DNA from: Levilactobacillus fuyuanensis
GTDB taxonomy: Bacteria > Bacillota > Bacilli > Lactobacillales > Lactobacillaceae
Reading direction: 5' to 3'
Assembly (NCBI RefSeq): GCF_003946395.1
Contig: NZ_RHNZ01000005.1
Location: forward strand, 124,001-188,000
Length of the DNA stretch: 64,000 bases
Notes under the pieces: model-generated
The model's database searches: none
Told to the model about the DNA's origin: nothing
Seen by the model: the letters and a program-made list of their open reading frames with translations, nothing else
Program-made: the position numbers and the translations under genes
Part shown: piece by piece, positions 1 to 64,000 of the stretch
Numbering within the stretch: position 1 is the stretch's first letter
How the letters are laid out: the number at the start of each line of letters is the position of its first letter

Positions 1-3
1 CCG

Positions 4-1512
4 ATGGGGAAGTACGTTCTCGGTGTTGACCTAGGAACGAGTGCCGTTAAGGTTTCCGCACTAGATCACAGTGGGCAGATTGTCGCCCAAGAGAGTTTTG
101 ATTATGATTTGATTCAGAAGAAGCCTGGCTACAACGAACAGAATCCAGAGGACTGGGTTTCTGGCACGACCGTTGCGATTGTGCGTTTGATTTTAAACGA
201 TCACTTAACGGCCAGCGACATTGAAGGCTTGAGCTTTTCCGGGCAAATGCACGGGTTAGTTCTGCTGGATAAGGACAAGAAGGTTCTGCGGCCATCCATT
301 CTGTGGAATGATACGCGGAGCACGCCACAACGTGAAGAAATCGAAGCCAAGATGGGTGACGAATTCGTTGATATTACGCGGAACCAACCACTGGAAGGGT
401 TCACGTTAACCAAGCTGTTGTGGGTTAAGGAAAACGAACCAGATATCTGGGCTCAGGCCAAGTACTTTGTTCTGCCTAAGGATTACGTGCGCTACCGCAT
501 GACTGGCAACCTGGCTATGGATTATTCCGATGCCACTGGGACCGTTCTGCTCGACGTTGCTAAGGGCGAATGGAGCAAGAAGATTTGTGATACCTTCGAT
601 ATTCCAATGAGCATGTGTCCACCATTGATCAAGTCTGTTGATTTCGCTGGGACGGTTACGCCGGCCTATGCCGAATTCTCTGGCTTGACCACGGACACCA
701 AAGTCTTTGGTGGGGCCGCCGACAATGCCGCCGGGGCCGTTGGTGCTGGGATTTTACACCCCAACATGGTCTTATCCAGTATCGGGACATCCGGTGTTGT
801 CTTGAAGTATGAAGACACGCCTGACGTAAATTACCATGGTGTCGTGCAATTCGAAGACCACGCTATTCCTGACAAATACTACTCCATGGGGGTTACTTTA
901 GCCGCTGGGTACTCACTCAGCTGGTTCAAGAAGACCTTCGCACCAAACGAAGACTTCACGGACTTCGTGTCGAGTGCTGCTAAGTCCACGGTCGGGGCAA
1001 ATGGGTTGCTCTACACCCCTTACATTGTGGGTGAACGGGCACCATATGCCGACGCTGACATCCGGGGGAGCTTTACCGGGGTCGATGGCACACACAAGCG
1101 CTACGACTTCGTTCGGGCCGTTCTGGAAGGCATCGTCTTCTCCTTCAGAGACTTGTTCGATATCTATGAAGAAAACGGTGGGGACTTCGATACGGTCGTT
1201 TCCATCGGTGGTGGGGCTAAGAGCCCACTCTGGCTACAGATCCAAGCCGACATCTTTAACCGTAAAGTTGTCAGCTTGAAGAACGAACAGGGTCCTGGCA
1301 TGGGGGCAGCGATGATTGCCGCCACTGGCCTGGGCTGGTTCGATTCCTTACAGGACTGTGCTGAAACCTTCGTTCACTTCGGCAAGGCTTACGAACCAAA
1401 CCCAGAGAACGCGGCTAAATATGCTAAAATGCACAAGATCTACAAGCAGGTCTACCAACAAACGAAGAGCATTAGTGCTCAGCTGTTGGATTACCGGCGT
1501 AAAGAACTTTAA
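4..1512 (+). CDS. xylB: Xylulokinase
   Basis: Phosphorylates D-xylulose to xylulose 5-phosphate with ATP, the second step of xylose breakdown before the phosphoketolase pathway. The 502-residue protein has the usual length and the two-lobed FGGY kinase layout: an N-terminal ATPase motif ([10 protein letters not shown], residues 7-16), the SGQMHGL substrate motif near residue 80, and a C-terminal lobe with [11 protein letters not shown]. The start is the ATG three bases from the window edge, so its ribosome-binding site and any upstream xylA lie outside. A terminator follows, and the next genes (transporter, GH120 enzyme, second transporter) belong to the same pentose pathway. Assignment is by family recognition; other FGGY kinases are less likely given the neighbours. 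Confidence 0.95.
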
Positions 1513-1525
1513 GATGAATTATCGG

Positions 1526-1556
1526 AAGGTGTGGGAGAAATCCTGCACCTTTTTTG
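1526..1556 (+). terminator. Terminator after xylB
   Basis: An 11-bp stem (AAGGTGTGGGA with TCCTGCACCTT) around a GAAA loop is followed by a T run. It lies 14 bases after the xylB stop and separates xylB from the xylT promoter. Confidence 0.85.
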
Positions 1557-1741
1557 TCGGCCAAATGGTCATCTCACCTTTTAGCGGATTGACTATGGTC
1601 TGTAAATCTTCCAACAGTGACAGAACGTTCACTGAACTTTCAAAATAGTAAATATGAGTGGTAGCTACCGGCCTTTTACTAAACAATTCGGCGATGAAAC
1701 CAAGTGATTACTAAAACTTAACCGAAATTAATCAATTGTCT

Positions 1742-1831
1742 AGAAAACGCTTTCATTTTGATGAACAGCGTGCTATGATAGGCTCATGGTTGGTTGGGGT
1801 TATCAACCAACCAGCGTTAACCAACTTACAT
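1742..1831 (+). promoter_or_regulatory. xylT1 promoter with cre and inverted-repeat operator
   Basis: A cre-like site AGAAAACGCTTTCA (1742-1755) overlaps a -35 box TTTCAT (1751-1756); 17 bases later comes -10 TATGAT (1774-1779). A perfect 10-bp inverted repeat (TGGTTGGTTG, 1787-1796; CAACCAACCA, 1804-1813) covers the expected start point, followed by ACCAACTTACAT. The same order and spacing recur before the second xylT. The cre implies CcpA repression; the inverted repeat is inferred to be the operator of a XylR-type regulator. The rest of the 392-bp gap shows nothing else. Confidence 0.7.
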
Positions 1832-1904
1832 TTTTCAGCTATACTTTCTCTACATACTGCCACTGCTGACATGACGGCGCTTGCCGTACTAAGGAGCGAT
1901 ATCT

Positions 1905-3278
1905 ATGCGAAAAGTTTCGACCGGATTTGTTTACTTTTTCGGTGCATTAGGTGGATTGCTGTTTGGGTATGATACCGGGGTTATTTCCGGGGCCATTCTG
2001 TTTATCCAGAAACAAATGCACCTGGGTTCTTGGCAACAAGGTTGGGTTGTAAGTGCTGTGCTCTTGGGAGCCATCTTAGGGGCCGCCATTATTGGACCAT
2101 CCTCTGACCGTTTTGGTCGGCGGAAGTTACTGTTATTATCTGCAATTATTTTCTTCGTTGGGGCGTTAGGTTCCGGGTTTGCTGCGGGATTCTGGACCCT
2201 GATTATTTCACGGGTGATCTTGGGGATGGCCGTTGGTGCCGCTTCCGCCTTGATCCCAACGTACTTGGCTGAATTATCGCCTGCCGATCAACGGGGGAAG
2301 ATGTCTAGTCTGTTCCAACTGATGGTTATGACGGGGATTCTGTTCGCCTACATCACCAACTATGCCTGGGCCGGCATTGCCACCGGATGGCGTTGGATGT
2401 TAGGGTTCGCTGCAATTCCTGCCGCACTGTTGTTCTTAGGTGGGTTAGTCCTCCCCGAAAGTCCTCGGTTCTTAGTGAAGATGGGGCACTCTGACCAAGC
2501 GCGTGAAGTTTTGGATACCATGAACAAGCACAACACGCCGATCGTTGATAAGGAACTGTCTCAGATTGAAGAACAAGCCAAGATGAAGAATGGTGGTTGG
2601 ACTGAACTCTTTGGTAAGATGGTTCGACCTTCCCTGATTATTGGATTGGGTCTGGCCATCTTCCAACAAGTCATGGGGTGTAATACGGTGCTGTACTACG
2701 CGCCAACCATCTTTACCGATGTTGGTTTTGGGGTTAACGCCGCGTTACTGGCTCATATCGGGATCGGGATCTTTAACGTGATTGTGACGGCGATTGCCGT
2801 GATGATCATGGATAAAATTGACCGGAAGAAGATGCTGATTGGTGGGGCCATCGGGATGGGGGTTTCCCTGTTCGTCATGAGTATCGGGATGAAGTTCTCC
2901 GGTGGTTCGCAAGCCGCAGCTATCATCTCCGTAATCGCTTTGACCATCTACATTGCTTTCTTCTCCGCAACTTGGGGTCCGGTTATGTGGGTGATGATTG
3001 GTGAAGTCTTCCCACTGAACATTCGTGGGCTGGGGAATTCCTTCTCCAGTGTGATTAACTGGTCTGCCAACATGGTTGTTTCCCTGACGTTCCCCGCATT
3101 GCTGAACTTCTTTGGAACCGGGAGCCTGTTCATCGGTTACGGAGTCCTTTGCTTCCTGTCCATCTGGTTCGTGAAGGTCAAGGTCTTCGAAACGCGGAAC
3201 CGTTCGCTGGAAGAAATCGAAGCAACGTTACGGGAAAAAGCCGGTGTCGGCGAAGAAAATTTGAGTTCTGCTAAATAA
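1905..3278 (+). CDS. xylT: D-xylose/H+ symporter, copy 1
   Basis: Major facilitator superfamily sugar porter of 457 residues that imports D-xylose with protons. Visible marks are the sugar-porter motifs SSDRFGRRK after the second membrane segment and LPESPRFL before the central loop, a FQQVMGCNT stretch in helix 7, and twelve hydrophobic segments. The C-terminal tail ETRNRSLEEIE is shared with copy 2. The ATG follows AAGGAG. By eye about nine in ten residues match copy 2 (6068-7438); differences cluster around helix 5 (YAWAGIATG versus YSFSGMYTG) and in the cytoplasmic loop and tail. It lies between xylB and the GH120 enzyme, which fits uptake of xylose or short xylo-oligosaccharide products. 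Xylose as substrate is inferred from family and context. Confidence 0.9.
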   Translation: MRKVSTGFVYFFGALGGLLFGYDTGVISGAILFIQKQMHLGSWQQGWVVSAVLLGAILGAAIIGPSSDRFGRRKLLLLSAIIFFVGALGSGFAAGFWTLIISRVILGMAVGAASALIPTYLAELSPADQRGKMSSLFQLMVMTGILFAYITNYAWAGIATGWRWMLGFAAIPAALLFLGGLVLPESPRFLVKMGHSDQAREVLDTMNKHNTPIVDKELSQIEEQAKMKNGGWTELFGKMVRPSLIIGLGLAIFQQVMGCNTVLYYAPTIFTDVGFGVNAALLAHIGIGIFNVIVTAIAVMIMDKIDRKKMLIGGAIGMGVSLFVMSIGMKFSGGSQAAAIISVIALTIYIAFFSATWGPVMWVMIGEVFPLNIRGLGNSFSSVINWSANMVVSLTFPALLNFFGTGSLFIGYGVLCFLSIWFVKVKVFETRNRSLEEIEATLREKAGVGEENLSSAK

Positions 3279-3289
3279 GTGAGCTAACC

Positions 3290-3323
3290 GAGGGACCATT
3301 CCGGTGAGGATGGTCTCTTTTTT
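3290..3323 (+). terminator. Terminator after xylT copy 1
   Basis: Hairpin GAGGGACCAT / ATGGTCTC with a GC-rich loop and a run of six T, 12 bases after the stop codon. Confidence 0.85.
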
Positions 3324-3485
3324 GGGGGGAACGGTAATTTTTAGAAAACTGTGACTGCATTTAGGCTAGTCACAAAGACTGGTTGGACGAGGGGGACTGG
3401 TGATTTGACCAACTATTCAGGATAACTATCCAAAAAAACGGATATTTCTGCAAACAATTAGAGACTGATTCGACTACACTAATAA

Positions 3486-3500
3486 ATGTAAGCGCTTCAT
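3486..3500 (+). promoter_or_regulatory. cre-like site upstream of the GH120 gene
   Basis: ATGTAAGCGCTTCAT resembles a CcpA site but is one base short in its right half. It lies about 95 bp before the GTG start. Catabolite control fits the neighbours; the exact promoter could not be fixed. Confidence 0.4.
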
Positions 3501-3593
3501 TAAAGTGCAATGCGGACGACTGGCCAGTAACCAAGTACGTGATAGATAGTTGGTCGTCCATGTATATACTGAATATTGAGGAGGCATTCAATC

Positions 3594-5627
3594 GTGAAAA
3601 TTTATGTTGATGCAAAAGCCATCCATGATGGTAACGGGACCAAGAAGGCACCATTTAAACAAATTAATGAGGCTGCGCAGGTTGCCCAGCCAGGTGATAA
3701 GGTGCTCGTCTTCCCTGGGACCTATCGGGAATACGTTAACCCTAAGAATGGTGGGACGGACGATGACCGGATTACCTATCGGAGTGTTGAACCCTTAAAG
3801 GCCATCATTACGGGTGCTGAAGCCGTTAAGAACTGGCAACAATACCAAGGTAATGTTTGGGTCGCTCGGATCAATAACGGGTTGTTCGGCTCGTATAATC
3901 CATATACCGAATTTGTTATGGGTGACTGGTACTTCGGACCGGTGAACAAGCATACCGGTGCGGTCTACATGAACGATCGTCAATTCTACGAAACCACGTC
4001 ATTGGAAGACTGTATTGAAGCGAAAGTTTATGGCCGTTCATGGGAACGGAAGAATTCCGTTTACAAGTGGTATACCGAACAGGATACCGGCCGGAATGAA
4101 ACGGTTATTTACGCTAACTTCCAAGGCAAGAATCCTAACAAAGAAACGGTTGAAATCAACGTTCGGCGTGAAGTCTTCATGCCACAAGAGACAGGCATCA
4201 ATAACATTACGGTTAGTGGTTTCAATGTCAACAAAGCGGCTACGACTTGGGCACCGCCTGCATCTTATCAAGATGGGATGATCGGACCACATTGGTCTCG
4301 CGGCTGGATTATTGAAGACTGTGACATTAGCCATAGTCGGTGTGCCGGTATTTCCTTAGGGAAGTACGAAGATCCGGTGAATAACCAATACTTTACTTAC
4401 AAGCATGTGAAGAGTCCAACTCAAATGGAACGGGACGCAGTTTGTCGCGGTCAATACCATGGTTGGCTGAAGGAAAACATCGGCCATCACATCATCCGTC
4501 GCAACAACATTCACCACTGTGAACAAGACGGAATCGTTGGTCGTCAAGGTGGGGTCTTCAGTATTATCGAAGACAACCACATTCACGACATCAACAACAT
4601 GCAAGAATTAGCTGGTGCTGAAATCGCCGGGATTAAGATGCACGCCGCTATCGACGTCATTATCCGCCGTAACCACATCAACGATTGCACGATGGGTATC
4701 TGGACCGACTGGGAAGCGCAAGGAACCCGGATCACGCAAAATCTGTTGGATCACAACTATGCGCCAACTGGCACTGCAGAACGGATCGTTGGGGCGATGC
4801 AAAGCCAAGACATCTTCGTTGAAGTTGGTCATGGGCCAACCTTGATCGATAACAACCTGCTGTTGTCTAAAGCATCATTACGGTTGGCAACACAGGGTGT
4901 CGCCTGCGTTCACAATCTGATATTGGGATCCATTACCTCCATTGGGGCCAACACGGACTTCACTGTAGATGGCAAGAACCAACCACGGTTCACACCTTAT
5001 CACATTCAACACCGAACTGAAGTTGCCGGCTTTATGACGATCCTCCACGGGGATGACCGCTTCTACAACAACATCTTCGTTCAGAACTGGCCAGTTGAAA
5101 AACCAGAAGAGGAGACGGTTGTTGATCGTGAACACGAAGATACGGAACAAGTTGGGACCAATGGCTTCGATGAGTATCCAACCTACGACGAATGGTATGC
5201 CCAATTCAAGAACGTCAACGGGACGTTTGCCAAGGAAACCGATATGTTTGACTTGATGAGTGCCCATTATGGTCATTTGCCAGTCTGGGCTGCCGGGAAT
5301 GTTTACTTCAACGGGGCTAAGGCTTGGAAGAAGGAAACGGATAACCTGGTCAACACCAGCGACAAAGTTTCCGTCGAATTGGTCGAAGATGGCGACAAGG
5401 TTGCTTTGAAGACCAACCTGTATGACCTGATTGGGGACTACTACGAAGGTGTGATTACGACCGACACCTTGGGTGAAGCCTTCGAGCCAGAACAACGTTA
5501 CGAACAACCAAATGGTGATGACATCATCTTTAACGAGGATTACTTCGGTAACCATCGTGGGGTTTCAACTGTTCCAGGACCATTCGTATCAGGCAAGGAT
5601 GCGGATGAAAGTCTTTGGAAAGACTAA
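3594..5627 (+). CDS. GH120-type beta-xylosidase (parallel beta-helix)
   Basis: Predicted intracellular hydrolase of xylo-oligosaccharides. The 677-residue protein lacks a signal peptide and starts with a parallel beta-helix entry (MKIYVDAKAIHDGNGTKKAP), followed by repeated short Asn/His/Asp-rich coils such as IRRNNIHHCEQDGIVG. From recalled family knowledge, GH120 enzymes use an Asp in an IWxDW motif as nucleophile and a Glu in a FVEVxHGP motif as acid/base. Here these are Asp372 (GIWTDWEAQ) and Glu410 (DIFVEVGHGP). The spacing is 38 residues, about 15 longer than I recall for the founding enzyme. Start: GTG at 3594 preceded by GAGGAGG at 3578; an upstream TTG would place the ribosome-binding site inside the gene. 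It sits between two xylose transporter genes. Family call is good; substrate is inferred. Confidence 0.8.
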   Translation: MKIYVDAKAIHDGNGTKKAPFKQINEAAQVAQPGDKVLVFPGTYREYVNPKNGGTDDDRITYRSVEPLKAIITGAEAVKNWQQYQGNVWVARINNGLFGSYNPYTEFVMGDWYFGPVNKHTGAVYMNDRQFYETTSLEDCIEAKVYGRSWERKNSVYKWYTEQDTGRNETVIYANFQGKNPNKETVEINVRREVFMPQETGINNITVSGFNVNKAATTWAPPASYQDGMIGPHWSRGWIIEDCDISHSRCAGISLGKYEDPVNNQYFTYKHVKSPTQMERDAVCRGQYHGWLKENIGHHIIRRNNIHHCEQDGIVGRQGGVFSIIEDNHIHDINNMQELAGAEIAGIKMHAAIDVIIRRNHINDCTMGIWTDWEAQGTRITQNLLDHNYAPTGTAERIVGAMQSQDIFVEVGHGPTLIDNNLLLSKASLRLATQGVACVHNLILGSITSIGANTDFTVDGKNQPRFTPYHIQHRTEVAGFMTILHGDDRFYNNIFVQNWPVEKPEEETVVDREHEDTEQVGTNGFDEYPTYDEWYAQFKNVNGTFAKETDMFDLMSAHYGHLPVWAAGNVYFNGAKAWKKETDNLVNTSDKVSVELVEDGDKVALKTNLYDLIGDYYEGVITTDTLGEAFEPEQRYEQPNGDDIIFNEDYFGNHRGVSTVPGPFVSGKDADESLWKD

Positions 5628-5679
5628 GTAATTAAAATATTCATATTTCAAAGCAACATGATTTTTGTGTTGCAGTTGG

Positions 5680-5718
5680 GATTCTTACTAGGAAGAAATT
5701 CTAGTGAGAATCTTTTTT
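5680..5718 (+). terminator. Terminator after the GH120 gene
   Basis: Twelve-bp stem GATTCTTACTAG / CTAGTGAGAATC with one G-T pair and a T6 tail. Confidence 0.9.
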
Positions 5719-5766
5719 ACGCGTTATCATCAGCTTAACTATCCTGTATGTATTTTTAACAATCTT

Positions 5767-5789
5767 TCTGTACAGGTTGTGTAAAGGTC
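5767..5789 (+). repeat. 23-bp direct repeat, copy 1
   Basis: TCTGTACAGGTTGTGTAAAG followed by GTC. A second copy with one difference lies at 7543-7565, so the two copies bracket the second xylT gene and its promoter. Role unknown; it may mark the duplicated or inserted segment or be a shared control site. Confidence 0.6.
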
Positions 5790-5930
5790 GGGATTGTTAT
5801 GGCTAAACGTTGACTGATAGGAAATGGATCATGGCAGATAAAACCGGATGAATCATTTAATCAGTGAAATGAAAATAGTATATTAGCTTTCACGGCTTTA
5901 GCAATCGTTGTGAATAATCTAACTTTTTCT

Positions 5931-6022
5931 GGTAAACGCTTTCAAAAATACAATGTAAGTGCTATCATAGATAACGTAGTTGGTTGCCGCAATCAACCAA
6001 CGAGAAAATTACCAACTTACAT
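5931..6022 (+). promoter_or_regulatory. xylT2 promoter with cre and inverted-repeat operator
   Basis: A cre-like GGTAAACGCTTTCA (5931-5944) overlaps -35 TTTCAA (5940-5945), 17 bases before -10 TATCAT (5963-5968). An 8-bp inverted repeat GTTGGTTG / CAACCAAC (5979-5986, 5994-6001) and ACCAACTTACAT (6011-6022) follow, matching the first xylT promoter element for element. CcpA control and a XylR-like operator are inferred. The rest of the 440-bp gap holds the terminator and the direct repeat. Confidence 0.7.
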
Positions 6023-6067
6023 ATTGCATAATTCTGGCGGCGAAAACCGTGAAAAGGAAGTAATATA

Positions 6068-7438
6068 ATGCGAAAGGTTTCGACTGGTTTCGTTTACTTC
6101 TTCGGTGCCCTTGGTGGACTTCTCTTTGGGTATGATACCGGGGTAATTTCAGGAGCTATTCTCTTTATTCAGAAACAAATGCACTTAGGTTCTTGGCAAC
6201 AAGGCTGGGTCGTAAGTGCCGTACTGTTGGGTGCCGTTTTGGGTGCCGCAATCATCGGACCATCTTCTGACCGATTTGGTCGGCGGAAGCTCTTACTGTT
6301 ATCTGCTATTATCTTCTTCATTGGGGCTTTAGGCTCTGCGTTCTCACCAGAGTTCTGGACGCTGATTGTGTCACGGATCATCTTAGGGATGGCCGTTGGT
6401 GCCGCCTCTGCCTTGATTCCAACGTACTTGGCTGAATTGTCACCTGCTGATAAGCGTGGGACCATGTCCAGTCTGTTCCAGTTGATGGTTATGACCGGTA
6501 TTCTGTTCGCCTACATCACCAACTACTCCTTCTCTGGCATGTACACTGGCTGGCGTTGGATGTTAGGGTTTGCTGCTATTCCAGCCGCACTGTTGTTCTT
6601 AGGTGGGTTGGTCTTACCAGAAAGTCCTCGTTTCTTAGTCAAGATGGGTCACATTGACACCGCTCGTGAAGTCTTGGATACCATGAACAAACACAATACC
6701 AAGGCCGTTGACAAAGAACTTGTGCAAATTCAAGAACAAGCCAAAATCGTCAGTGGTGGCTGGACTGAACTCTTCAGTAAGATGGTTCGTCCTTCACTCA
6801 TCATTGGTTTAGGTTTAGCTATTTTCCAACAAGTCATGGGTTGCAACACCGTGTTGTACTACGCACCAACCATCTTTACTGATGTTGGTTTCGGGGTCAA
6901 CGCCGCCTTACTTGCCCACATTGGGATTGGGATCTTCAACGTTATCGTTACTGCCGTGGCCGTTATGATCATGGATAAAGTTGACCGTAAGAAGATGCTG
7001 ATCTACGGGGCCATTGGGATGGCCGTTTCATTGTTCGTCATGAGCTTCGGGATGAAGTTCTCCGGTGGTTCTCATGCCGCTGCAATTATCTCCGTCATCG
7101 CCTTGACCATCTACATTGCCTTCTTCTCTGCAACTTGGGGTCCTGTAATGTGGGTTATGATTGGTGAAGTCTTCCCATTGAACATTCGTGGGTTAGGGAA
7201 CTCCTTCTCCAGTGTTATCAACTGGGGTGCTAACATGGTCGTTTCCTTGACGTTCCCATCCTTACTGGACTTCTTCGGTACTGGGAGCTTGTTCATCGGT
7301 TACGGTGTGCTTTGCTTGTTCGCTATCTGGTTTGTTCATGCCAAGGTCTTCGAAACGCGGAACCGTTCTCTGGAAGAGATCGAAGCTACGTTACGTGCCA
7401 AGGCTGGTGAACCAGAAACCGCTCACGCTACGAAATAA
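6068..7438 (+). CDS. xylT: D-xylose/H+ symporter, copy 2
   Basis: Second sugar-porter family xylose symporter, 456 residues, nearly the same as copy 1 in its membrane segments and motifs (SSDRFGRRK, LPESPRFL, FQQVMGCNT). Differences are concentrated in the loop after helix 4, the loop with VDKELVQIQEQAKIV, and the last ten residues. The ATG follows GGAAG. It has its own promoter of the same design as copy 1, which suggests duplication of promoter and gene together. Third-position codon choices differ at many sites, so the duplication is not very recent or the copies have drifted. Separate affinities or pentose preferences are possible but cannot be read from sequence. Confidence 0.9.
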   Translation: MRKVSTGFVYFFGALGGLLFGYDTGVISGAILFIQKQMHLGSWQQGWVVSAVLLGAVLGAAIIGPSSDRFGRRKLLLLSAIIFFIGALGSAFSPEFWTLIVSRIILGMAVGAASALIPTYLAELSPADKRGTMSSLFQLMVMTGILFAYITNYSFSGMYTGWRWMLGFAAIPAALLFLGGLVLPESPRFLVKMGHIDTAREVLDTMNKHNTKAVDKELVQIQEQAKIVSGGWTELFSKMVRPSLIIGLGLAIFQQVMGCNTVLYYAPTIFTDVGFGVNAALLAHIGIGIFNVIVTAVAVMIMDKVDRKKMLIYGAIGMAVSLFVMSFGMKFSGGSHAAAIISVIALTIYIAFFSATWGPVMWVMIGEVFPLNIRGLGNSFSSVINWGANMVVSLTFPSLLDFFGTGSLFIGYGVLCLFAIWFVHAKVFETRNRSLEEIEATLRAKAGEPETAHATK

Positions 7439-7457
7439 TTTAAATCATGTTTGAAAT

Positions 7458-7488
7458 GAGGTTGTTCCTGAGAGGGCAACCTCTTTTT
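7458..7488 (+). terminator. Terminator after xylT copy 2
   Basis: Stem GAGGTTG / CAACCTC with a 12-base loop and a T5 tail. Confidence 0.85.
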
Positions 7489-7542
7489 ATTGTCGTCGAA
7501 TAAGGTAACTTTACCGGACGCAGATGTTGTTTTCACCTTGAT

Positions 7543-7565
7543 TCTGTACAGATTGTGTAAAGGTC
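7543..7565 (+). repeat. 23-bp direct repeat, copy 2
   Basis: TCTGTACAGATTGTGTAAAG followed by GTC; differs from the 5767-5789 copy at one position. It lies about 100 bp after the second xylT. Confidence 0.6.
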
Positions 7566-7671
7566 AATATGATATTTGTAATAACGGGGAAGTGACGGGT
7601 TTTAGCCGCAGTCAGTCGTCGAAAAATGCTATACTGATGGGGACTTAATCAAACCATTTAGGGGTGACATG

Positions 7672-8046
7672 ATGATTGCTGAATTTGAAGACTATCTTGC
7701 TAAAATTGAAGACGTTGAGCACCAAGCCCGTGTCCGCGAGGTTTTGAACTGGGTGCAGACATCCTTCCCACAGTTGGAACAGCGGTATGCGTGGAATCAG
7801 CCGATGTTTACTGACCACGGCACGTTTATCATTGGCTTTAGTGTCGCCAAGCCACACATGGCTTTTGCACCAGAAGGCGTTGTCATGACGCAGTTTGCCG
7901 ATCAGATTGCCGCTGCCCACTATAATCCCGGCAAGAAGTTTGGCCGCATCAAGTGGACCCAACCAGTCGATTACGACTTGCTCCATCAGATGATTGCCTT
8001 TAACATTGCTGATAAGGCCGATTGTGAGACCTTTTGGCGTAAATAA
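7672..8046 (+). CDS. DUF1801 (YdhG-like) protein
   Basis: Small cytoplasmic protein of 124 residues with the DUF1801 pattern: an N-terminal helix (DYLAKIEDV), a WNQPMFT strand motif, and HMAFAPEG further on. The family includes the Bacillus YdhG type, sometimes called iron chaperones because of a distant frataxin-like fold; the true role is unsettled. AGGGGTG at 7660 favours the second of two adjacent ATG codons (7672). It has no obvious operon partner, standing alone between the xylose block and yfhO. Confidence 0.75.
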   Translation: MIAEFEDYLAKIEDVEHQARVREVLNWVQTSFPQLEQRYAWNQPMFTDHGTFIIGFSVAKPHMAFAPEGVVMTQFADQIAAAHYNPGKKFGRIKWTQPVDYDLLHQMIAFNIADKADCETFWRK

Positions 8047-8301
8047 TTGCGTGCGGGTTGGGTGTCCCTGAGGGGATACGCGGTCCGTTTTTGTTCGGAT
8101 ATTAAATAATTTCTGCAAGCGAAATTTACATTTTGGGTGGCCCAATTATCAACTGGTAAATGGTACAATGAAAAATGAGAAAGCTACCTGGAGATATTTG
8201 GGTAGCAAATACGATGCAAGTAAGCCCAGTACAGGTTATCAGGGGACAGCTTTAGCAGAGCTTACGACGGAGTAGCTTGAGTTCGGGGAGATTTTAGAAA
8301 A

Positions 8302-10863
8302 ATGCGACGAGAAAGATTGCGATTTAACCACTGGCGCAATCCCGTTTTGACGGGGATCATTGCCCTTGCTTTGGTGGCCAGTTTATTTGCGATCCGTGGG
8401 GTGACGCCCTTTGGCGACCATAACCTGCTGATCGGTGATTTGGGAACACAGTACATTCCTTTTTTTACAGACTTTACGCGCCTGATTCGCAGTCATGCCT
8501 GGGATCTATTTAATTTTCATCAAGCCCTAGGAACCAGTTGGGTACCGACGATTGCGTACTATTTATTAAGTCCGTTCAATTTGCTCCTGATTTTCTTTAA
8601 GACGAGTCAGATTCCGATTGCCATGGCCGTGATTATCATGCTGAAGATTGCGACAATTGCTGGGACCATGACTTTTTATCTGCAAGAACATTGGCGGACG
8701 CAACAGCTATTTACCGGTGTCTTCGGGTTGGCCTTTGCGTTCAGTGGCTTTGTTGCCCTGAACTTCTTTAATTTGATGTGGTTGGACGCTTTGATCTTCT
8801 TACCACTGGTTGCCTGGGGGATTGATCGTCTCGTAATTACGGGGCGCACTGGCGGCTACTTTGGCTGGCTACTGGTCAGTGTCTTGACAGATTACTACTT
8901 GGGGTACATGACCTGCTTGTTTATTGTGGCGTACTTCGTGTATATGCTGACGGCTGAATGGCCGGTTGGACAATCGGTACGGAAATGGTTCCATGAGAAG
9001 CACCGCATCTGCTATCGCTTCATTGGGGCCTCCTTACTGAGTGTCGGTACGACGCTAGTAATCCTTTTACCGACCGTTCTGGGCATGCTAACGACGCCTA
9101 AAACGCAGGGACAAGCGGGAAATTTTCATTTGATTCCGATGTTTGGCCTCGAGTTCTTTAACCAGTTGGGCGTAGGTGCCGGTGATTACCTACAACGGCT
9201 GAGCCATGGTCCAGCAATCTTTTCGTCATCGTTGGTGGCCTTACTAGCGATCACGTATTTTGGATTGCCGCAGATTAAAACACGCGCTAAGGTCCGGGCA
9301 GCCGCGCTACTTGTCTTTCTATTCCTAGGCATGTGGTTACGGGGGTTCAACACGGTCTGGCATTTAATGACGCCGCCTTCTGGCTATCCATTCCGTAACA
9401 GTTTCTTCTTTAGTTTCGTCCTGATCTTAATTGCCAGTAGCGCGTGGCAGGCGGGTTTGTCCCAGCTGTCTCGTCGTTGGCGGTGGGGCACGCCGTTGAT
9501 TCTCGGCATCTTGATGTTACTGGGATGTTGGATGATTCCACTGATGCAGACGTGGACCCAGTCTGACTATTACGCCAGTCTGCAGCCAATTAACTGGTCA
9601 GCTGTATGGACGAGTCTCGCTATTTTGGCAGTAACGGCCGGCCTTCTGTGGTTTGGAAACGTACCGCCAGTCTGGTTGGGCGTGGTTGTCGTTATCGAGC
9701 TATTTGTAAACTTTAGCTTTGCACTGGTTGGCATTGATTACGGGAGTCAGCAGCGTTACGCCAAGGCTTACAATGAATCTGTTCAGCGTCTCCAGCCGGT
9801 GACGACAACGTCTAAGCTCTATCGTATTCGTAACGATGCACCGACCGTGGCACCTGGATTTCAGCATCACTACAATCCTTATAATGATGCGATGTGGTTG
9901 GGATATAACGGGACCGGTGCGTATAGTTCGACAACGCCGGCCAACACGATGACCATGGCTAAACAACTTGGGCTCTATACGCGAGATGCCCGTCGGCTCA
10001 GTAATCAGGGCTTTACGCCGGTGACCGAAATGCTCTTCGGGGTACGTAACAAGTTGACGAAGGACGAAAACGTTCGCGTGGGTAGTTACAGCGGGATGGG
10101 GTTTGCCGTCAGTTCACGCCTCCTCAAGGTGAAGCTGACAGCTAATGCGCTGACGAATCAAGAAAGTATTCTCCAAGCATTACGGCCCAGTCAACATGCT
10201 TACTTTGTGCCGGTGATGGCGGGGCATGATCAGGTCAAAGCGATTTGGCGGATCAACAATCATCCCACCAACTTCGTCTACAATCATGTTTGGCACGTGA
10301 CGCCTCGGGCTACCGGACGGGTCTATCTCTTTGATCCGACCAGCGCCAGCAAGTATTCTACGATGAGTGTCAATGGCCATAATGTGGCGCCGAAGATGCT
10401 GACCGATGGAAATACCAGCATGATCAATCTGGGGGAGTACCGGCAAGGTGAAGCATTGACCATTAAATACGCCAGCAATCGGCCCACGCCGAAGGTCTTA
10501 GCGGTAGCAACCCTACCCGCCAACCGCATGGCGGCGGTCCATCAGGCCGTCAGTGCCCATGCGTTGCGGTTACGGCAGCATCGCGGGCATTTACGGACCA
10601 ATTATCAAGGTGTTATCGAAGCCACGCCTAACAAGCGCTGGGCTTACCTGAGCCTGCCGCAGGACAGCGGTTGGCGCATCACGGTGAATGATCAGTCAGT
10701 TAAGACCCGCACGGTACTCGGCGATATGACTGCAGTCCCACTGACGCCGGGCCAGAACCGAGTCGTCATCAGTTATCATGTGCCAGGCGGCTGGGTCGGT
10801 CTCGCAGCCAGCATCGGCTGTGCGGTCAGCTATGGGACGTTGTGGTATCGTAAACGGTTGTAA
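8302..10863 (+). CDS. yfhO: YfhO-family multispanning membrane protein
   Basis: Very large integral membrane protein (853 residues) of the YfhO family, whose members resemble GT-C glycosyltransferases and are linked in Gram-positive bacteria to glycosylation of lipoteichoic acid or other surface polymers. A first membrane helix (residues 15-32) is followed by the family motif GDLGTQYIPFF near residue 50, about a dozen hydrophobic helices up to residue 480, a soluble extracellular region (about 490-820) and a final helix before the basic tail YRKRL. The length fits the family. GGGGAG lies 11 bases before the ATG, a rather long spacing. The upstream 255 bp holds a possible -10 (TACAAT, 8164) but no clear -35. 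Confidence 0.85.
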   Translation: MRRERLRFNHWRNPVLTGIIALALVASLFAIRGVTPFGDHNLLIGDLGTQYIPFFTDFTRLIRSHAWDLFNFHQALGTSWVPTIAYYLLSPFNLLLIFFKTSQIPIAMAVIIMLKIATIAGTMTFYLQEHWRTQQLFTGVFGLAFAFSGFVALNFFNLMWLDALIFLPLVAWGIDRLVITGRTGGYFGWLLVSVLTDYYLGYMTCLFIVAYFVYMLTAEWPVGQSVRKWFHEKHRICYRFIGASLLSVGTTLVILLPTVLGMLTTPKTQGQAGNFHLIPMFGLEFFNQLGVGAGDYLQRLSHGPAIFSSSLVALLAITYFGLPQIKTRAKVRAAALLVFLFLGMWLRGFNTVWHLMTPPSGYPFRNSFFFSFVLILIASSAWQAGLSQLSRRWRWGTPLILGILMLLGCWMIPLMQTWTQSDYYASLQPINWSAVWTSLAILAVTAGLLWFGNVPPVWLGVVVVIELFVNFSFALVGIDYGSQQRYAKAYNESVQRLQPVTTTSKLYRIRNDAPTVAPGFQHHYNPYNDAMWLGYNGTGAYSSTTPANTMTMAKQLGLYTRDARRLSNQGFTPVTEMLFGVRNKLTKDENVRVGSYSGMGFAVSSRLLKVKLTANALTNQESILQALRPSQHAYFVPVMAGHDQVKAIWRINNHPTNFVYNHVWHVTPRATGRVYLFDPTSASKYSTMSVNGHNVAPKMLTDGNTSMINLGEYRQGEALTIKYASNRPTPKVLAVATLPANRMAAVHQAVSAHALRLRQHRGHLRTNYQGVIEATPNKRWAYLSLPQDSGWRITVNDQSVKTRTVLGDMTAVPLTPGQNRVVISYHVPGGWVGLAASIGCAVSYGTLWYRKRL

Positions 10864-10887
10864 ATGTAAATTGAAAAATAGTGACAT

Positions 10888-10934
10888 AAAAAGGATGATG
10901 TTTCTCCAGAAGTTTGGAGAAGCACCATCCTTTT
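10888..10934. terminator. Bidirectional terminator between yfhO and usp
   Basis: Long near-perfect hairpin (AAAGGATGATGTTTCTCCA with TGGAGAAGCACCATCCTTT) flanked by A and T runs. It serves the convergent yfhO and usp genes. Confidence 0.85.
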
Positions 10935-10959
10935 ATACAATAATTTGAAAAATATACAA

Positions 10960-11472
10960 TTAGAGTTTTGGCTGATCTTGGTTCTTAACGGCAACTTGCT
11001 TGGTATCAACGGGGTTACCCGCTTCGTCGGTCCGAATGACCATGACGTCAACGTCGGCCATCCGACTGACATAGGCAGTCACGGAGCCTTCGACCATCCG
11101 AGCCACGGCACTCATCCCGGTGGCGCCCAGCATGATTAAGTCATTCTGGTGGTCGCGGACGAATTCGTGAGCGATGACCGTCTTGGGATTGCCGAACCGC
11201 ACGTGAATGTCGAGGTCGGTAAAACCAGTAGCAGCTTTGGTCGTTTCGACCAATGAGGTCAGATAAGAGGTGGCGTCCGTTGCCAATTCGTGAATCACGC
11301 TGCCCGGCATGGAACCACTGGCGTAGAAGCCGTAGTGGTTGATCCGCAAGACGTTGAGCAGATCAACGTGGGCGTGGTTGCGTTGGGCCACGGTCACTGC
11401 CTTCTTTAGGGCCAGTTCCGCTTGAATGGAGCCGTCCACGGGCACTAAGATCTGTTGGTATTGTTGTCCCAT
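10960..11472 (-). CDS. Universal stress protein (UspA family)
   Basis: Cytoplasmic UspA-fold protein of 170 residues. It begins with the family strand ILVPVDGSIQAELALKKA and has the ATP-binding signature GATGMSAVARMVEGSVTAYV (about residues 116-135), so it is probably an ATP-binding Usp. A short C-terminal tail beyond residue 148 is not part of the core fold. It lies 29 bases downstream of the PEBP-like gene on the same strand, so the two are probably co-transcribed. Its client or stress is not visible from sequence. Confidence 0.9.
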   Translation of the reverse strand: MGQQYQQILVPVDGSIQAELALKKAVTVAQRNHAHVDLLNVLRINHYGFYASGSMPGSVIHELATDATSYLTSLVETTKAATGFTDLDIHVRFGNPKTVIAHEFVRDHQNDLIMLGATGMSAVARMVEGSVTAYVSRMADVDVMVIRTDEAGNPVDTKQVAVKNQDQPKL

Positions 11473-11501
11473 AATTAGCCTTCTTCTTTGAGCTGAGTTG
11501 T

Positions 11502-12014
11502 CTAGACGCGACCACGTAAGGTAATAGTGGCGGTGTCGAGAACGTGGCCATTGATTTGATGGAGGAGGTCATTTAACCAGAAGCCATCGGCCAAGTCGAG
11601 TTTGGTATTCAATGCATAAACGGTCAGACTGTAGTCATGATCCTCATTTGGTGGGAACGGCCCGGTGTAATTCTGGTAAACGGCGGGGTCGGTGTTGCCG
11701 ATCAGTGAGCCACCATTACTGTTACGGCCGTGGACGTGGGGAATGGCGTTGGTCCGGGAGACGTCCATTGGAATCTCGCGCGTCGTCCCAGGAAAGTTAG
11801 CGGCGACCCAGTGAATCCAAGGAAAACCACTAACGGGAACGGCATCGAAATCAATGAGGTTCAGCGCTAGCGTTTGAGTCTTCTTCGGTATCTTGTGAAG
11901 CTTGATGGGGAACGACTTGACGGGTTGTCCGCCATAGACGTCATCACCCGTGGCGTACTTGCTAAATTCATCGGCTAAGTAGCCATTTTCTTCGGTTGGC
12001 ACAACGATTCGCAT
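11502..12014 (-). CDS. YbhB/YbcL family PEBP-like protein
   Basis: Phosphatidylethanolamine-binding-protein fold of 170 residues, known in bacteria as YbhB/YbcL (Raf-kinase-inhibitor-like). Family marks are IDFDAVPVSGFPWIHWV (the DxDxP ligand-pocket region), GTTREIP, and the C-terminal HDYSLTVYAL. The ATG at 12014 has AGGAGGG seven bases upstream; the longer reading frame would bury that site inside the gene. No signal peptide, so cytoplasmic. Function of bacterial members is unknown; it shares an operon with a Usp here. Confidence 0.85.
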   Translation of the reverse strand: MRIVVPTEENGYLADEFSKYATGDDVYGGQPVKSFPIKLHKIPKKTQTLALNLIDFDAVPVSGFPWIHWVAANFPGTTREIPMDVSRTNAIPHVHGRNSNGGSLIGNTDPAVYQNYTGPFPPNEDHDYSLTVYALNTKLDLADGFWLNDLLHQINGHVLDTATITLRGRV

Positions 12015-12207
12015 GAAATCCCTCCTAGATATATCTAACACTCTTCATTATACCGCAGTCAAACGCCAGTCGCGAATATTCATGAATAATGTATAAAAAT
12101 GCGAATAAATAGAATATAACTAATATAATTACAAAAATGGCTTGACTTTTGCACAAAAGGGCGTATGCTAATAACAACTTAACGAAACGACGAAAGGATT
12201 GACGCGG

Positions 12208-13380
12208 ATGACTCCTCAAGCAAAGATTGCCATTTTACAGCATTTGATTCAGATTCCCTCAGTAAACGACCACGAGGCCCAGGTAGCGGACTATATTGCT
12301 AGCCTGTTTGCCCCGTATCCCCAAGCAAAGATCGAGAAAGTAACTTATGCCAATGGCCGTGACAATCTGGTCGTGACGATTGGCCATGAAGGCCCGCAAT
12401 TGGGACTTTCTGGGCACATGGATGTCGTTGCTGCCGGGGACGAATCCGCTTGGACGCACGCTCCATTTGCCGGTGAGGTCGTGGGTGATCAACTGTTTGG
12501 CCGGGGCGCTTCCGACATGAAGAGTGGACTCGCGGCTATCGTGATTACGATGCTGGAATTCTTGGAACAGGGTACACAATTGCCCGGGAGTATTCGGTTA
12601 CTAGCTACAGTGGGCGAAGAGACCGGTGAATATGGCGCAGGTCAACTGACGGATGAAGGCTACGCGGATAACCTGGCCGGCCTGGTCATTGCCGAACCCA
12701 GCGGCTTAGACAATGTGGTCTACACGGCGCGGGGCGTCATTGACTACAAGGTCGTTTCTACCGGGAAAGGTGTCCACAGTGCGCAGCCTGAAAATGGCAT
12801 CAACGCCATTGATAATCTGATGAAATTCTATAACGCGGTGGGGCCGTTGATGGCCAAGCATACCAAGACCGATCCCGTTTTAGGTGGCTTGCTACACAAC
12901 GTGGACCTGATCTCCGGGGGCGAACAGATTAATTCAATTCCCGCCCATGCCGAACTGATGGCCAATATGCGGACGATTCCTGCCTATCCAAACCAAGTGA
13001 TTTACGATGAGTTAGAGAGCTTGATTGCTGAGCTGAATAAAGAGGATGGGGTACAACTCGACCTCAGTTATAGCTTCCCCGAAGAGGCAATTCCGGGTGA
13101 TCCCCAGGCCCCACTGGTTCAACTAGCCAAGCAGATCAGCGATAAAGTTTGCGGTCACGATACGCAGGTCGTCGGTTCCGGTGGCGCCAACGATGGGGCA
13201 GAGTTCTTGCGGGCCAAGGCCGACTTCACCAGTATTGAAATTGGTCCTGGAAGCAATACATCTCATCAGATTGACGAGTACATTTCCATCAAGGAGTATT
13301 TGCAGGCTATCGATTTCTATGAAGCTTTGGTGCCCGCCTTCTTGCAACAAGCACAAAAGCCAGAGAGTGTTATTGAATAA
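12208..13380 (+). CDS. M20 family metallopeptidase (ArgE/DapE type)
   Basis: Zinc-dependent amidohydrolase of the M20 family, 390 residues, commonly annotated as succinyl-diaminopimelate desuccinylase. Metal-binding motifs are present: GLSGHMDVV (His and Asp), GRGASDMKSG, and GEETGEYG with the catalytic Glu next to a metal ligand; a later dimerisation domain runs from about 180 to 290, and GPGSNTSHQIDEYI carries the last His. AAAGGA is nine bases before ATG 12208; the upstream in-frame TTG is too close to it. Lysine biosynthesis (dapE) or peptide/amino-acid deacylation are both possible, because no other lysine genes are adjacent. Confidence 0.8.
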   Translation: MTPQAKIAILQHLIQIPSVNDHEAQVADYIASLFAPYPQAKIEKVTYANGRDNLVVTIGHEGPQLGLSGHMDVVAAGDESAWTHAPFAGEVVGDQLFGRGASDMKSGLAAIVITMLEFLEQGTQLPGSIRLLATVGEETGEYGAGQLTDEGYADNLAGLVIAEPSGLDNVVYTARGVIDYKVVSTGKGVHSAQPENGINAIDNLMKFYNAVGPLMAKHTKTDPVLGGLLHNVDLISGGEQINSIPAHAELMANMRTIPAYPNQVIYDELESLIAELNKEDGVQLDLSYSFPEEAIPGDPQAPLVQLAKQISDKVCGHDTQVVGSGGANDGAEFLRAKADFTSIEIGPGSNTSHQIDEYISIKEYLQAIDFYEALVPAFLQQAQKPESVIE

Positions 13381-13396
13381 TTGATTAAAATTAGGG

Positions 13397-13435
13397 ATGG
13401 TGATTACCGCTAAGTCGGGGTAATCACCATTTTTG
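13397..13435 (+). terminator. Terminator after the M20 gene
   Basis: Perfect 12-bp stem ATGGTGATTACC / GGTAATCACCAT followed by T5. Confidence 0.9.
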
Positions 13436-13585
13436 TGTGGCAACGATTGCGCAAAGTGATGGCGGAAAATTATTAAGTTTACATATAGAAACTAGCAAAC
13501 TGGTTAAATTGACTTCCTGAGGCTGGTAATTCTGAGAGATGCGCCTATATTAAGATGTAATTGTGATTGGGGGAGTGGAAAGGCC

Positions 13586-14344
13586 ATGGCAAAACGGAGA
13601 CCACGACTAATCGTCTACCACGTGGGGGTCACGCTATTGACGCTGATCTCCGTTGGCACGGTACTACTATTGTTAATGGGATGGGGCAACGCGACTGTTG
13701 AAATGACAATCATTAACAGTCTGTTGGTGGTGTTCGCCATTGACTATGTGACTCGGCTGGTGTTGACTAGGAATCGTAAAATTTTTCTCGTCCAGTCGGC
13801 ATTCGATCTGTTGGGGATCATTCCCCTTCACCCGGTATTTGCGTTCTTTCGGTTGGGCCGACTGGTTCGGTTGATTCGTTACCACCACTTGTTTTGGCGG
13901 CTAAGAATCAACAGCAAGTGGACGCGGGCCTACCATCAGTTTATTTATAAGACCGGTTTCATTTATTTGTTTTCTTTCAGTGTGACCATCATCGTTATCA
14001 GTGCCTTTCTCTTCTCCCTGACCGAGAAACAGAGCCTGGCAAGCGCCCTGTGGTGGGCCATCACAACGGCCACCACGGTAGGCTACGGGGATGAGACGCC
14101 CCACACAGCTTTTGGTAAAATCATTGCCAGCGTCCTGATGATCGGTGGCGTCGGATTCATTGGGTTGTTGACCAGTACCATTAGTGGGTTCTTCACGGCC
14201 AGAGGTCAGCAGATGGCGGCCAGTCAAGAAGACCACGAGCAGGCCGATCTCGACCAATTATTAGCGAAAATCGAGACGCTATCGACCAAGGTCGATGACT
14301 TGCAGCGTCAGCTCGAGGCGACGACGCGGCAGAAGAAGGAATAG
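13586..14344 (+). CDS. Voltage-gated-type potassium channel
   Basis: Six-helix K+ channel of 252 residues. The selectivity filter TTVGYGD is at residues 163-169 between the last two helices. An S4-like segment (FFRLGRLVRLIRYH, residues 87-100) has arginines at 89, 92, 95 and 98, every third position, as in voltage sensors. The C-terminus (about 213-252) is a charged heptad region that could form a coiled coil for tetramerisation; no RCK nucleotide-binding domain follows. The start follows GGGGGAGTGGAAAGG. The next gene is convergent, so it is a single-gene unit. Confidence 0.9.
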   Translation: MAKRRPRLIVYHVGVTLLTLISVGTVLLLLMGWGNATVEMTIINSLLVVFAIDYVTRLVLTRNRKIFLVQSAFDLLGIIPLHPVFAFFRLGRLVRLIRYHHLFWRLRINSKWTRAYHQFIYKTGFIYLFSFSVTIIVISAFLFSLTEKQSLASALWWAITTATTVGYGDETPHTAFGKIIASVLMIGGVGFIGLLTSTISGFFTARGQQMAASQEDHEQADLDQLLAKIETLSTKVDDLQRQLEATTRQKKE

Positions 14345-14385
14345 GCGACCACGTGCGCCAAGAGCTTGAGTGCTCTTAACCACAA

Positions 14386-14421
14386 CAAAAAAACGCGGAC
14401 GCTCTTGTGAGCGCCGCGTTT
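14386..14421 (-). terminator. Terminator of the 14420 gene
   Basis: Hairpin AACGCGG(C/A)GCTC with a short loop; read on the minus strand it ends in a T7 run. Its arm starts directly at the stop codon of the minus-strand gene. Confidence 0.8.
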
Positions 14422-15034
14422 AACGGACAAACTGTAAATTATAGTTTCCCTGACCATCCGATGTGATCGTATAGGTCGTGTAGCCCGCCTGCAACCATTG
14501 ATTCTTAGAAGCCTGGGCCCAACTCTGGGCGTCTTCGACGGAAGAGAAGGTGTGGACAGAATCGAACGATGTTGGGCTTTGGTTGCTTGATGATGAGCTT
14601 GACGTACTCGAGCTGCTAGCGTTAGACGACTTGGTCTGCGCCTGGTTGAGTAGTTTTTGTTCGCGTGCTTGAACGGCACTATTGGATTCATCATTGATGG
14701 CATTCTGTAGCTTTTGTTTTTGCGAAACGGTAAGGCCATTATCGTTGTAGTCATCATACTTGGCTTTAAAACTCTCGTAGGCGGTCTGCTCGGAAACGGA
14801 CGATGCCTTGGCTACGAGAGAGGCACTGTTGCTCGATGACGAGACGGTATTGGATGCGGAATTGTTATGGTGAGTGATGCCTAAGACTAACAGGATAGCG
14901 ATGGCCAACGTTAATAACGTCATGACCCACGGCCACCAGCGCCGCGGCTTTCGTGGCCGTTGACGCATAGGGCGGTTAGGATCTTGATTAAAATTATACC
15001 GTTGTACGCGTGATTTTGGTTCTTGGTTGTTCAA
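14420..15034 (-). CDS. Single-pass membrane protein with Ser-rich stalk
   Basis: Unrecognised 204-residue protein. Layout: basic, Pro/Arg-rich cytoplasmic head (MRQRPRKPRRWWP), one membrane helix (about residues 33-51), an extracellular low-complexity region with two serine-rich stretches and a helical segment between them, and a small C-terminal domain (FSSVEDAQSWAQASKNQW...) that ends in strand-like YNLQFVR. The C-terminal piece recalls SPOR-like or DUF5590-like folds, but this is a guess. The TTG at 15034 is preferred because GGAGG lies eight bases before it; an upstream ATG would sit on that site. Confidence 0.65.
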   Translation of the reverse strand: MNNQEPKSRVQRYNFNQDPNRPMRQRPRKPRRWWPWVMTLLTLAIAILLVLGITHHNNSASNTVSSSSNSASLVAKASSVSEQTAYESFKAKYDDYNDNGLTVSQKQKLQNAINDESNSAVQAREQKLLNQAQTKSSNASSSSTSSSSSSNQSPTSFDSVHTFSSVEDAQSWAQASKNQWLQAGYTTYTITSDGQGNYNLQFVR

Positions 15035-15240
15035 CTGAAAAACCTCCATGTCAGAAACGGTGTGAAAAAACAAGCTTGCCGCCAGGACGACAAACTACCA
15101 CACCCTCCATAGTAACGCAAAACGGGTGCAGAAGAAAATTTTAGCCCTAAATTTTACTTTTTATCCAGCTTTCTTACCGCGAAAACTGCCAGCATATTGT
15201 ATGATGGTAGTGGAACTAAGTTTGAAAGGTGGTTTTTATT

Positions 15241-16104
15241 TTGCATAATGACATTCCTGAATTACCTCTAAATAATGGCAACCGGATTCCCCAGCTTGGC
15301 TTGGGTGTTTTCCAAGTCGATAACGCTGAAGACACGAAGAACGCGGTCAAGTGGGCCTTGGCTGCCGGCTACCGTCACATTGATACGGCGGCTTACTACG
15401 GCAACGAACAGTGGGTCGGCGAAGCCATTCGCGAGAGTGATGTGAAGCGCGAAGATATCTTCGTCACTTCCAAACTTTGGAACAGCGTCCGGAGCTATGA
15501 CGAAACGAAGCAGGCCTTCCAGGAGACGTTGGACAAGTTAGGGTTTGACTATCTCGACATGTTCCTAATTCACTGGCCAGCTCCGGGCTACGCTGAAAGT
15601 TGGCGCGCCATGGAAGACCTGTACAAGGCCGGCAAGATCAAGAACATTGGGGTCTCCAACTTCAATCAAGCTCAACTCGAGAAGTTAATGGAGACGGCCA
15701 CGGTCAAGCCAGTAGTTGACCAGATCGAAACGCACCCATACTTCCAAGAAGACGATTTGCACGCTTACCTGGAAACCCAAGGCATTCTGCACGAAGCCTG
15801 GAGTCCGCTGGGTGGCGGCAACAACAATGCGCTGACTGACCCAGTTATCAATGAATTGGCTGCGGCCCACGATGTGAGTGCCGCCCAAATCATTTTACGC
15901 TGGCACATTCAACGCGAAGAAATCGTGATTCCTAAGTCCATCCACGAGGCACGGATTCAACAAAACCGCGATGTCTTTGCCTTTGGCTTGGATGAAGATG
16001 AAATGCGGGCCATTAGCGACCTGGATGCTGGCAAGCGCGTGGGTCCAGATCCTGCTGACGAAGCCTGGCTCAAGCAATCTCAGACGTACTCTAGCCGTAA
16101 GTAA
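15241..16104 (+). CDS. Aldo/keto reductase
   Basis: NADPH-dependent oxidoreductase of the AKR5 (2,5-diketo-D-gluconate reductase-like) type, 287 residues. The catalytic tetrad can be seen: Asp in YRHIDTAAYYGNE (with Tyr of AYYGNE), Lys in FVTSKLW and His in LIHWPAP; the cofactor-binding tail has IPKSIHEARIQQN. TTG at 15241 is chosen because AAGGTGG stands nine bases before it, while the upstream GTG overlaps that site. A -10 (TATGAT, 15200) is visible. It ends exactly where the convergent 16105 gene ends, with no base between the stop codons. Substrate unknown. Confidence 0.9.
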   Translation: MHNDIPELPLNNGNRIPQLGLGVFQVDNAEDTKNAVKWALAAGYRHIDTAAYYGNEQWVGEAIRESDVKREDIFVTSKLWNSVRSYDETKQAFQETLDKLGFDYLDMFLIHWPAPGYAESWRAMEDLYKAGKIKNIGVSNFNQAQLEKLMETATVKPVVDQIETHPYFQEDDLHAYLETQGILHEAWSPLGGGNNNALTDPVINELAAAHDVSAAQIILRWHIQREEIVIPKSIHEARIQQNRDVFAFGLDEDEMRAISDLDAGKRVGPDPADEAWLKQSQTYSSRK

Positions 16105-16494
16105 TTAACGGTAGGGTGGAATATTCTGCTCCTTAGCGATGACCTCTAGCTGGTCGGTCAACTGATTGACGACGGTGAGAGGCACCTTCGCAAAGGGACT
16201 GAAGATGTGGGGATGGTCCGGATCGGGCACATCCTGAGTTTCCTTTAATTTAGATACCATCGAGACTAGGTCATCCTTGTGATAGCCTAGTTTTTTGGCG
16301 TAATAAATAACTTCGCGATAACTGACATTTTTAAAGTAAAAGTAATAACAAAGTCCGGCCACGGTAAAGTACCAGAAAATCGTCCACTCCAGGCCAACCT
16401 GGCTGGGCGCGATGAAGCCGGTAAAGATCGCGATGAGGACAAAAGCTACGTAAATTAATACGGAAAGACCAGCCCAACGCTGTTTGGACGTCAT
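16105..16494 (-). CDS. Hypothetical two-helix membrane protein
   Basis: Unrecognised 129-residue protein with two membrane helices at about residues 8-28 and 35-54, then a soluble cytoplasmic region (YREVIYYAKKLGYHKDDLV...) of about 75 residues. No enzymatic motif is visible. Its stop codon abuts that of the convergent aldo/keto reductase, so transcripts from the two genes probably overlap. Confidence 0.65.
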   Translation of the reverse strand: MTSKQRWAGLSVLIYVAFVLIAIFTGFIAPSQVGLEWTIFWYFTVAGLCYYFYFKNVSYREVIYYAKKLGYHKDDLVSMVSKLKETQDVPDPDHPHIFSPFAKVPLTVVNQLTDQLEVIAKEQNIPPYR

Positions 16495-16754
16495 AAGATT
16501 CAGCTCGATTCTTGAATGATTGCGTTTAGTTTACGGGGTTATGGGATAGATTTCAAGTTATTTTCGGTGATAAGTTAGTGAGAGTTCAAACAGCTGCCTT
16601 ATTTGGATAACAAGCGATGGAAATTAACCGTTTATTTTGGGAGCGAAGATTATTGAAGATAGGAGGCTGTGCTGAATGTTTTTACTGGAGTTGAGAGGTT
16701 AGGGAAAATGTGACGATTAATAAAAGGCCAGTAACGACCATGAAATCTATGTAA

Positions 16755-16937
16755 GCCGTGAGGGGGATGGAAATCAACTCAGCCGTGGGAGTTTTCTTAG
16801 CGGTGATTTTTGCCGCTTAGAAAACTGGTGGCTTTGAAACTCGGGTCTTAGAGGTTCAAAACCAAGTCTGGAGACCGCTCTGTGGCTCCAGGCGTCCGCC
16901 CACCGCGTTCCGGTTGATTTCCGTCCCCTGGTAAGGC
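16755..16937 (+). repeat. Structured repeat family A, copy A1
   Basis: Core from GCCGTGAGGG to CCTGGTAAGGC. The inner arm GGGGATGGAAATCAAC (16763-16778) pairs over 16 bp with 16913-16928 (one G-T pair). Inside are the TTCTTAGCGG...CCGCTTAGAA hairpin, the TTTGAAAC...GGTTCAAA hairpin and GTCTGGAG-ACCGCTCTGTGG-CTCCAGGC. It fills the middle of the gap 16495-17082, whose remaining parts show no gene apart from the promoter of the GNAT gene. Confidence 0.9.
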
Positions 16938-17030
16938 GTAAGTAAGATCACAGTTGTATCTGACCTTTAAATTTCAGTAAACAAAACCATCAATACCAAA
17001 GGAAAGTTTCGCATTTAATGGTGAGTCGTG

Positions 17031-17036
17031 TATAAT
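17031..17036 (+). promoter_or_regulatory. -10 box of the GNAT gene
   Basis: TATAAT, 47 bases before the TTG start. A weak -35 (TTCGCA) is at 17008. Confidence 0.55.
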
Positions 17037-17082
17037 AGCACAGTATTGTTACAGACCGCTTTGGAAATGAGAGGTAGACGAA

Positions 17083-17613
17083 TTGAATTTGAGTTTTGAA
17101 ACCATTCAACCGGAAGATTTTAAACAGGTAGACCAATTGGTTACGGCGGCGTTCACACCCGCTCAGGCCAGTGCCGGTACCGAGGGTAATCTGGTCCATC
17201 GGTTACGGACGACCTACGATTATCAACCAAGCTTAGAAGTTGTCGCTAAGCCAGAAATCCACAAAGTTGTGGGCCATGGCCTATTGAGTCCCGTGACGAT
17301 TCGTGGCAACCGTCATACGACCACGATTCTTGGGTTGGCTTCGCTGGCCGTTGCGCCAGAGTGGCAGGGTCAAGCCATTGGAAGTCAACTTCTAAGTGAA
17401 TTGGAATCCCGTGCGCGATTGGCTGGCTTTGCGGCTATCAGCGTGGTGGGCGATATGAATTTCTTTGGTGGCCGTGGCTATGTCATGGCAGAAGATTTTT
17501 CAATTCATAATAGTCTAGCTGTACCGATGGGAAGTCACCTCATCAAACCGTTGACGGCTGGGGCGTTAGCTCACGTCGGTGGGATGCTGGAATATCCAAC
17601 CTCACTAAAATAA
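17083..17613 (+). CDS. GNAT family N-acetyltransferase
   Basis: Acetyl-CoA-dependent N-acetyltransferase of 176 residues. The acetyl-CoA pyrophosphate loop is recognisable as LAVAPEWQGQAIGSQLLSEL (about residues 85-104, the Q/RxxGxG/S motif), followed by SVVGDMNFFGGRGYVMAE near the active site, as in YhbS-like members. Start is TTG at 17083 with AGAGG eight bases upstream. Its substrate is unknown. It precedes the T-box leader and is read separately. Confidence 0.85.
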   Translation: MNLSFETIQPEDFKQVDQLVTAAFTPAQASAGTEGNLVHRLRTTYDYQPSLEVVAKPEIHKVVGHGLLSPVTIRGNRHTTTILGLASLAVAPEWQGQAIGSQLLSELESRARLAGFAAISVVGDMNFFGGRGYVMAEDFSIHNSLAVPMGSHLIKPLTAGALAHVGGMLEYPTSLK

Positions 17614-17628
17614 ATTTTTGATTAGAGG

Positions 17629-17657
17629 TTGACGATACTTTCTCATCGTGCTATTAT
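17629..17657 (+). promoter_or_regulatory. Promoter of the T-box/nhaC transcript
   Basis: -35 TTGACG (17629-17634), a 17-base spacer, and -10 TATTAT (17652-17657), placed just before the T-box leader. Confidence 0.75.
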
Positions 17658-17663
17658 CAAATC

Positions 17664-17931
17664 AATCAAACAACGAACGCTAATTTCCATTACCAAGTAG
17701 CGTGTCATCTGTGTGTCAGAAAGTCGGTGGTTGCTGCGAACCGATCAGGGTGATTACGATGAAATACAGTGGAATGTCCTGCTCCGGCAGGCGGATAATA
17801 ACTAGAGCCGTTACCATCTAGTGAGTGGAGTTACTGGGTCTAGAACCAGTGGCTCAAGCTGGGTGGTACCACGGTTGAAGTCTAAATCGTCCCTGTTGCA
17901 ATGTTGATTGCAGCGGGGGCGATTTTTTTAT
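17664..17931 (+). promoter_or_regulatory. T-box riboswitch, probably tyrosine-specific
   Basis: The T-box signature TGGGTGGTACCACGG lies at 17860-17874, followed by a strong terminator (AAATCGTCCCTGTTGCAA pairing with TTGCAGCGGGGGCGATTT, then T7). Stem I includes the distal-loop part GGTTGCTGCGAACC. In the specifier region GATGAAATACAGTGG the triplet TAC (17765-17767) follows GAA, reading as Tyr. The leader would let uncharged tRNA-Tyr permit transcription of the antiporter gene. The Tyr reading is a visual judgement; the T-box itself is certain. Confidence 0.9.
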
Positions 17932-17967
17932 ACATAAATCAGGCATAAACAAAGAGGAGCGATTTTT

Positions 17968-19425
17968 ATGAAAGAACAAAACAAGAGAGCATGGAAGCCA
18001 GTTAGTTTTGGCGAAGCAATGATTATTCTGTTAGCAATGTTATTGATTATGGGTTTGGGCGTTATCAAGTTTGGCTTATCCCCAATGACGCCAGTGTTAT
18101 TGGTCATCGCCTTAGTTATTCTGTGGGCCAAGATTCGTGGGGCCGAATGGGATGACATTCATAATGGGATCATTGAAGGGATTAAAACCGGGATCATTCC
18201 AATCTTCATTTTCATTCTGATTGGGGCGTTGATCAGTGTCTGGATCGCCGCTGGGATTATTCCATCCATGATGGTCTTCGGGTTCCATTTGATTTCAGCA
18301 CAGTGGTTCGTGCCATCCGTCTTCTTAGTTTGTGCTATTGTTGGGACGTCTATCGGGAGTGCTTTTACCATTATCTCCACGATTGGGATTGCCTTGTTCG
18401 GGATGGGAACCACGATGGGCTTTAACCCCGCATTAGTTGCTGGGGCCATCATCTCCGGTGCTATCTTCGGTGATAAGACGTCACCACTGTCCGACTCGAC
18501 CAACCTGGCTTCTGCCATTGCCGAATCCGAATTGTTCGCGCATATCAAGAACTTGATGTGGTCTACGATTCCTGCCTTTCTGGTTTCTCTGGTGCTGTAC
18601 TTCATCTTAGGGACGGGTTCATCCGATGCTAATGCAATGGGCAAGATTAACAAGACCATTGCGACCTTGACCACTAACTTCTCCGTGTCCTGGTGGGCTG
18701 CCTTACCAATCATCGTGATGTTCGTCTGTGCATGGCGGAAGGTTCCCGCTATCGCCACGTTACTGTTAAACGTTGGGTTAGGGATCGTCATGTTATTTAT
18801 CGAAAAGCCATCAACGTCATTGAGCAGTGTTGCCACGATGATCGAATCTGGTTTCGTTTCTAAGACTGGTAATGCCAGTGTTGATGCTTTACTCTCTCGT
18901 GGTGGGATTAGCGCCATGATGTCTACAGTTTCTCTGATTATCTTGACGCTGACTTTAGGTGGTCTGTTGATGAAGTTCAACATTATTCAAACGGCAATGG
19001 TGCCATTGGCCCAACGCCTGAAGAATACTGGTTCCGTTGTCACTGCCGCTATTCTTTCCGGGATTGGCGTGAACATCTTCGTTGGGGAACAATACCTCTC
19101 AGTTATCTTACCTGGGAAAGCCTTCAAGCAAACCTTTAACGACCGGGGCTTGGACAACTTGGCCTTGAGCCGGGTCCTTGAAGATGGTGGGACTGTTATT
19201 AACTACTTGATACCATGGGGTGTTGCCGCTGTCTTCGCAGCCAACACACTGGGTGTCTCCACGTTGGCATACCTGCCATTCTGTTTCTTCAGTCTCCTGT
19301 CACCGATCTTCTCCATCCTCAGTGGGTTCACTGGCATTGGGCTGAAGCGCCTGCCATCAGCTGATGACAGCAGTGCAACTGCCGCAACCGTTGCGACACA
19401 AGCACGTGAAGGCCAAGGTGCCTAA
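17968..19425 (+). CDS. nhaC: NhaC-family antiporter under T-box control
   Basis: Twelve-helix membrane protein of 485 residues in the NhaC (Na+/H+ antiporter) family, with typical stretches such as GDKTSPLSDSTNLAS (ion-binding region) and the helix-breaking GTSIGSAFT. The ATG follows GAGGAGCG. Since its leader is a T-box that reads as Tyr, the substrate may be tyrosine-linked; T-box-controlled NhaC/YheL-type proteins are known to be predicted tyrosine transporters, and in L. brevis an NhaC-type gene accompanies tyrosine decarboxylation. Here no decarboxylase is next to it. Transport of tyrosine, or pH/Na+ balance during amino-acid use, are both possible. Confidence 0.85.
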   Translation: MKEQNKRAWKPVSFGEAMIILLAMLLIMGLGVIKFGLSPMTPVLLVIALVILWAKIRGAEWDDIHNGIIEGIKTGIIPIFIFILIGALISVWIAAGIIPSMMVFGFHLISAQWFVPSVFLVCAIVGTSIGSAFTIISTIGIALFGMGTTMGFNPALVAGAIISGAIFGDKTSPLSDSTNLASAIAESELFAHIKNLMWSTIPAFLVSLVLYFILGTGSSDANAMGKINKTIATLTTNFSVSWWAALPIIVMFVCAWRKVPAIATLLLNVGLGIVMLFIEKPSTSLSSVATMIESGFVSKTGNASVDALLSRGGISAMMSTVSLIILTLTLGGLLMKFNIIQTAMVPLAQRLKNTGSVVTAAILSGIGVNIFVGEQYLSVILPGKAFKQTFNDRGLDNLALSRVLEDGGTVINYLIPWGVAAVFAANTLGVSTLAYLPFCFFSLLSPIFSILSGFTGIGLKRLPSADDSSATAATVATQAREGQGA

Positions 19426-19608
19426 GTAACTGAATCTGTGCTATAAAGTCGCCTGCAACTGAGAATATATGAATCTCCATCTTTAAAATCATGTCAGCAA
19501 TGTACTACCAAACGTGTGGGCATCCGTGAACGACTAGACGTCGCGGACTGAATGTAGACAGAGCTGCCGTGATAGTTGATTAATATTTACGGTTAAACAG
19601 TTTGTTTA

Positions 19609-19800
19609 GCCGGAGGAGGCCAGAGATGGAGTCAGCCGTGACGATGATGTTAGCCCGGGTGATTGATTCTTCCCGGGATTACATCATGGGATGCGTTTGT
19701 AAACTCGCATGGGTTTTGCGAGGTTTCAAACCAAGCCGGAAGCCCGTACTTTGGCTGTAGGCGGTCCCCACAGCAGACGGAATTTCTGGCAGCCGCAGGC
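19609..19800 (+). repeat. Structured repeat family B, copy B1
   Basis: Core from GCCGGAGGAGGCCAG to GCAGCCGCAGGC. Hairpins: ATGATGTTAGCCCGGG with CCCGGGATTACATCAT; GTTTGTAAACTCGC with GCGAGGTTTCAAAC; and AGCCCGTACTTTGGCT. The flanks also pair imperfectly (ACGGTTAAACAGTTTGTT with GACAACTTTTACCACCGT). It lies between nhaC and the convergent mntR; the rest of gap 19426-19858 shows nothing. Confidence 0.85.
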
Positions 19801-19838
19801 GACAACTTTTACCACCGTTATATAAATCGTATCCTCTG

Positions 19839-19870
19839 GAAGGCGTGAGCAAAGTGGCTCACGCCTTTTT
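19839..19870 (+). terminator. Terminator overlapping the end of mntR
   Basis: Stem AAGGCGTGAGC / GCTCACGCCTT with T5 on the plus strand; its right arm includes the mntR stop codon. It would end plus-strand transcripts coming from nhaC or B1. Confidence 0.75.
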
Positions 19871-20506
19871 CGTGTAGATGTAGTCCGCAGCCTGGTCGTT
19901 GAGGGTGTACGCGCGTTGCTGGGCATCCTCTAAGTAGAGCAGGTTGAGACTGGTGTCCGCCTTGGTGACTCGAAGTGGGACGCCGAAAGGAAGGCCCAGA
20001 TGCTGCAGGTAATCGACTAGTGCGGCCGACTCCAAGTAACTGGTGAGAACAACGGTCGTCGGCACACTAACAGCGCTTAGACGCGTGATGGGGTGGTCAT
20101 TAAGAATCTGGTCAGGACGAAGACTGCCGCCAAATGGACTGCGCTGTGGATCGTTGAGATAGTGGTTAAGTGCCAGCGCTGTCTCGCTATTCAGGTCGGC
20201 TGCCATGCTCCAGGCTTGTTCTGGGACCGCAATCAATGGCAGATGAAGTTTCTGTACGAGAAAGGTCTCACAGAGACGGTAGTGGTGCAGGAGTTGACAA
20301 GCGAGTTGTTCCCCAGTAGTGGTAAGGGTGACGCCAGTATAACGCCGGCGATTGACGAGCCCGGCGCGTTCTAATGACCGCGTCATTTCAGTCACGGTAG
20401 CCGGTGAAACGTTGGCGAAATGAATGATTTGTTTATTGCTAACGCGTGGCCGGGCAAAGTTACACTCAGCAATGATCTTTAAGTAGGTATTTCGATGGTT
20501 CAACAT
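19859..20506 (-). CDS. mntR: DtxR/MntR-family metal-dependent repressor
   Basis: Metalloregulator of 215 residues. The N-terminal winged helix (NKQIIHFANVSPATVTEMTRSLERAGLVNRRR, about 23-54) is followed by the metal-binding dimerisation domain with HHYRLCETFLVQKL, and by a C-terminal SH3/FeoA-like domain (about 140-215), so it is the long DtxR form. Start ATG at 20506 has GGGGAG eight bases upstream. It is divergent from mntH, which makes manganese-dependent repression of mntH the likely role. Iron specificity cannot be excluded. Confidence 0.85.
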   Translation of the reverse strand: MLNHRNTYLKIIAECNFARPRVSNKQIIHFANVSPATVTEMTRSLERAGLVNRRRYTGVTLTTTGEQLACQLLHHYRLCETFLVQKLHLPLIAVPEQAWSMAADLNSETALALNHYLNDPQRSPFGGSLRPDQILNDHPITRLSAVSVPTTVVLTSYLESAALVDYLQHLGLPFGVPLRVTKADTSLNLLYLEDAQQRAYTLNDQAADYIYTKKA

Positions 20507-20839
20507 CCAATCAGCTCCCCATTAATTCTGTAATAGTTAAGTGCCCCTAAAAATTATATTCTCCAAATGAAATTTTAAGGGTTCTGAGTCATGGTTGCAA
20601 CCTTTTCTAGATATCATAGAATTTGGCCAATGAAAGTTTACTTTATTTTATAGACAAAACGTTGAATAATGGGCATTTACCCTTGTTACTGTTTGGGACA
20701 CCAAAAAAACATTTATTACGATATAGTCACGGCTTATACAAATTCAAAATGGTAATCGGCTGGGGATGAAATCGCTTAATCGCCATATTAATATCTTAAT
20801 ATACAAGCATATTAAAGTTAAGGTCGCCTAAAAAAGTAT

Positions 20840-20867
20840 TTGCAAAGGTTAACTTTTACGTTACAAT
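20840..20867 (+). promoter_or_regulatory. mntH promoter with candidate MntR site
   Basis: -35 TTGCAA (20840-20845), 16 bases, -10 TACAAT (20862-20867). The spacer contains the imperfect palindrome AAAGGTTAACTTTT (20844-20857), placed where a repressor would block RNA polymerase. MntR binding is inferred. The rest of the gap 20507-20839 is AT-rich with no gene seen. Confidence 0.55.
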
Positions 20868-20904
20868 GAACCCGTTAGAAATTTTTGAGGAGGAGGCTTT
20901 TAAC

Positions 20905-22488
20905 ATGAGTGACACTGTTAAAAAGCACAAATTGATTGAATATGCCAACGGCCGTTCATTGGAGGAAATAAACGGTACCGTGGCTGTTCCCAAGAATATT
21001 AGTTTTTGGAAGGCATTGTTCATGTACTCTGGGCCTGGCGCATTAGTTGCGGTGGGGTACATGGATCCCGGGAACTGGTCCACATCGATTACCGGTGGGC
21101 AAAACTTCCAGTACCTGCTGATGTCCATCATCTTGATCTCAAGTTTGATCGCGATGTTATTACAATACATGGCGGCTAAACTTGGCATCGTGAGTCAAAT
21201 GGACTTGGCGCAGGCAATTCGGGCGCGGACTAGTAAATCACTGGGGATCGTGCTCTGGATCATGACTGAATTTGCCATCATGGCAACGGATATTGCCGAA
21301 GTCATTGGGGCTGCGATTGCTTTATTCCTGTTATTCCACATTCCATTGGTCATTTCAGTGTTTATCACCGTATTTGATGTTTTGCTATTATTGCTGTTGA
21401 CCAAGATTGGCTTCCGGAAGATCGAAGCAATCGTTGTGTGCCTGATTCTGGTAATTCTGTTAGTCTTCGCTTATCAAGTGGCTTTATCTAAGCCTGACTG
21501 GATGGGTGTCTTTGCTGGGTTAGTTCCTAACGTTAAGACAATCTCATCATCACCAACAATTGGTGGTCAAACGCCAATTAGTGGGGCTTTGGGAATCATT
21601 GGGGCGACGGTTATGCCACATAACCTCTACCTGCACTCTGCGATTTCACAAACGCGTCAAATCAATCACAAGGATGAAGACGACGTTGCTCGGACAGTGA
21701 AGTTTGCCAGCTTGGATTCCAACATTCAACTGACGTTGGCCTTCTTCGTCAACGCTTTGCTATTGATCATGGGGGTTGCCGTCTTCAAGAGCGGTACCGT
21801 CAAGGATCCTTCTTTCTTCGGGTTGTTCCAAGCGCTGTCTGACACCAACACCATGAGCAATGGCTTGTTAGCTGGGGTTGCCAAGACCGGTGTGCTTTCT
21901 ACGCTGTTTGCGGTTGCCTTACTGGCTTCTGGGCAAAACTCCACGATTACCGGGACCTTAACCGGTCAAGTTATCATGGAAGGTTTCGTCCACATGCGGA
22001 TGCCACTATGGTTACGGCGGCTAGTTACCCGGTTGATCTCCGTTATTCCAGTATTGATCTGTGTCATGTTGACCAGTGGCAAGAGTGCCATTGATGAACA
22101 CACAGCGTTAAACGATTTGATGAACAATTCGCAAGTCTTCCTGGCGTTTGCTTTGCCATTCTCGATGTTACCGTTATTGATGATGACGGATAGTAAACTG
22201 GAAATGGGCAAACGGTTCAAGAATTCTTGGTGGATCAAGGGCCTGGGCTGGTTCTCAGTACTCTTGCTGACTGGCTTGAACTTGTACAACATGCCAGCTT
22301 CAATCGTTGCCTTCTTTGGCAATACGCCTTCTGCTAGTCAAACGACGATGGCCAATGTGATTGCCTGGGCCTTGAATGTGGCAATCATTGCATTGCTAGC
22401 TTGGACCGTTTGGGAATTGCATCGCAGTGCTAAGCGGATGGCGCTTGAGGCCGCTACTGATGCTCAGCAACTACACAAGGAGGACTAA
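20905..22488 (+). CDS. mntH: Nramp manganese/H+ transporter
   Basis: Nramp (MntH) divalent metal importer of 527 residues with eleven hydrophobic helices. The helix-1 metal motif is VGYMDPGNW (the DPGN signature) and helix 6 has GATVMPHNLYLHSA with the conserved MPHN. AGGAGGAGG stands before ATG 20905, so an in-frame upstream ATG is not the start. The usp gene begins four bases after the stop, giving an mntH-usp operon, with the divergent mntR as probable regulator. Manganese import matters to lactobacilli for non-enzymatic superoxide defence. Confidence 0.95.
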   Translation: MSDTVKKHKLIEYANGRSLEEINGTVAVPKNISFWKALFMYSGPGALVAVGYMDPGNWSTSITGGQNFQYLLMSIILISSLIAMLLQYMAAKLGIVSQMDLAQAIRARTSKSLGIVLWIMTEFAIMATDIAEVIGAAIALFLLFHIPLVISVFITVFDVLLLLLLTKIGFRKIEAIVVCLILVILLVFAYQVALSKPDWMGVFAGLVPNVKTISSSPTIGGQTPISGALGIIGATVMPHNLYLHSAISQTRQINHKDEDDVARTVKFASLDSNIQLTLAFFVNALLLIMGVAVFKSGTVKDPSFFGLFQALSDTNTMSNGLLAGVAKTGVLSTLFAVALLASGQNSTITGTLTGQVIMEGFVHMRMPLWLRRLVTRLISVIPVLICVMLTSGKSAIDEHTALNDLMNNSQVFLAFALPFSMLPLLMMTDSKLEMGKRFKNSWWIKGLGWFSVLLLTGLNLYNMPASIVAFFGNTPSASQTTMANVIAWALNVAIIALLAWTVWELHRSAKRMALEAATDAQQLHKED

Positions 22489-22491
22489 CTC

Positions 22492-22923
22492 ATGGCAAAA
22501 ACGTTTGAACGGATTTTAGTTGGGGTCGATGACTCTGCGGATGCCTTGTTAGCCTTTAATTATGCGACGCATCAGGCGAAGCGAGACGATGCAGAATTGG
22601 TCATTGTTTCCGTATTGGAAAATGACGATATGAATGTTTATCAGGCGTTGGACTCTGATTACATTCACGGCGAACATCGCGAATTGGAAGAACACGTGGC
22701 AACGTATCAACAGCGGGCTTTCGATGCGGGTGTCGCGCGGGTACGAATGGTCGTTGCCGAGGGTGATCCCGGTGAGACCATCGTCAAAGATGTGATTCCT
22801 CATGTGAAACCGGACCTGCTAATCGTGGGCTCGGAGTCCAAGAAGGGCGTTCGGCGTCACTTTGGGAGCCAAGCTGCCTACATGGCCAAATACGCACCAA
22901 TCTCAGTATTAGTGATCCGCTAA
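22492..22923 (+). CDS. Universal stress protein, mntH operon
   Basis: UspA-family protein of 143 residues with strand RILVGVDDSADALLAFNYA at the N-terminus and a C-terminal VGSESKKGVRRHFGSQAAYM in place of the usual GxxGxxxxxxGS ATP loop. It starts four bases after mntH. A close paralogue follows at 23103; most residues match, mainly differing in the middle region. Role in manganese or acid stress is only suggested by the operon. Confidence 0.9.
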   Translation: MAKTFERILVGVDDSADALLAFNYATHQAKRDDAELVIVSVLENDDMNVYQALDSDYIHGEHRELEEHVATYQQRAFDAGVARVRMVVAEGDPGETIVKDVIPHVKPDLLIVGSESKKGVRRHFGSQAAYMAKYAPISVLVIR

Positions 22924-22942
22924 TAAGTTGACTTATCAAAGT

Positions 22943-22979
22943 CGATAGACCGGTTATGCCCGGTCTACCGGCTTTTTTC
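22943..22979 (+). terminator. Terminator after the first usp
   Basis: Stem TAGACCGG / CCGGTCTA followed by ACCGGC and T6. Confidence 0.75.
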
Positions 22980-23102
22980 GTGGCTAGGGTTGGTGTTGGC
23001 CCGCAACAATATCCCTAAAATGAGTCACTTAATGGTAAATGCGCGTACACTAGCGGCGATAAGAGAGTTAGTCACAAGATTAATTAGAGGGAGGGATGGC
23101 TG

Positions 23103-23534
23103 ATGGCGACCACGTTTAAACGAATTCTAGTTGGTGTCGATGATTCCAAGGATGCGCTGTTAGCATTTGATTACGCCATTTATTTAGCGAAACGTGATGA
23201 CGCGGAGTTGGTAATTGCCTCGGTATTAGAGAACCAACAGATGAATATTTATCAGACGTTAGACACGGACTTTATTCACGGTGAATATGCTGACCTGGAA
23301 AATCACGTGCGGGAATACAAGAAGCAGGCGCGTGAGGCTGGTGTGGCAGACGTTCGCATGATGGTGGCCGAGGGTGAACCCGGCGAGACAATCGTTAAGG
23401 ACGTAATTCCGGCAGTGGACCCGGACCTGTTGATCGTGGGGTCGCTGGCTAAGAAGGGTGTTAGTCGCCACTTCGGTAGCCAGGCGGCTTATATGGCGAA
23501 GTACTCGCCGGTATCGGTGTTAGTGGTTCGATAG
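23103..23534 (+). CDS. Universal stress protein, tandem paralogue
   Basis: UspA-family protein of 143 residues, clearly a duplicate of the 22492 gene (RILVGVDDSKDALLAFDYA; VGSLAKKGVSRHFGSQAAYM; same C-terminus APVSVLVVR-like ending). It has its own ribosome-binding site (GAGGGATGG), and a terminator lies between it and the first copy, so it may be transcribed separately. Function unknown beyond the family. Confidence 0.9.
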   Translation: MATTFKRILVGVDDSKDALLAFDYAIYLAKRDDAELVIASVLENQQMNIYQTLDTDFIHGEYADLENHVREYKKQAREAGVADVRMMVAEGEPGETIVKDVIPAVDPDLLIVGSLAKKGVSRHFGSQAAYMAKYSPVSVLVVR

Positions 23535-23569
23535 ACTTGCCACCTGCGACCAAATTGGGTAAAAGTGTC

Positions 23570-23759
23570 GCCTATGGCTGCCAGAGACTCCACCTGCTGT
23601 GGGGACCGGTCCAAGCCAAAGAGCGGTCTTGGACCTCGACTTGAAACCTCGCCAAAATCGCGAGTTTCCAAGTTCGTCCCATGGTGTAAGAACGGGAAGA
23701 ACCAAGCACCCGCCCTAACACCATTTGCACGGCTGGTTCCATCTCTGGCCGCCTTCGGC
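23570..23759 (-). repeat. Structured repeat family B, copy B2
   Basis: Reverse-oriented copy. On the minus strand it has GGTCCAAG-ACCGCTCTTTGG-CTTGGACC (perfect 8-bp stem), AACTTGGAAACTCGC with GCGAGGTTTCAAGT, and ATGGTGTTA...TTACACCAT. It lies between the convergent usp and guaC genes. Confidence 0.85.
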
Positions 23760-23823
23760 TATCGTTTGTCGCTGATGGTCATGAGGGTTGCGATGTATCG
23801 TCAGTAGCAACAGTGCCTAGTAA

Positions 23824-23872
23824 AAAAGCTACCCCCTGAAAATCAGTTAGATGCTGGTCTTCAGGGGTAGCT
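23824..23872. terminator. Bidirectional terminator between usp and guaC
   Basis: Long stem AAAGCTACCCC(C)TGAA / TTCAGGGGTAGCTTT; the minus strand ends in a T6 run. It terminates guaC and can serve the plus strand as well. Confidence 0.8.
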
Positions 23873-23923
23873 TTGTGTGTGATTTTAGAGTATTTCATTG
23901 GAGCACTGGGTTAGGTGAAACGA

Positions 23924-24910
23924 TTAGTAGCTATCGCCGTTCATGATGGAGCTCTTGACGATGACGTAGTCCACGGTCCGGATGTCTAGTAAGTTGCGGC
24001 CACCGGCGTAGGAGATTGAGGACTGGAGGTCTTCTTGCATCGCGTTGAGTGTATCGGCGATGTCGCCACGGAATGGCACTAACATCTGCTTACCTTCAAC
24101 GTTCCGGTAGGCACCTTTTTGTTTCTCGGATGCGGAGCCCCAGTATTGCTTGAAGGTGCGGCCGTCGATGGTTAGCAGGCTACCAGGTGATTGTTGGTGA
24201 CCGGCAAGCATTGAACCGATCATGACCATGCTGGCGCCGAAACGTACGGACTTAGCAATGTCACCGTTGTAACGAATTCCACCATCGGCGATGATTGGCT
24301 TCCGGGCAGCCTTGGCACAGAGCCGCAGGGCGGCCAGTTGCCAGCCCCCGGTCCCAAAGCCAGTCTTGAGCTTGGTGATGCAGGCCTTACCCGGGCCAAT
24401 GCCAACTTTGGTAGCGTCAGCACCAGCGTTTTCGAGTTCACGGACGGCTTCAGGCGTGCCTACGTTACCGGCAATGACGAAGCTGTCAGGGAGCTTATCC
24501 TTGATCTGCTTGATCATGCGAATCACGGCATCGCTGTGGCCGTGGGCAATATCAATCGTGATATATTCGGGAACTAAATTAGCGGCAGCCAGTTCGTCGA
24601 TAAAGGCATGTTCGTCGGCTTTGACCCCGACACTAATGGAAGCAAATAGTGATTTCTCGTGCATCCGTTCGATGAAGCCCCGACGTTCCTGGGGTTGGAA
24701 ACGGTGCATGACGTAGAAGTAGTCGTTTTGGGCAAGCCAGACGGCCAATGGTTCGTTGATGACCGTTTCCATGTTGGCAGGGACCACGGGAATCTTGAAG
24801 CGGTGGGGGCCAAATTCGATGCTCGTATCGGCCTCGTGACGGCTTTCAATGATACATTTGTTGGGAATCAGTTGGATATCTTCGTAATCAAATACTTCAG
24901 CAGGATGCAT
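23924..24910 (-). CDS. guaC: GMP reductase
   Basis: Reductively deaminates GMP to IMP with NADPH. The 328-residue protein is the short Gram-positive GMPR type: TIM barrel with substrate loop [13 protein letters not shown] including the catalytic Cys, then [20 protein letters not shown] (phosphate site) and MIGSMLAGH. It lies 24 bases after purA on the same strand, forming a purA-guaC operon that routes GMP to IMP to AMP. It lacks the CBS domains of IMP dehydrogenase, which separates it from guaB. Confidence 0.95.
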
Positions 24911-24934
24911 GTAAGGTCACTCCTCGTTCGTGAA

Positions 24935-26221
24935 TTAGGCGTTCCAGACGTCTTGCAAAATGTTCGTTTGTTCGCGGTCAGGGCCGACGGAAAGGGTCGC
25001 GATATCGACGCCGACCAATTCAGCCAAGCGCTTGACGTAGTTTTGGGCGTTAACGGGCAGGTCTTCTACTGAGTGGCAGTGCGTGATGTTTTCAGTCCAA
25101 CCTGGGAATTCTTCGTAAATAGGTTGGCAAGCATCGAGATCGACCAGACTAGCTGGGTAATGGTAGATGGTTTCACCATTGAGTTCGTAAGCTTTGCAGA
25201 TCTTGACGGTTTCCAGACCAGTCAGGACGTCCAGACAGTTTAAGGATAGGCTGGTCAAGCCGGAAACCCGCTTGGCGTGACGCAGGACAACACTGTCAAA
25301 CCAACCGATTCGACGGGGACGCTTGGTAACGGTCCCATATTCGTGGCCGGTCTCGCGGATGGTATCACCAATCTCATCAAATAATTCAGTTGGGAATGGG
25401 CCATCGCCGACGCGAGACGTGTAAGCCTTGCAGACACCGACAACGTGGTCGATCTTGGTTGGCCCCACACCAGCACCGATGGTTACCCCACCAGCAACGG
25501 GATTCGATGACGTGACGAAGGGATACGTTCCGTGGTCGATGTCCAACATGACACCCTGGGCACCTTCGAACAGCACGTTCTTGCCGGCATCTAAAGCGTC
25601 GTTGATGACAACGGACGTGTCAGTCACGTGAGCTTTGATCTGTTGACCGAGTGCGTAGTATTTTTCAAAAATTTCATTAAAGTCTAACGGTTCTTCATTG
25701 TAGAGTTTCGTTAAGACATTGTTCTTTTCAATTAAGTTTTGCCGGAGCTTGTCGGCAAAGATATCGTGGTCGAGCAGGTCGGCCACCCGGATACCGATAC
25801 GTTCAGCCTTATCCATGTAGGCGGGACCGATACCCTTGTTGGTCGTCCCGATTTTATTTTCCTTCATCTTTTCTTGCGCTTGATCCAGCAAGATGTGGTA
25901 AGGCAGAATCACGTGAGCTCGGTCGGAAATCCGGAGATTATCCGTGGCTACGCCGTTTTCATGCAGATATTCGAGTTCTTGAACCAATGATTGGGGGTTC
26001 AAGACGACACCGTTACCGATGACACTGGTCTTGTCGGCGTAGAAGATCCCTGAAGGAATCAGTCGCAGTTTAAACGTTTGACCATTGAAGACAATAGTAT
26101 GACCGGCGTTGTCACCACCTTGGTAGCGGGCAATGACATCAGCCTTCTCACTCAGAAAATCCGTGATCTTTCCTTTACCTTCGTCGCCCCATTGGCTACC
26201 AACTACTACTGTTGATGACAT
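24935..26221 (-). CDS. purA: Adenylosuccinate synthetase
   Basis: Couples IMP and aspartate with GTP to form adenylosuccinate, first step from IMP to AMP. The 428 residues match the family, with [14 protein letters not shown] (GTP loop, Asp/His catalytic region GDNAGHT), [19 protein letters not shown], and the C-terminal [11 protein letters not shown] and SVGPDR. It heads the operon with guaC and is divergent from purB, the next enzyme, with PurBox-like sites between. Confidence 0.97.
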
Positions 26222-26278
26222 AACAACACCTCATTACTTTATTTTGCTAGGCCGAACACCCAGCAAGAATAAGTGTAA

Positions 26279-26291
26279 CAAGTTCGGAATT
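26279..26291. promoter_or_regulatory. PurBox-like site 1
   Basis: Minus strand AATTCCGAACTTG fits the PurR box AWWWCCGAACWWT at all but the last position. It lies about 60 bp before the purA start. Confidence 0.55.
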
Positions 26292-26303
26292 AAAAAGCAA
26301 CCG

Positions 26304-26316
26304 AAAAACGAACTAT
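26304..26316. promoter_or_regulatory. PurBox-like site 2
   Basis: AAAAACGAACTAT differs from the PurR box at one position. It is in opposite orientation to site 1, 12 bp away, as expected for paired PurBoxes. Confidence 0.5.
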
Positions 26317-26443
26317 TTTTATATTTATATTCAATAAAGTTCTACTTATTTCTATATAAAACTAATTATCCCCTAGTTGCATTCAAAATGACTAGCTAAA
26401 ATGGGATAATCTATGGTATGATTACTTGCGGAGCAACATAAGC

Positions 26444-26468
26444 TATAATTTAAATAATGTTCGGGTTT
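26444..26468 (+). promoter_or_regulatory. purB -10 box and PurBox-like site 3
   Basis: -10 TATAAT (26444-26449) followed by AATGTTCGGGTTT (26456-26468), whose reverse complement matches the PurR box except at one position. It would overlap the transcription start of purB. Confidence 0.5.
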
Positions 26469-26494
26469 TAGTCCGTATTTATAGGAGGAAACGC

Positions 26495-27790
26495 ATGTTA
26501 GAACGTTATACCCGACCGGAAATGGGTCAGATCTGGTCACTAGAAAATCAATACAAGTCCTGGCTGGCGGTTGAAATCGCCATTGATGAAGCCTGGGCAC
26601 AATTGGGAGAGGTTCCCGCTGAAGATGCCTGGAAGATTCGGGCCAACGCGACTTTTGACGTGGATCGTATTGCCGAGATTGAAGCTGTCACGCATCACGA
26701 CATGGTTGCCTTTACGCGTAACGTGTCGGAATCACTAGGGGCCGAACGGAAGTGGATTCACTTTGGCGTGACGAGTACTGATGTCGTGGATACGGCGCAG
26801 GGCTATCGACTCAAGCAGGCCAATGTCGTGATTCGGCAAAGTTTGACAGATTTGATTGCGACCTTAAAGTCACTGGCATTGCAGTATAAGAAGACTGTCA
26901 TGATTGGCCGGACGCATGGGGTTCAGGCCGAACCCACCACGTTTGGGTTGAAGATGGCACGCTTCTATGAAGAAATGCAACGTAACTTGGTCCGTTTTGA
27001 CCGGGCAGCTGCCGAGGTTGAGACAGGGAAGATCAGTGGGGCCGTTGGAACTTTTGCCAACGTGCCACCCGAAGTGGAAGCGTTCGTGTGCGACCAACTC
27101 GGCATTACGCCACAGCCCATCGCAACGCAGGTGCTTCCGCGAGACTTGCATGCCGATTACGTGGCGACGCTGGCGCTGATTGGCACCAGTGTGGAAAATA
27201 TTGCCACTGAGATTCGTGGCTTACAGCGTTCGGAAATTCATGAAGTTGAAGAACACTTTAATCCTGGACAAAAGGGATCCTCGGCAATGCCACACAAGCG
27301 AAATCCGATTGGCTCGGAAAACGTGACCGGATTGGCGCGAGTCTTACGCGGAACGATGGTCACGGCGTACGAGGACGTGAGCCTCTGGCACGAACGCGAC
27401 ATTTCCCACTCCTCGGCCGAACGGATGATTCTACCGGAAAGCACGACGCTATTGGATTACATGCTGCACCGGATTAACCGGATCTTAAGTAATCTGGATG
27501 TTTTCCCAGAAACCATGAAGGCTAACATGAACCGGACGTACGGTCTAATCTACAGCCAACGGTTACTGTTGAAGTTGATTGAATCGGGACTCAGTCGAGA
27601 AGACGCCTATGACCTGGTGCAACCCTTAACGGCACAGGCCTGGGACCAACAGGTGCAATTCCGACCATTGGTAGAAGCCAATTCTGAAATTACGGCACGG
27701 TTGACGCCAGAACAAATCGAAGATGCCTTTGACTATCACTATCACTTACGTCGGGTGGACTATATTTTCCACCGGTTAGGCTTAGACTAG
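26495..27790 (+). CDS. purB: Adenylosuccinate lyase
   Basis: Cleaves adenylosuccinate to AMP and SAICAR to AICAR. The 431-residue protein belongs to the fumarase/aspartase superfamily: TSTDVVDTA, GRTHGVQAEPTTFG and the signature GSSAMPHKRNPIGSENV with the catalytic serine loop. The start ATG at 26495 has GGAGG seven bases before; the longer frame extends into the promoter. It is divergent from purA. Confidence 0.97.
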   Translation: MLERYTRPEMGQIWSLENQYKSWLAVEIAIDEAWAQLGEVPAEDAWKIRANATFDVDRIAEIEAVTHHDMVAFTRNVSESLGAERKWIHFGVTSTDVVDTAQGYRLKQANVVIRQSLTDLIATLKSLALQYKKTVMIGRTHGVQAEPTTFGLKMARFYEEMQRNLVRFDRAAAEVETGKISGAVGTFANVPPEVEAFVCDQLGITPQPIATQVLPRDLHADYVATLALIGTSVENIATEIRGLQRSEIHEVEEHFNPGQKGSSAMPHKRNPIGSENVTGLARVLRGTMVTAYEDVSLWHERDISHSSAERMILPESTTLLDYMLHRINRILSNLDVFPETMKANMNRTYGLIYSQRLLLKLIESGLSREDAYDLVQPLTAQAWDQQVQFRPLVEANSEITARLTPEQIEDAFDYHYHLRRVDYIFHRLGLD

Positions 27791-27816
27791 CGCACATCCT
27801 AGGGGGAACGGATACC

Positions 27817-28047
27817 ATGAAGACGACTTATTCAGTGACTGACGCACAGCAGAATTTACAAGCACTCATGCAGGCAGCCAGCACGGGGGCACCCGTTAAG
27901 ATTGAAACCAAGGCAGGGTCGCAACAGGGCGCCGTTCTTCTTAGTGAAGCACGCTGGGCGGCTATTCAACAACAGCTTGCCAGTCAAGAGCCAGAGGACG
28001 AACTGCACCACCGCCAAGATTTCTATCGGGCGTGGGGTCGATTATAA
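27817..28047 (+). CDS. Orphan Phd/YefM-type antitoxin
   Basis: A 76-residue protein with the Phd/YefM N-terminal fold (YSVTDAQQNLQALMQAASTG...VKIETKAGSQQGAVLLSEARW) that normally binds DNA and a RelE/Doc-type toxin through its C-terminus. No toxin frame is present downstream: the next 300 bases hold a terminator and hairpins. It may be a solitary antitoxin, a regulator or a leftover of a lost module. It is 26 bases after purB and may be co-transcribed with it. Confidence 0.75.
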   Translation: MKTTYSVTDAQQNLQALMQAASTGAPVKIETKAGSQQGAVLLSEARWAAIQQQLASQEPEDELHHRQDFYRAWGRL

Positions 28048-28057
28048 ACGAACGTAA

Positions 28058-28107
28058 ACGAAAAGAACCGCACCGTCTCGGGGAGAGAGCAGTGCGATTC
28101 TTTTTTA
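28058..28107 (+). terminator. Terminator after the orphan antitoxin
   Basis: Stem AAAGAACCGCAC / GTGCGATTCTTT around a GA-rich loop, then T run. Confidence 0.85.
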
Positions 28108-28111
28108 TGAG

Positions 28112-28210
28112 GAGTGAGGTCACTTAAGGGGGAGTGACACTCAGTTTAGAGGAGTTGGTTAGGCTTGAGGGAACCTAACCAGGATGCGATTCTCTTAGGG
28201 GGAGAGAATC
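28112..28210. repeat. Three tandem hairpins with G-rich loops
   Basis: GTCACT-TAAGGGGG-AGTGAC (28119-28138, extendable by GAGTG/CACTC), TGGTTAGG-cttgagggaa-CCTAACCA (28156-28181) and GATTCTCT-TAGGGGG-AGAGAATC (28188-28210). Stems differ, loops share a GGGGGA or GAGGGA run. They fill much of the gap 28048-28363; no gene was found there. Confidence 0.7.
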
Positions 28211-28363
28211 TAAAGGGATTGGATATCTAGAATTTGACTAGTAACAGTTATTGGCTAATTACTATGATTATTACTATACCCGGAGTTTGTGAATAGAAAC
28301 GGGGGAAACCTGTGACGACTTTTTGACAATTTATTAAAGGAATTCTAAACGTGTGAAGTTTCT

Positions 28364-29305
28364 TTAGTTCTTTGCGTCAAAGTAGGTCTCCAGAAACTCT
28401 TCCACGTGGGTTTGGTAGCGGGTCGGATTGATCCAGAAACTCTCGGCATGCGAGGCGTTCTTCACGATCCACAACTGTTTGGCCGCGTGGGTTGCCGCGT
28501 AATTTTCGTAGGCCATGCCCACCGGCACGTAGACGTCCTTTTCGCCGTGAATGAAGAGAATTGGTCGCTTGTTTTTCTTGAGTTGATCGGTTGCCGTCAC
28601 GTCGCCCAGATAATAACCCAGCCGCCGCTTGGAAATGGTGCTGACAAGCGGTTCAATCGGATATTTTGGCAAATGAAATTGCCGTTTGAGTAGGTAGGTT
28701 AATTCGGCTTCGATGCTCGAGTAGCCACAGTCGGCGATGATGGCCTTGACCTGTGGTGGCAGGCTTTCGCCAGACAACATTTCCATGGTGGCACCGCCCA
28801 TGCTGACGCCAAACATTAGAATTTTTACGTCGGCGTTAGACCGGTCGATGACCTGTTGAATCCACTGGAGATAGTCCAAGCGATCCAGCCAACCGAAGCT
28901 GATGTATTTACCGGCACTCTCACCGTGACCGCGATCGTCGGGTAAGAGCACGTTGAAGCCAAGTCGGTGATACATCTGGGCAAAGTTCGCCATGGTTTCG
29001 CCGTTGCCCTTGTAGCCGTGAGAAATGATGACGGTCTTGTCACTCGGTGTCTCTGCGGGGATGTATTCTGCGACCATCCGGTTCTTGGGATCGTGTTCGT
29101 GGAGGTACCATTTTTCCTTGGGGACGGCTTTGTACCAGTCCACGTAGGCGTAGTAGGCATCGGCATATTTTTGCTTATCGGCAGACGTTTCGGGAACGTA
29201 ATTGACCCGCTTAAAAGCGAAATTAAAGAGCCGTTCACTGGCAAACAGCGAGGTCGCCGCGATACCAGCCAGAGGGAGGGTCCAGGTCAATGTTTTCTTC
29301 TTCAA
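28364..29305 (-). CDS. Alpha/beta hydrolase, membrane-anchored
   Basis: Serine hydrolase of 313 residues with a single N-terminal hydrophobic helix (residues 7-24) and no cleavage site, so it is probably anchored with the enzyme outside. The oxyanion motif is SHGYKGNGE, the nucleophile elbow GVSMGGATM (Ser), an Asp in GEKDVYVP and a His in ASHAESF complete the triad. Family is the YqkD/YfhR-like alpha/beta hydrolase. Substrate unknown. Single-gene unit. Confidence 0.85.
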   Translation of the reverse strand: MKKKTLTWTLPLAGIAATSLFASERLFNFAFKRVNYVPETSADKQKYADAYYAYVDWYKAVPKEKWYLHEHDPKNRMVAEYIPAETPSDKTVIISHGYKGNGETMANFAQMYHRLGFNVLLPDDRGHGESAGKYISFGWLDRLDYLQWIQQVIDRSNADVKILMFGVSMGGATMEMLSGESLPPQVKAIIADCGYSSIEAELTYLLKRQFHLPKYPIEPLVSTISKRRLGYYLGDVTATDQLKKNKRPILFIHGEKDVYVPVGMAYENYAATHAAKQLWIVKNASHAESFWINPTRYQTHVEEFLETYFDAKN

Positions 29306-29455
29306 TTAATCAGGTCCTTTCGTATTTTGAGATTGTTGGGATTTTGTTTTTGAATATGGCTGTCACTAATCATGGTCAAGAGGTAGCTGATAAAAAGCCA
29401 CTATAGAGAAGGCAGTAGGACTTTAACCACGATAAACTTTGAACGTATACCGTAA

Positions 29456-29638
29456 GCCGGAGGAGGCTAGGGATGCAGCCAGCTGTGTCGGTGGTCTTAT
29501 CTGGCGTTCCTCAGCCAGGTTAGAGCACGGGACGAGCTTGGAGACGTCTGTATTTTGACGGCTCCGAGTCGAGGTACAAGACAGCATTTTGGCTTGTACC
29601 GGTCCCCACAGCAGGCGGAATCCCTAGCAGCCGCAGGC
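29456..29638 (+). repeat. Structured repeat family B, copy B3
   Basis: Most divergent B copy, and informative for that: GGTACAAG-ACAGCATTTTGG-CTTGTACC and GGAGACGTC/GACGGCTCC keep pairing although the bases differ from other copies. Outer flanks TTTAACCACGATAAACT (29422-29438) and AGTTTACTGTGGTTAAA (29654-29670) pair over 17 positions. The rest of gap 29306-29729 shows nothing. Confidence 0.85.
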
Positions 29639-29729
29639 GAAACTAACCTCAACAGTTTACTGTGGTTAAAAACCAGACTAACCGATAAACGGTCAGTCTG
29701 GCAGTCATTCAACGATTTGTCAATTAATT

Positions 29730-30524
29730 TTAGTCCAGGTACAGCCGCTTCAGGTCGGTAATGTCACGACCAGAGAGACCCAACACATCGCGTAAATAGT
29801 CCTGGGCACCCCCATATTGGGTATTTACAATCTTAGTTGCCGCATCAAAATAATCCGGGCTGACCGTGTAGAGCGCGCGCATGTTGGTGATGAAGGTCTG
29901 GCTCAAGCCACGTTCCTTGGCCGCCGCACTCTGCTGCGCAATCTTAGGGGCAATCACGTCATTGGTCATCAGATAATCCTGACGAATCACCTGAGGATCG
30001 ACGCCCAGGGCACTCAATGCAAAGTAGGCGCCCATCCCGGTGCGGTCCTTGCCAGCCGTACAGTGGAATAGTACGGACTTATCCGGTTGGTCATTTGCCA
30101 GCAACGTTTCAAAGAAGTCGTGGTAGGCAACCTGGGCGGAGCGGAGCGTCATCATCTGCCGGTAGACATCCAGCATGTGATCGTGGCCAGACTGGTCATC
30201 GGTTGAGAAACGTTCTTCCAATTGCTCCTGTGAAGCAGAGGCGTCCGTCTCGTCATCGGCAGGGAAGACTGGGAGAAAATGATAGTTTACGCCAGCGGGC
30301 ACCTTGTCGGGGGACTGGAGCTGTTCGTCCTTGGAACGAAAGTCCACATCAGCCACGACACCGTAATCAGTGAGGTGTTGTTGATCGGCGGGGGTGAGGT
30401 CAGCCAAACCGGCAGTCCGAATCAGTTTATGCCATTTAACTGTGTGCCCGTCGATCGTGGGATAACCCCCTAATTCTCTGAAGTTGAGGCCCCCAGTCAC
30501 AGCGATAATTCGGTTGTTTGTCAT
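29730..30524 (-). CDS. Tyrosine/lipid-type protein phosphatase
   Basis: Cysteine phosphatase of 264 residues with the P-loop HCTAGKDRTGMGAYF (CX5R; Cys near residue 158) and preceding ITGGLNFRELGGYPT-like N-terminal motif that marks the Y_phosphatase3/LipA-like group. These act on phosphotyrosine or phosphoinositides; bacterial substrates are mostly unknown. Start ATG at 30524 follows AGGGTGG by eight bases; an upstream GTG overlaps this site. No operon partner. Confidence 0.88.
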   Translation of the reverse strand: MTNNRIIAVTGGLNFRELGGYPTIDGHTVKWHKLIRTAGLADLTPADQQHLTDYGVVADVDFRSKDEQLQSPDKVPAGVNYHFLPVFPADDETDASASQEQLEERFSTDDQSGHDHMLDVYRQMMTLRSAQVAYHDFFETLLANDQPDKSVLFHCTAGKDRTGMGAYFALSALGVDPQVIRQDYLMTNDVIAPKIAQQSAAAKERGLSQTFITNMRALYTVSPDYFDAATKIVNTQYGGAQDYLRDVLGLSGRDITDLKRLYLD

Positions 30525-30606
30525 TACTATTTCCACCCTTTCCTATCAGTTGCTACGCGTTCTATTTTAACGGTTTTTGCAAAAATTACCTAGTAATTGC
30601 TTCTGG

Positions 30607-30638
30607 GGGAAGCGCTTTTTCATGAAACGCTGTATACT
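30607..30638 (+). promoter_or_regulatory. Possible cre and -10 of the 30688 gene
   Basis: GGGAAGCGCTTTTTCA (30607-30622) partly matches a cre; TATACT (30633-30638) is a good -10. A clear -35 is lacking. Confidence 0.35.
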
Positions 30639-30687
30639 GGCATAAGGGCAAAGAGAATGAAGAAGGCAAAAAGATAGGGTGATAGTC

Positions 30688-31575
30688 GTGAGTTTGCGTG
30701 GGAAATGGTTACTCTTCAAGACCCAGCATAGTCAGCTCAAGCAGCAGATGCAGCAGGCATTTTTACAACCCAGTCGGCAGAATCGCGCCGTGGTACCCCA
30801 GAAATTCCCTGAGTCCATCGTGACCAAGGAACGCGAAGTGTTTGGCGGTCGGATTCTCACCGCAGGTTCCGGTGCGCCGTTGCCCCAACACGTGATCTTA
30901 TTTCACGGGGGGGCCTACACCATGCAAGGCACAACAGGTCACCGTAAGCTAATGGTGGCGATGATCCAGCAAGCTAATCTGCGCGTATCCTATGTCGATT
31001 ACCCGTTAGTTCCCGAGGCCACTGTAGATCAAACGGTGACGTTTGCGATGAATGCCTACGAATATCTGCGGGCACAGTATCCGGATGACCAATTCTTCTT
31101 AATGGGGGATTCAGCCGGTGGTGGCTTGGCGTTGACGGTGCTGCAGCAGTTGCAGGAACACCAAGAACCATTGCCGGCCGGAACCATTCTCGTCTCGCCG
31201 TGGACCGACCTCAGTATGATGAATCCCGATCTCAACGTGGCTGCTAAACATGATCCGTTTCTCACCTTGGCAACGTTGAAGAAGATTGGCTATCGCTATG
31301 CGGGTGATCATCCGGTGACGGACCCCATCGTCAGTCCCATCTACGGGAACTTTGACGACTTGGGACCAATCATGCTGTACTATGGCACCAATGAACTGTT
31401 GTGGGCCGATGATCAGCGCCTGCTCCAGAAGTTGGAGACCGCCAGCGGCACGCCGTTCACGGCCCACGTGATGAAGTCGATGCTACATGACTACATTCTG
31501 TGGCCAGAATTGCCGGAATCAAAAAAGACTTTCAAAGAAATCAAACAGTTTATCTTAACCGGTGAACTAGAATAG
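30688..31575 (+). CDS. Alpha/beta hydrolase (HSL-type esterase)
   Basis: Esterase of 295 residues in the hormone-sensitive-lipase group: oxyanion HGGAYTMQG, nucleophile GDSAGGGLAL, Asp in the YGTNELLWADD region and His in SMLHDYILWPE. No signal peptide, so cytoplasmic. GTG at 30688 is preferred over a GTG nine bases upstream, which would overlap the AGGGTG site. Short acyl esters are the usual substrates of the family. Confidence 0.88.
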   Translation: MSLRGKWLLFKTQHSQLKQQMQQAFLQPSRQNRAVVPQKFPESIVTKEREVFGGRILTAGSGAPLPQHVILFHGGAYTMQGTTGHRKLMVAMIQQANLRVSYVDYPLVPEATVDQTVTFAMNAYEYLRAQYPDDQFFLMGDSAGGGLALTVLQQLQEHQEPLPAGTILVSPWTDLSMMNPDLNVAAKHDPFLTLATLKKIGYRYAGDHPVTDPIVSPIYGNFDDLGPIMLYYGTNELLWADDQRLLQKLETASGTPFTAHVMKSMLHDYILWPELPESKKTFKEIKQFILTGELE

Positions 31576-31761
31576 GCATTAAAACGGGTAGTTGCAACGT
31601 GAAATGGTTGCGGCTGCCCGTTTACTTATCCCGAAAAAAGGTGGATGGGGGTTCTGTTTGACAGGATAACTAATTGTGTCATTCACTGTTATCTGACCCC
31701 GCAACTCAGATGGCCACGGGGTATAATAAGCCTACTTGTAAGTGATTAGAGGAGGGATTGG

Positions 31762-33609
31762 ATGAAGGGACGATTGATTTTAGCCAGCCTGTTAGTGGGT
31801 CTGGCTGGTTATGGTGGGGTGCAGGCTTCGGCCGCGACGACCACCCCGGTAGCAACACCTTATCGTGAGAGTGAATTGCGTAATTTGAAACAAGTTAAGC
31901 AGGTGTCGGCTGGGAAGACGATCACATTGGATTTGGTCTTGAAGACCCGCAATGGGAGTAAGCTGACATCGACGGCGCTGGCGGTCAATACCACCGGCAA
32001 CAAGCAATTCAAGAAGTACCTGACGCCCAAGCAATTCCGCCAAGAGTTCGGGCAGTCTACGACCACGACGCAACGGCTGGCCACCTATTTTAAAGCCCAC
32101 CATTTAAAGGTGGCGACCTATAACAACGGACTGATCATGCAACTGAAGGGTTCCGCCTCTGCTGTGAATAAGACGTTTGCGACAAATCTGAAGACGGCTC
32201 GTTACCACGGCGAAAAGATTCAGTATGCTAAGAAGACCCCCAAATTACCCAAGAATGTGGCCAAACCTATCGAAGCGGTCGTGGGGATTACTAACATGGT
32301 CAAGCTCAGTAGCTTAGCGGATACGTCGTCGACGAGTTCTAATGGGCCTACGAGTGATGGTGCACCGCAGAACTTCTTGACGCAATACAACGCGACGACT
32401 AAGGCCACCCAAGGCAATAAGGGGAAGGGCCAGACCATTGGTATCATTAGTTTTAGTAAGGTGGCCCAATCTGACATTACCCACTTCTGGTCGGCTGAGG
32501 GCGTCTCTTCCTCAGCGTCGCGGATCAGTGTGAAAGCAACTGGTGGCGATAACGTTTGGGGTAACGTGGATCCTGGCAACGCCGAGACGGCATTGGACGT
32601 TGAACAGGCGGGGGCGATTGCGCCAAAGACTAAGATTCGCGTGTATACGGCATCTTTGAGTGATGTTGGTTGGATCAATTCCTTTGCCAGCGCCTTTGCG
32701 GAGAACAAGGCCAGCTCGTTATCATTGAGTTGGGGGCTGTCGGAAGGCGTGCTTCAGAGTCTGAACAAATATCATCTCCTGACGCCGCTTTACGGGAGCA
32801 TTATGAGTACGCTACTTGCGCAGGGGGCGACGCAAGGAATTTCAACCTTTGCGGCGTCCGGTGATACTGGAGCCTATGGTGAAAGCTTGCAACGTGACGG
32901 TTCAACCACCGAAGGCATTTACGCCAACTTCCCAGCAAATAACCCGTGGGTCACCGCGACCGGTGGGACGACGCTTCCCGTTGAAGGAACGCTGGCCAAC
33001 GGTATCACGGTCAAGATTGATCGGGAACGGACCTGGGGTGGCGATTACCTCTTCGCAGCCTACCAGAAGGACCAGGCGTTCTTCACGAAGAATGACGAGT
33101 TGATGGGGATGCTCCAAGCCGGCAGTGGCGGTGGAATTTCCACACTCTACGGCACGCCGAAATACCAAAAGGGCGTCTCCGGGGTAAACACCTACAACGC
33201 GCGGCAATATCTGACGGCGAGCGGTCTACCTAACCTGAATGCGAGTCTGATTCAGGGCAGGGCAAGCGGCCGAAACTATCCGGATGTTGTGGCGGATGCG
33301 GACCCATTGACGGGTTACGATTCCTACACGCGTGCAGATGGCTGGGATGTCATTGGTGGCACTAGCGTGGTAGCGCCGCAGTTTGCGGCCATGACGGCGG
33401 TCATCAACAGTAATCGCAGCAAGCGCATGGGACTATGGAATCCACAGATCTACAAGCTAGCCCAGACGTCGCAGTCGCCATTCACCCCGCTAGATGCTTC
33501 AACCAACAACGGCAATCTCTATTACGTTGGCCAACCTGGTAAGACGTACAATCAAGCCGCGGGGTTGGGGACGGTTGATTTTGGGAAGTTGGCAGGGGAG
33601 TATAAATAG
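31762..33609 (+). CDS. Secreted S53 (sedolisin/kumamolisin) protease
   Basis: Acid serine-carboxyl endopeptidase of 615 residues. A signal peptide (cleavage near QASAA, residue 25) is followed by a pro-domain (about 35-190), then the catalytic domain. The S53 triad is present: Glu275 and Asp279 in NAETALD, Asp368 of the oxyanion site in AASGDTG, and Ser535 in GGTSVVAPQ. The enzyme is made as a zymogen and should self-activate at low pH, suitable for an acidifying lactobacillus. RBS GAGGAGG precedes the ATG. It probably supplies peptides from external protein. Confidence 0.92.
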   Translation: MKGRLILASLLVGLAGYGGVQASAATTTPVATPYRESELRNLKQVKQVSAGKTITLDLVLKTRNGSKLTSTALAVNTTGNKQFKKYLTPKQFRQEFGQSTTTTQRLATYFKAHHLKVATYNNGLIMQLKGSASAVNKTFATNLKTARYHGEKIQYAKKTPKLPKNVAKPIEAVVGITNMVKLSSLADTSSTSSNGPTSDGAPQNFLTQYNATTKATQGNKGKGQTIGIISFSKVAQSDITHFWSAEGVSSSASRISVKATGGDNVWGNVDPGNAETALDVEQAGAIAPKTKIRVYTASLSDVGWINSFASAFAENKASSLSLSWGLSEGVLQSLNKYHLLTPLYGSIMSTLLAQGATQGISTFAASGDTGAYGESLQRDGSTTEGIYANFPANNPWVTATGGTTLPVEGTLANGITVKIDRERTWGGDYLFAAYQKDQAFFTKNDELMGMLQAGSGGGISTLYGTPKYQKGVSGVNTYNARQYLTASGLPNLNASLIQGRASGRNYPDVVADADPLTGYDSYTRADGWDVIGGTSVVAPQFAAMTAVINSNRSKRMGLWNPQIYKLAQTSQSPFTPLDASTNNGNLYYVGQPGKTYNQAAGLGTVDFGKLAGEYK

Positions 33610-33611
33610 AG

Positions 33612-33722
33612 TGCGGAACAAGGCGATTAGGTCCTGAGCATTAACGTCAATAAGGGCAAAATCCCGGGCCTGGATTTTTCCTTATTGGGGTTAAGCGCAG
33701 GGACCTGCCTTGTGGAGCACGT
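33612..33722 (+). ncRNA. Long imperfect hairpin, candidate structured RNA
   Basis: Nested complementary blocks form one rod: GTGC/GCAC, CAAGGC/GCCTTG, AGGTCC/GGACCT, TTAAC/GTTAA, CAATAAGG/CCTTATTG and AAATCC/GGATTT around a CCGGGCC loop. TATAAA at 33601 inside the end of the protease gene could act as -10. A protein role is unlikely. It may be an independent RNA, a 3-prime structure of the protease mRNA, or an inert repeat. Confidence 0.4.
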
Positions 33723-33852
33723 TTCGGCAATGTGAAAAGGGTGCGAAAGTCCCTAAGCGGCCGTGATCTCACTGCAAGTATAGAGGCCAAGCAATTACCT
33801 ACAAAGAACCCAGCCCCAATCTCCAAACCAAATCATATTAAACCAAACCCAA

Positions 33853-33892
33853 AAAGAACCGCCTCCCAATCCATTCGGGAGGCGGTTCTTCA
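33853..33892. terminator. Bidirectional terminator before the surface-protein gene
   Basis: AGAACCGCCTCCC / GGGAGGCGGTTCT stem with a short loop, A run on the left and T on the right. It ends the minus-strand surface-protein gene. Confidence 0.85.
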
Positions 33893-33903
33893 CATCTAAA
33901 CTT

Positions 33904-35733
33904 CTATTTAAACACGCGAACTAATTGTTTGTTTCCAGTGATGTAGCCACCGGCAACTTGGTAGCGCAACGTGTCACTCTTACTAAAGTTATTGGCGTTG
34001 GAGTAAGTCCAACCAGTCACTTTGAGAATGGCGTGAGCGGAGACGTGTTTGTTCTGCTTCGTCAGGTTGGCTGTGCTGTAACGGTTCAAACCAGTTTTAG
34101 TCTGAACGCGCTTAGGCATCGTTTGCTTGCCGGACTGAATGAGCATCTTGTTGGCAGTAATGTAACGACCGTTGCTTAAGACGAAACGGGTCGTTAGGTT
34201 TTGGTTCACGATCTTCTTAACTTTTAGAACTTGGCCTTGCTTGTAGTGGGCCTTCTTGTTGGTCAGAGTCTTCTTGCTGTAGGCGTTGACCCCCTTAGGA
34301 TTAATCACAGTAATCGTCTTGTGCTTAGTGGCGTAGTAAACGCGGCTGGTGTACTTCGCGTTGGCCGTGACGTAACCGGTCTTACCGTTAGTCTTGCTGT
34401 GGTGGTTGACGTCCTTGACTTGGTAACGCTTGACGCCGTTCTTGGACTTGGCGTAGCCGGTTACGACGAACATTGGCCGGTTGATCCGCGCTTTCTTAGC
34501 GTACCATTGCTTGCGCGCCTTGTTGGTGAAGGTGGCATGCTTGTAGAGACCAATCTTCTTCGTGGCGTAAATAACGGTTCCTTCAGGTGCAATGGTATCA
34601 TTGCCACCACCGCTGGTAATAACCGGAGCGTAGGTGTAGGTCACGGATTTAGCAGTATTGCTAAAGGTTCCTGTCTCGTCACCGGTGGTGTTGGTCAAAC
34701 CGTAGCCATCGATGTCGAGCGGTTCAGTCTTGTAGCTGTCCCCAAGCTTACCCGTTAGCGTCTTGTCTGGTTTCAGTGTGTTACCTTGGTCATCGACGTA
34801 GTGGACAGTAACGGGTTGGCTGGCGCTAGGCGTGGGTGTTGGTGTTGGGTCGGGAATGGATGGCTTTTCCTCAAACCAGAAGCTGTAGGCCTGCAGACCA
34901 TTTAGAAGTAGACCACTCATTTGGTAAGTACCATCTGCTTGTTTGATATAGTAGTCGGACATTGGCTTGTTGAGCAGTGAGACCATTTGGCGATAAGAGG
35001 CGTCAGAATCAAGCGTCATTAATTTAGCATCCGAATAGTTACTTAAGGCGGAATTACCGACTAAGCTAGCATAGACGATCCCTCCCACAGCGTCATAAGT
35101 CGGTTCGTCTGCGAACATTTTATCTGTCATTGATAAAGTCCCTGCAGTGAGTGCAGAGGAAGCCAGCTTCTTTTGAAGTGAGTTTTGGTAGTCGGATTGG
35201 AGCTGATCAAAGGTGATTTTTCCTGCACTTTTTTGCGCAACGTGACTAGCAAGCCATGTTACCGCGTATGCTTGTAGAACTAGTCCATTGCGTAGCTCAT
35301 CTTTTGTAAGTCCCTCTGCCGCGCCATAGGCGTCATACATGTAATCGAGATAGGATTCATTTAAGTTGATAGTAACAGGCGTTTCAAGAATTTGTTGAAG
35401 TGAACTTTGGTCTATAGAGATATTAGGATAATCAGCCAGGATGTTATTCATAAACTCATCATTATTAATTTCTGTGGCAGTTAGCACAGTAGGTGCATTG
35501 GGATAGGTGTAATATTTCGTATTACCATCCTTATCACTAATTAGGGTATAGGGCATTCCAATTGAGCCAATCTTAATCGTGGTTTCTGCAGAATCGTTAG
35601 CCTTAGTCGTGGCTGCGGTCGCATTATCTGTTGTTCCGGTACTATCAGCGTGAACGACACTGGGACTGACAACTCCCCCAAAGAGAATCAGTGCTAGACC
35701 GGCAATTGTAATTTTTCTAGTCATTTTAAGCAT
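33904..35733 (-). CDS. Secreted surface protein with MucBP and DUF5776-like domains
   Basis: 609-residue exported protein. Signal peptide (MTRKITIAGLALILFGG, cleavage near VVHADS). Residues about 45-295 form an unrecognised helical N-terminal domain; a Pro/Thr/Ser linker (PDPTPTPTPSAS) leads to one MucBP domain (VTVHYVDDQGNTLKPDKTL to VTYTYAPV), then about 220 residues of basic, Lys/Tyr-rich repeats of DUF5776/S-layer-anchor type (for example KKIGLYKHATF, NPKGVNAYSKKTL). There is no LPXTG, so attachment is probably non-covalent through the basic repeats. The N-terminal part is visibly more AT-rich than the C-terminal half, which hints at domain shuffling. Adhesion to mucus or cell wall is inferred. 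Confidence 0.8.
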   Translation of the reverse strand: MLKMTRKITIAGLALILFGGVVSPSVVHADSTGTTDNATAATTKANDSAETTIKIGSIGMPYTLISDKDGNTKYYTYPNAPTVLTATEINNDEFMNNILADYPNISIDQSSLQQILETPVTINLNESYLDYMYDAYGAAEGLTKDELRNGLVLQAYAVTWLASHVAQKSAGKITFDQLQSDYQNSLQKKLASSALTAGTLSMTDKMFADEPTYDAVGGIVYASLVGNSALSNYSDAKLMTLDSDASYRQMVSLLNKPMSDYYIKQADGTYQMSGLLLNGLQAYSFWFEEKPSIPDPTPTPTPSASQPVTVHYVDDQGNTLKPDKTLTGKLGDSYKTEPLDIDGYGLTNTTGDETGTFSNTAKSVTYTYAPVITSGGGNDTIAPEGTVIYATKKIGLYKHATFTNKARKQWYAKKARINRPMFVVTGYAKSKNGVKRYQVKDVNHHSKTNGKTGYVTANAKYTSRVYYATKHKTITVINPKGVNAYSKKTLTNKKAHYKQGQVLKVKKIVNQNLTTRFVLSNGRYITANKMLIQSGKQTMPKRVQTKTGLNRYSTANLTKQNKHVSAHAILKVTGWTYSNANNFSKSDTLRYQVAGGYITGNKQLVRVFK

Positions 35734-36155
35734 TTAAATCACCCCATATACTTTTTACTTACTCATTGGAGAGCAGTATACCATAATTATAGTTATAATA
35801 TAAGAGCAGAAATGCCTTTGTAATAATGATGAAAGCGGACTACTTTAAAATATAATGAGATGAATAATAGATAAAATGTCAGTTGCACAAAACAACTAAA
35901 AAGTGGTAATCAGTTGAATGATGAACACGGAAATCGTTCATCCGATGATCATTTTAAAATTTTTTTGGTTAGAAAACTTGTTATATCAAGCAATTTAAAT
36001 AGGGTTTGTCTCACATGGAAATGGTTTCAGGGGATGATGACCTATGCCACCGATAATGATTGGTTACCCTCATTTTGAGTATTAAAAAGAGGTTAGGACG
36101 ATAGGGTTCTAACCTCGGATAGTTCGAAAAAAATATTTTTAATTTGTAAAATAAT
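35734..36155. other. AT-rich intergenic region
   Basis: No gene seen. It holds the promoter side of the surface-protein gene (GGGGTG ribosome site at its edge), AT-rich sequence, and a terminator for the next gene at 36080-36117. Confidence 0.6.
36080..36117 (-). terminator. Terminator of the YczE-like gene
   Basis: GAGGTTAG / CTAACCTC stem; on the minus strand it ends CCTCTTTTTAA. Confidence 0.75.
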
Positions 36156-36812
36156 TTAAACATCTACGTGGTGCTTCAACTTTGGAAAGACGTGATAGTC
36201 TGACCAGCCCATGACGGCACCCTGAGCAACCAGGGCCAACACCGTCCCGAAACCGATGGCATGTAACTGGCCCGTGAAGATGTAGGACAACACGATGATG
36301 GTGACTGGTGGAATGTAGCTCGTCCACTGGGCAATGACGGCGGAACCCTTCAGGAAGCGGAACCGCAGAATATAAGCTAGGTCATCGTTGGGATGCATGA
36401 TGATATTGCAACGCTGGTAGATGGACACGGCGGCTGCCACCCCGAAGAGGCCAATGATATCGACAATCACGCGGCCGGTCAGATTCAGCGTGTTGACCCC
36501 GATCCAATTCCAGAAGTAGCCGATCCATTCGACCAGGTAACTGAAGGGGATGATATAGAGAATGTTAGACACGAACCGCTTGCGGTCGAAGTGACCCAGA
36601 AACAGCTGGTTCATGATGGTGACGATAATCCCGTAACCAAACAGCGTCGTCCCCAGGGGCACGTGAATCCAATTCGCCAGGTTGACGGATGAACCAGTCC
36701 AGACGGCACTCCCAAGGTTGGTCGAAATGGTTAAGGCGTTAGCGGCGGAGTTTAAAAAGATGGAGAACACCAAAAAACGCATGCGTTGTCCAAAGTCTTG
36801 CATTTTCGCCAC
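36156..36812 (-). CDS. YczE/YitT-like membrane protein
   Basis: Integral membrane protein of 218 residues with five to six helices, of the YczE/YyaS/YitT type. The opening FLVFSIFLNSAANALTISTNLG and the GSAVWTGSSVNLANW stretch fit that family, whose function is unknown. GTG at 36812 has AGGGTG about seven bases upstream; a shorter ATG start (36803) is possible. It lies 69 bases after the amidotransferase gene on the same strand and may share its transcript. Confidence 0.7.
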   Translation of the reverse strand: MAKMQDFGQRMRFLVFSIFLNSAANALTISTNLGSAVWTGSSVNLANWIHVPLGTTLFGYGIIVTIMNQLFLGHFDRKRFVSNILYIIPFSYLVEWIGYFWNWIGVNTLNLTGRVIVDIIGLFGVAAAVSIYQRCNIIMHPNDDLAYILRFRFLKGSAVIAQWTSYIPPVTIIVLSYIFTGQLHAIGFGTVLALVAQGAVMGWSDYHVFPKLKHHVDV

Positions 36813-36881
36813 TTTCCGTCACCCTGCTTTCTTTCATATACCCTCTAGTGTAGTTTAATTTGTCTGCAATGGGAAGTCTTT

Positions 36882-37616
36882 TCACAAAGTCGTTGTGCGC
36901 TTGGCCGCCCGCTGGACAAAGTTTGCGAAGATCTGACGTGACTCTTCGTGATGTTTATACATGTTCTCAGGGTGCCACTGGACAGCCAAAATCTGGTCGC
37001 TGTTGGGAGACTCCAAGGCCTCGACGACTTGATCATCAGCCGTAGCGGTCGCTTGCAAGCTGGGCGCGACGTCCTTGACGGCTTGATGGTGCCGCGAGTT
37101 GACGTAGGGCCGGGGACCGACCAACGTGCTCAACATGCTACCGGGTGTGACCGTGATGTGGTGACTGGGTTGGTTGCCCATGGCCGCCTGGCTGTGTTTG
37201 ATGTAGGCAGTCTTATCTTCACTGAGATCCTGATACAAGGTGCCCCCCAGACCAACGTTGATCAGCTGTAAGCCGCGGCAGATACCGAGAATGGCCTTGT
37301 TGTTGGCAACGGCCTGCTTCAGTAATTCGACTTCAAACAGGTCGCGTTTACGGTAGGTCTTGCCTAACCGGATGTGGGGTTCTTCATTGAAGAACGTCGG
37401 GTCGACGTCGGCACCACCGAGGAAGAGCACCCCGTCAAAGAGGGGCAAGTATTCGGCAACATCGGTTGGATCGACGCTGGGTAAGATAACCGGCAGGCCG
37501 CCAGCCTTGACGATGGCCTCCACTGCGGGGCGTGGCGCAAAAGCAGCGTTCCGTTCGTTAATGATATTGGTGGCCTCGTCGAGGGTGTCGGCGGGTAAAG
37601 CAATGCGTGGGCGCAT
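36882..37616 (-). CDS. Gamma-glutamyl-gamma-aminobutyrate hydrolase-like (C26) amidotransferase
   Basis: Class I glutamine amidotransferase-like hydrolase of 244 residues, PuuD group. The nucleophile elbow is LGICRGLQLINV (Cys), and the His-Glu pair is in AVQWHPENMY. The oxyanion part is FLGGADVDPTFF. PuuD members cleave gamma-Glu-GABA or other gamma-glutamyl amides; no putrescine genes are nearby, so the true substrate is open. Start ATG at 37616 follows AAAGGAAG. Confidence 0.85.
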   Translation of the reverse strand: MRPRIALPADTLDEATNIINERNAAFAPRPAVEAIVKAGGLPVILPSVDPTDVAEYLPLFDGVLFLGGADVDPTFFNEEPHIRLGKTYRKRDLFEVELLKQAVANNKAILGICRGLQLINVGLGGTLYQDLSEDKTAYIKHSQAAMGNQPSHHITVTPGSMLSTLVGPRPYVNSRHHQAVKDVAPSLQATATADDQVVEALESPNSDQILAVQWHPENMYKHHEESRQIFANFVQRAAKRTTTL

Positions 37617-37660
37617 AGCGTCGCTTCCTTTCAATTTCTTCATTGCGGGTTAAGTCCGTG

Positions 37661-37841
37661 GCCTTGCCGGGTGGCGAAAATAAACTGGAACGCTAGGGCG
37701 GACGCTGGGAGCCAAAGAGCGGTCTCCCAGCTTGATGTTGAACCTCTAAGACCGAGTTTCAACATCACCAATTGTCTAAGCGGCTAAGACCGCCACTAAG
37801 ACAATTCCCACAGCTGAGCTTATTTTCGCCACCCTCACGGC
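37661..37841 (-). repeat. Structured repeat family A, copy A2
   Basis: Reverse-oriented. Inner arms GGGTGGCGAAAATAA (37669-37683) and TTATTTTCGCCACCC (37820-37834) pair perfectly. Outer flanks CATTGCGGGTTAAGTCCGTG (37641-37660) and CACGGTGTTAACCCGCAGTG (37845-37864) pair over 20 positions with few mismatches. It shares its inner arm with A3. The rest of gap 37617-38205 holds a promoter-like TTGACA at 38131 for the next gene and no other gene. Confidence 0.92.
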
Positions 37842-38205
37842 TGACACGGTGTTAACCCGCAGTGAATTTCTAGTAATTGGTCATATCTTATGGAAATCAA
37901 TATGATGATACTGCCCAGTATACCCGTGGTGTTGAACCTTTGTCACGCTTATTTGGCGAATTGGAGGTTCTGGCTAAGTTGGGGCATAGGAATGTTGGGA
38001 TTGGGTGGAAACTGGGGATTCAATCAGGTGCTGGTAACGATATTCAGCGAGTTATTTGCGGTCGTCGGCTGGGCATTGAAAGCCTTAAGTTAACTGATTT
38101 GGAAACGCTACCCAATCTGTGGAAAATACTTTGACAAAATAATTCACAATTATTTTGAATAACCCTACAATAGGATAGTAGACAAAAAAATAAAGCGAGG
38201 TAAAC

Positions 38206-38454
38206 ATGATGACAGAACGACAAGTGATTCAAGAGATTTTGAATTCTGAAGCGGTTCTTTACAGCTTTGAAAACGTCGATGAGGATTCAAAGGAATACAC
38301 GCTTTTACTGCAACGTCAAGATAAGGATGTTCGGCCCATCGAGGAGTTAAACGACGAAATCAAGAAGTATTTCGAAAGCGCTAACTTCCAGTACAAAGAA
38401 GAGTTGAATCCTGAAGGCGAAGGCGATATCCGCTTAGTCATCAAACGGGTTTAA
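38206..38454 (+). CDS. Small acidic hypothetical protein
   Basis: Unrecognised 82-residue protein rich in Glu and Asp (MTERQVIQEILNSEAVLYSF...), soluble, with alternating predicted helix and strand. GAGG lies before two consecutive ATG codons. TTGACA at 38131 is a likely -35. A clear terminator follows, so it is probably a real, single-gene unit just outside the left edge of the TnpB element. Confidence 0.65.
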   Translation: MMTERQVIQEILNSEAVLYSFENVDEDSKEYTLLLQRQDKDVRPIEELNDEIKKYFESANFQYKEELNPEGEGDIRLVIKRV

Positions 38455-38512
38455 TCTTTACATATTCGCGGTTATGGTAGTGAATAGGGCGCAACGAATT
38501 TTAGACTTACCG

Positions 38513-38543
38513 GAGCTTGGGGGCTGACCTCAAGCTCTTTTTA
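38513..38543 (+). terminator. Terminator after the 38206 gene
   Basis: GAGCTTG / CAAGCTC stem with T5. It marks the native sequence left of the TnpB element. Confidence 0.8.
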
Positions 38544-38559
38544 ATATAAATTAGGCAGA

Positions 38560-38584
38560 ATCCCCTTGCTTTCAAACAAGGGAT
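38560..38584. repeat. Hairpin in the region left of tnpB
   Basis: ATCCCCTTG / CAAGGGAT around CTTTCAAA. Hairpins near element ends are usual in the IS200/IS605 group; this may belong to the left end of the element or to a remnant of another. Confidence 0.4.
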
Positions 38585-38738
38585 GAATGCTGCTATGCCC
38601 TTCGCTGACTGGCAATGTAGTTTTCTACGATTTCCTTGCTCATACGTTACCTCCATAAATATTATTATAAGCCGTTTTGTTATGGATACAGTATGCCCAT
38701 ATGCTATGCTCCTATCAAGCAAGAGGAGGTGGTAGCTT

Positions 38739-39992
38739 ATGGCGAAGACAATGGCCCAATTACCTTATCATTATGGGGTTAAAGTTAGAGTCTTTCCTTC
38801 AACCGAACAAAAACGGTTGATTAGGCGTAACAGTGACGCCAGTCGATTTATTTATAATCAGATGAACGGCATGAATAATGAATTGTTCTGGTTAAAGCAA
38901 GTGAAGATTCCAATTACAATTGTCTTGGATCGGATCGCTGATCTGACTGAACGTCTAAGAAAGCCATCAACTGCTATCTCCAACATTCATGGTTGGCTCA
39001 ATCACCCGGACTTTGACAGTCTGATGAAAGCTAATGCCATTAAGAATTACAAGACTGCCTGGAAGCTATTCCACCAGGTCCATCAGGCGGGAACTCCTAA
39101 ATTTCATAAACGTGGTTATACCCAGACTTATCAAACGTCTTGTCTTTACAGTGCTAAGGTGACAGTGCCAACCATGCGTAATGGTAGCGTAAGACTAAAT
39201 GATACCCATCACCTACAACTACCCAAGCTAGGGCATCTCCGTTTCAAGGGGTTACCATCGAAAATTTTGGATCAGGCCGATGATATTAGAATCGGGACCA
39301 CGACAGTTTCGATGGATGCTGTTGGCCATTACTTCGTTTCCCTGCAGATGGGTTCGGAGTACCCCTTCGTTTCTGAGAAACCAGTCATTAAGTTTAAAGT
39401 TGGCATCGATTTGAACCTTGATAATTTTCTGACGGACTCCAATGGACAAATGGTTGACAATCCACGTTACTACCGGACTATTAGCGGAAAATTAGCTAAA
39501 GCTCAGCGGAAGCTGTCACGGCGGGCCAGACGAGCTAAAAAGAGCCAACGACGCTTATCAGAATCAAAGAATTATCAAAAGCAACGGTCATTAGTGGCTA
39601 AGCTACAGCTTAAAGTCGCTAATCAACGCAAGAATTTCCTACACCACATCTCTACGGCCTTGATCAAAAACCACGATTTAGTCGTAGCTGAAGAACTGCG
39701 GGGTAAAAATATGTTGCGGGACCATGCTTTGGCAATGAGTATCTCGGATGTTGGCTGGCGAACACTATTGAACATGCTGTCCTACAAAGCTGATTTGTAC
39801 GGCCGGAAATTCTTGACTGTCAACCCTCGAAATACCACGCAAACTTGTAGCCATTGTGGGCACATCATGACTGGTAAGAACAAGTTGACGTTAGCTGATC
39901 GCAAGTGGACGTGTCCCAGATGTGATACGTTTCATATGCGTGATCATAACGCAGCTGAAAATATTTTAGCTAAGGGTTTAGCAACCCTGTAA
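38739..39992 (+). CDS. tnpB: TnpB (IS200/IS605-type RNA-guided nuclease)
   Basis: Complete 417-residue TnpB. RuvC-like residues: Asp224 in VGIDLN, Glu318/319 in VVAEELRGKNM and Asp402 in MRDHNAAENI. The zinc finger has CSHC (370, 373) and CPRC (392, 395). An N-terminal helical/beta region (1-215) and a basic RAR-rich helix (257-290) complete the usual layout. AGAGGAGG precedes the ATG. No TnpA is present on either side, so it is an orphan element, mobile only if a Y1 transposase acts from elsewhere. From published work on TnpB, it should use an RNA from the element 3-prime end to cut DNA next to a short motif. All catalytic residues look intact. Confidence 0.93.
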   Translation: MAKTMAQLPYHYGVKVRVFPSTEQKRLIRRNSDASRFIYNQMNGMNNELFWLKQVKIPITIVLDRIADLTERLRKPSTAISNIHGWLNHPDFDSLMKANAIKNYKTAWKLFHQVHQAGTPKFHKRGYTQTYQTSCLYSAKVTVPTMRNGSVRLNDTHHLQLPKLGHLRFKGLPSKILDQADDIRIGTTTVSMDAVGHYFVSLQMGSEYPFVSEKPVIKFKVGIDLNLDNFLTDSNGQMVDNPRYYRTISGKLAKAQRKLSRRARRAKKSQRRLSESKNYQKQRSLVAKLQLKVANQRKNFLHHISTALIKNHDLVVAEELRGKNMLRDHALAMSISDVGWRTLLNMLSYKADLYGRKFLTVNPRNTTQTCSHCGHIMTGKNKLTLADRKWTCPRCDTFHMRDHNAAENILAKGLATL

Positions 39993-40149
39993 GAAATGAG
40001 TCCGCCTGGCAACCTGCGGACCTAAAAGGCTTTGGTAATTAGCGGATAAGTCCTATGCGTAGGTTAGCGCTGTATCTAAGCAAATTGTGGTCACCATGCC
40101 GTGGGGTGTGGTTCTCACAAGCGTCCGTTTTTAAACGGGCGTGGTTGAC
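39993..40149 (+). ncRNA. Right end of the TnpB element / candidate guide RNA scaffold
   Basis: The stretch after tnpB contains GTCCGCctggcaacctGCGGAC (about 40000-40022) and near its end CCGTTTTTAAACGG followed by GCGTGGTTGAC, ending at about 40149. By analogy to other TnpB elements this would be the scaffold of the guide RNA, and the flanking bases starting TACCATTAAAAG (40150 on) would be the guide. The exact end is inferred. Confidence 0.5.
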
Positions 40150-40236
40150 TACCATTAAAAGAGGGCTCGCTGGCGGATTGCGGCTAGTTTCGGTAGAATG
40201 GATAGGATTGATTTGACAGAATTGGAGGCAGACAAT

Positions 40237-40884
40237 GTGACGCTAGAAGAACTGTATCGCACGATGGCGAGGGAGATGGGGCCGCAACCCTGGTTGAAGC
40301 CCGGTACGCCGTGGGCCGAAACGCCGATTGAAATTATGTTGGGCGCGATTCTGGTCCAGAACACCAACTGGCGCAACGTGGAACCATCATTGATCGCCCT
40401 CAAGACTCAGACGGGATTCGACCCAGCCAAATTGCGGGAATACACGCCGGATACGTTGATTCCGGTGATTCGCAGCAGCGGGTTCTACCAACGGAAGAGT
40501 GAGGCGATTCTTGCGTTGGCAACCTGGTTAGGCGGGGCCAATGACGACTTAGTTGCGTTGAAACAACGCGATGGGGCCAGTCTACGTGCCGAACTGCTCA
40601 GTATTACGGGTATCGGCAACGAGACCGCCGATTACATCCTGATGTACACGTTGGATCACGGCACCTTCATGGTCGACACCTATGCGCGGCGACTATTCGG
40701 CTGGTTGGGTGTGACCATGCCCAAGACGTACCCAGCATTCCAGAAGAAAGTCATGGGTCGACTCGACTTCGGTCTGGCCGACTACCAGGAGTTCCACGCC
40801 CTGATCGACGAGTTCGGCAAGCAAGTCAAAAACGATACTGATTTTGACCAATCATTTCTGGCCGGAAAACAACTGATGATTTAG
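40237..40884 (+). CDS. HhH-GPD DNA glycosylase (endonuclease III-like)
   Basis: Base-excision repair protein of 215 residues. The helix-hairpin-helix is LLSITGIGNETADYIL, and the catalytic Asp follows in FMVDTYARRLF; the first helices have the EIMLGAILVQNTNW motif. The four-cysteine iron-sulfur loop of true Nth is absent, placing it with the shorter MutY/Nth-like glycosylases in Gram-positive bacteria. GTG at 40237 has GGAGG eight bases upstream; an earlier ATG is less supported. It follows the TnpB element end directly, so the insertion lies just before this gene. Confidence 0.82.
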   Translation: MTLEELYRTMAREMGPQPWLKPGTPWAETPIEIMLGAILVQNTNWRNVEPSLIALKTQTGFDPAKLREYTPDTLIPVIRSSGFYQRKSEAILALATWLGGANDDLVALKQRDGASLRAELLSITGIGNETADYILMYTLDHGTFMVDTYARRLFGWLGVTMPKTYPAFQKKVMGRLDFGLADYQEFHALIDEFGKQVKNDTDFDQSFLAGKQLMI

Positions 40885-41046
40885 AATGACTGACATGAGG
40901 TTGAAGGTTATCTGGGTTTAAATCTATGTGAAGCTGTAGGGCCGGTGAGTTGCGGTTGGATTCACGTCAGGATTGATAGGATAGTGGCGAGTTGTGTCCA
41001 TGGGAGAACATGGGATTGCGCGATGTAAGGGTTTAAATCCATGTAA

Positions 41047-41228
41047 GCCGCGAGGGTGGCGAAAATAAGCTCAGCTGTGGGAATTGTCTTAGTGGCGTTT
41101 TTGGCCACTTAGACAATTGGTGCCTTTGAAACTCGGTCCTCAGAGGTTCAAAGTCAAGCTGGGAGACCGTTCTTTGGCTCCCAGCGTCCGCCCTAGCGTT
41201 CCAGTTTATTTTCGCCACCCGGTAAGGC
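41047..41228 (+). repeat. Structured repeat family A, copy A3
   Basis: Inner arms GGGTGGCGAAAATAA (41054-41068) and TTATTTTCGCCACCC (41206-41220). Outer flanks TTTAAATCCATGT (41032-41044) and ACGTGGATTTGAAA (41236-41249) also pair. Third hairpin: GCTGGGAG-ACCGTTCTTTGG-CTCCCAGC. It lies in gap 40885-41382, upstream of the glpK promoter. Confidence 0.92.
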
Positions 41229-41315
41229 GATGAACACGTGGATTTGAAATCTTAAGGAATTGCCAAGCCGGCGGGCGCCCGATACAAAATCTGGTGTTTT
41301 CAACCGGGGTCGTGC

Positions 41316-41349
41316 TATGATGAGTGAAGTGAAATTGGAACCGCTTCCG
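41316..41349 (+). promoter_or_regulatory. glpK -10 box and cre-like site
   Basis: -10 TATGAT (41316-41321); TGGAACCGCTTCCG (41336-41349) fits a cre except at the last position and lies just after the transcription start, where CcpA acts as a roadblock. Confidence 0.5.
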
Positions 41350-41382
41350 ATTCGAAAGCAGTTATGGAGGGAGTAAATACAT

Positions 41383-42900
41383 ATGGCACTTAAACAACCG
41401 GAAGATTATATTTTGGCGGTCGACCAAGGGACGAGTAGTACCCGGGCGATGATTTTTGACCGCACCGGGCGCAAGGTCATCGAAGGCTATAAGGAGGTTC
41501 CCCAGTATTATCCGCATGCGGGCTGGGTCGAATCCGACGCCAATGAAATTTGGAACAGCGTGCTCTCGGTGATCGCGAGCGCCCTTATCGACGCCTCGAT
41601 TCATCCAGAAAATATTCAAGCCATTGGCATTAGTAGCCAACGGGAAACCACCATCGTGTGGGATAAAATTACCGGTGAACCAATCTATCATGCCATCGGT
41701 TGGCAAAGTCAACAGACGGCGAGCCTAGCGAAGAAGCTGGCTGCTGATGGGCGCGCCAAGACCATCAAGGACAAGACCGGACTAGTGCTGGACGCTTACT
41801 TCAGTGCCACCAAGATTCGCTGGATCTTGGATCACGTCCCGGGTGCGCAAGAACGCGCCGAGAATGGTGACCTATTATTTGGAACAGTCGACAGTTGGCT
41901 AGCCTGGAAGCTCTCCGGGGGAAAGATTCACGTGACCGACTATAGTAACGCCAGTCGGACCATGCTTTTCAACATTCACGAGCTCAAGTGGGATCAGGAT
42001 ATTCTGAACTGGCTCAATATTCCAGCCGCAATGCTGCCCGAAGTGAAGTCAAGTTCCGAGGTCTACGGTGTCACGCAGAACTTCCAATTCTACGGGGTCG
42101 AAGTCCCCATCGCCGGTCTGATTGGGGACCAATCGGCTGCCCTGCTAGGACAACTGGCTTTGGAACCCGGAACCGTCAAGAACACGTACGGTGATGGGGC
42201 CTTCGTCATGATGAACACTGGGGATGAACCGCGGACATCCGAGCACAATCTGTTGACCACGATTGCGTACAAACTGGATGGTAAGGTGACTTACGCACTA
42301 GAAGGATCTATTTTGGTCGCCGGAACCGCGTTGGCCTGGCTTCACGAAAGCATGAAGATCATCGACAATGTTCCCGAATCGCGCCAGGCTGCCATGGCCT
42401 CGACCGATGAGGATGAAGTCTACGTGGTGCCCGCCTTTAACGGCTTGGGTGCGCCGTACTGGGATCCCGATGCGAAGGGCGCTGTCTTTGGTCTGTCGCG
42501 AGGAACCAATCGTAATGACTTTGTGAAGGCGACGTTACAGTCGATTGCGTATCAGACGCGCGACGTCTTGCGGACCATGAAGCAGGATACCGGCATCGAC
42601 ATCTCCGAACTGATGGCCGATGGTGGGGCTTCACGGAACCGCTACCTGATGCAGTTTCAGGCCGATATTCTCGACACGCCAGTGCAACGGGCGGCCGATG
42701 AAGAGACCACGGCGATGGGTGCTGCCATTACGGCGGGCTTGGCCGTGGGTTATTGGAAGAGTCTGGATGAAATCAAACAGATTCGGACGGATGGCCGGTT
42801 GTTTACGCCGAACATGTTGCCGGATCGCCGCGAGCATCTCTACGCCGGCTGGAAGCAGGCAGTGAAGGCGACACGGGCATTCAAACCGGACAATCTGTGA
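41383..42900 (+). CDS. glpK: Glycerol kinase
   Basis: ATP-dependent kinase giving glycerol 3-phosphate, 505 residues, FGGY family. The ATP motif is [12 protein letters not shown] (12-23), substrate residues are in GISSQRETT and [10 protein letters not shown], and the C-terminal lobe has ADGGASRNR. In many low-GC bacteria a His in a HFYG-type motif is phosphorylated by the PTS protein HPr; here the equivalent segment reads QNFQFYG (232-238) with Gln in place of His. Upstream lies a -10 and a cre. No glpF or glpD is adjacent. Confidence 0.95.
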
Positions 42901-42948
42901 GTTAAGATGTTGCGTTGAATTTAACTGAGTTGCTTTTTTCTATGAGGG

Positions 42949-42976
42949 GGCCAGTTCCAATCGGAACTGGTCCCTT
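42949..42976 (+). terminator. Weak terminator after glpK
   Basis: GGGCCAGTTCC / GGAACTGGTCCC stem with AATC loop; the following T run is poor. Confidence 0.6.
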
Positions 42977-43091
42977 ACTTATTACTAATGTAAAAATGAC
43001 GAATCTAGTCTCATAATTTGGCGAAGTAAGGTTAAAAATCGTTTCAGTAACGAATCAATTCAGCCGATGATTGAATAATAGTTGCGTTAGC

Positions 43092-43126
43092 AAAAACACC
43101 GCCGTGAAGGGAATCACAGCGGTGCT
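43092..43126 (-). terminator. Terminator of the XRE-type regulator
   Basis: CACCGCCGTG / CACAGCGGTG stem; the minus strand ends with T5. Confidence 0.8.
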
Positions 43127-43136
43127 TTAATATCAT

Positions 43137-43433
43137 CTAGGAGATGTTTTCGTTGGTCGTCGGGGCCACAAACTTCACAGAAAGTGATTTTCCAGCAGCG
43201 GTGGCGATGTCGCGCAGAACCTTGATGGAGACATTCATTGTTCCGGCTTCGATGCGAATGATGGTCGACTGGGGTTTGCCGACTAGCTTTGCAAAACGGT
43301 GTTGCGATAAACCAGTTTCCTGGCGTAATGCGCGCATTGCCACGGCAACTTCAGGGTTATCGACGCCTTGTTGCGGGCGTTCGTTGTGCTGAGCGCCGTC
43401 TTGAGACTCATTTGAGGTGATATCAGTGGACAT
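43137..43433 (-). CDS. XRE-family HTH protein
   Basis: Small 98-residue DNA-binding protein. After a polar N-terminal tail of about 27 residues comes the helix-turn-helix (LRQETGLSQHRFAKLVGKPQSTIIRIEAG, about 35-63), then a short strand-like C-terminus (GKSLSVKFVAP). Similar proteins act as HigA-type antitoxins, but no toxin frame lies on either side. Single-gene unit with its own terminator. Confidence 0.75.
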   Translation of the reverse strand: MSTDITSNESQDGAQHNERPQQGVDNPEVAVAMRALRQETGLSQHRFAKLVGKPQSTIIRIEAGTMNVSIKVLRDIATAAGKSLSVKFVAPTTNENIS

Positions 43434-43623
43434 GGGGATTCCTTCTTACATCGTAGAATTAAGAGTAAACAGCTTATCGTGCACGATTCGTTGGCGCACA
43501 AAATAAACAACACTATTCAGTGTAGTTAATCTGGTGGCTAGGAACAAGTAATCTTACGGAAAGTAAGGGAAATGTCATATTCGGTAGGTAAAGGTTGAAA
43601 TTCAAATTGGCGGTACATAGACT

Positions 43624-43677
43624 AACTCCGCGAAAAAGAGTTGATTTTTGAAAAAGAGTTGATTTTTCGCGGAGTTT
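43624..43677. terminator. Extended bidirectional terminator of popT
   Basis: Perfect 13-bp inverted repeat ACTCCGCGAAAAA / TTTTTCGCGGAGT enclosing a 17-base direct repeat (AAAAAGAGTTGATTTTT twice). The direct duplication allows several alternative hairpins. Confidence 0.75.
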
Positions 43678-43681
43678 GGAA

Positions 43682-44539
43682 TTATTTATATTTAATTTCC
43701 AGCCGGCTCATCCAGTAGCCTAGACCAGTTCCAATAGCCAATGCCAGCACACTGAATAACAGGGTGCTCCAGGTCGCGCCCGCGTAAGAGATACTTTCGG
43801 CGGCGTGAGAATTGGGGACCAGAATCAGGATGGTACTGGCAACCACGATACCCAGAATAAAGTGGTAGACGCGCGAGTGGAAGCGGTGAATTAGATAGTC
43901 CATGCCCTTGGAGAAGAGAATCATGGACAGCATGCCCCCCAACGCAATCGGCAAGTAGACGCCCAGTAGATCGAAGTTCTTAAAGCCAGTCAACATGGGC
44001 GTGAATAACCCCAGAATCAACAGGAGATTGGATGGACTCAGGCCAGGCACCAGCACACCTAGGGCAATCAGGATACCGGCGACCACGAAGCCCCAGAAGT
44101 TAGCCGGAAGGGTGCCAAAAATATCGCTCATGAAGTACAGCAGGCCGCCACTGATCACCAGCGTGCCAAAGAACCAACCGTAGTCCGCAGCGTCGCGGGG
44201 TGTCTGGGAGCTGGCCGTCTGCAGCAGCGCAGGAAGGGTCCCCACGATGGCACCAGCAAAGCCCCATAGCACGATGACTTGCCAGTGCGCCAATAGGTAT
44301 TCCAGTGGGGCCGACAGGAGGGCAATGCCCACGATGCCGCCCAGGCCGACCGGCACAAAGTACCAGAAGTCACGTTTGAAGTTCTGTCGGAAATGGGCCA
44401 TGAAGCCCAGTAGTCGTTCGTAAATTCCCAGAATGGCGGCGAGTACCCCGCCGGAAACACCGGGAAGAATGAAGCCTAGCGCAATGATCACGCCTTTAAA
44501 GAAGCGTTTCACTGGGCCATCGGATCGCGTAGTTTGCAT
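43682..44539 (-). CDS. popT: DUF368 undecaprenyl-phosphate translocase (PopT type)
   Basis: Polytopic membrane protein of 285 residues with the DUF368 signature at the N-terminus (KGVIIALGFILPGVSGG, residues 15-31) and a repeat-like second motif (GVLVPGLSPSNLLLILGL). DUF368 proteins have recently been shown to recycle the lipid carrier C55-P across the membrane (PopT). The eight or so helices and length fit. It is a single gene with an unusual terminator. C55-P transport is assumed from the family. Confidence 0.88.
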   Translation of the reverse strand: MQTTRSDGPVKRFFKGVIIALGFILPGVSGGVLAAILGIYERLLGFMAHFRQNFKRDFWYFVPVGLGGIVGIALLSAPLEYLLAHWQVIVLWGFAGAIVGTLPALLQTASSQTPRDAADYGWFFGTLVISGGLLYFMSDIFGTLPANFWGFVVAGILIALGVLVPGLSPSNLLLILGLFTPMLTGFKNFDLLGVYLPIALGGMLSMILFSKGMDYLIHRFHSRVYHFILGIVVASTILILVPNSHAAESISYAGATWSTLLFSVLALAIGTGLGYWMSRLEIKYK

Positions 44540-44752
44540 GCGTTTCTCCTTTTTTACTTAATGGTCATAGTTGTAGCTCTCAATTTACCAAATCCCACAC
44601 AGCGGCGCAACTAAAAGCGGCTAAGGGCGAGTTAACTTAGGAATTACTTTAGGAACGGTTTGGCTGTTGCCTTGACCTTGAGTGATGGTGATTGCGTGTA
44701 CTTGTTTTGAATCATGATGGGCGTCAAGTCACTGTCCTTCAGATGTCTGTGG

Positions 44753-44884
44753 TATACTGAACGCAACAAAGGCACAGGTGCGTCTACACCCATGCCAATG
44801 GTGAAGTCGTTGAAGACTACTGACAGTTTGATAAGCGAACAAAAATCGTTCTAGTCTGTCGAAAGTTTGATGAACGATTTTTAT
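44753..44884 (+). ncRNA. Candidate small transcript between popT and the 44977 gene
   Basis: On the plus strand, -10 TATACT (44753-44758) is followed 80 bases later by a strong terminator (AAAAATCGTTC / GAACGATTTTT, 44843-44884). Within it ATG 44791 opens a 20-codon frame ending at the terminator stem, with AGGTG upstream. No -35 is clear. It may be a small RNA or small peptide gene; both neighbours are on the minus strand. The rest of gap 44540-44976 shows only the next terminator. Confidence 0.35.
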
Positions 44885-44924
44885 TTGCCCAGATTTTTCA
44901 ATCGAGACCAAGTCTTATATCTAT

Positions 44925-44968
44925 AGCAAAAACGCTCAGAACAAATTATGTTCTGGGCGCTTTTGTTA
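44925..44968. terminator. Bidirectional terminator at the end of the 44977 gene
   Basis: AACGCTCAGAAC / GTTCTGGGCGCTT stem, flanked by A and T runs. Confidence 0.8.
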
Positions 44969-44976
44969 TCGTTCGT

Positions 44977-45429
44977 TTAATCATTATTCTTTGGTTGTGA
45001 CCAGTAGCGGGCACGGGTCAGAAGCTCTTTTGACCGGTCGTCTGCTGGAACGAATCCCTTGGTGAACAGGTGCCGGAAGTACATCATATTGTAAAGGAAG
45101 CCCCACAGAAAGCCGCGCAACATTTCCCAACCGCCGATCGCGAAGAATTGGGCGAGTTGTTTAACGGGAACGGCCATGGAGAGCACCATCATGAGACTTA
45201 ATTCCACACCCATGATACAGAATAGATTGTACCAATCAGCCCGGAAAAGGGTCGGAAATGGGGGGAAAATAAACATCGTCCAGGAAAATCCGACCTTGGC
45301 GATACGCATATTCCCCGTTTCGGGATTAACAACGGTAGCGTAGTTCGGCGGTAACGGCAGACCTTGAGGGCCGTCACCATTTTGGTTATCAGGATCATCG
45401 TCGTTAAAGCCCTTAAAAGGATCTTGCAT
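44977..45429 (-). CDS. DUF2628-like small membrane protein
   Basis: Protein of 150 residues with an acidic N-terminal cytoplasmic tail (DPFKGFNDDDPDNQNGDG), then VGFSWTMFIFPPFPTLFRADW, a motif typical of DUF2628/HrgC-like proteins, and two or three membrane segments. The ATG at 45429 is taken because the longer frame would cover a likely -10. Function unknown. Single-gene unit. Confidence 0.65.
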   Translation of the reverse strand: MQDPFKGFNDDDPDNQNGDGPQGLPLPPNYATVVNPETGNMRIAKVGFSWTMFIFPPFPTLFRADWYNLFCIMGVELSLMMVLSMAVPVKQLAQFFAIGGWEMLRGFLWGFLYNMMYFRHLFTKGFVPADDRSKELLTRARYWSQPKNND

Positions 45430-45592
45430 GTCATTTGCCAACTTTCTACAGAATTCAGTGTTATACGTTAAGTAAAAGTCTAACACGAAAAGACGTGTCT
45501 GCCTATTAATCTATTGGCGGTGACTATTTGGTGCCGATTAAGCAGTAGCGACATGCCACTGAGTGAAATGTCAACAGCCAACGCTCTTGCGA

Positions 45593-47104
45593 TTAATGAC
45601 GGCGACTTAATTTAACCACGGCTTCACACCGCGCCGTCTGGGGCATCATATCCACGGACTGAATGTAGTCGACTTGGTAATCGTGCGTTAATTCAACTAA
45701 GTCTTTGGCCAGTGTTGAAGGGTTGCAGGAGATGTAGACCAGTTTTGGTGGCCGCACTGCCAGCAAGGTTTCAATCAACGTGTCGTCCAAACCGGTACGG
45801 GGTGGATCGACCACGATGGCGTCCGGATGGAAACCGCTCATGATCCACTTAGGCAGGAGTTCTTCGGCCGTGCCGAGTTCGTAGTGGGCGTTGGTGATGC
45901 CGTTAGCGGCGGCGTTTTCGTTGGAATCCGCCACGGCTTCAGGAATGACATCCATCCCGCGAACCTCTTCAGCGACATCGGCTAGGGAGAGACCAATCGT
46001 CCCGATACCGGAGTAGGCGTCGACGACGGTTTCGCCAGGCTGTAAGTCCAGGGCCTTTTTGGCTTCGCCGTAGAGGACTTCCATTTGTGACGGGTTCAGT
46101 TGTAGGAAGGCACGTGCGGAAAGCTTGAAGGCCAGGCCGTCGAGTTTTTCCGTAATCGTTTCTTCGCCGGCCAAATGAACCGTTTCATCACCCCAGATAA
46201 GAGACGTCTTACCAGGATTGATATTTTGCATGACGGAAGTAACTTGGGGCAGTTCGTCTGCGATCCGCGTCAATAGGTCATGTTTGTGAGGTAATTTTGG
46301 TGAATTGGTGATGACCACCAGCTGAACGTCGTCGGTATGTGCAGCGGCGCGAACCACCAGCGTTTTAACGATACCGGATTCGGCTTCTTCGTCGTAAATC
46401 GGCATGTCTAAGTCCTGGAGCATCTGGACCACGGCGCGCATGACGGTCATGGTCACAGGCATCTGGACGGAGCAGGTTTCCAGGTCGACCAGGTCGTGGC
46501 TACGTTCGGCGTACAGGCCGGCTTCGACCTTGCCTTCGGCGTTGCGGCGGACTTGGAATTGGGCCTTGTTACGGTAGCCATAAGGGTCGTCCATCCCCAG
46601 AGTTGGGCGCAAGTCGTAGTGGCGATAGCCCTCGGGCTTGTAGCGTTCGAGGGACTGGGCAACGACATCTCGCTTGAAGGCCAATTGGCCGGGGTAGTCT
46701 AAATGTTCCAGCTCAAAGCCACCGACTTGATCGGCGTAGCTGTCGCGAGGTTCCACGCGGTGGGGGCTAGTCTTGCGGACCCGGTGAATCTTGGCGCGCA
46801 GGTAACGCGTGGCTACGCTGGTGACTTCGGCAACGACTTCTTCGTCCGTTAAGGCGCCGGGGATGAAGACGGCCATCCGCTTGTAATAGCCGATCCCTTC
46901 ACCATTGATCCCCATGCGCTTGATGGTCAGTGGGAAACGTTGGCCAACTTCGACTTGAACTTGGGGCGTCTCCTGACGTGGCCGTCGGTTCATGGGCCGG
47001 TGATTATTGTTAGGCCGGTAATGGTTGCCAGCATTGTGTTGGCGCCGATCGTTGCGGTCATTGCGGTCGTAGCCGCGGTGATTCTTTGACTCATAATTTG
47101 GCAT
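45593..47104 (-). CDS. 23S rRNA (uracil-C5)-methyltransferase, RlmD/RlmCD type
   Basis: SAM-dependent RNA m5U methyltransferase of 503 residues. An unusual basic, Arg/Asn/His-rich extension (residues 1-45, rich in RND and NRR) precedes the TRAM domain (about 50-110), then the methyltransferase domain with AYSGIGTIGLSLA (SAM), DPPRTGLDD and catalytic ISCNPSTLAKDL (Cys). The iron-sulfur motif CxxCGGCxxxH between TRAM and catalytic parts has no cysteines; the segment reads YADQVGGFELEHL. This matches low-GC paralogues that lack the cluster. The tail may help bind rRNA. Confidence 0.9.
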   Translation of the reverse strand: MPNYESKNHRGYDRNDRNDRRQHNAGNHYRPNNNHRPMNRRPRQETPQVQVEVGQRFPLTIKRMGINGEGIGYYKRMAVFIPGALTDEEVVAEVTSVATRYLRAKIHRVRKTSPHRVEPRDSYADQVGGFELEHLDYPGQLAFKRDVVAQSLERYKPEGYRHYDLRPTLGMDDPYGYRNKAQFQVRRNAEGKVEAGLYAERSHDLVDLETCSVQMPVTMTVMRAVVQMLQDLDMPIYDEEAESGIVKTLVVRAAAHTDDVQLVVITNSPKLPHKHDLLTRIADELPQVTSVMQNINPGKTSLIWGDETVHLAGEETITEKLDGLAFKLSARAFLQLNPSQMEVLYGEAKKALDLQPGETVVDAYSGIGTIGLSLADVAEEVRGMDVIPEAVADSNENAAANGITNAHYELGTAEELLPKWIMSGFHPDAIVVDPPRTGLDDTLIETLLAVRPPKLVYISCNPSTLAKDLVELTHDYQVDYIQSVDMMPQTARCEAVVKLSRRH

Positions 47105-47306
47105 ATTTTCTCCTACTAGGTTGACGTTAGTTAAGTTAAATCATTAATTCCGAACAGTTACGGTCTTGAACATTATACCAAACTTTAGAGCTCACCGGGG
47201 CCGTGAGCCTTTTTCACCAAATTGAAGCCGTTTCCATAGGCAATCCGCCCCCATTTATGTACAATAAGCTTATATGCGGTTATCGCTCACATTGGTCGTT
47301 GTTGGC

Positions 47307-47488
47307 GCCTTGCCGGGGGCCGCAAATAGGCCGTGACGCTGCGGGCGGACGCTCCGAGCCATAGAGCGGTCTCGAAGCTTGCTTTGAACCTCTGAGGCCC
47401 GAGTTTCAAAGACACCAATTCTCTAAGCGACGAAGGACGTCACTAAGAGAATCCCCACGGCTGAGCCTATTTGCGACCCCCTCACGGC
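47307..47488 (-). repeat. Structured repeat family A, copy A4
   Basis: Reverse-oriented. Outer flanks GTTATCGCTCACAT (47279-47292) and ATGTGAGCAATAAC (47497-47510) pair with one mismatch. Third hairpin on the minus strand: GCTTCGAG-ACCGCTCTATGG-CTCGGAGC. The first of three elements in gap 47105-48097. Confidence 0.9.
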
Positions 47489-47543
47489 TGACGCGGATGT
47501 GAGCAATAACGGCAATATCATCGAACGTGGGGGTTAGTATAGC

Positions 47544-47726
47544 GCCTCCGGGACGGTGAAAATGGGACCGTGGCGCGGTGGGCGGACGCTCCGAGCCAAA
47601 GGGTGGTCTCGAAGCTTGACTTCAAGCCTCTGAGAACCGAGTCTCAAAGTCACCAGTTCTCTAAGCGGCCCAATTCACCGCTAAGAGAGCTCCCACGGCT
47701 GGGCCCATTTTCACCGTCCCTGCGGC
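47544..47726 (-). repeat. Structured repeat family A, copy A5
   Basis: Reverse-oriented. Inner arms GGGACGGTGAAAATGGG (47550-47566) and CCCATTTTCACCGTCCC (47704-47720) pair perfectly over 17 bp. Outer flanks ACGTGGGGGTTA (47525) and TAATCCCACATGT (47738) pair. It lies 55 bp from A4, in the same orientation. Confidence 0.92.
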
Positions 47727-47855
47727 TGAGATGGCGGTAATCCCACATGTGCTGTCGTCACTAGTGGATAGTGGATGTTAGCTGGAAGCTGTCCCACAGG
47801 TGCAGGTAAATTATGTAGGGGTTGTAAATTAGCATCTTTGGTAAAAACTAGCTTA

Positions 47856-48044
47856 GCCGCAGGAGGCCAGGGATGGAGGTAGCTGTGTCGGCGGTGTTAG
47901 ACCCGGATGACTTTCCCCGGTCTTACAGCGCGGGACGCGTTTGGAAACTCGCGTGTTTCTGGCGAGGTTCTAAACCGAGCCGGAAGCCCGTTCTTTGGCT
48001 GGAGGCGTTCCCCATAGCGGCCGGAATTCCTGGCAGCCGGAGGC
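47856..48044 (+). repeat. Structured repeat family B, copy B4
   Basis: Outer flanks GCATCTTTGGTAAAAACT (47832-47849) and AGTTTTTGCCCAAGATGC (48048-48065) pair at 16 of 18 positions plus wobbles. Inside are the GTTTGGAAACTCGC hairpin and AGCCCGTTCTTTGGCT. It ends 54 bp before fetA, so it would be in the 5-prime leader of that operon. An open frame runs through it into fetA but is not a real extension. Confidence 0.88.
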
Positions 48045-48097
48045 GACAGTTTTTGCCCAAGATGCTGCATGAAGGCCAAAGAGGGGGGCAGGAGCCT

Positions 48098-48748
48098 ATG
48101 AGTCTGCTGGAACTGAGAGGGGTCGGCTACCGAGCTGGTGAAACAACGATCCTGGAAGATATCGACCTGACCATCAACGCCGGTGAGTGGGTGACCATCG
48201 CCGGACCGTCGGGGAGCGGGAAGTCCACGCTGGTACGGATCATCGCGTCACTTCTGAGTCGAACCAGTGGCGAGTTGAATTTTGCCGGCAAATCTATCGA
48301 TACCTACGACCCGATAGCGTATCGGCGGCGGGTCTCGTACAGCCTTCAACAGCCGACCTTGTTCGGTGAAACCGTGCGCGACAACCTGAGCTTTCCCTAT
48401 CAGATTCGTCAGCTACCGTTCGATGAACAACGCGCGGTGGCGGCGTTGGACTACGTAGGGTTAGTTGCCAGTGACTTGGATAAGGCCGTTATTGACCTGT
48501 CTGGCGGTCAGCGGCAACGGGTAGCCTTACTGCGCAACGTGATGATCTATCCCGAGGCCTTGATTTTAGATGAGGTTACGGCTGGCCTAGATGCCGAAAA
48601 CAAGGCGTTTGTCTGGTCGATGATTCGGCATTTTAATAGCGACGATGGGATTACGATCATTGCCATCACGCATGATCAATCGGAGATCGATGCGGCGACG
48701 CGGCTGGTAACCTTGACCGATGGGCGCATCACGGGAGGTACACGATGA
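48098..48748 (+). CDS. fetA: ABC transporter ATPase, FetA type
   Basis: ATP-binding subunit of 216 residues of the FetAB (YbbL/YbbM) group, proposed iron exporters. Walker A GPSGSGKST, signature LSGGQRQRV, Walker B ALILDEVTAGLD and the His switch ITHD are all present. ATG 48098 follows GGCAGGAG; a longer frame to 47873 would translate through structured repeat B4 and is rejected. fetB overlaps by four bases (ATGA). Confidence 0.88.
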   Translation: MSLLELRGVGYRAGETTILEDIDLTINAGEWVTIAGPSGSGKSTLVRIIASLLSRTSGELNFAGKSIDTYDPIAYRRRVSYSLQQPTLFGETVRDNLSFPYQIRQLPFDEQRAVAALDYVGLVASDLDKAVIDLSGGQRQRVALLRNVMIYPEALILDEVTAGLDAENKAFVWSMIRHFNSDDGITIIAITHDQSEIDAATRLVTLTDGRITGGTR

Positions 48749-49512
48749 ATCTAGCAGTGAATAATCAATCGTTGATTCTGGCACTGGGGTTGGTGATGAT
48801 TGTCCTGGCAATCGGGTGGCATGAGAAGTTGGGCATCGACCGCGACATGATTATTGGGGTTGTGCGGGCCGTCATTCAGCTGTTCGTGGTCGGGTACCTG
48901 TTGAAATACGTCTTCCGTTTGGATAACGTTTGGCTCACGGCAGTCTTGATCTTAATTATTATTTTTAATGCCGGCTATAATGCCAAACAGCGCAGTAACG
49001 GGATTCCACGGGCGTTGCCGATTTCCGTCGGGGCGATTCTCATCAGTACGGCGGTTACCCTGGGCGTATTGATGCTGGCGGGGGCCATCAAGTTTATGCC
49101 GTCGCAGATGATTCCAATCTCGGGGATGATCGCGTCGAACTCGATGGTCGCCATTGGTTTGTGCTACCGCAATCTCAACGCGGAGTTCAAGCAGGAACGG
49201 CAGGCCGTCTTGGAAAAGTTAGCGCTGGGGGCCGACCTGAAGGATGCCTCCCGCGATATCGTCCGGGCCAGCATCAAGACGGGGATGCAGCCGACCATCG
49301 ACTCCGCTAAAACCGTGGGAATCGTGAGCTTGCCGGGGATGATGTCCGGGTTGATCTTTGCCGGCGTGGACCCGGTGCGGGCGATTAAATATCAGATCAT
49401 GGTCACCTTCATGTTGATGTCGGCGACCAGTATTGGCTCGGTATTGGCCTGTTACTGGGCTTACCGGGAATTCTACAATGAACGTAAACAGTTAGTTGGT
49501 CCGTCAAATTAG
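48745..49512 (+). CDS. fetB: ABC transporter permease, FetB/UPF0014 type
   Basis: Membrane partner of FetA, 255 residues, seven to eight helices, with the UPF0014 signature stretch MIPISGMIASNSMVAIGLCYR and a conserved cytoplasmic loop (ALGADLKDASRDIVRASIKTG). In E. coli the pair relieves iron overload. Translation is coupled to fetA by a four-base overlap; the SDR gene starts 11 bases later. Confidence 0.88.
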   Translation: MNLAVNNQSLILALGLVMIVLAIGWHEKLGIDRDMIIGVVRAVIQLFVVGYLLKYVFRLDNVWLTAVLILIIIFNAGYNAKQRSNGIPRALPISVGAILISTAVTLGVLMLAGAIKFMPSQMIPISGMIASNSMVAIGLCYRNLNAEFKQERQAVLEKLALGADLKDASRDIVRASIKTGMQPTIDSAKTVGIVSLPGMMSGLIFAGVDPVRAIKYQIMVTFMLMSATSIGSVLACYWAYREFYNERKQLVGPSN

Positions 49513-49523
49513 GAGGAAAACAT

Positions 49524-50360
49524 ATGTCACATCGAAAAGTTGCGTTGGTTACAGGGGCGTCATCAGGAATTGGCAATGCGATTGCCCGGAGTTTACATCG
49601 AAACGGGGTCACGGTTTACGCCGGGGCCCGGCGCGTTAGTCGGATGAACGACCTCGATGACCTAGGGATTACGACCCTGGCGCTGGACATTACCGATCCA
49701 GCTAGCGTGGAAAGCGCGGTTGACCGAATCGTCAATGAGACCGGCCGAGTTGATATTCTGGTTAACAACGCCGGTTATGGCCTGATGGGGGCGGTCGAGG
49801 ACGTTCCCATGGAACAGGCGCAGGACCAATTCAACGTGAACCTCTTTGGGGCGGCGCGGCTGATTCAGTCGGTCTTGCCCATGATGCGCCAGCAACACGC
49901 CGGCCGGATTATTAACATCACGTCGGTCGATGGTAAGGTGGCGCAGCCCTTTGGTGCGTGGTACGTGGCATCGAAATTTGCGTTGGAAGGCCTGTCGGAT
50001 GCCTTACGTATGGAACTTCATCCTCAGGGAATTCACGTGGCGGTAATTGAACCAGGTGCCATCCAATCGGAATGGGCGGACATTGCGGCTGATCATTTAC
50101 AGGAGCTATCGGCGAACGGTCCGTACGAAAAGGATGCAAGTCAGGCGGCAGCAATCTTAAAGGCTGTAAAGAAATTCTCCAGCAAGCCCAAGGTCATCGC
50201 GCGGTTGGTGGATCGAGCAGCGCTGTCTCGGCGGCCGAAGACCCGCTACTCGGCAGGGGCGGGAAGTCAAATCTTGTGGGCGCAGCGGTTCTTGTCCGAC
50301 AAGACGATCGACCGTCTCTGGCAAGTTGTTGGTAAAGCGGCTGAACAGATTACCCGGTAA
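49524..50360 (+). CDS. Short-chain dehydrogenase/reductase
   Basis: Classical SDR of 278 residues. The NAD(P) motif TGASSGIGNAI (about 10-20), structural NNAGYG, catalytic Ser in NITSVDG and YVASK (Tyr/Lys) are intact. Arg residues after the first strand (GARRVSRM) suggest NADP(H). It is 11 bases after fetB with AGGAGG, so it should be in the same operon; the link with iron export is not evident. Substrate unknown. Confidence 0.88.
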   Translation: MSHRKVALVTGASSGIGNAIARSLHRNGVTVYAGARRVSRMNDLDDLGITTLALDITDPASVESAVDRIVNETGRVDILVNNAGYGLMGAVEDVPMEQAQDQFNVNLFGAARLIQSVLPMMRQQHAGRIINITSVDGKVAQPFGAWYVASKFALEGLSDALRMELHPQGIHVAVIEPGAIQSEWADIAADHLQELSANGPYEKDASQAAAILKAVKKFSSKPKVIARLVDRAALSRRPKTRYSAGAGSQILWAQRFLSDKTIDRLWQVVGKAAEQITR

Positions 50361-50371
50361 CGTGAGAATCG

Positions 50372-50399
50372 TTGACGTGACGGTAAAACCTGTTATGCT
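50372..50399 (+). promoter_or_regulatory. Promoter of the thi operon
   Basis: -35 TTGACG (50372-50377), 16 bases, -10 TATGCT (50394-50399), just before the TPP riboswitch. Confidence 0.65.
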
Positions 50400-50411
50400 T
50401 AAATTAACCAG

Positions 50412-50502
50412 TACACTAGGGGTGTCCACAACGGGCTGAGATGCGGCGAATACCGCAATCCCTTGGAACCTGTCAAGCTCAAACTTGCGAAGGGAATGTG
50501 TC
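50412..50502 (+). promoter_or_regulatory. TPP riboswitch (THI element)
   Basis: Contains the conserved aptamer blocks GGGCTGAGATGCGG with ACCGCAATCCCTTGGAACCTG and the closing GCGAAGGGAATGTG. It should sense thiamine pyrophosphate and lower expression of thiMDE. Upstream of thiM by more than 500 bases because of the inserted structured repeat. Confidence 0.95.
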
Positions 50503-50513
50503 GTGGCACGGTA

Positions 50514-50557
50514 ACGGGCCGCCGGTTCACTAACTTTGTGAGCCAGCGGTCCGTTTT
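50514..50557 (+). terminator. Riboswitch expression-platform terminator
   Basis: ACGGGCCGCCGGTTCAC pairs with GTGAGCCAGCGGTCCGT, followed by TTTT. Directly after the TPP aptamer, so TPP binding probably allows this terminator to form. Confidence 0.75.
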
Positions 50558-50704
50558 AATTTGGATTGAAATCACAATTAAAATGGTTAGCCAAGACGTG
50601 GGGAACGTTAGGAAACACGACTTAGTGTGGGGTAGCGGTGTTCGAGCCAAGTGGTGAGGCATCGCGAGAATGCTGATAAAGAGTAAGCATAAAGCATTAG
50701 TTGT

Positions 50705-51004
50705 GATGAAAGTGATGCGTTAGGAATCAGCTTGCTTGGGAATATGCCAATGTCAGCCGTGAGGGCGGTCAAAATAGACTCAGCCGTGGGAATGTTCTTA
50801 GCGGTTTACCGCTTAGAACATTGGTGGCTTTGAGACGCGATTCTTAGCGGCTTAAAGCCAAGTCCGGAGACCGTTCTGTGGCTCCGGACGTCCGCCCACC
50901 GCGACCCGGTCTATTTTGACCGCCCGGTAAGGCGAAGTTGGCGATCTACCCGCCACAGCAGGCGGAATCCTTGTCTGTCGTAGGCGCAACGCATGACTTT
51001 CAGC
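50705..51004 (+). repeat. Composite structured repeat in the thi leader
   Basis: Outer arms GATGAAAGTGATGCGTT (50705-50721) and AACGCATGACTTTCAGC (50988-51004) pair at 15 of 17 positions. Inside is the whole family A copy A6 followed by a family B-like tail CCGCCACAGCAGGCGGAATCC (50949-50969) and TCGTAGGCG. So an A element is nested within a B-type closing stem, just before the thiM ribosome-binding site. Confidence 0.75.
50756..50933 (+). repeat. Structured repeat family A, copy A6
   Basis: Inner arms GGGCGGTCAAAATAGAC (50763-50779) and GTCTATTTTGACCGCCC (50909-50925) pair perfectly over 17 bp. Hairpins: ATGTTCTTAGCGG/CCGCTTAGAACAT, and GTCCGGAG-ACCGTTCTGTGG-CTCCGGAC. The flanks ATGCCAATGTC and GAAGTTGGCGAT also pair. 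Confidence 0.92.
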
Positions 51005-51036
51005 AATCGCATCAGGTATTCCTAAGGGGGAAGAAA

Positions 51037-51825
51037 ATGAAAGTAGACTTGTTAGACACCTTGCGCCACCAGAACCCAATCGTTTTTAACATCTCCAATT
51101 TCGTCACGGTCCAGGACGTGGCCAACGGGCTCAATGCATTGGGTGCGTCACCCATCATGTCCGAAGAGGTTGCCGAGGCCGAAGAAATGGTTGGCTTGTC
51201 CAGTGCTGTGTGCCTCAATCTGGGGGCGTTTACCCAGACACAGGTCGAACAGATCCGCAAGGTCGGCGAGGTCGCGAACCAGCAACATAAGCCGTTAGTG
51301 ATTGACCCCGTTGCCGTGGGGGCAGTGGCCTATCGCAAGATGATTGCGAACAACCTCCTGACCCATTTTCACCCGGACGTGATCCGGGGCAATGCCGGCG
51401 AGATTGCAGCGTTGGCGGATGTGGATTGGCAGGCCAAGGGCATCGATGCCGGTGAGGGGACTGGCGATCTGGTGGCAATTGCGCAGGCGTGTGCGCAAAA
51501 ATTAAAGTGTGTCGTTATCTTGTCCGGTCCGACCGATGTCATTACCGATGGCACACGGGTCGTTAAGGTGATGAACGGCACACCACTGTTCCAGGTCCAC
51601 GTTGGGTCTGGTGACATGTTATCAAGTATTGTGGCAGCATTTTGCGCTGTTGAAGCGGATTATTTTGAAGCGGCCCAGACGGCTTGTCTGGTCTTCGCGG
51701 CCATCGGTGAACGGGTGGCCCAGGCCACGCCGAACCTTGGTGCCGGCAGCTTCAGCGTCCAGTTAATGGACGGTTTACAATTGACCACGACTGCTCAGAT
51801 CAACGCAATCGCGGCTTATCAGTAG
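51037..51825 (+). CDS. thiM: Hydroxyethylthiazole kinase
   Basis: Salvages the thiazole alcohol by phosphorylation for thiamine synthesis; 262 residues as usual. Motifs: NISNFVTVQDVANGLNALG (substrate), DPVAVGAV (Asp/Mg), and GSGDMLSS with the catalytic Cys/Asp region near the anion hole. The ATG at 51037 has AAGGGGG six bases upstream; the longer frame from 50938 would translate part of the structured repeat. First gene of thiMDE. Confidence 0.95.
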   Translation: MKVDLLDTLRHQNPIVFNISNFVTVQDVANGLNALGASPIMSEEVAEAEEMVGLSSAVCLNLGAFTQTQVEQIRKVGEVANQQHKPLVIDPVAVGAVAYRKMIANNLLTHFHPDVIRGNAGEIAALADVDWQAKGIDAGEGTGDLVAIAQACAQKLKCVVILSGPTDVITDGTRVVKVMNGTPLFQVHVGSGDMLSSIVAAFCAVEADYFEAAQTACLVFAAIGERVAQATPNLGAGSFSVQLMDGLQLTTTAQINAIAAYQ

Positions 51826-51842
51826 AGAAGGGATGAGTAAGG

Positions 51843-52658
51843 ATGGCAAATGAATTTCCACAGACGTTAACGATCGCGGGGACCGACAGCGGCGGGGGTG
51901 CCGGTGTCATGGCTGACTTGAAGACGATGCAGGAACGCAACGTCTTTGGGACGGCAGTGGTTGTCGCGGTGACCGCGCAGAATACGCTGGGCGTTCAGGA
52001 CTTCATGGCCTTACCACAAAAATTGGTCGATGAACAATTTGCGTCATTAGCAGCCGATTTGAAGATTCGGGCCTGCAAGACGGGGATGTTAGCGGATGCG
52101 GAACACGTCCATGGTGTGGTAGCGAATTTGAAAAAATACGACTTTGGCCCACTCACGGTCGATCCCGTGATGATCGCCAAGGGCGGGGCTGCATTGTTGG
52201 CCGACGATGCCGTGGCGACGGTGCGCGATGAACTGGTGCCTTTAGCCGACGTGTTGACGCCAAATTTACCCGAGGCCGAACGACTGACCAACATTAAGAT
52301 CACCGATGCCAAAGCGATGGAGTCGGCGGCAGTCGTCTTGCAGGACCTGGGCGCCAAGAACGTGATTATCAAAGGTGGCCACGAGGCGACGCCGGATAAG
52401 GCCAGCGACTTTGTCTTGTTGGCGGACGGTCGATCATTCTGGCTGTCGGCACCGCGCGTCGACACCGTGCGGACTCACGGCACGGGGGATACGTTGTCTT
52501 CATGCATCACGGCAGAATTGGCGAAGGGCCAGGATTTCGAGTCGGCCATTCGCATTGGTAAGGACTATGTGACGGCAGCCATTGCGAATCCGATTGCAGT
52601 TGGAAACGGCCACGGCCCACTGAATCATTGGGCTTACGGCCAGGGAGGTGCGCACTAA
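51843..52658 (+). CDS. thiD: Hydroxymethylpyrimidine/phosphomethylpyrimidine kinase
   Basis: Phosphorylates HMP and HMP-P to HMP-PP. Ribokinase-like, 271 residues: GTDSGGGAGVMADLKTM (N-terminal), DPVMIAKGG, TPNLPEAERL and the catalytic GTGDTLSS near residue 217. Starts 17 bases after thiM with GGGATGAG. Its stop overlaps the thiE start. Confidence 0.95.
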   Translation: MANEFPQTLTIAGTDSGGGAGVMADLKTMQERNVFGTAVVVAVTAQNTLGVQDFMALPQKLVDEQFASLAADLKIRACKTGMLADAEHVHGVVANLKKYDFGPLTVDPVMIAKGGAALLADDAVATVRDELVPLADVLTPNLPEAERLTNIKITDAKAMESAAVVLQDLGAKNVIIKGGHEATPDKASDFVLLADGRSFWLSAPRVDTVRTHGTGDTLSSCITAELAKGQDFESAIRIGKDYVTAAIANPIAVGNGHGPLNHWAYGQGGAH

Positions 52659-53314
52659 TGTCAGTAACTTTTGAGCCCGGTCTATTACGGGCATACTTTG
52701 TGGCGGGGAGCCAAGATGTTCCCGGTCAAGACTTGCGTGACGTGTTGGCAACCATGATAAAGGCCGGCATCACGGCGTTTCAGTTCAGAGATAAGGGCGC
52801 TAGTAAATTAACGCCGGAACAGCGCGTGGCGTTGGGTAGCGACTTGCGCGACCAATGTCACGAAGCCAGTGTGCCGTTTATCGTGGATGACGACGTAGAT
52901 CTGGCGTTGTTGCTACAGGCGGATGGCATTCACGTCGGTCAGAGCGACGAGCAGATCACGAAGGTCCTCGATGCGGTAGCCGACCGCAATATGTTCGTGG
53001 GCCTGTCCTGCAACACGGTGGAACAAGTGGCCAAGGCGAACCAGATCAAGGGAATCTCCTACATTGGCAGTGGTCCGATCTATCCAACGACCTCTAAGGC
53101 CGATGCTGACCCTGTCATGGGTGTGACGGGTCTGAAGGCACTCGTTGAACAGGCTAACGTGCCCGTCGTGGCCATCGGCGGCGTGACGGTGCCGAGTCTA
53201 CCGGCCATCGCAGCTACTGGTGCCGCGGGGGTTGCGGTGATTACGCTGTTGACGCAGAGCACCGCTCCTGCGGCGGACATTGCTGCAATGCGAACGGCAT
53301 TCGCGGCAGTTTAG
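52658..53314 (+). CDS. thiE: Thiamine-phosphate synthase
   Basis: Joins HMP-PP and the thiazole phosphate into thiamine phosphate. TIM barrel of 218 residues: FQFRDKGAS (substrate), DDDVDLALLLQADGIHVGQSDE, SGPIYPTTSKADAD, and IGGVTVPSLPAI (phosphate). The ATG shares one base with the thiD stop (TAATG) and has GGGAGG upstream. No thiC or thiazole synthesis genes are here, so this is a salvage pathway. Confidence 0.95.
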   Translation: MSVTFEPGLLRAYFVAGSQDVPGQDLRDVLATMIKAGITAFQFRDKGASKLTPEQRVALGSDLRDQCHEASVPFIVDDDVDLALLLQADGIHVGQSDEQITKVLDAVADRNMFVGLSCNTVEQVAKANQIKGISYIGSGPIYPTTSKADADPVMGVTGLKALVEQANVPVVAIGGVTVPSLPAIAATGAAGVAVITLLTQSTAPAADIAAMRTAFAAV

Positions 53315-53352
53315 CGGTGTTATCAAAAAATAATGTTAGAGAGTAACTAACG

Positions 53353-53401
53353 AAAGCTGCTGACACCGGAAAGATTCTTACCCGTGTCAGCAGCTTTTTT
53401 G
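53353..53401 (+). terminator. Terminator of the thi operon
   Basis: AAGCTGCTGACAC / GTGTCAGCAGCTT stem with T6. Confidence 0.9.
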
Positions 53402-53507
53402 ATGGTCTAGTAATAGCCAGTTAGCAGATTGTTAAGTCATTATTAACTGGTTTGTAACAATTTATTAACATTGTAACATCATTGAAAAATTAAAATTAGC
53501 CATAAAA

Positions 53508-53554
53508 AAACAAAATCAGTCTTACCGCGTTTAAGTGACGGTAAGGCTGATTTC
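53508..53554 (-). terminator. Minus-strand terminator without an evident gene
   Basis: AAATCAGTCTTACCG / CGGTAAGGCTGATTT; the minus strand runs into TTTTGTTTTTTT. No minus-strand gene lies upstream of it (53555-53900), so it may end a small RNA or serve as a plus-strand backup. Confidence 0.6.
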
Positions 53555-53752
53555 GCATTTAAAGTTGAGGAAGCTAGTTGACTAGGGCTAACTTCACAAG
53601 TACATAATAACACGGATATTTGAGAAAAGCTACCTAAATGGAAAACTTTATTATTTTGTCACATAAGGTATTAACAGGCCTAACTGGTGTTGGTAAATGG
53701 CGATTTGTTAGATGAACTAGTTTACTGAATAACATAATTTCGCCGATAAACC

Positions 53753-53767
53753 GTATACTAAGTATAC
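53753..53767. promoter_or_regulatory. Palindrome of unknown role
   Basis: GTATACTAAGTATAC, symmetric except for the central base. In the middle of gap 53315-53960, between the minus-strand terminator and the SOS promoter; it might be an operator for the unseen minus-strand transcript. Confidence 0.3.
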
Positions 53768-53903
53768 CGGAAAAAGATGCGATTGGTTTCGAACTTAAGT
53801 GGCTAGAAGAGGTCACGTTTGCCAGAAGAAATTTTTAAGTAAGACTGCTAACGGCGGTGAGGCTAGCGTCGGCTGTCATCAGTTAAACTTTTAAAAATCA
53901 AGC

Positions 53904-53932
53904 TTGCATTGTCGAACAAATGTTCGTATAAT
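53904..53932 (+). promoter_or_regulatory. SOS promoter with LexA box
   Basis: -35 TTGCAT (53904-53909), 17 bases, -10 TATAAT (53927-53932); the spacer holds CGAACAAATGTTCG (53913-53926), a full match to the Gram-positive LexA box. Confidence 0.92.
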
Positions 53933-53960
53933 AAGAACATCAGCAAAGGGGGTCGCGGTG

Positions 53961-55259
53961 ATGGATTATGGAAATGAACCACATGGCATGTTTTTCATGA
54001 TTGATAATAAGTCCTTTTACGCCAGCGTCGAGAGCGACGCGCGGGGACTGAATCCATTGCGTTCAGTGATTGTGGTGATGTCCGAGGCCGACAACACGGG
54101 AAGTGGTCTGGTGTTGGCCGCTTCGCCGATGGCCAAGAAACTCTTCGGTATCAGCAACGTATCACGCCAATATGAAGTTCCCGACGACCCCCGAATTCTG
54201 GTCGTCCCGCCGCGGATGAATCTGTACATTCAGGAGAACTTGAAGATCAATAAAATTTTCCGGGAGTATGTGGCCGATAATGACCTGTTTCCATACTCAA
54301 TCGACGAATCTATCCTGGATATGACCAAGTCCTGGCGCCTATTTGGACCGACCCCCGAGATTGTGGCCCGGCGAATTCAACTGCGGATTCGCCGCGAGCT
54401 GGGACTCTACACGACCGTGGGTATCGGTGAAAATCCGGTACAGGCCAAGCTGGCCCTGGACTTGCAGGCGAAGCATGACCGGGAACTCATCGGCCGGCTG
54501 ACTTACGAGACCTTTCCAGAGAAAATATGGCCAATCACCAACCTCGAGAAGGTGTGGAGCATTGGCCATCGCACGGCCGCTCATCTGCAGCGACTGGGCA
54601 TCCATAGCATGCGTGACTTGGCGATGGTCAACCCTTATGAGTTGCGCGCGGAGATGGGAATGATTGGTGCCCAGCTGTTTGCTTTGGCCTGGGGGATCGA
54701 TCGCAGTCACCTGCACGAGCTTCGACCGGCCAAGGAGAAGAGCTGGAGCAATTCACAGGTCTTACCACGCGACTATAAAGTGCAGCAAGAGATTGAGCTG
54801 GTGATCCGGGAGATCGGCCAGCAGACCACGTCGCGGATGCGCCATCATCGACAACAAGCTGGTTGCGTCAGTTTGTCTGTTGGTTTTGCCCGTGCGGGTG
54901 AAGCGGACGATGGGCGCAGTGGGTTCCACCACAGCTGTCGCATCGACCCGACCGATAATGCCCAGACGATTTGTGCCACGTTGATACGGCTCTTCCGTCA
55001 GCATTGGGAAGGCCAGTCCATTCGCAACATCGGTGTGGGATTATCGCGGTTGAATACAAGCCGTGGCTTGCAACTCGATATTTTTCAAGATCCCCACCGG
55101 CAGATTAAGGATGAACGCTTCGACCGGGTCATTGACGAACTTCGGGATAAGTTCGGCAAGACCGCGGTCATTCCAGCCAGCAGTCTAATGCCTGGGGGCA
55201 CGATGCTCCGGCGGGCTGCATTGGTTGGCGGTCACAATGGAGGGAATAGTTTTGATTGA
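53961..55259 (+). CDS. Y-family DNA polymerase (UmuC/UvrX type)
   Basis: Error-prone translesion polymerase of 432 residues. The metal Asp is in MIDNKSFYASVES, and the second pair is in YSIDESILDMT; a HhH region (about 205-235) and little-finger domain (about 255-370) follow. It belongs to the Gram-positive UvrX/UmuC group, not DinB. RBS AAAGGGGG eight bases before ATG 53961. A perfect LexA box in the promoter shows SOS control. The next two genes follow directly. Confidence 0.9.
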   Translation: MDYGNEPHGMFFMIDNKSFYASVESDARGLNPLRSVIVVMSEADNTGSGLVLAASPMAKKLFGISNVSRQYEVPDDPRILVVPPRMNLYIQENLKINKIFREYVADNDLFPYSIDESILDMTKSWRLFGPTPEIVARRIQLRIRRELGLYTTVGIGENPVQAKLALDLQAKHDRELIGRLTYETFPEKIWPITNLEKVWSIGHRTAAHLQRLGIHSMRDLAMVNPYELRAEMGMIGAQLFALAWGIDRSHLHELRPAKEKSWSNSQVLPRDYKVQQEIELVIREIGQQTTSRMRHHRQQAGCVSLSVGFARAGEADDGRSGFHHSCRIDPTDNAQTICATLIRLFRQHWEGQSIRNIGVGLSRLNTSRGLQLDIFQDPHRQIKDERFDRVIDELRDKFGKTAVIPASSLMPGGTMLRRAALVGGHNGGNSFD

Positions 55260-55560
55260 TGTGCAGAAGGAAGCCGACTTGATCTTTACGCGAGCAGACA
55301 AGCTGTTTGCAGCGCAGTGGCACTGTCAGTATCGCATTGATGTGGTGCATGACCAGTACGCCCAGACAACCAATTTCTTCATGGATATTCAGCGGAAGGG
55401 CCACCGTGAGCGGTCCATTCCACTACACACGATTCAAACGACTGACCTCGAAATCCTGGAACAAGTCATTGGGGCACTCAAGGCACAGACCCAGCTGTCC
55501 CTGAACTTTATTAACTTTGGGCACGTGCGCTGGCCGGAGAGCCAACGCTGGGTGCACTAG
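55252..55560 (+). CDS. Hypothetical protein in the SOS operon
   Basis: 102-residue unrecognised cytoplasmic protein (MIDVQKEADLIFTRADKLFA...). TTG at 55252 is chosen for GGAGGG eight bases upstream and overlaps the polymerase gene by eight bases, indicating translational coupling. Its place between UvrX-type polymerase and a YolD-like gene suggests a role with the polymerase. Confidence 0.7.
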   Translation: MIDVQKEADLIFTRADKLFAAQWHCQYRIDVVHDQYAQTTNFFMDIQRKGHRERSIPLHTIQTTDLEILEQVIGALKAQTQLSLNFINFGHVRWPESQRWVH

Positions 55561-55573
55561 GAAGTTATGGGTC

Positions 55574-55957
55574 ATGATCTTACACCAGGCCCCTGATGAT
55601 AAGTTGGCAACTGAATTCTTCCACCGCGACTATCACGACCGGGGGATGCTGAAGTGGGGCGGCTTTTACCTGTCCGACCATACGAGCGCCTTGGCTAAAA
55701 TGCACGCCGCCGAGCGGGTTGAACACGCCCAGCCGCAACAACCGCTGACAGAGATCAGTCGGGAGTTGGCGGCCGCTTGGCATGCACAACAACCGGTCCA
55801 CTTGCAGCTGAATATTTTGGATGACGACCAGGTCCTAACGACGGTGGACGGGATCGTTGCCGGCGTTAACGAAGACCAAATCGTTCTCCAATTAGCGAGC
55901 GACCACTTCCGCTACTTGACGTTGGCTGAAATTCGTTGGGTGGCGTGGGCACAGTAG
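55574..55957 (+). CDS. YolD-like protein
   Basis: 127 residues with the YolD core DRGMLKWGGFYLSDHTSAL (about 23-41) and a C-terminal strand-rich half (VDGIVAGVNEDQIVLQLA). YolD-like genes commonly accompany UvrX/UmuC polymerases in Gram-positive bacteria and are thought to play an accessory role like UmuD. The ATG is 13 bases after the previous stop. Confidence 0.7.
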   Translation: MILHQAPDDKLATEFFHRDYHDRGMLKWGGFYLSDHTSALAKMHAAERVEHAQPQQPLTEISRELAAAWHAQQPVHLQLNILDDDQVLTTVDGIVAGVNEDQIVLQLASDHFRYLTLAEIRWVAWAQ

Positions 55958-56045
55958 ACGGACCAGCATTCACGACAGCTAACTAATGGATGGGATAGGC
56001 TGATGGTTAACCAACTTAATGTATTGATATGATAAGTGTCGCAAT

Positions 56046-56117
56046 TTTAAACGCTTTCATGTATGATAGGCAGTGAAAAATGGCCCCCAGATAATTAATT
56101 ATCTGAGGACCGTTTGG
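56046..56117 (+). promoter_or_regulatory. Promoter-like segment followed by a hairpin
   Basis: TTTAAACGCTTTCA resembles a cre; TATGAT follows at 56063 and 25 bases later the hairpin CCCCAGATAATTAATTATCTGAGG with a weak T tail. A similar segment (GATAAAGGTCGCTATTTTAA) is repeated at about 56190. GGGTTGGGG/CCCAACCC at about 56224 is a further hairpin. No gene in gap 55958-56306. Confidence 0.35.
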
Positions 56118-56306
56118 TTCTAATGATTGTGAAGCTGGATGAACAACCGACTGGACTGCTCAGACCGTTAGTCAGTAAGCCCATGGGTACGATAAAGGTC
56201 GCTATTTTAAGCAAACTCCTGTAGGGTTGGGGATAACCCAACCCGTTACCGGCCATTTACCTAGCGATGCGTTATGATAAGGGTAAAACGCTAGGAGGTC
56301 ACGCAC

Positions 56307-56690
56307 ATGGACTTTATTGATTTAACGCCGATTGCCCTCAGTCACACGCCACTGGGAACCCGTTCCCAATTGCCCAAGCAACACGATTGGCAATTGGACT
56401 GGGTGACCCTGGCGGCCCTGATTCGTGATAATCACGATGTTATGGCGGTAGTGCAGGCGGGGCTGGCCGAGGATTGGCTGAATACGCAAGGCACCATTTG
56501 GGATGAGCAACAGGGATACTACCGTTACCCTAATGATCCCCGAGAACCCGACGATACCGTTTTCTGGGCGGCATCGACGTGGGCCACGCCGGCAATTCTG
56601 GTCACGTTTCATAACGAACTGACCAAGGCGTTTGCCTGTTACACGGTCGGTCGTGATCCGGACTTTCACTATTTAGGCAGATTGCAGTAA
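56307..56690 (+). CDS. Hypothetical protein
   Basis: 127-residue soluble protein without recognised domain, rich in Trp, Asp and His (MDFIDLTPIALSHTPLG...). Strong ribosome site (CTAGGAGG). It is followed after 27 bases by a small membrane protein gene and a terminator, so they form a two-gene operon. Confidence 0.65.
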   Translation: MDFIDLTPIALSHTPLGTRSQLPKQHDWQLDWVTLAALIRDNHDVMAVVQAGLAEDWLNTQGTIWDEQQGYYRYPNDPREPDDTVFWAASTWATPAILVTFHNELTKAFACYTVGRDPDFHYLGRLQ

Positions 56691-56717
56691 CTCTGGACCC
56701 GTGAAAGGAGAACCATC

Positions 56718-56843
56718 ATGAAATTAGTCGACGGACCCCACCTCACCTTACGCCTGGAGCGCACACCGCGCCGGGGGAAGTACGAGGCTGGCATTGGCCT
56801 AGCCGTCTTATTGATGATTGGTGTTATTTTCGCACTATTGTAG
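56718..56843 (+). CDS. Small membrane protein (41 residues)
   Basis: 41-residue frame starting MKLVDGPHLTLRLERTPRRG and ending in one hydrophobic helix (about residues 25-41). AAAGGAG lies seven bases before the ATG; a terminator follows. Basic head plus helix would give an inside-N topology. It is probably co-transcribed with the 56307 gene. Function unknown. Confidence 0.65.
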   Translation: MKLVDGPHLTLRLERTPRRGKYEAGIGLAVLLMIGVIFALL

Positions 56844-56873
56844 CCCAATTTTTACCGATAGAAGTTAGCAAAG

Positions 56874-56910
56874 GGAACGTCAGCGCCGGGCAGGCGTCGA
56901 TGTTCCCTTT
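56874..56910 (+). terminator. Terminator after the small membrane protein gene
   Basis: GGGAACGTCAGCGCC / GGCGTCGATGTTCCC stem with TTT. Confidence 0.8.
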
Positions 56911-56925
56911 GTTGGAGATTGAGTT

Positions 56926-57003
56926 ATGGTAGTTATTCCAGGCGGAACCGATCAAAGTGCCGGTCCGTCTCGGGGCCAGTATAACATTGTGGAACAAGTT
57001 TGA
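56926..57003 (+). CDS. Possible 25-residue peptide, YjzC-like start
   Basis: Frame beginning MVVIPGGTDQSAGPSRGQYN, with GGAG nine bases before the ATG. The PGT-D...GQY pattern recalls YjzC/YhdX-type small proteins, but it stops early after VEQV. It may be a truncated copy or chance. Confidence 0.3.
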   Translation: MVVIPGGTDQSAGPSRGQYNIVEQV

Positions 57004-57102
57004 GCAGTATTTGTGTTGAGAAAAAGAGTGGATTGTCGCAATCAGTAAAAATATTCGGTCACATTTTACGGAGTTAAGTCATGTAACCTAAAAACTCCGG
57101 AA

Positions 57103-57711
57103 ATGATGGTGCTGATGGATAATCTTGTGATAATTGAAGAAGTGGCAATTGCACTCAAAGACATGTATGATGCGTTTAGCATTGAATTCTATACTGATTT
57201 GGGACAGGAAAACCTGAAAAACCTGAAACATGTGGAAATTGGTGAAAATGAGAATTGGTGCCAGGTGGAACCACTGGTTAGACAATATGTTCATTTCTTA
57301 AGAAAATTGGATATTTTACAGTTAAATCAGCTTGAGTATGATTTGAATTTTCAGTATCGAATTAAAGCAGTCACAGGTGTCTCTACCAAAATTGCTTATA
57401 ATTATGGCAAACATCGCTACGTTTCAAAGATTATAAATGATCTATTTGGTGCTCGAATTGTTTTAAGTGGAATTGAGGCGCAGCAGGAGAGATTAGATAG
57501 GCTGCTACAAAGATTAAAAGATGGCCAAGTAATTTCTAGATATTACACGCGTCATGATGGTAAGTATCATGCCACACATTGTTATTTTCAGAGTGACAAT
57601 CGTTATTTCCCCTGGGAACTTCAAATCTGGGATAAAAATCGAGAACTTAAGAATTATAGTGAACATGTGCGACATGAGAAGGAACGTCACATGCAGGAAG
57701 GAATTGACTGA
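57103..57711 (+). CDS. RelA/SpoT-domain nucleotidyltransferase-like protein
   Basis: 202 residues with the small alarmone synthetase fold: RIKAVTGVSTKIA (Arg86/Lys88), YVSKIINDLFGARIVL (Asp113, Arg118), DGKYHATHCYF (the GYxSxH-like motif, 153-162) and WELQIWD (Glu172, Gln174). N-terminal 80 residues are an extra helical part. It differs from housekeeping RelQ/RelP in these motifs and is next to a small partner gene (57714). That arrangement is known for toxic synthetases (toxSAS) that modify tRNA or nucleotides. The region is more AT-rich than its surroundings, a sign of acquisition. No clear ribosome site; ATG 57103 or 57115. Confidence 0.7.
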   Translation: MMVLMDNLVIIEEVAIALKDMYDAFSIEFYTDLGQENLKNLKHVEIGENENWCQVEPLVRQYVHFLRKLDILQLNQLEYDLNFQYRIKAVTGVSTKIAYNYGKHRYVSKIINDLFGARIVLSGIEAQQERLDRLLQRLKDGQVISRYYTRHDGKYHATHCYFQSDNRYFPWELQIWDKNRELKNYSEHVRHEKERHMQEGID

Positions 57712-57713
57712 GG

Positions 57714-58004
57714 ATGTACAAATACTTTCATTTAATTGTTATTTCACAATTTGGAAATCAGGCCTTGGCCTATCACTACGCGAGTCTCGAGTCTGAGGCA
57801 GTGAGTACACGTTGGGACACATTAATGGAAAAATCTAAGGTACAGGGTCCAGTGTACAGTTTGCACATGGTAAAGTCGGCTAGTCCTGATTTTAAGGGTA
57901 TTCAGGAACGTGACCCTTATTTTCAAAAATTCGAAGTCTTTGAAGATCTCGACGAATTCCTCGATACGGTCTACCACCTCGCTCAAAAAACTAACGCTAT
58001 CTAA
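57714..58004 (+). CDS. Small partner of the RelA/SpoT-domain gene
   Basis: 96-residue unrecognised protein (MYKYFHLIVISQFGNQALAY...), starting two bases after the preceding stop, with GAGG inside that junction. No domain assigned. Its last third is acidic (FEVFEDLDEFLDTVYHL). If the first gene is a toxin, this would be the antitoxin candidate. Alternatively it is a subunit or an effector. Confidence 0.6.
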   Translation: MYKYFHLIVISQFGNQALAYHYASLESEAVSTRWDTLMEKSKVQGPVYSLHMVKSASPDFKGIQERDPYFQKFEVFEDLDEFLDTVYHLAQKTNAI

Positions 58005-58010
58005 GACCCA

Positions 58011-58062
58011 CAAAAGCCAGTGTCTCCACGACTTAACCGTCGCACGGACACTGGCTTTTTAA
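58011..58062. terminator. Bidirectional terminator at 58.0 kb
   Basis: AAAAGCCAGTGTC / GACACTGGCTTTT stem; serves the convergent genes on both sides. Confidence 0.88.
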
Positions 58063-58071
58063 GTTGAAAAT

Positions 58072-59175
58072 TTAGAATTTATTGTTGGTTGCTTGCATCA
58101 GTTCGGCACCCTTGTTGACTAACAGGTAGCTGGCGCCGTTCTTGGCGAATTGAATCCCTTCGAACTCACGCTTACCGCTGAAGTTAGACCCTTCAACTTG
58201 GCTGGCCTTGAGCTTGCCCAGCTTGGAAGCGGGGACGGATGAGATACTGCTGTCGGAGACGAAGTACAGCCGGTTACGCTTGGCGTTGTAGGCCATTGAC
58301 TGTGGCTTGGTCCCGGGACGGTTGCGCAGACCCTGCATCACCAAGTGGAACTTGACGGACTTGCTGCCAATCTTTCCCTTGTAGATCTTGACAGCACCCT
58401 TAGGCGCCCACCCCCCATTGGAGTATGTAAAGAAGTAGGCATTCCCGTTCTTATCAAACGTCAGGTTAGAGCCCATCGTGACGGTACTCTTCAGCTTAAA
58501 GTTAATCTTAGTAATTGGCTTCAAGCTGCTAGTGCTGACCCGTTGCACGTTGGTGTTAACAGCGACCGGCTTACCGATGAACCAGAGTTGGCCGTTCTTG
58601 GGGTTCATTGCCAAAGATTGACCATGGCCCGTGTTAAAGGTGGGACCAACCTTGACGTACTTCATGATCTGCTTGTCTTTGCTGGTCATCTTGCCCACAG
58701 AGTGGTCGTAAGAAGCCCGACGTAAGGCATCCATGTGACTGCTGCTGACGCCGAATTTACTACGGAGTTGGCCCAGGTTGTACTTAACGATCCAGCCCCG
58801 GTTACTCCCGTTCTTCGTGATCAGTTCGTACAGCGTGTTGCCATCCTTAGACATGGCTTCGGCTTGAGGATTGCCCCAGTCGGCGGACGTCTTGTAGGTT
58901 ACTGGCAAGAAGACGTTGGACTTGAAAGTGGCTTTCTTCCCCTTAGTCGTGGTGATGCTGGTTGGCTTGGTCTGGAAGATGTTGCTGTAGCTGGTCTTAA
59001 ACGAGTAGCGCTTAACGAATAAGTTCTTGTTTGCGACCGTCTTATACTTCTTGACGTTGTAGTTTGCCAACGCGTTACCCTTTTGATTATACGTCTTGGC
59101 CTGTGCCAGCGTGGTCGACCCGCCAAATAATAGGGCGGCCGCAGCGACAGTGGTCAATAGAACTGCTTTCTTCAT
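58072..59175 (-). CDS. Secreted hypothetical protein, possibly beta-propeller
   Basis: 367-residue exported protein. Signal peptide MKKAVLLTTVAAAALLFGG with cleavage near LAQAKT. The rest is basic with repeated strand patterns (SLAMNPKNGQLWFIG, NLTFDKNGNAYFFTY, SMAYNAKRNRLYFVSD, GIQFAKNGASYLLVN) that look like blades of a beta-propeller of the NHL/SMP type. AGGAGGAG precedes ATG 59175; the longer frame has no ribosome site. Role unknown; common in lactobacilli. Confidence 0.75.
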   Translation of the reverse strand: MKKAVLLTTVAAAALLFGGSTTLAQAKTYNQKGNALANYNVKKYKTVANKNLFVKRYSFKTSYSNIFQTKPTSITTTKGKKATFKSNVFLPVTYKTSADWGNPQAEAMSKDGNTLYELITKNGSNRGWIVKYNLGQLRSKFGVSSSHMDALRRASYDHSVGKMTSKDKQIMKYVKVGPTFNTGHGQSLAMNPKNGQLWFIGKPVAVNTNVQRVSTSSLKPITKINFKLKSTVTMGSNLTFDKNGNAYFFTYSNGGWAPKGAVKIYKGKIGSKSVKFHLVMQGLRNRPGTKPQSMAYNAKRNRLYFVSDSSISSVPASKLGKLKASQVEGSNFSGKREFEGIQFAKNGASYLLVNKGAELMQATNNKF

Positions 59176-59603
59176 ATATCCGAATCTCCTCCTGAAATTG
59201 CGCGCCTGGTGGGGGGCTATAGTAGCTGAACGATGGTGCGCACCGTCACTTGACGAATGCGCTTTCAATCGAACCGGTCACACCAACCCAAAACCTTCTA
59301 GGCACACTAAATTCGTATCACATAACTATTTATACCACAAAATAATCAGTGTGAGGGGACGAAACCCGAAATTTATTTTCGACTCAAATCGAAAAAATCG
59401 CCCTGGTTCCCGAAATAACGGGCCGGAGCGTCGATCACGTCCTATCAGCTTTTTGGCCTTTTTTTCGATAAATTGTGTAAAATTACCCCGAATTTTCCAC
59501 CTGTTTTGCGAAATAATCCGCATTAGGCGTTGTCACTAAACTCCGGTAAAGTGGGGGCTGACCATAGCGCTATGGATCACCACAAGTGAAGGGATGATCC
59601 ATA
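59176..59603. other. Intergenic region upstream of the sigma factor
   Basis: No gene seen. AT-rich with a few GC-rich patches; no clear promoter could be fixed for the plus-strand sigma gene. Confidence 0.5.
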
Positions 59604-60164
59604 TTGACCACAGATAACGCCGCCGCGTACCGCTTCTTGTATACCGGCGATCACGAAACTATTATTTACGCTGCCCTGAAACGCCTGCGATTGCGTCCGG
59701 ATCAGGACGATTACGAAGACTACCTGCAGGAGGCCCGGCTGTACTTTCCCCAGGCCTACGCAGACTTTCCCGGTGACCCAGATAGTCAGCCACACCAGCT
59801 ATTGGCGTTTGCCCAGCAGGCGCTGGTCTGGCACGTGGGTAATCAGCTACGAAACAATCGCCGCCAGGATATTCCCATGGAGCCGGGGGACCACACGCCG
59901 ATCATTGACGAACTGGCCAGTGACGAGGATATTCTGAACGCCATTGGCCTCAACGACTTTCGGACGTACCTCATCAAGTTGATCGGTGGTGCGGGGAATA
60001 CCGGTGAATGGCGGTTTCTAGTCGGCACCCTGATCGATCAGCTCACGCCAGAGGAGATTGCCGCCAAATATGGTGTTGGCCGGGCAACCGTCTTCCGGTG
60101 GCGGCGATCATTACTGCGTCGACTCGTCCATCATTTAGCACCGCCAGAAAGTTTTTTGGAATAA
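59604..60164 (+). CDS. comX: ComX/SigH-like alternative sigma factor
   Basis: 186 residues of a sigma-70 family factor with region 2-like helices (about 20-85) and a region 4 helix-turn-helix near the end (LTPEEIAAKYGVGRATVFRWRRSLLRRL). Lactobacilli carry one such factor, usually named ComX or SigX, linked to competence genes. Starts at TTG 59604 after GAAGGGATG. Two small genes of the DUF1659 and DUF2922 families follow, a common arrangement. Gene symbol by analogy. Confidence 0.7.
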   Translation: MTTDNAAAYRFLYTGDHETIIYAALKRLRLRPDQDDYEDYLQEARLYFPQAYADFPGDPDSQPHQLLAFAQQALVWHVGNQLRNNRRQDIPMEPGDHTPIIDELASDEDILNAIGLNDFRTYLIKLIGGAGNTGEWRFLVGTLIDQLTPEEIAAKYGVGRATVFRWRRSLLRRLVHHLAPPESFLE

Positions 60165-60267
60165 TTTGAAAATAAGTGAGACTGATTTCCGATTTTTTAC
60201 ATTAGTAATAAGTGTAAGGGTTGGCCAGCCACTTATAAAATCTCGCACCACGGAAGGAGCACCACCC

Positions 60268-60465
60268 ATGCAAACAAATTGGAAGAAAACGACCATCACC
60301 TTTATCTTCGGCGCCACCGACGCCAAGCCCGTTAAGATCGTGCTACAGAATGCGGTCAACGCGCCAGCCGCCAAGCAAGTCGAAGATTTCGGGGCCATCC
60401 TCTCCGGTTTGACCGGCTTACCGTTCCGTACCGCCGTCGTGTCCAGTCAAAGCGCCGTCGCCTAA
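60268..60465 (+). CDS. DUF1659-type small protein
   Basis: 65 residues (MQTNWKKTTITFIFGATDAK...) resembling DUF1659 proteins. GGAAGGAG precedes ATG 60268; the longer frame from 60166 lacks one. Followed 33 bases later by a DUF2922 gene; the pair is common in Firmicutes, role unknown. Confidence 0.7.
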   Translation: MQTNWKKTTITFIFGATDAKPVKIVLQNAVNAPAAKQVEDFGAILSGLTGLPFRTAVVSSQSAVA

Positions 60466-60498
60466 GTCCCTCTCGCAGAATAGAAAGGAAGTCTCTCT

Positions 60499-60744
60499 AT
60501 GAAGACATTAGAATTGAGTTTTAAAGGTTCCGACAAACGCGTCAAACACCTGCGCCTCAAGTACGTCAACGCCGACCTCGCACCAGCGGAAGTCGAAACG
60601 TTGATGAAGCAAGTGGCGGCCGCTAAGTTATTCGCTAAGGGCGAGGTGGATCTGTACGCAGAACCTCTGCGTGCTGAAATCGTGGAAACGACCAAGACGG
60701 CCTTGGTGGGCGGACCACAACCCGTACCAGCACCCACTGTCTAG
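60499..60744 (+). CDS. DUF2922-type small protein
   Basis: 81 residues (MKTLELSFKGSDKRVKHLRL...) of the DUF2922 type. AAAGGAAG precedes the ATG. A terminator follows 40 bases later. Function unknown; partner of the previous gene. Confidence 0.75.
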   Translation: MKTLELSFKGSDKRVKHLRLKYVNADLAPAEVETLMKQVAAAKLFAKGEVDLYAEPLRAEIVETTKTALVGGPQPVPAPTV

Positions 60745-60781
60745 TCAGTATCAGTCGTAGTTAGTCACCTGTAACGCAACA

Positions 60782-60823
60782 TCCCGGCGGCTGCCACTTC
60801 CTTGTGAGGTGTGGTGGCCGTTT
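60782..60823 (+). terminator. Terminator after the DUF2922 gene
   Basis: CGGCTGCCAC / GTGGTGGCCG stem with TTT. Confidence 0.7.
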
Positions 60824-60958
60824 GGAGTACATAACGAGATACCGATTCACGATTTTAGTCAGCAATCAAATAAACAAACTGATTCATAGGTTTAGGGGTA
60901 ATTTGAATACTGACGATATTCAGGAGATATTGCTTGAGTTCCTCAGGAGTGAAGGTTA

Positions 60959-60982
60959 AACTGTTACTCACGAGTAACAGTT
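60959..60982. promoter_or_regulatory. Palindromic operator upstream of the TA operon
   Basis: Perfect 11-bp inverted repeat AACTGTTACTC-AC-GAGTAACAGTT, 20 bases before the toxin-like start. It is well placed for autorepression by the HTH protein of the operon. Confidence 0.8.
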
Positions 60983-61001
60983 CCGGAGTGGAGGAGAATT
61001 T

Positions 61002-61361
61002 TTGCAAGATGACAAGTTCAATGCTTCATTGGCAGTTGTTCGGCTCAGAGATTTCTATCAACAGGGGAAGCTGCAAGTTGTTTTGAATCGGAAGTCTAAA
61101 CTATTTTTAGACAAGACGGGACGATCGTATCGCATGGTTGTTAAGGATGCCATTGAATCATTGGAAACGAGTCAGTACTTTCGGGGACCTTCACCTGTGC
61201 ATCATCATGAAGAGGAAGATGTGACAGTTTACGAATTCTTGGTTATCTTGTACCAAGGCCATATGTACATTAAATTCTATATCTCAGCATTGGGTGCAGA
61301 GCTGCATTCATTTCATCCGGCAGAAAAGGCACCTGATCGAACTTTCTATAAATTTAAGTGA
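61002..61361 (+). CDS. MqsR-like toxin candidate
   Basis: 119 residues. The pattern KDAIESLETSQYFRGP...VYEFLVILYQGHMYIKFYI...SFHPA is like the MqsR/RelE-type ribonuclease toxins, where a similar helix-then-strand order ends in an IKxxI strand. TTG 61002 with GGAGGAG. The HTH partner starts nine bases after its stop. The toxin-before-antitoxin order is that of mqsRA. Family match is by eye. Confidence 0.6.
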   Translation: MQDDKFNASLAVVRLRDFYQQGKLQVVLNRKSKLFLDKTGRSYRMVVKDAIESLETSQYFRGPSPVHHHEEEDVTVYEFLVILYQGHMYIKFYISALGAELHSFHPAEKAPDRTFYKFK

Positions 61362-61370
61362 GGGGATAAA

Positions 61371-61877
61371 ATGACTACGAAATATAAAGTAATCAAAACT
61401 GTTGAAATTGAAAGAACGCTAACCGGTCGCCTGGCGGAGTTTACGGTTATTAGTTTAGAAGAGACTGTGCAGGTTCGACGACGGGAAGTTCAAATGACCC
61501 ATATTTATTGGGTACCGGCCGGCCAACGGTTAGATGATGAAGATAATTATTTAGAACCAATTGATGATCCGGATCTTAATCTACAAGCCGATTTTCGAGA
61601 GTATCGTCGGCGATTTGGCGTATTGACTCCAGAAGCAGTGCGTGAGATTCGTGAGAATTATCAGCTGAGTTTACGTCAATTTGCGATGGTTTTAGGGATG
61701 AGTTATAGTACGCTTTCTGAAATTGAAAATGGCCTGGTCTTGCAAACGGATGAGCAAGAGAGTCTTTTTCGACTATCTCAAAATACTGTCGCATTTGCCA
61801 CGTTGGTACAGGCTAAAAAAGCCATTATGTCGGCAAGCCAATACGAAAAAATCGAACAGAAAGTTGCATTGGCGTAA
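61371..61877 (+). CDS. MqsA-like HTH antitoxin candidate
   Basis: 168 residues. N-terminal half (1-80) is strand-rich without the zinc cysteines of E. coli MqsA; the C-terminal half has FGVLTPEAVREIRENYQ followed by HTH LSLRQFAMVLGMSYSTLSEI and ENG, as in MqsA/YgiT-type proteins. It should bind the palindrome at 60959. AGGGG ribosome site. Pair is AT-richer than neighbours. Confidence 0.65.
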   Translation: MTTKYKVIKTVEIERTLTGRLAEFTVISLEETVQVRRREVQMTHIYWVPAGQRLDDEDNYLEPIDDPDLNLQADFREYRRRFGVLTPEAVREIRENYQLSLRQFAMVLGMSYSTLSEIENGLVLQTDEQESLFRLSQNTVAFATLVQAKKAIMSASQYEKIEQKVALA

Positions 61878-61929
61878 AAGATCGATTAAGTATCAAGAGT
61901 TTAGCCATAAAGTTAAGTCGTTTTGAAAC

Positions 61930-61981
61930 GAAACCGCAGTTCAGCTTCACCAAGGTATTGGCGAGCAGAACTGCGGTTTTG
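61930..61981 (+). terminator. Terminator after the TA operon
   Basis: AAACCGCAGTTC / GAACTGCGGTTT stem with TTG. Confidence 0.85.
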
Positions 61982-62046
61982 TTGTGTCAATTTTAGAGAA
62001 TTACGGTATATCTGGGCTGACCTTGAAGGCCATCTAACCTTAAATC

Positions 62047-62955
62047 CTACCCCACATGCGGATGAGCCAGCACCTTGTCCGGGTACTTCGCCGTCACGTA
62101 GTCGGTGATGGCCGCAATCATCTTGGCTGTCGAGGGGGCCTTGGCCTGTTCCGAGTTGACCACCAGGCAGATGGTGCGGAAGAACGTGGTGTCAAACGGG
62201 TAGACGTTGACGTTCCCGCTGACTCGTTCCAGTGCCAGTTCTGGCAAGATACCCATGCCCATGCCGGCTTCAACCATGGCCAAGATGGACTGGTCGTCGA
62301 TGGAGAAACGGAGCGCGTTAGGCCGAATCTGGTAGTGATCCAGCGCCGCCTTGGTGTCCTTGTCGTAGTCGCCCCGTTGCAGGATAAAGTTCTGGTCGGC
62401 GAGGTCGGCGGCGGTCACCGTCGTGCGGTTGGCGGGGATGAAATCAGTCGGCGTGATACAGTAGATCTCGTCCTTGACCAGCGGCAGGACGGTCAGCTTT
62501 TCCGCCACCGGTAGCGCGGAGAGCCCCAGGTCCAGTCGCCCAGTCTTGACAGCGGAGGCGATACTACTGAAGTCGGCCTGCTCGACGTTGATGTCAATCT
62601 GGGGGAAGTCCTGCTTAAATTGTTGAATGATCGGTGGCAGCCAATTGATGCAGACGGACGAGAAGGCGCCCATCCGCACGGAGCCAGCGTTGAGGCCGTT
62701 GATGTTGGCGGCAGCCTGTTGAAGCCGGTCTTCGGCATTGATGATGGCTTGAATCAGGGGCAGAATGGTCTGCCCGTCCGGTGTCAGTTCGACGCCGGTC
62801 CGGTTGCGAATGAATAGCGGAAAGCCCAGCTCCTTTTCCAGCTGGTTGACCGAGTGGCTGATGGCTGAGGGCGTCACGTTCAGCGTTTGAGCAGCCCGGT
62901 AAAAGGTCTGTTCCTGCACAATGGTTTGAAAGACGCGATAGGCAAACGGTAACAT
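62047..62955 (-). CDS. LysR-family transcriptional regulator
   Basis: 302 residues. N-terminal winged helix-turn-helix (FYRAAQTLNVTPSAISHSVNQLEKELG, about 20-46), linker helix, and periplasmic-binding-like effector domain (about 90-300). Start ATG 62955 follows GGAGGTG by six bases; an upstream in-frame codon overlaps it. Divergent from a probable aminotransferase gene at 63750 which it may control, although two family A repeats lie between them. Confidence 0.9.
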   Translation of the reverse strand: MLPFAYRVFQTIVQEQTFYRAAQTLNVTPSAISHSVNQLEKELGFPLFIRNRTGVELTPDGQTILPLIQAIINAEDRLQQAAANINGLNAGSVRMGAFSSVCINWLPPIIQQFKQDFPQIDINVEQADFSSIASAVKTGRLDLGLSALPVAEKLTVLPLVKDEIYCITPTDFIPANRTTVTAADLADQNFILQRGDYDKDTKAALDHYQIRPNALRFSIDDQSILAMVEAGMGMGILPELALERVSGNVNVYPFDTTFFRTICLVVNSEQAKAPSTAKMIAAITDYVTAKYPDKVLAHPHVG

Positions 62956-63130
62956 CGGGGACACCTCCAAATTGGTTAAGATGAATTACATTCATGCTAT
63001 TTCTAGATAGTTGAAATAGTTTTTCTGTCAACGGTATTCTATCATACTCCTTGAAAAGCAGGTAGTGGTAATTGGCAGTTGGGTTAATTCTGGGTGGCAA
63101 TTAGTTGTTGGGCTTGTGTGGTTGTGCGGT

Positions 63131-63311
63131 GCCTCCAGGCTGGTGAAAATGGGCAGGGCGCTGTGGGCGGACGCGCCAAGCCGAAGAGCGGTCTTGGCAC
63201 TTGGACTTGAGCCGCTAGAACCCGCGTCTCAAATCCACCAGTTGTCTAACCGGCACACCCCGCCGCTAAGACAACTCCCACGGCTGAGCCCATTTTCACC
63301 AGCCCTGCGGC
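63131..63311 (-). repeat. Structured repeat family A, copy A7
   Basis: Reverse-oriented. Inner arms GGCTGGTGAAAATGGGC (63138-63154) and GCCCATTTTCACCAGCC (63288-63304) pair perfectly over 17 bp. Outer flanks GCAATTAGTTGTTGGGC (63097-63113) and GCCCAACAACGGATTGC (63327-63343) pair at 15 of 17. Minus-strand hairpin GTGCCAAG-ACCGCTCTTCGG-CTTGGCGC. Confidence 0.92.
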
Positions 63312-63418
63312 TGACATGGTGGCGTGGCCCAACAACGGATTGCGGCGGATGTGATCGTGACTACTGGGGCTTTGTCATACGTGCTTGGATGGTTGGTGGA
63401 TATGTATAAAAGTAGGCA

Positions 63419-63462
63419 TTGCGTAAATTTACGCATGTAGGTTCTACATGCAATTTATGCAA
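63419..63462. repeat. Two-step hairpin between repeats A7 and A8
   Basis: TTGCGTAAATT pairs with AATTTATGCAA (11 bp, one wobble), enclosing CATGTAG-gtt-CTACATG. There is no T run, so it is not an ordinary terminator. Confidence 0.6.
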
Positions 63463-63503
63463 AAACTGGCAACCAGTCTCACGACAACTCAAATCCATGT
63501 TAA

Positions 63504-63682
63504 GCCGTGAGGGTGGTGCCAATCGCCTCAGCCGTGGGAATGTTCTTAGCGGGTTTGCCGCTTAGAACATTGGTGTTGGTGAAACGCGTTTCACAGCGGT
63601 TTACCGACAAGTTCAGAGACCGCCCTTTGGCTCTGGACGTCCGCCCACCGCGTTCCGGGCGATTGGCGCCACCCGGTAAGGC
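63504..63682 (+). repeat. Structured repeat family A, copy A8
   Basis: Inner arms GGGTGGTGCCAATCGCC (63511-63527) and GGCGATTGGCGCCACCC (63658-63674) pair with one wobble. Hairpins: ATGTTCTTAGCGG/CCGCTTAGAACAT and GTTCAGAG-ACCGCCCTTTGG-CTCTGGAC. Oriented towards the aminotransferase gene, opposite to A7. Confidence 0.92.
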
Positions 63683-63749
63683 GAGTGGGCCATCAATCTG
63701 ATCTGTCATTAAACCAGTTTCCAAGATTTTCCAGAAAGGTGTGAGTCTC

Positions 63750-64000
63750 ATGTTAAATGACTTGTTTGCACAACGCGTTAATCCTGATGTTCCTTCTGCC
63801 TTGAGTGGCTTGTTCCCACAGGACACCGATCCGCGCGCGATTTCTTTTGCGGCTGGGAGTCCGAACGAGAGCCTTTTTCCAGTGGCGGCCATGCAGACGG
63901 CGTTTGACACAGCCATCGCGCAGACCGGGGCCCACCTCTTCCAGTACCAGACGGCGCAGGGCAATCCGGACTTGCGGGCGAAGTTAGCGGCCCGCATTGG
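63750..64000 (+). CDS. PLP-dependent aminotransferase (5-prime part)
   Basis: First 83 residues of a class I/II aminotransferase, cut by the window end. The start ATG follows AGAAAGGTGTGAG. ISFAAGSPNESLFPVAAM and FQYQTAQGNPDLRAKLA match the N-terminal part of 2-aminoadipate/aromatic or MocR-type aminotransferases. The PLP lysine lies beyond the edge. Divergent LysR gene upstream could be its regulator. Confidence 0.8.
   Translation, partial: MLNDLFAQRVNPDVPSALSGLFPQDTDPRAISFAAGSPNESLFPVAAMQTAFDTAIAQTGAHLFQYQTAQGNPDLRAKLAARI

What the first reader, a model, noticed from the sequence alone, without database searches (positions are those of the whole stretch)
57103..58004. Candidate toxSAS-like module: RelA/SpoT-domain gene with small partner
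A short RelA/SpoT-fold protein with extra N-terminal helices and non-standard motifs (YHATH, ELQIWD) is followed after two bases by an unrecognised 96-residue gene. The pair is AT-richer than its neighbours and ends at a terminator. Toxic small alarmone synthetases of defence and TA systems have this layout. The partner is not one of the antitoxins I can recall.
Basis: partly seen in the sequence, partly recalled or inferred. Interest (0 to 1): 0.72.

Follow-up and report, generated by a model that had tools for sequence, protein, structure and literature searches.

The report
Translation-blocking toxin with stripped-down antidote
A lactic acid bacterium carries a two-gene poison-and-antidote module of a known kind, in which the enzyme probably blocks protein synthesis by modifying tRNA and the small antidote is a stripped-down form that has lost a domain most of its relatives keep.

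Summary
Gene 1 (57103-57711, 202 aa) is a toxic small alarmone synthetase (toxSAS), nearest to the PhRel2 type: closest solved relative FaRel2, kin of phage Lily PhRel2, most catalytic residues intact, apart from the genome's own short synthetases. Gene 2 (57714-58004, 96 aa) is PAD1, the neutralising N-terminal domain of Panacea antitoxins, standing alone. In 98 related genomes (the window's included) all 9 intact toxin genes have PAD1 directly downstream. In 55 of 66 PAD1-linked rows PAD1 is fused to Panacea; Levilactobacillus and two Companilactobacillus loci lack Panacea, probably through two losses. The module behaves as an AT-rich insert of about 1 kb; four relatives have 61-70 bp there. 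Best reading: a type II toxin-antitoxin whose toxin pyrophosphorylates tRNA CCA ends and whose PAD1 blocks the ATP site; an antiphage role is inferred. Isolated PAD1 and one natural Panacea-less antitoxin are published as neutralising PhRel2 toxins, so this is a new member of a known kind, useful as a natural test of Panacea's role. Side lead: 15 bee-pathogen phage records carry PAD1 with no toxSAS detected.

The parts
57103..57711 (+). PhRel2-type toxSAS toxin gene, 202 aa (possible true start at 57115, giving 198 aa)
   Evidence: Pfam RelA_SpoT E=1.8e-4, below its cut-off; phrog_4012 E=7e-30; best PDB relatives FaRel2 (profile E=1.6e-11); R86, K88, K96, D113, R118, Y155, H159, E172 invariant in 13 of 13 homologues
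57714..58004 (+). standalone PAD1 antitoxin gene, 96 aa, no Panacea domain
   Evidence: aligns with the N-terminal domain of PAD1-Panacea proteins; model pLDDT 93.8; top three Foldseek hits of the PDB are ATfaRel2 chains, E 0.04-0.18
58012..58059 (.). stem-loop, probably a bidirectional terminator native to the insertion site
   Evidence: 13-bp perfect inverted repeat; similar stem-loop by eye in four genomes without the module
57012..58072 (.). approximate extent of the AT-rich insert relative to related genomes
   Evidence: flank matches end at window 57012 and resume at 58065-58072, with 61-70 bp between them in four relatives

Best explanation
A type II toxin-antitoxin module. [quoted passage not shown] The second gene makes a standalone PAD1 domain that docks on the toxin and shuts its ATP (donor) site. 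The ancestral antitoxin was probably PAD1 fused to Panacea; here Panacea is gone and PAD1 suffices. Most likely benefit (about 0.5 on its own): abortive defence against phage, set off when PAD1 is pulled away or stops being made. Shown here: the pair, its conservation, catalytic residues, domain identity, absence of Panacea, insertion site. Inferred from published relatives: tRNA target, donor-site block, neutralisation. Inferred without direct evidence: phage defence and trigger. The confidence below is for the toxin-antitoxin mechanism, not for the benefit.
For: Toxin: nearest solved sequences are FaRel2; the model of the L. hammesii homologue scores Z 13.4 with FaRel2 (158 residues, 3.0 A) against 7.2 for RelQ. 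It lies in one family with phage Lily's enzyme (32% identity, E=4e-14), which PMC11782079 names PhRel2 (section read). The own genome has three other RelA_SpoT genes over the cut-off, a 750-aa open frame and two short ones; the split between the two short ones and the 105 homologues has support 99 (quick tree). Partner: PAD1 hit E=2e-34 with an HMM that was built with it included; adjacent in 9 of 9 intact toxin loci of 98 genomes, the window's own included, and in 66 of 105 distinct toxin rows (55 fused to Panacea, 11 alone; the 39 without are one clade of 37 plus 2 cut by contig ends). Published: isolated PAD1 neutralises PhRel2, and a natural Panacea-less PAD1 pair from C. hylemonae is a validated TA (PMC10440598 passages); pZFD/PAD1 antitoxins go with tRNA-modifying toxSASs (PMC11782079).
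Against: No experiment. Pfam RelA_SpoT is below its cut-off and PADLOC finds nothing. FaRel2 S70 and R77 are G92 and Y99 here. The PAD1 fold match is weak: Foldseek E 0.04, and Z 4.9 is within 1 of unrelated rows; no PDB sequence relative. The fused pseudo-complex had pTM 0.70 and its domain arrangement did not match CapRel (rmsd 11.7 A, 16.5-17.4 A), so the interface is untested. Solo PAD1 or PanA copies without a toxin occur in several relatives, so the domain may have another use. The consensus scan shows no promoter-like site on the + strand between 56680 and the start of gene 1.
Confidence: 0.85

Rival explanations
1. A toxSAS that makes toxic (pp)pApp and drains ATP, like FaRel or Tas1, with the small partner as inhibitor.
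For: Same superfamily; Tas1 appears among structural matches (Z 4.2).
Against: FaRel2 is far closer (Z 13.4; E=1.6e-11). (pp)pApp makers are neutralised by Tis1-like domains at the acceptor site, tRNA modifiers by pZFD/PAD1 at the donor site (PMC11782079, section read).
Confidence: 0.07
2. An accessory (p)ppGpp synthetase with a small regulator, i.e. a stress-response enzyme and not a toxin.
For: RelA_SpoT fold.
Against: The genome already has a 750-aa-frame RelA_SpoT gene and two short ones over the cut-off; gene 1 lies apart from the short ones, is patchily distributed (11 of 98 genomes), sits in an AT-rich insert with near-empty sites in relatives, and its partner is an antitoxin domain.
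Confidence: 0.04
3. A true toxin-antitoxin pair that is only a selfish addiction element, with no phage trigger; loss of the proposed sensor domain Panacea turned a defence system into a maintenance module. This disputes the benefit, not the mechanism.
For: Panacea is proposed to be the sensor (PMC10440598, passages read) and is missing here and in 9 other Lactobacillaceae loci; no phage gene recognised among the few flanking genes checked.
Against: In CapRel the pZFD antitoxin domain itself senses capsid protein (PMC9712102, passages read), so PAD1 may sense without Panacea; relatives occur in phages and viral contigs.
Confidence: 0.35

Closest known systems
PhRel2:PAD1 of Clostridium hylemonae DSM 15053 (PMC10440598, passages read)
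   Same: PhRel2-type toxin with an antitoxin that naturally lacks Panacea; validated as a TA
PhRel2:PanA of Bacillus subtilis Ia1a and Lactobacillus (now Ligilactobacillus) animalis (PMC8832971, PMC10440598, passages read)
   Same: toxSAS neutralised by a Panacea-containing antitoxin; in B. subtilis the PAD1 domain alone neutralises
   Different: Antitoxin carries Panacea; window partner ends after PAD1
Phage Lily PhRel2:PanA (L013; PMC11782079, section read)
   Same: Homologous toxin (32% identity, E=4e-14) followed by PAD1
   Different: Phage-borne; PAD1 fused to Panacea
FaRel2:ATfaRel2 (PDB 8pu1-8pu4)
   Same: Closest solved toxin; partner model's best fold match; short standalone antitoxin
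   Different: No sequence similarity detected between ATfaRel2 and the PAD1 profile
CapRel SJ46 (7ztb, 9erv)
   Same: toxSYNTH enzyme controlled by a small antitoxin domain
   Different: One fused protein; here two genes

Membership tests
toxSAS (toxic small alarmone synthetase) | single synthetase domain, no hydrolase domain | tested here: met
   202 aa; only RelA_SpoT matched in Pfam, weakly and below its cut-off
toxSAS (toxic small alarmone synthetase) | sequence and fold nearer to toxSAS than to housekeeping SAS | tested here: met
   FaRel2 best; homologue model Z 13.4 against 7.2; tree
toxSAS (toxic small alarmone synthetase) | catalytic residues intact | tested here: met
   R86, K88, K96, D113, R118, Y155, H159, E172 invariant in 13 of 13; the equivalents of FaRel2 S70 and R77 differ
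toxSAS (toxic small alarmone synthetase) | toxicity relieved by the neighbour's product | not testable with these tools
   needs expression assay
PhRel2 subfamily | groups with named PhRel2 enzymes rather than with PhRel, CapRel, FaRel or FaRel2 | tested here: inconclusive
PAD1 antitoxin domain | homology to N-terminal domain of PAD1-Panacea proteins, conserved His, gene downstream of toxin | tested here: met
   H6 and H51 nearly invariant in 50 rows
PanA (Panacea antitoxin) | Panacea (DUF4065) domain | tested here: not met
   no PF13274 match in gene 2; no Panacea match by own HMM in window 55001-60000
CapRel (fused) | toxin and antitoxin in one chain | tested here: not met
   two ORFs in different frames
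Housekeeping SAS (RelQ/RelP) | falls with the genome's own short synthetases | tested here: not met
   the two short ones split from the 105 homologues with support 99; calling them RelQ and RelP is my recall of their motifs
Anti-phage defence system | protects against phage | not testable with these tools
   no PADLOC match, which does not exclude it

The most novel reading that the evidence does not exclude
PAD1 alone is neutraliser and phage sensor in one: lineages that dropped Panacea rewired activation so that a phage protein peels PAD1 off the toxin, as capsid protein does to the CapRel antitoxin domain. In the same arms race, phages of Paenibacillus larvae carry orphan PAD1 genes as antidotes against the PhRel2 modules of competing phages.
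Probability: 0.2. Interest if true: 0.65.

Novelty: new member of a known kind. Interest (0 to 1): 0.36.

Why it matters
The kind is known, but one genus now offers matched modules with and without Panacea (window, L. parabrevis, L. hammesii against L. brevis CD0817). Panacea's role as a sensor is a hypothesis in PMC10440598 (passages read); comparing these natural variants would test it without engineered truncations.

Tried and rejected
Housekeeping synthetase: rejected by tree and genome content. Chance ORF pair: rejected by conservation. Prophage cargo in the window: no phage gene recognised, but only seven window proteins were scanned with Pfam, and three with PHROGs (the toxin itself matches phrog_4012). 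Link between Panacea loss and leaving a prophage: not seen; for seven fused Lactobacillaceae loci (L065, L068, L069, L070, L071, L073, L077) one to three flanking genes each were scanned and none was a recognised phage structural gene, though two matched PHROGs of unknown function. Reading the toxin-antitoxin interface from a fused model: no coordinates available, pTM 0.70, CapRel arrangement not reproduced. PAD1 profile against PDB sequences: nothing credible. Weak Pfam, NCBIfam and PHROG hits of gene 2 and the NCBIfam hits of gene 1 were set aside as chance. One loss of Panacea: not rejected (AU p 0.079), but two losses fit better. Paper searches on orphan PAD1 in phages, P. larvae phage TA systems and toxSAS counter-defence (listings, 15 of 389, 5 of 5 and 10 of 123 papers shown) showed nothing that I recognised on orphan PAD1; passages of PMC6070908 speak of HicAB systems, and 'pyrophosphokinase' and 'DUF4065' do not occur in it. 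A search for PhRel2, toxSAS or Lactobacillus (listing of 20) showed no paper on this locus.

Full report
What is there. The window holds two adjacent + strand genes, 57103-57711 (202 aa) and 57714-58004 (96 aa), two bases apart, at 35-40% GC; windows from 54000 to 56999 and 58000 to 60749 have 46-57%. A 13-bp inverted repeat starts 8 bases after the second stop.

Gene 1. Pfam gives RelA_SpoT at E=1.8e-4, under its cut-off; PHROGs gives phrog_4012 at 7e-30; PADLOC gives nothing and NCBIfam only two weak unrelated hits. In the PDB the only credible single-sequence relatives are FaRel2 entries (E about 3e-5); a 13-row profile gives FaRel2 1.6e-11, two GTP pyrophosphokinases 4e-4 and 1.5e-3, CapRel 4e-3. 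FaRel2 residues that coordinate substrate (R64, K66, K74, R95, Y128; PMC11782079 passages) correspond to R86, K88, K96, R118, Y155, all invariant in 13 of 13 homologues, as are D113, H159 and E172. S70 and R77 are not kept (G92, Y99). The window's genome has three other RelA_SpoT genes over the cut-off. In a tree of 105 homologues plus its two short ones, these two split off with support 99 (quick method, long branches flagged by the tool, one homologue, L088, joined near them).

Gene 2. Of four libraries none recognises it, but it aligns with the first 90 or so residues of longer proteins; 7 of 7 such long partners scanned carry SocA/Panacea (PF13274) in the C-terminal half and 3 of 3 short ones do not. 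The N-terminal part is what PMC8832971 calls PAD1 (passages read). H6 and H51 are nearly invariant in 50 rows. The model of the window protein has pLDDT 93.8; the top three of 350,542 PDB chains by Foldseek are ATfaRel2, the antitoxin of FaRel2 (E 0.04-0.18), and by VIA-align Z 4.9 over 75 residues, not well separated from unrelated rows. This agrees with PMC11782079, which calls PAD1 a subtype of the pZFD fold.

Co-conservation. Of 98 related genomes, own included, 11 have a toxin match. Nine are intact, and all nine have PAD1 directly downstream; the other two (G016 with stops, G069 in pieces) do not. L. parabrevis and L. cerevisiae have two tandem PAD1 genes. Several relatives have PAD1 or PanA without a toxin. 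The genome-contig scan confirmed 161 loci and kept the best 80; the viral scan kept 34. From these 114 loci, five annotated records and the window, 105 distinct toxin rows were kept: 55 with PAD1 fused to Panacea, 11 with PAD1 alone, 39 with no PAD1 by my HMM; 37 of these 39 form one clade and the other two are cut by contig ends. The scans favour kin of the query, so these are not frequencies.

Loss of Panacea. The PAD1-only rows are eight Levilactobacillus-type rows (six named species, one metagenome genome, the window, whose genus I infer), two Companilactobacillus, and one Phascolarctobacterium with a different C-terminal part. With 27 rows and the careful method, the Companilactobacillus pair groups with the fused Lentilactobacillus rapi locus (96/97), apart from the eight (89/93), so two losses fit best; one loss is not rejected (p-AU 0.079). 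My HMM found no Panacea in the DNA held around the ten Lactobacillaceae loci. The window's genome has four Panacea matches elsewhere and no second PAD1 match.

Site. L. parabrevis and L. hammesii carry the module at the same place (names matched through contig lengths). Of 35 genomes of the genus searched, I read the site in 12 others: four (G001, G025, G018, G016) have 61-70 bp between the same flanks, with a stem-loop; eight have 243-1430 bp of other DNA, with no toxin or PAD1 match worth the name (two weak toxin hits, E 0.002 and 0.07, lie in the flanks). So the module behaves as an insert of about 1 kb at a variable site; the direction of change is inferred.

How it probably works. [quoted passage not shown] PAD1 and pZFD antitoxins act on the ATP-donor site of tRNA-modifying toxSASs (PMC11782079, section read). 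Isolated PAD1 of B. subtilis Ia1a neutralises its toxin, H52P abolishes this, and a natural Panacea-less PAD1 from C. hylemonae neutralises its PhRel2 (PMC10440598, passages read). H51 here is the matching His. I infer the same chemistry and block. Defence against phage is an inference: some toxSAS modules defend (PMC9712102, passages read), and relatives occur in phages, but nothing here shows it for this pair.

Structure test of the complex. A read-through of the L. hammesii pair modelled well by domain (pLDDT 91.5) but with pTM 0.70. The toxin part matches FaRel2 at Z 13.4 and the antitoxin part ATfaRel2 at Z 5.2 over 71 residues, 2.7 A; the joint arrangement did not match CapRel. The interface is therefore not tested.

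Side lead. Of 31 phage records with PAD1, 16 also have the toxSAS (13 Lily-like, Callan, GBSV1 twice) and 15 P. larvae records (10 named phages) have PAD1 with no toxSAS detected at E<=1e-3. Five orphan phage sequences and one plasmid copy that I compared keep the IHK histidine; pairwise dN/dS was 0.10-0.51 where it could be computed. A phage-borne antidote against competitors' toxSAS is one reading.

Verdict. A well-supported new member of the PhRel2:PAD1 kind, in the Panacea-less form already known from one validated case. Moderate interest, mainly as a natural comparison for the role of Panacea.

Noticed in passing
L015:2995-3255, L016:2995-3414, L204:2001-2258, L205:1501-1920, L206:1501-1920: Orphan PAD1 genes in 15 records of Paenibacillus larvae phages without any detected toxSAS, with low dN/dS in the five phage copies compared, while 14 other P. 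larvae phage records carry the toxSAS and PAD1 (Panacea checked in Lily and Callan). Possible phage-borne antidotes.
   Followed up: partly
L017:2995-3252: The same orphan PAD1 on a P. larvae plasmid record, with annotated neighbours like those of phages API480 and SV21 (MazE/MazF nearby).
   Followed up: partly
L044:1489-1794, L045:1495-1797, L034:1438-1767, L036:1474-2208, L035:1501-2209: Toxin-less PAD1 or PAD1-Panacea genes in relatives of the genus; L035 is broken. L045 appears to follow a fumarase gene (by eye), as the complete module in L063 does, which suggests loss of the toxin at that site.
   Followed up: partly
L021:6863-7577, L023:7658-8286: Tandem duplicate PAD1 genes behind one toxin in L. 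parabrevis and L. cerevisiae.
   Followed up: no
L128:4551-5144: Phascolarctobacterium PAD1 followed by a C-terminal part that is not Panacea and has no confident Pfam match.
   Followed up: partly
L065:5786-7192: Downstream of the L. brevis CD0817 fused module lies a 468-aa AAA_21 ATPase (AbiEii-type Pfam name, phrog_5836 E=2.5e-49), a defence-like neighbour.
   Followed up: no
L020:2001-3357: In Streptococcus phage Javan5 a related short synthetase without PAD1 starts one base behind a CI-like repressor with an S24 peptidase domain, next to the integrase.
   Followed up: no
G000:C6:75433-77431 (L054-L056): Three Panacea matches in a row in the window's own genome, no PAD1 match there.
   Followed up: no
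L075:3639-5002: In the sequenced L. animalis KCTC 3501 the toxSAS-PanA locus is split over several ORFs in both genes, although an L. animalis pair is experimentally validated in print (PMC8832971).
   Followed up: no
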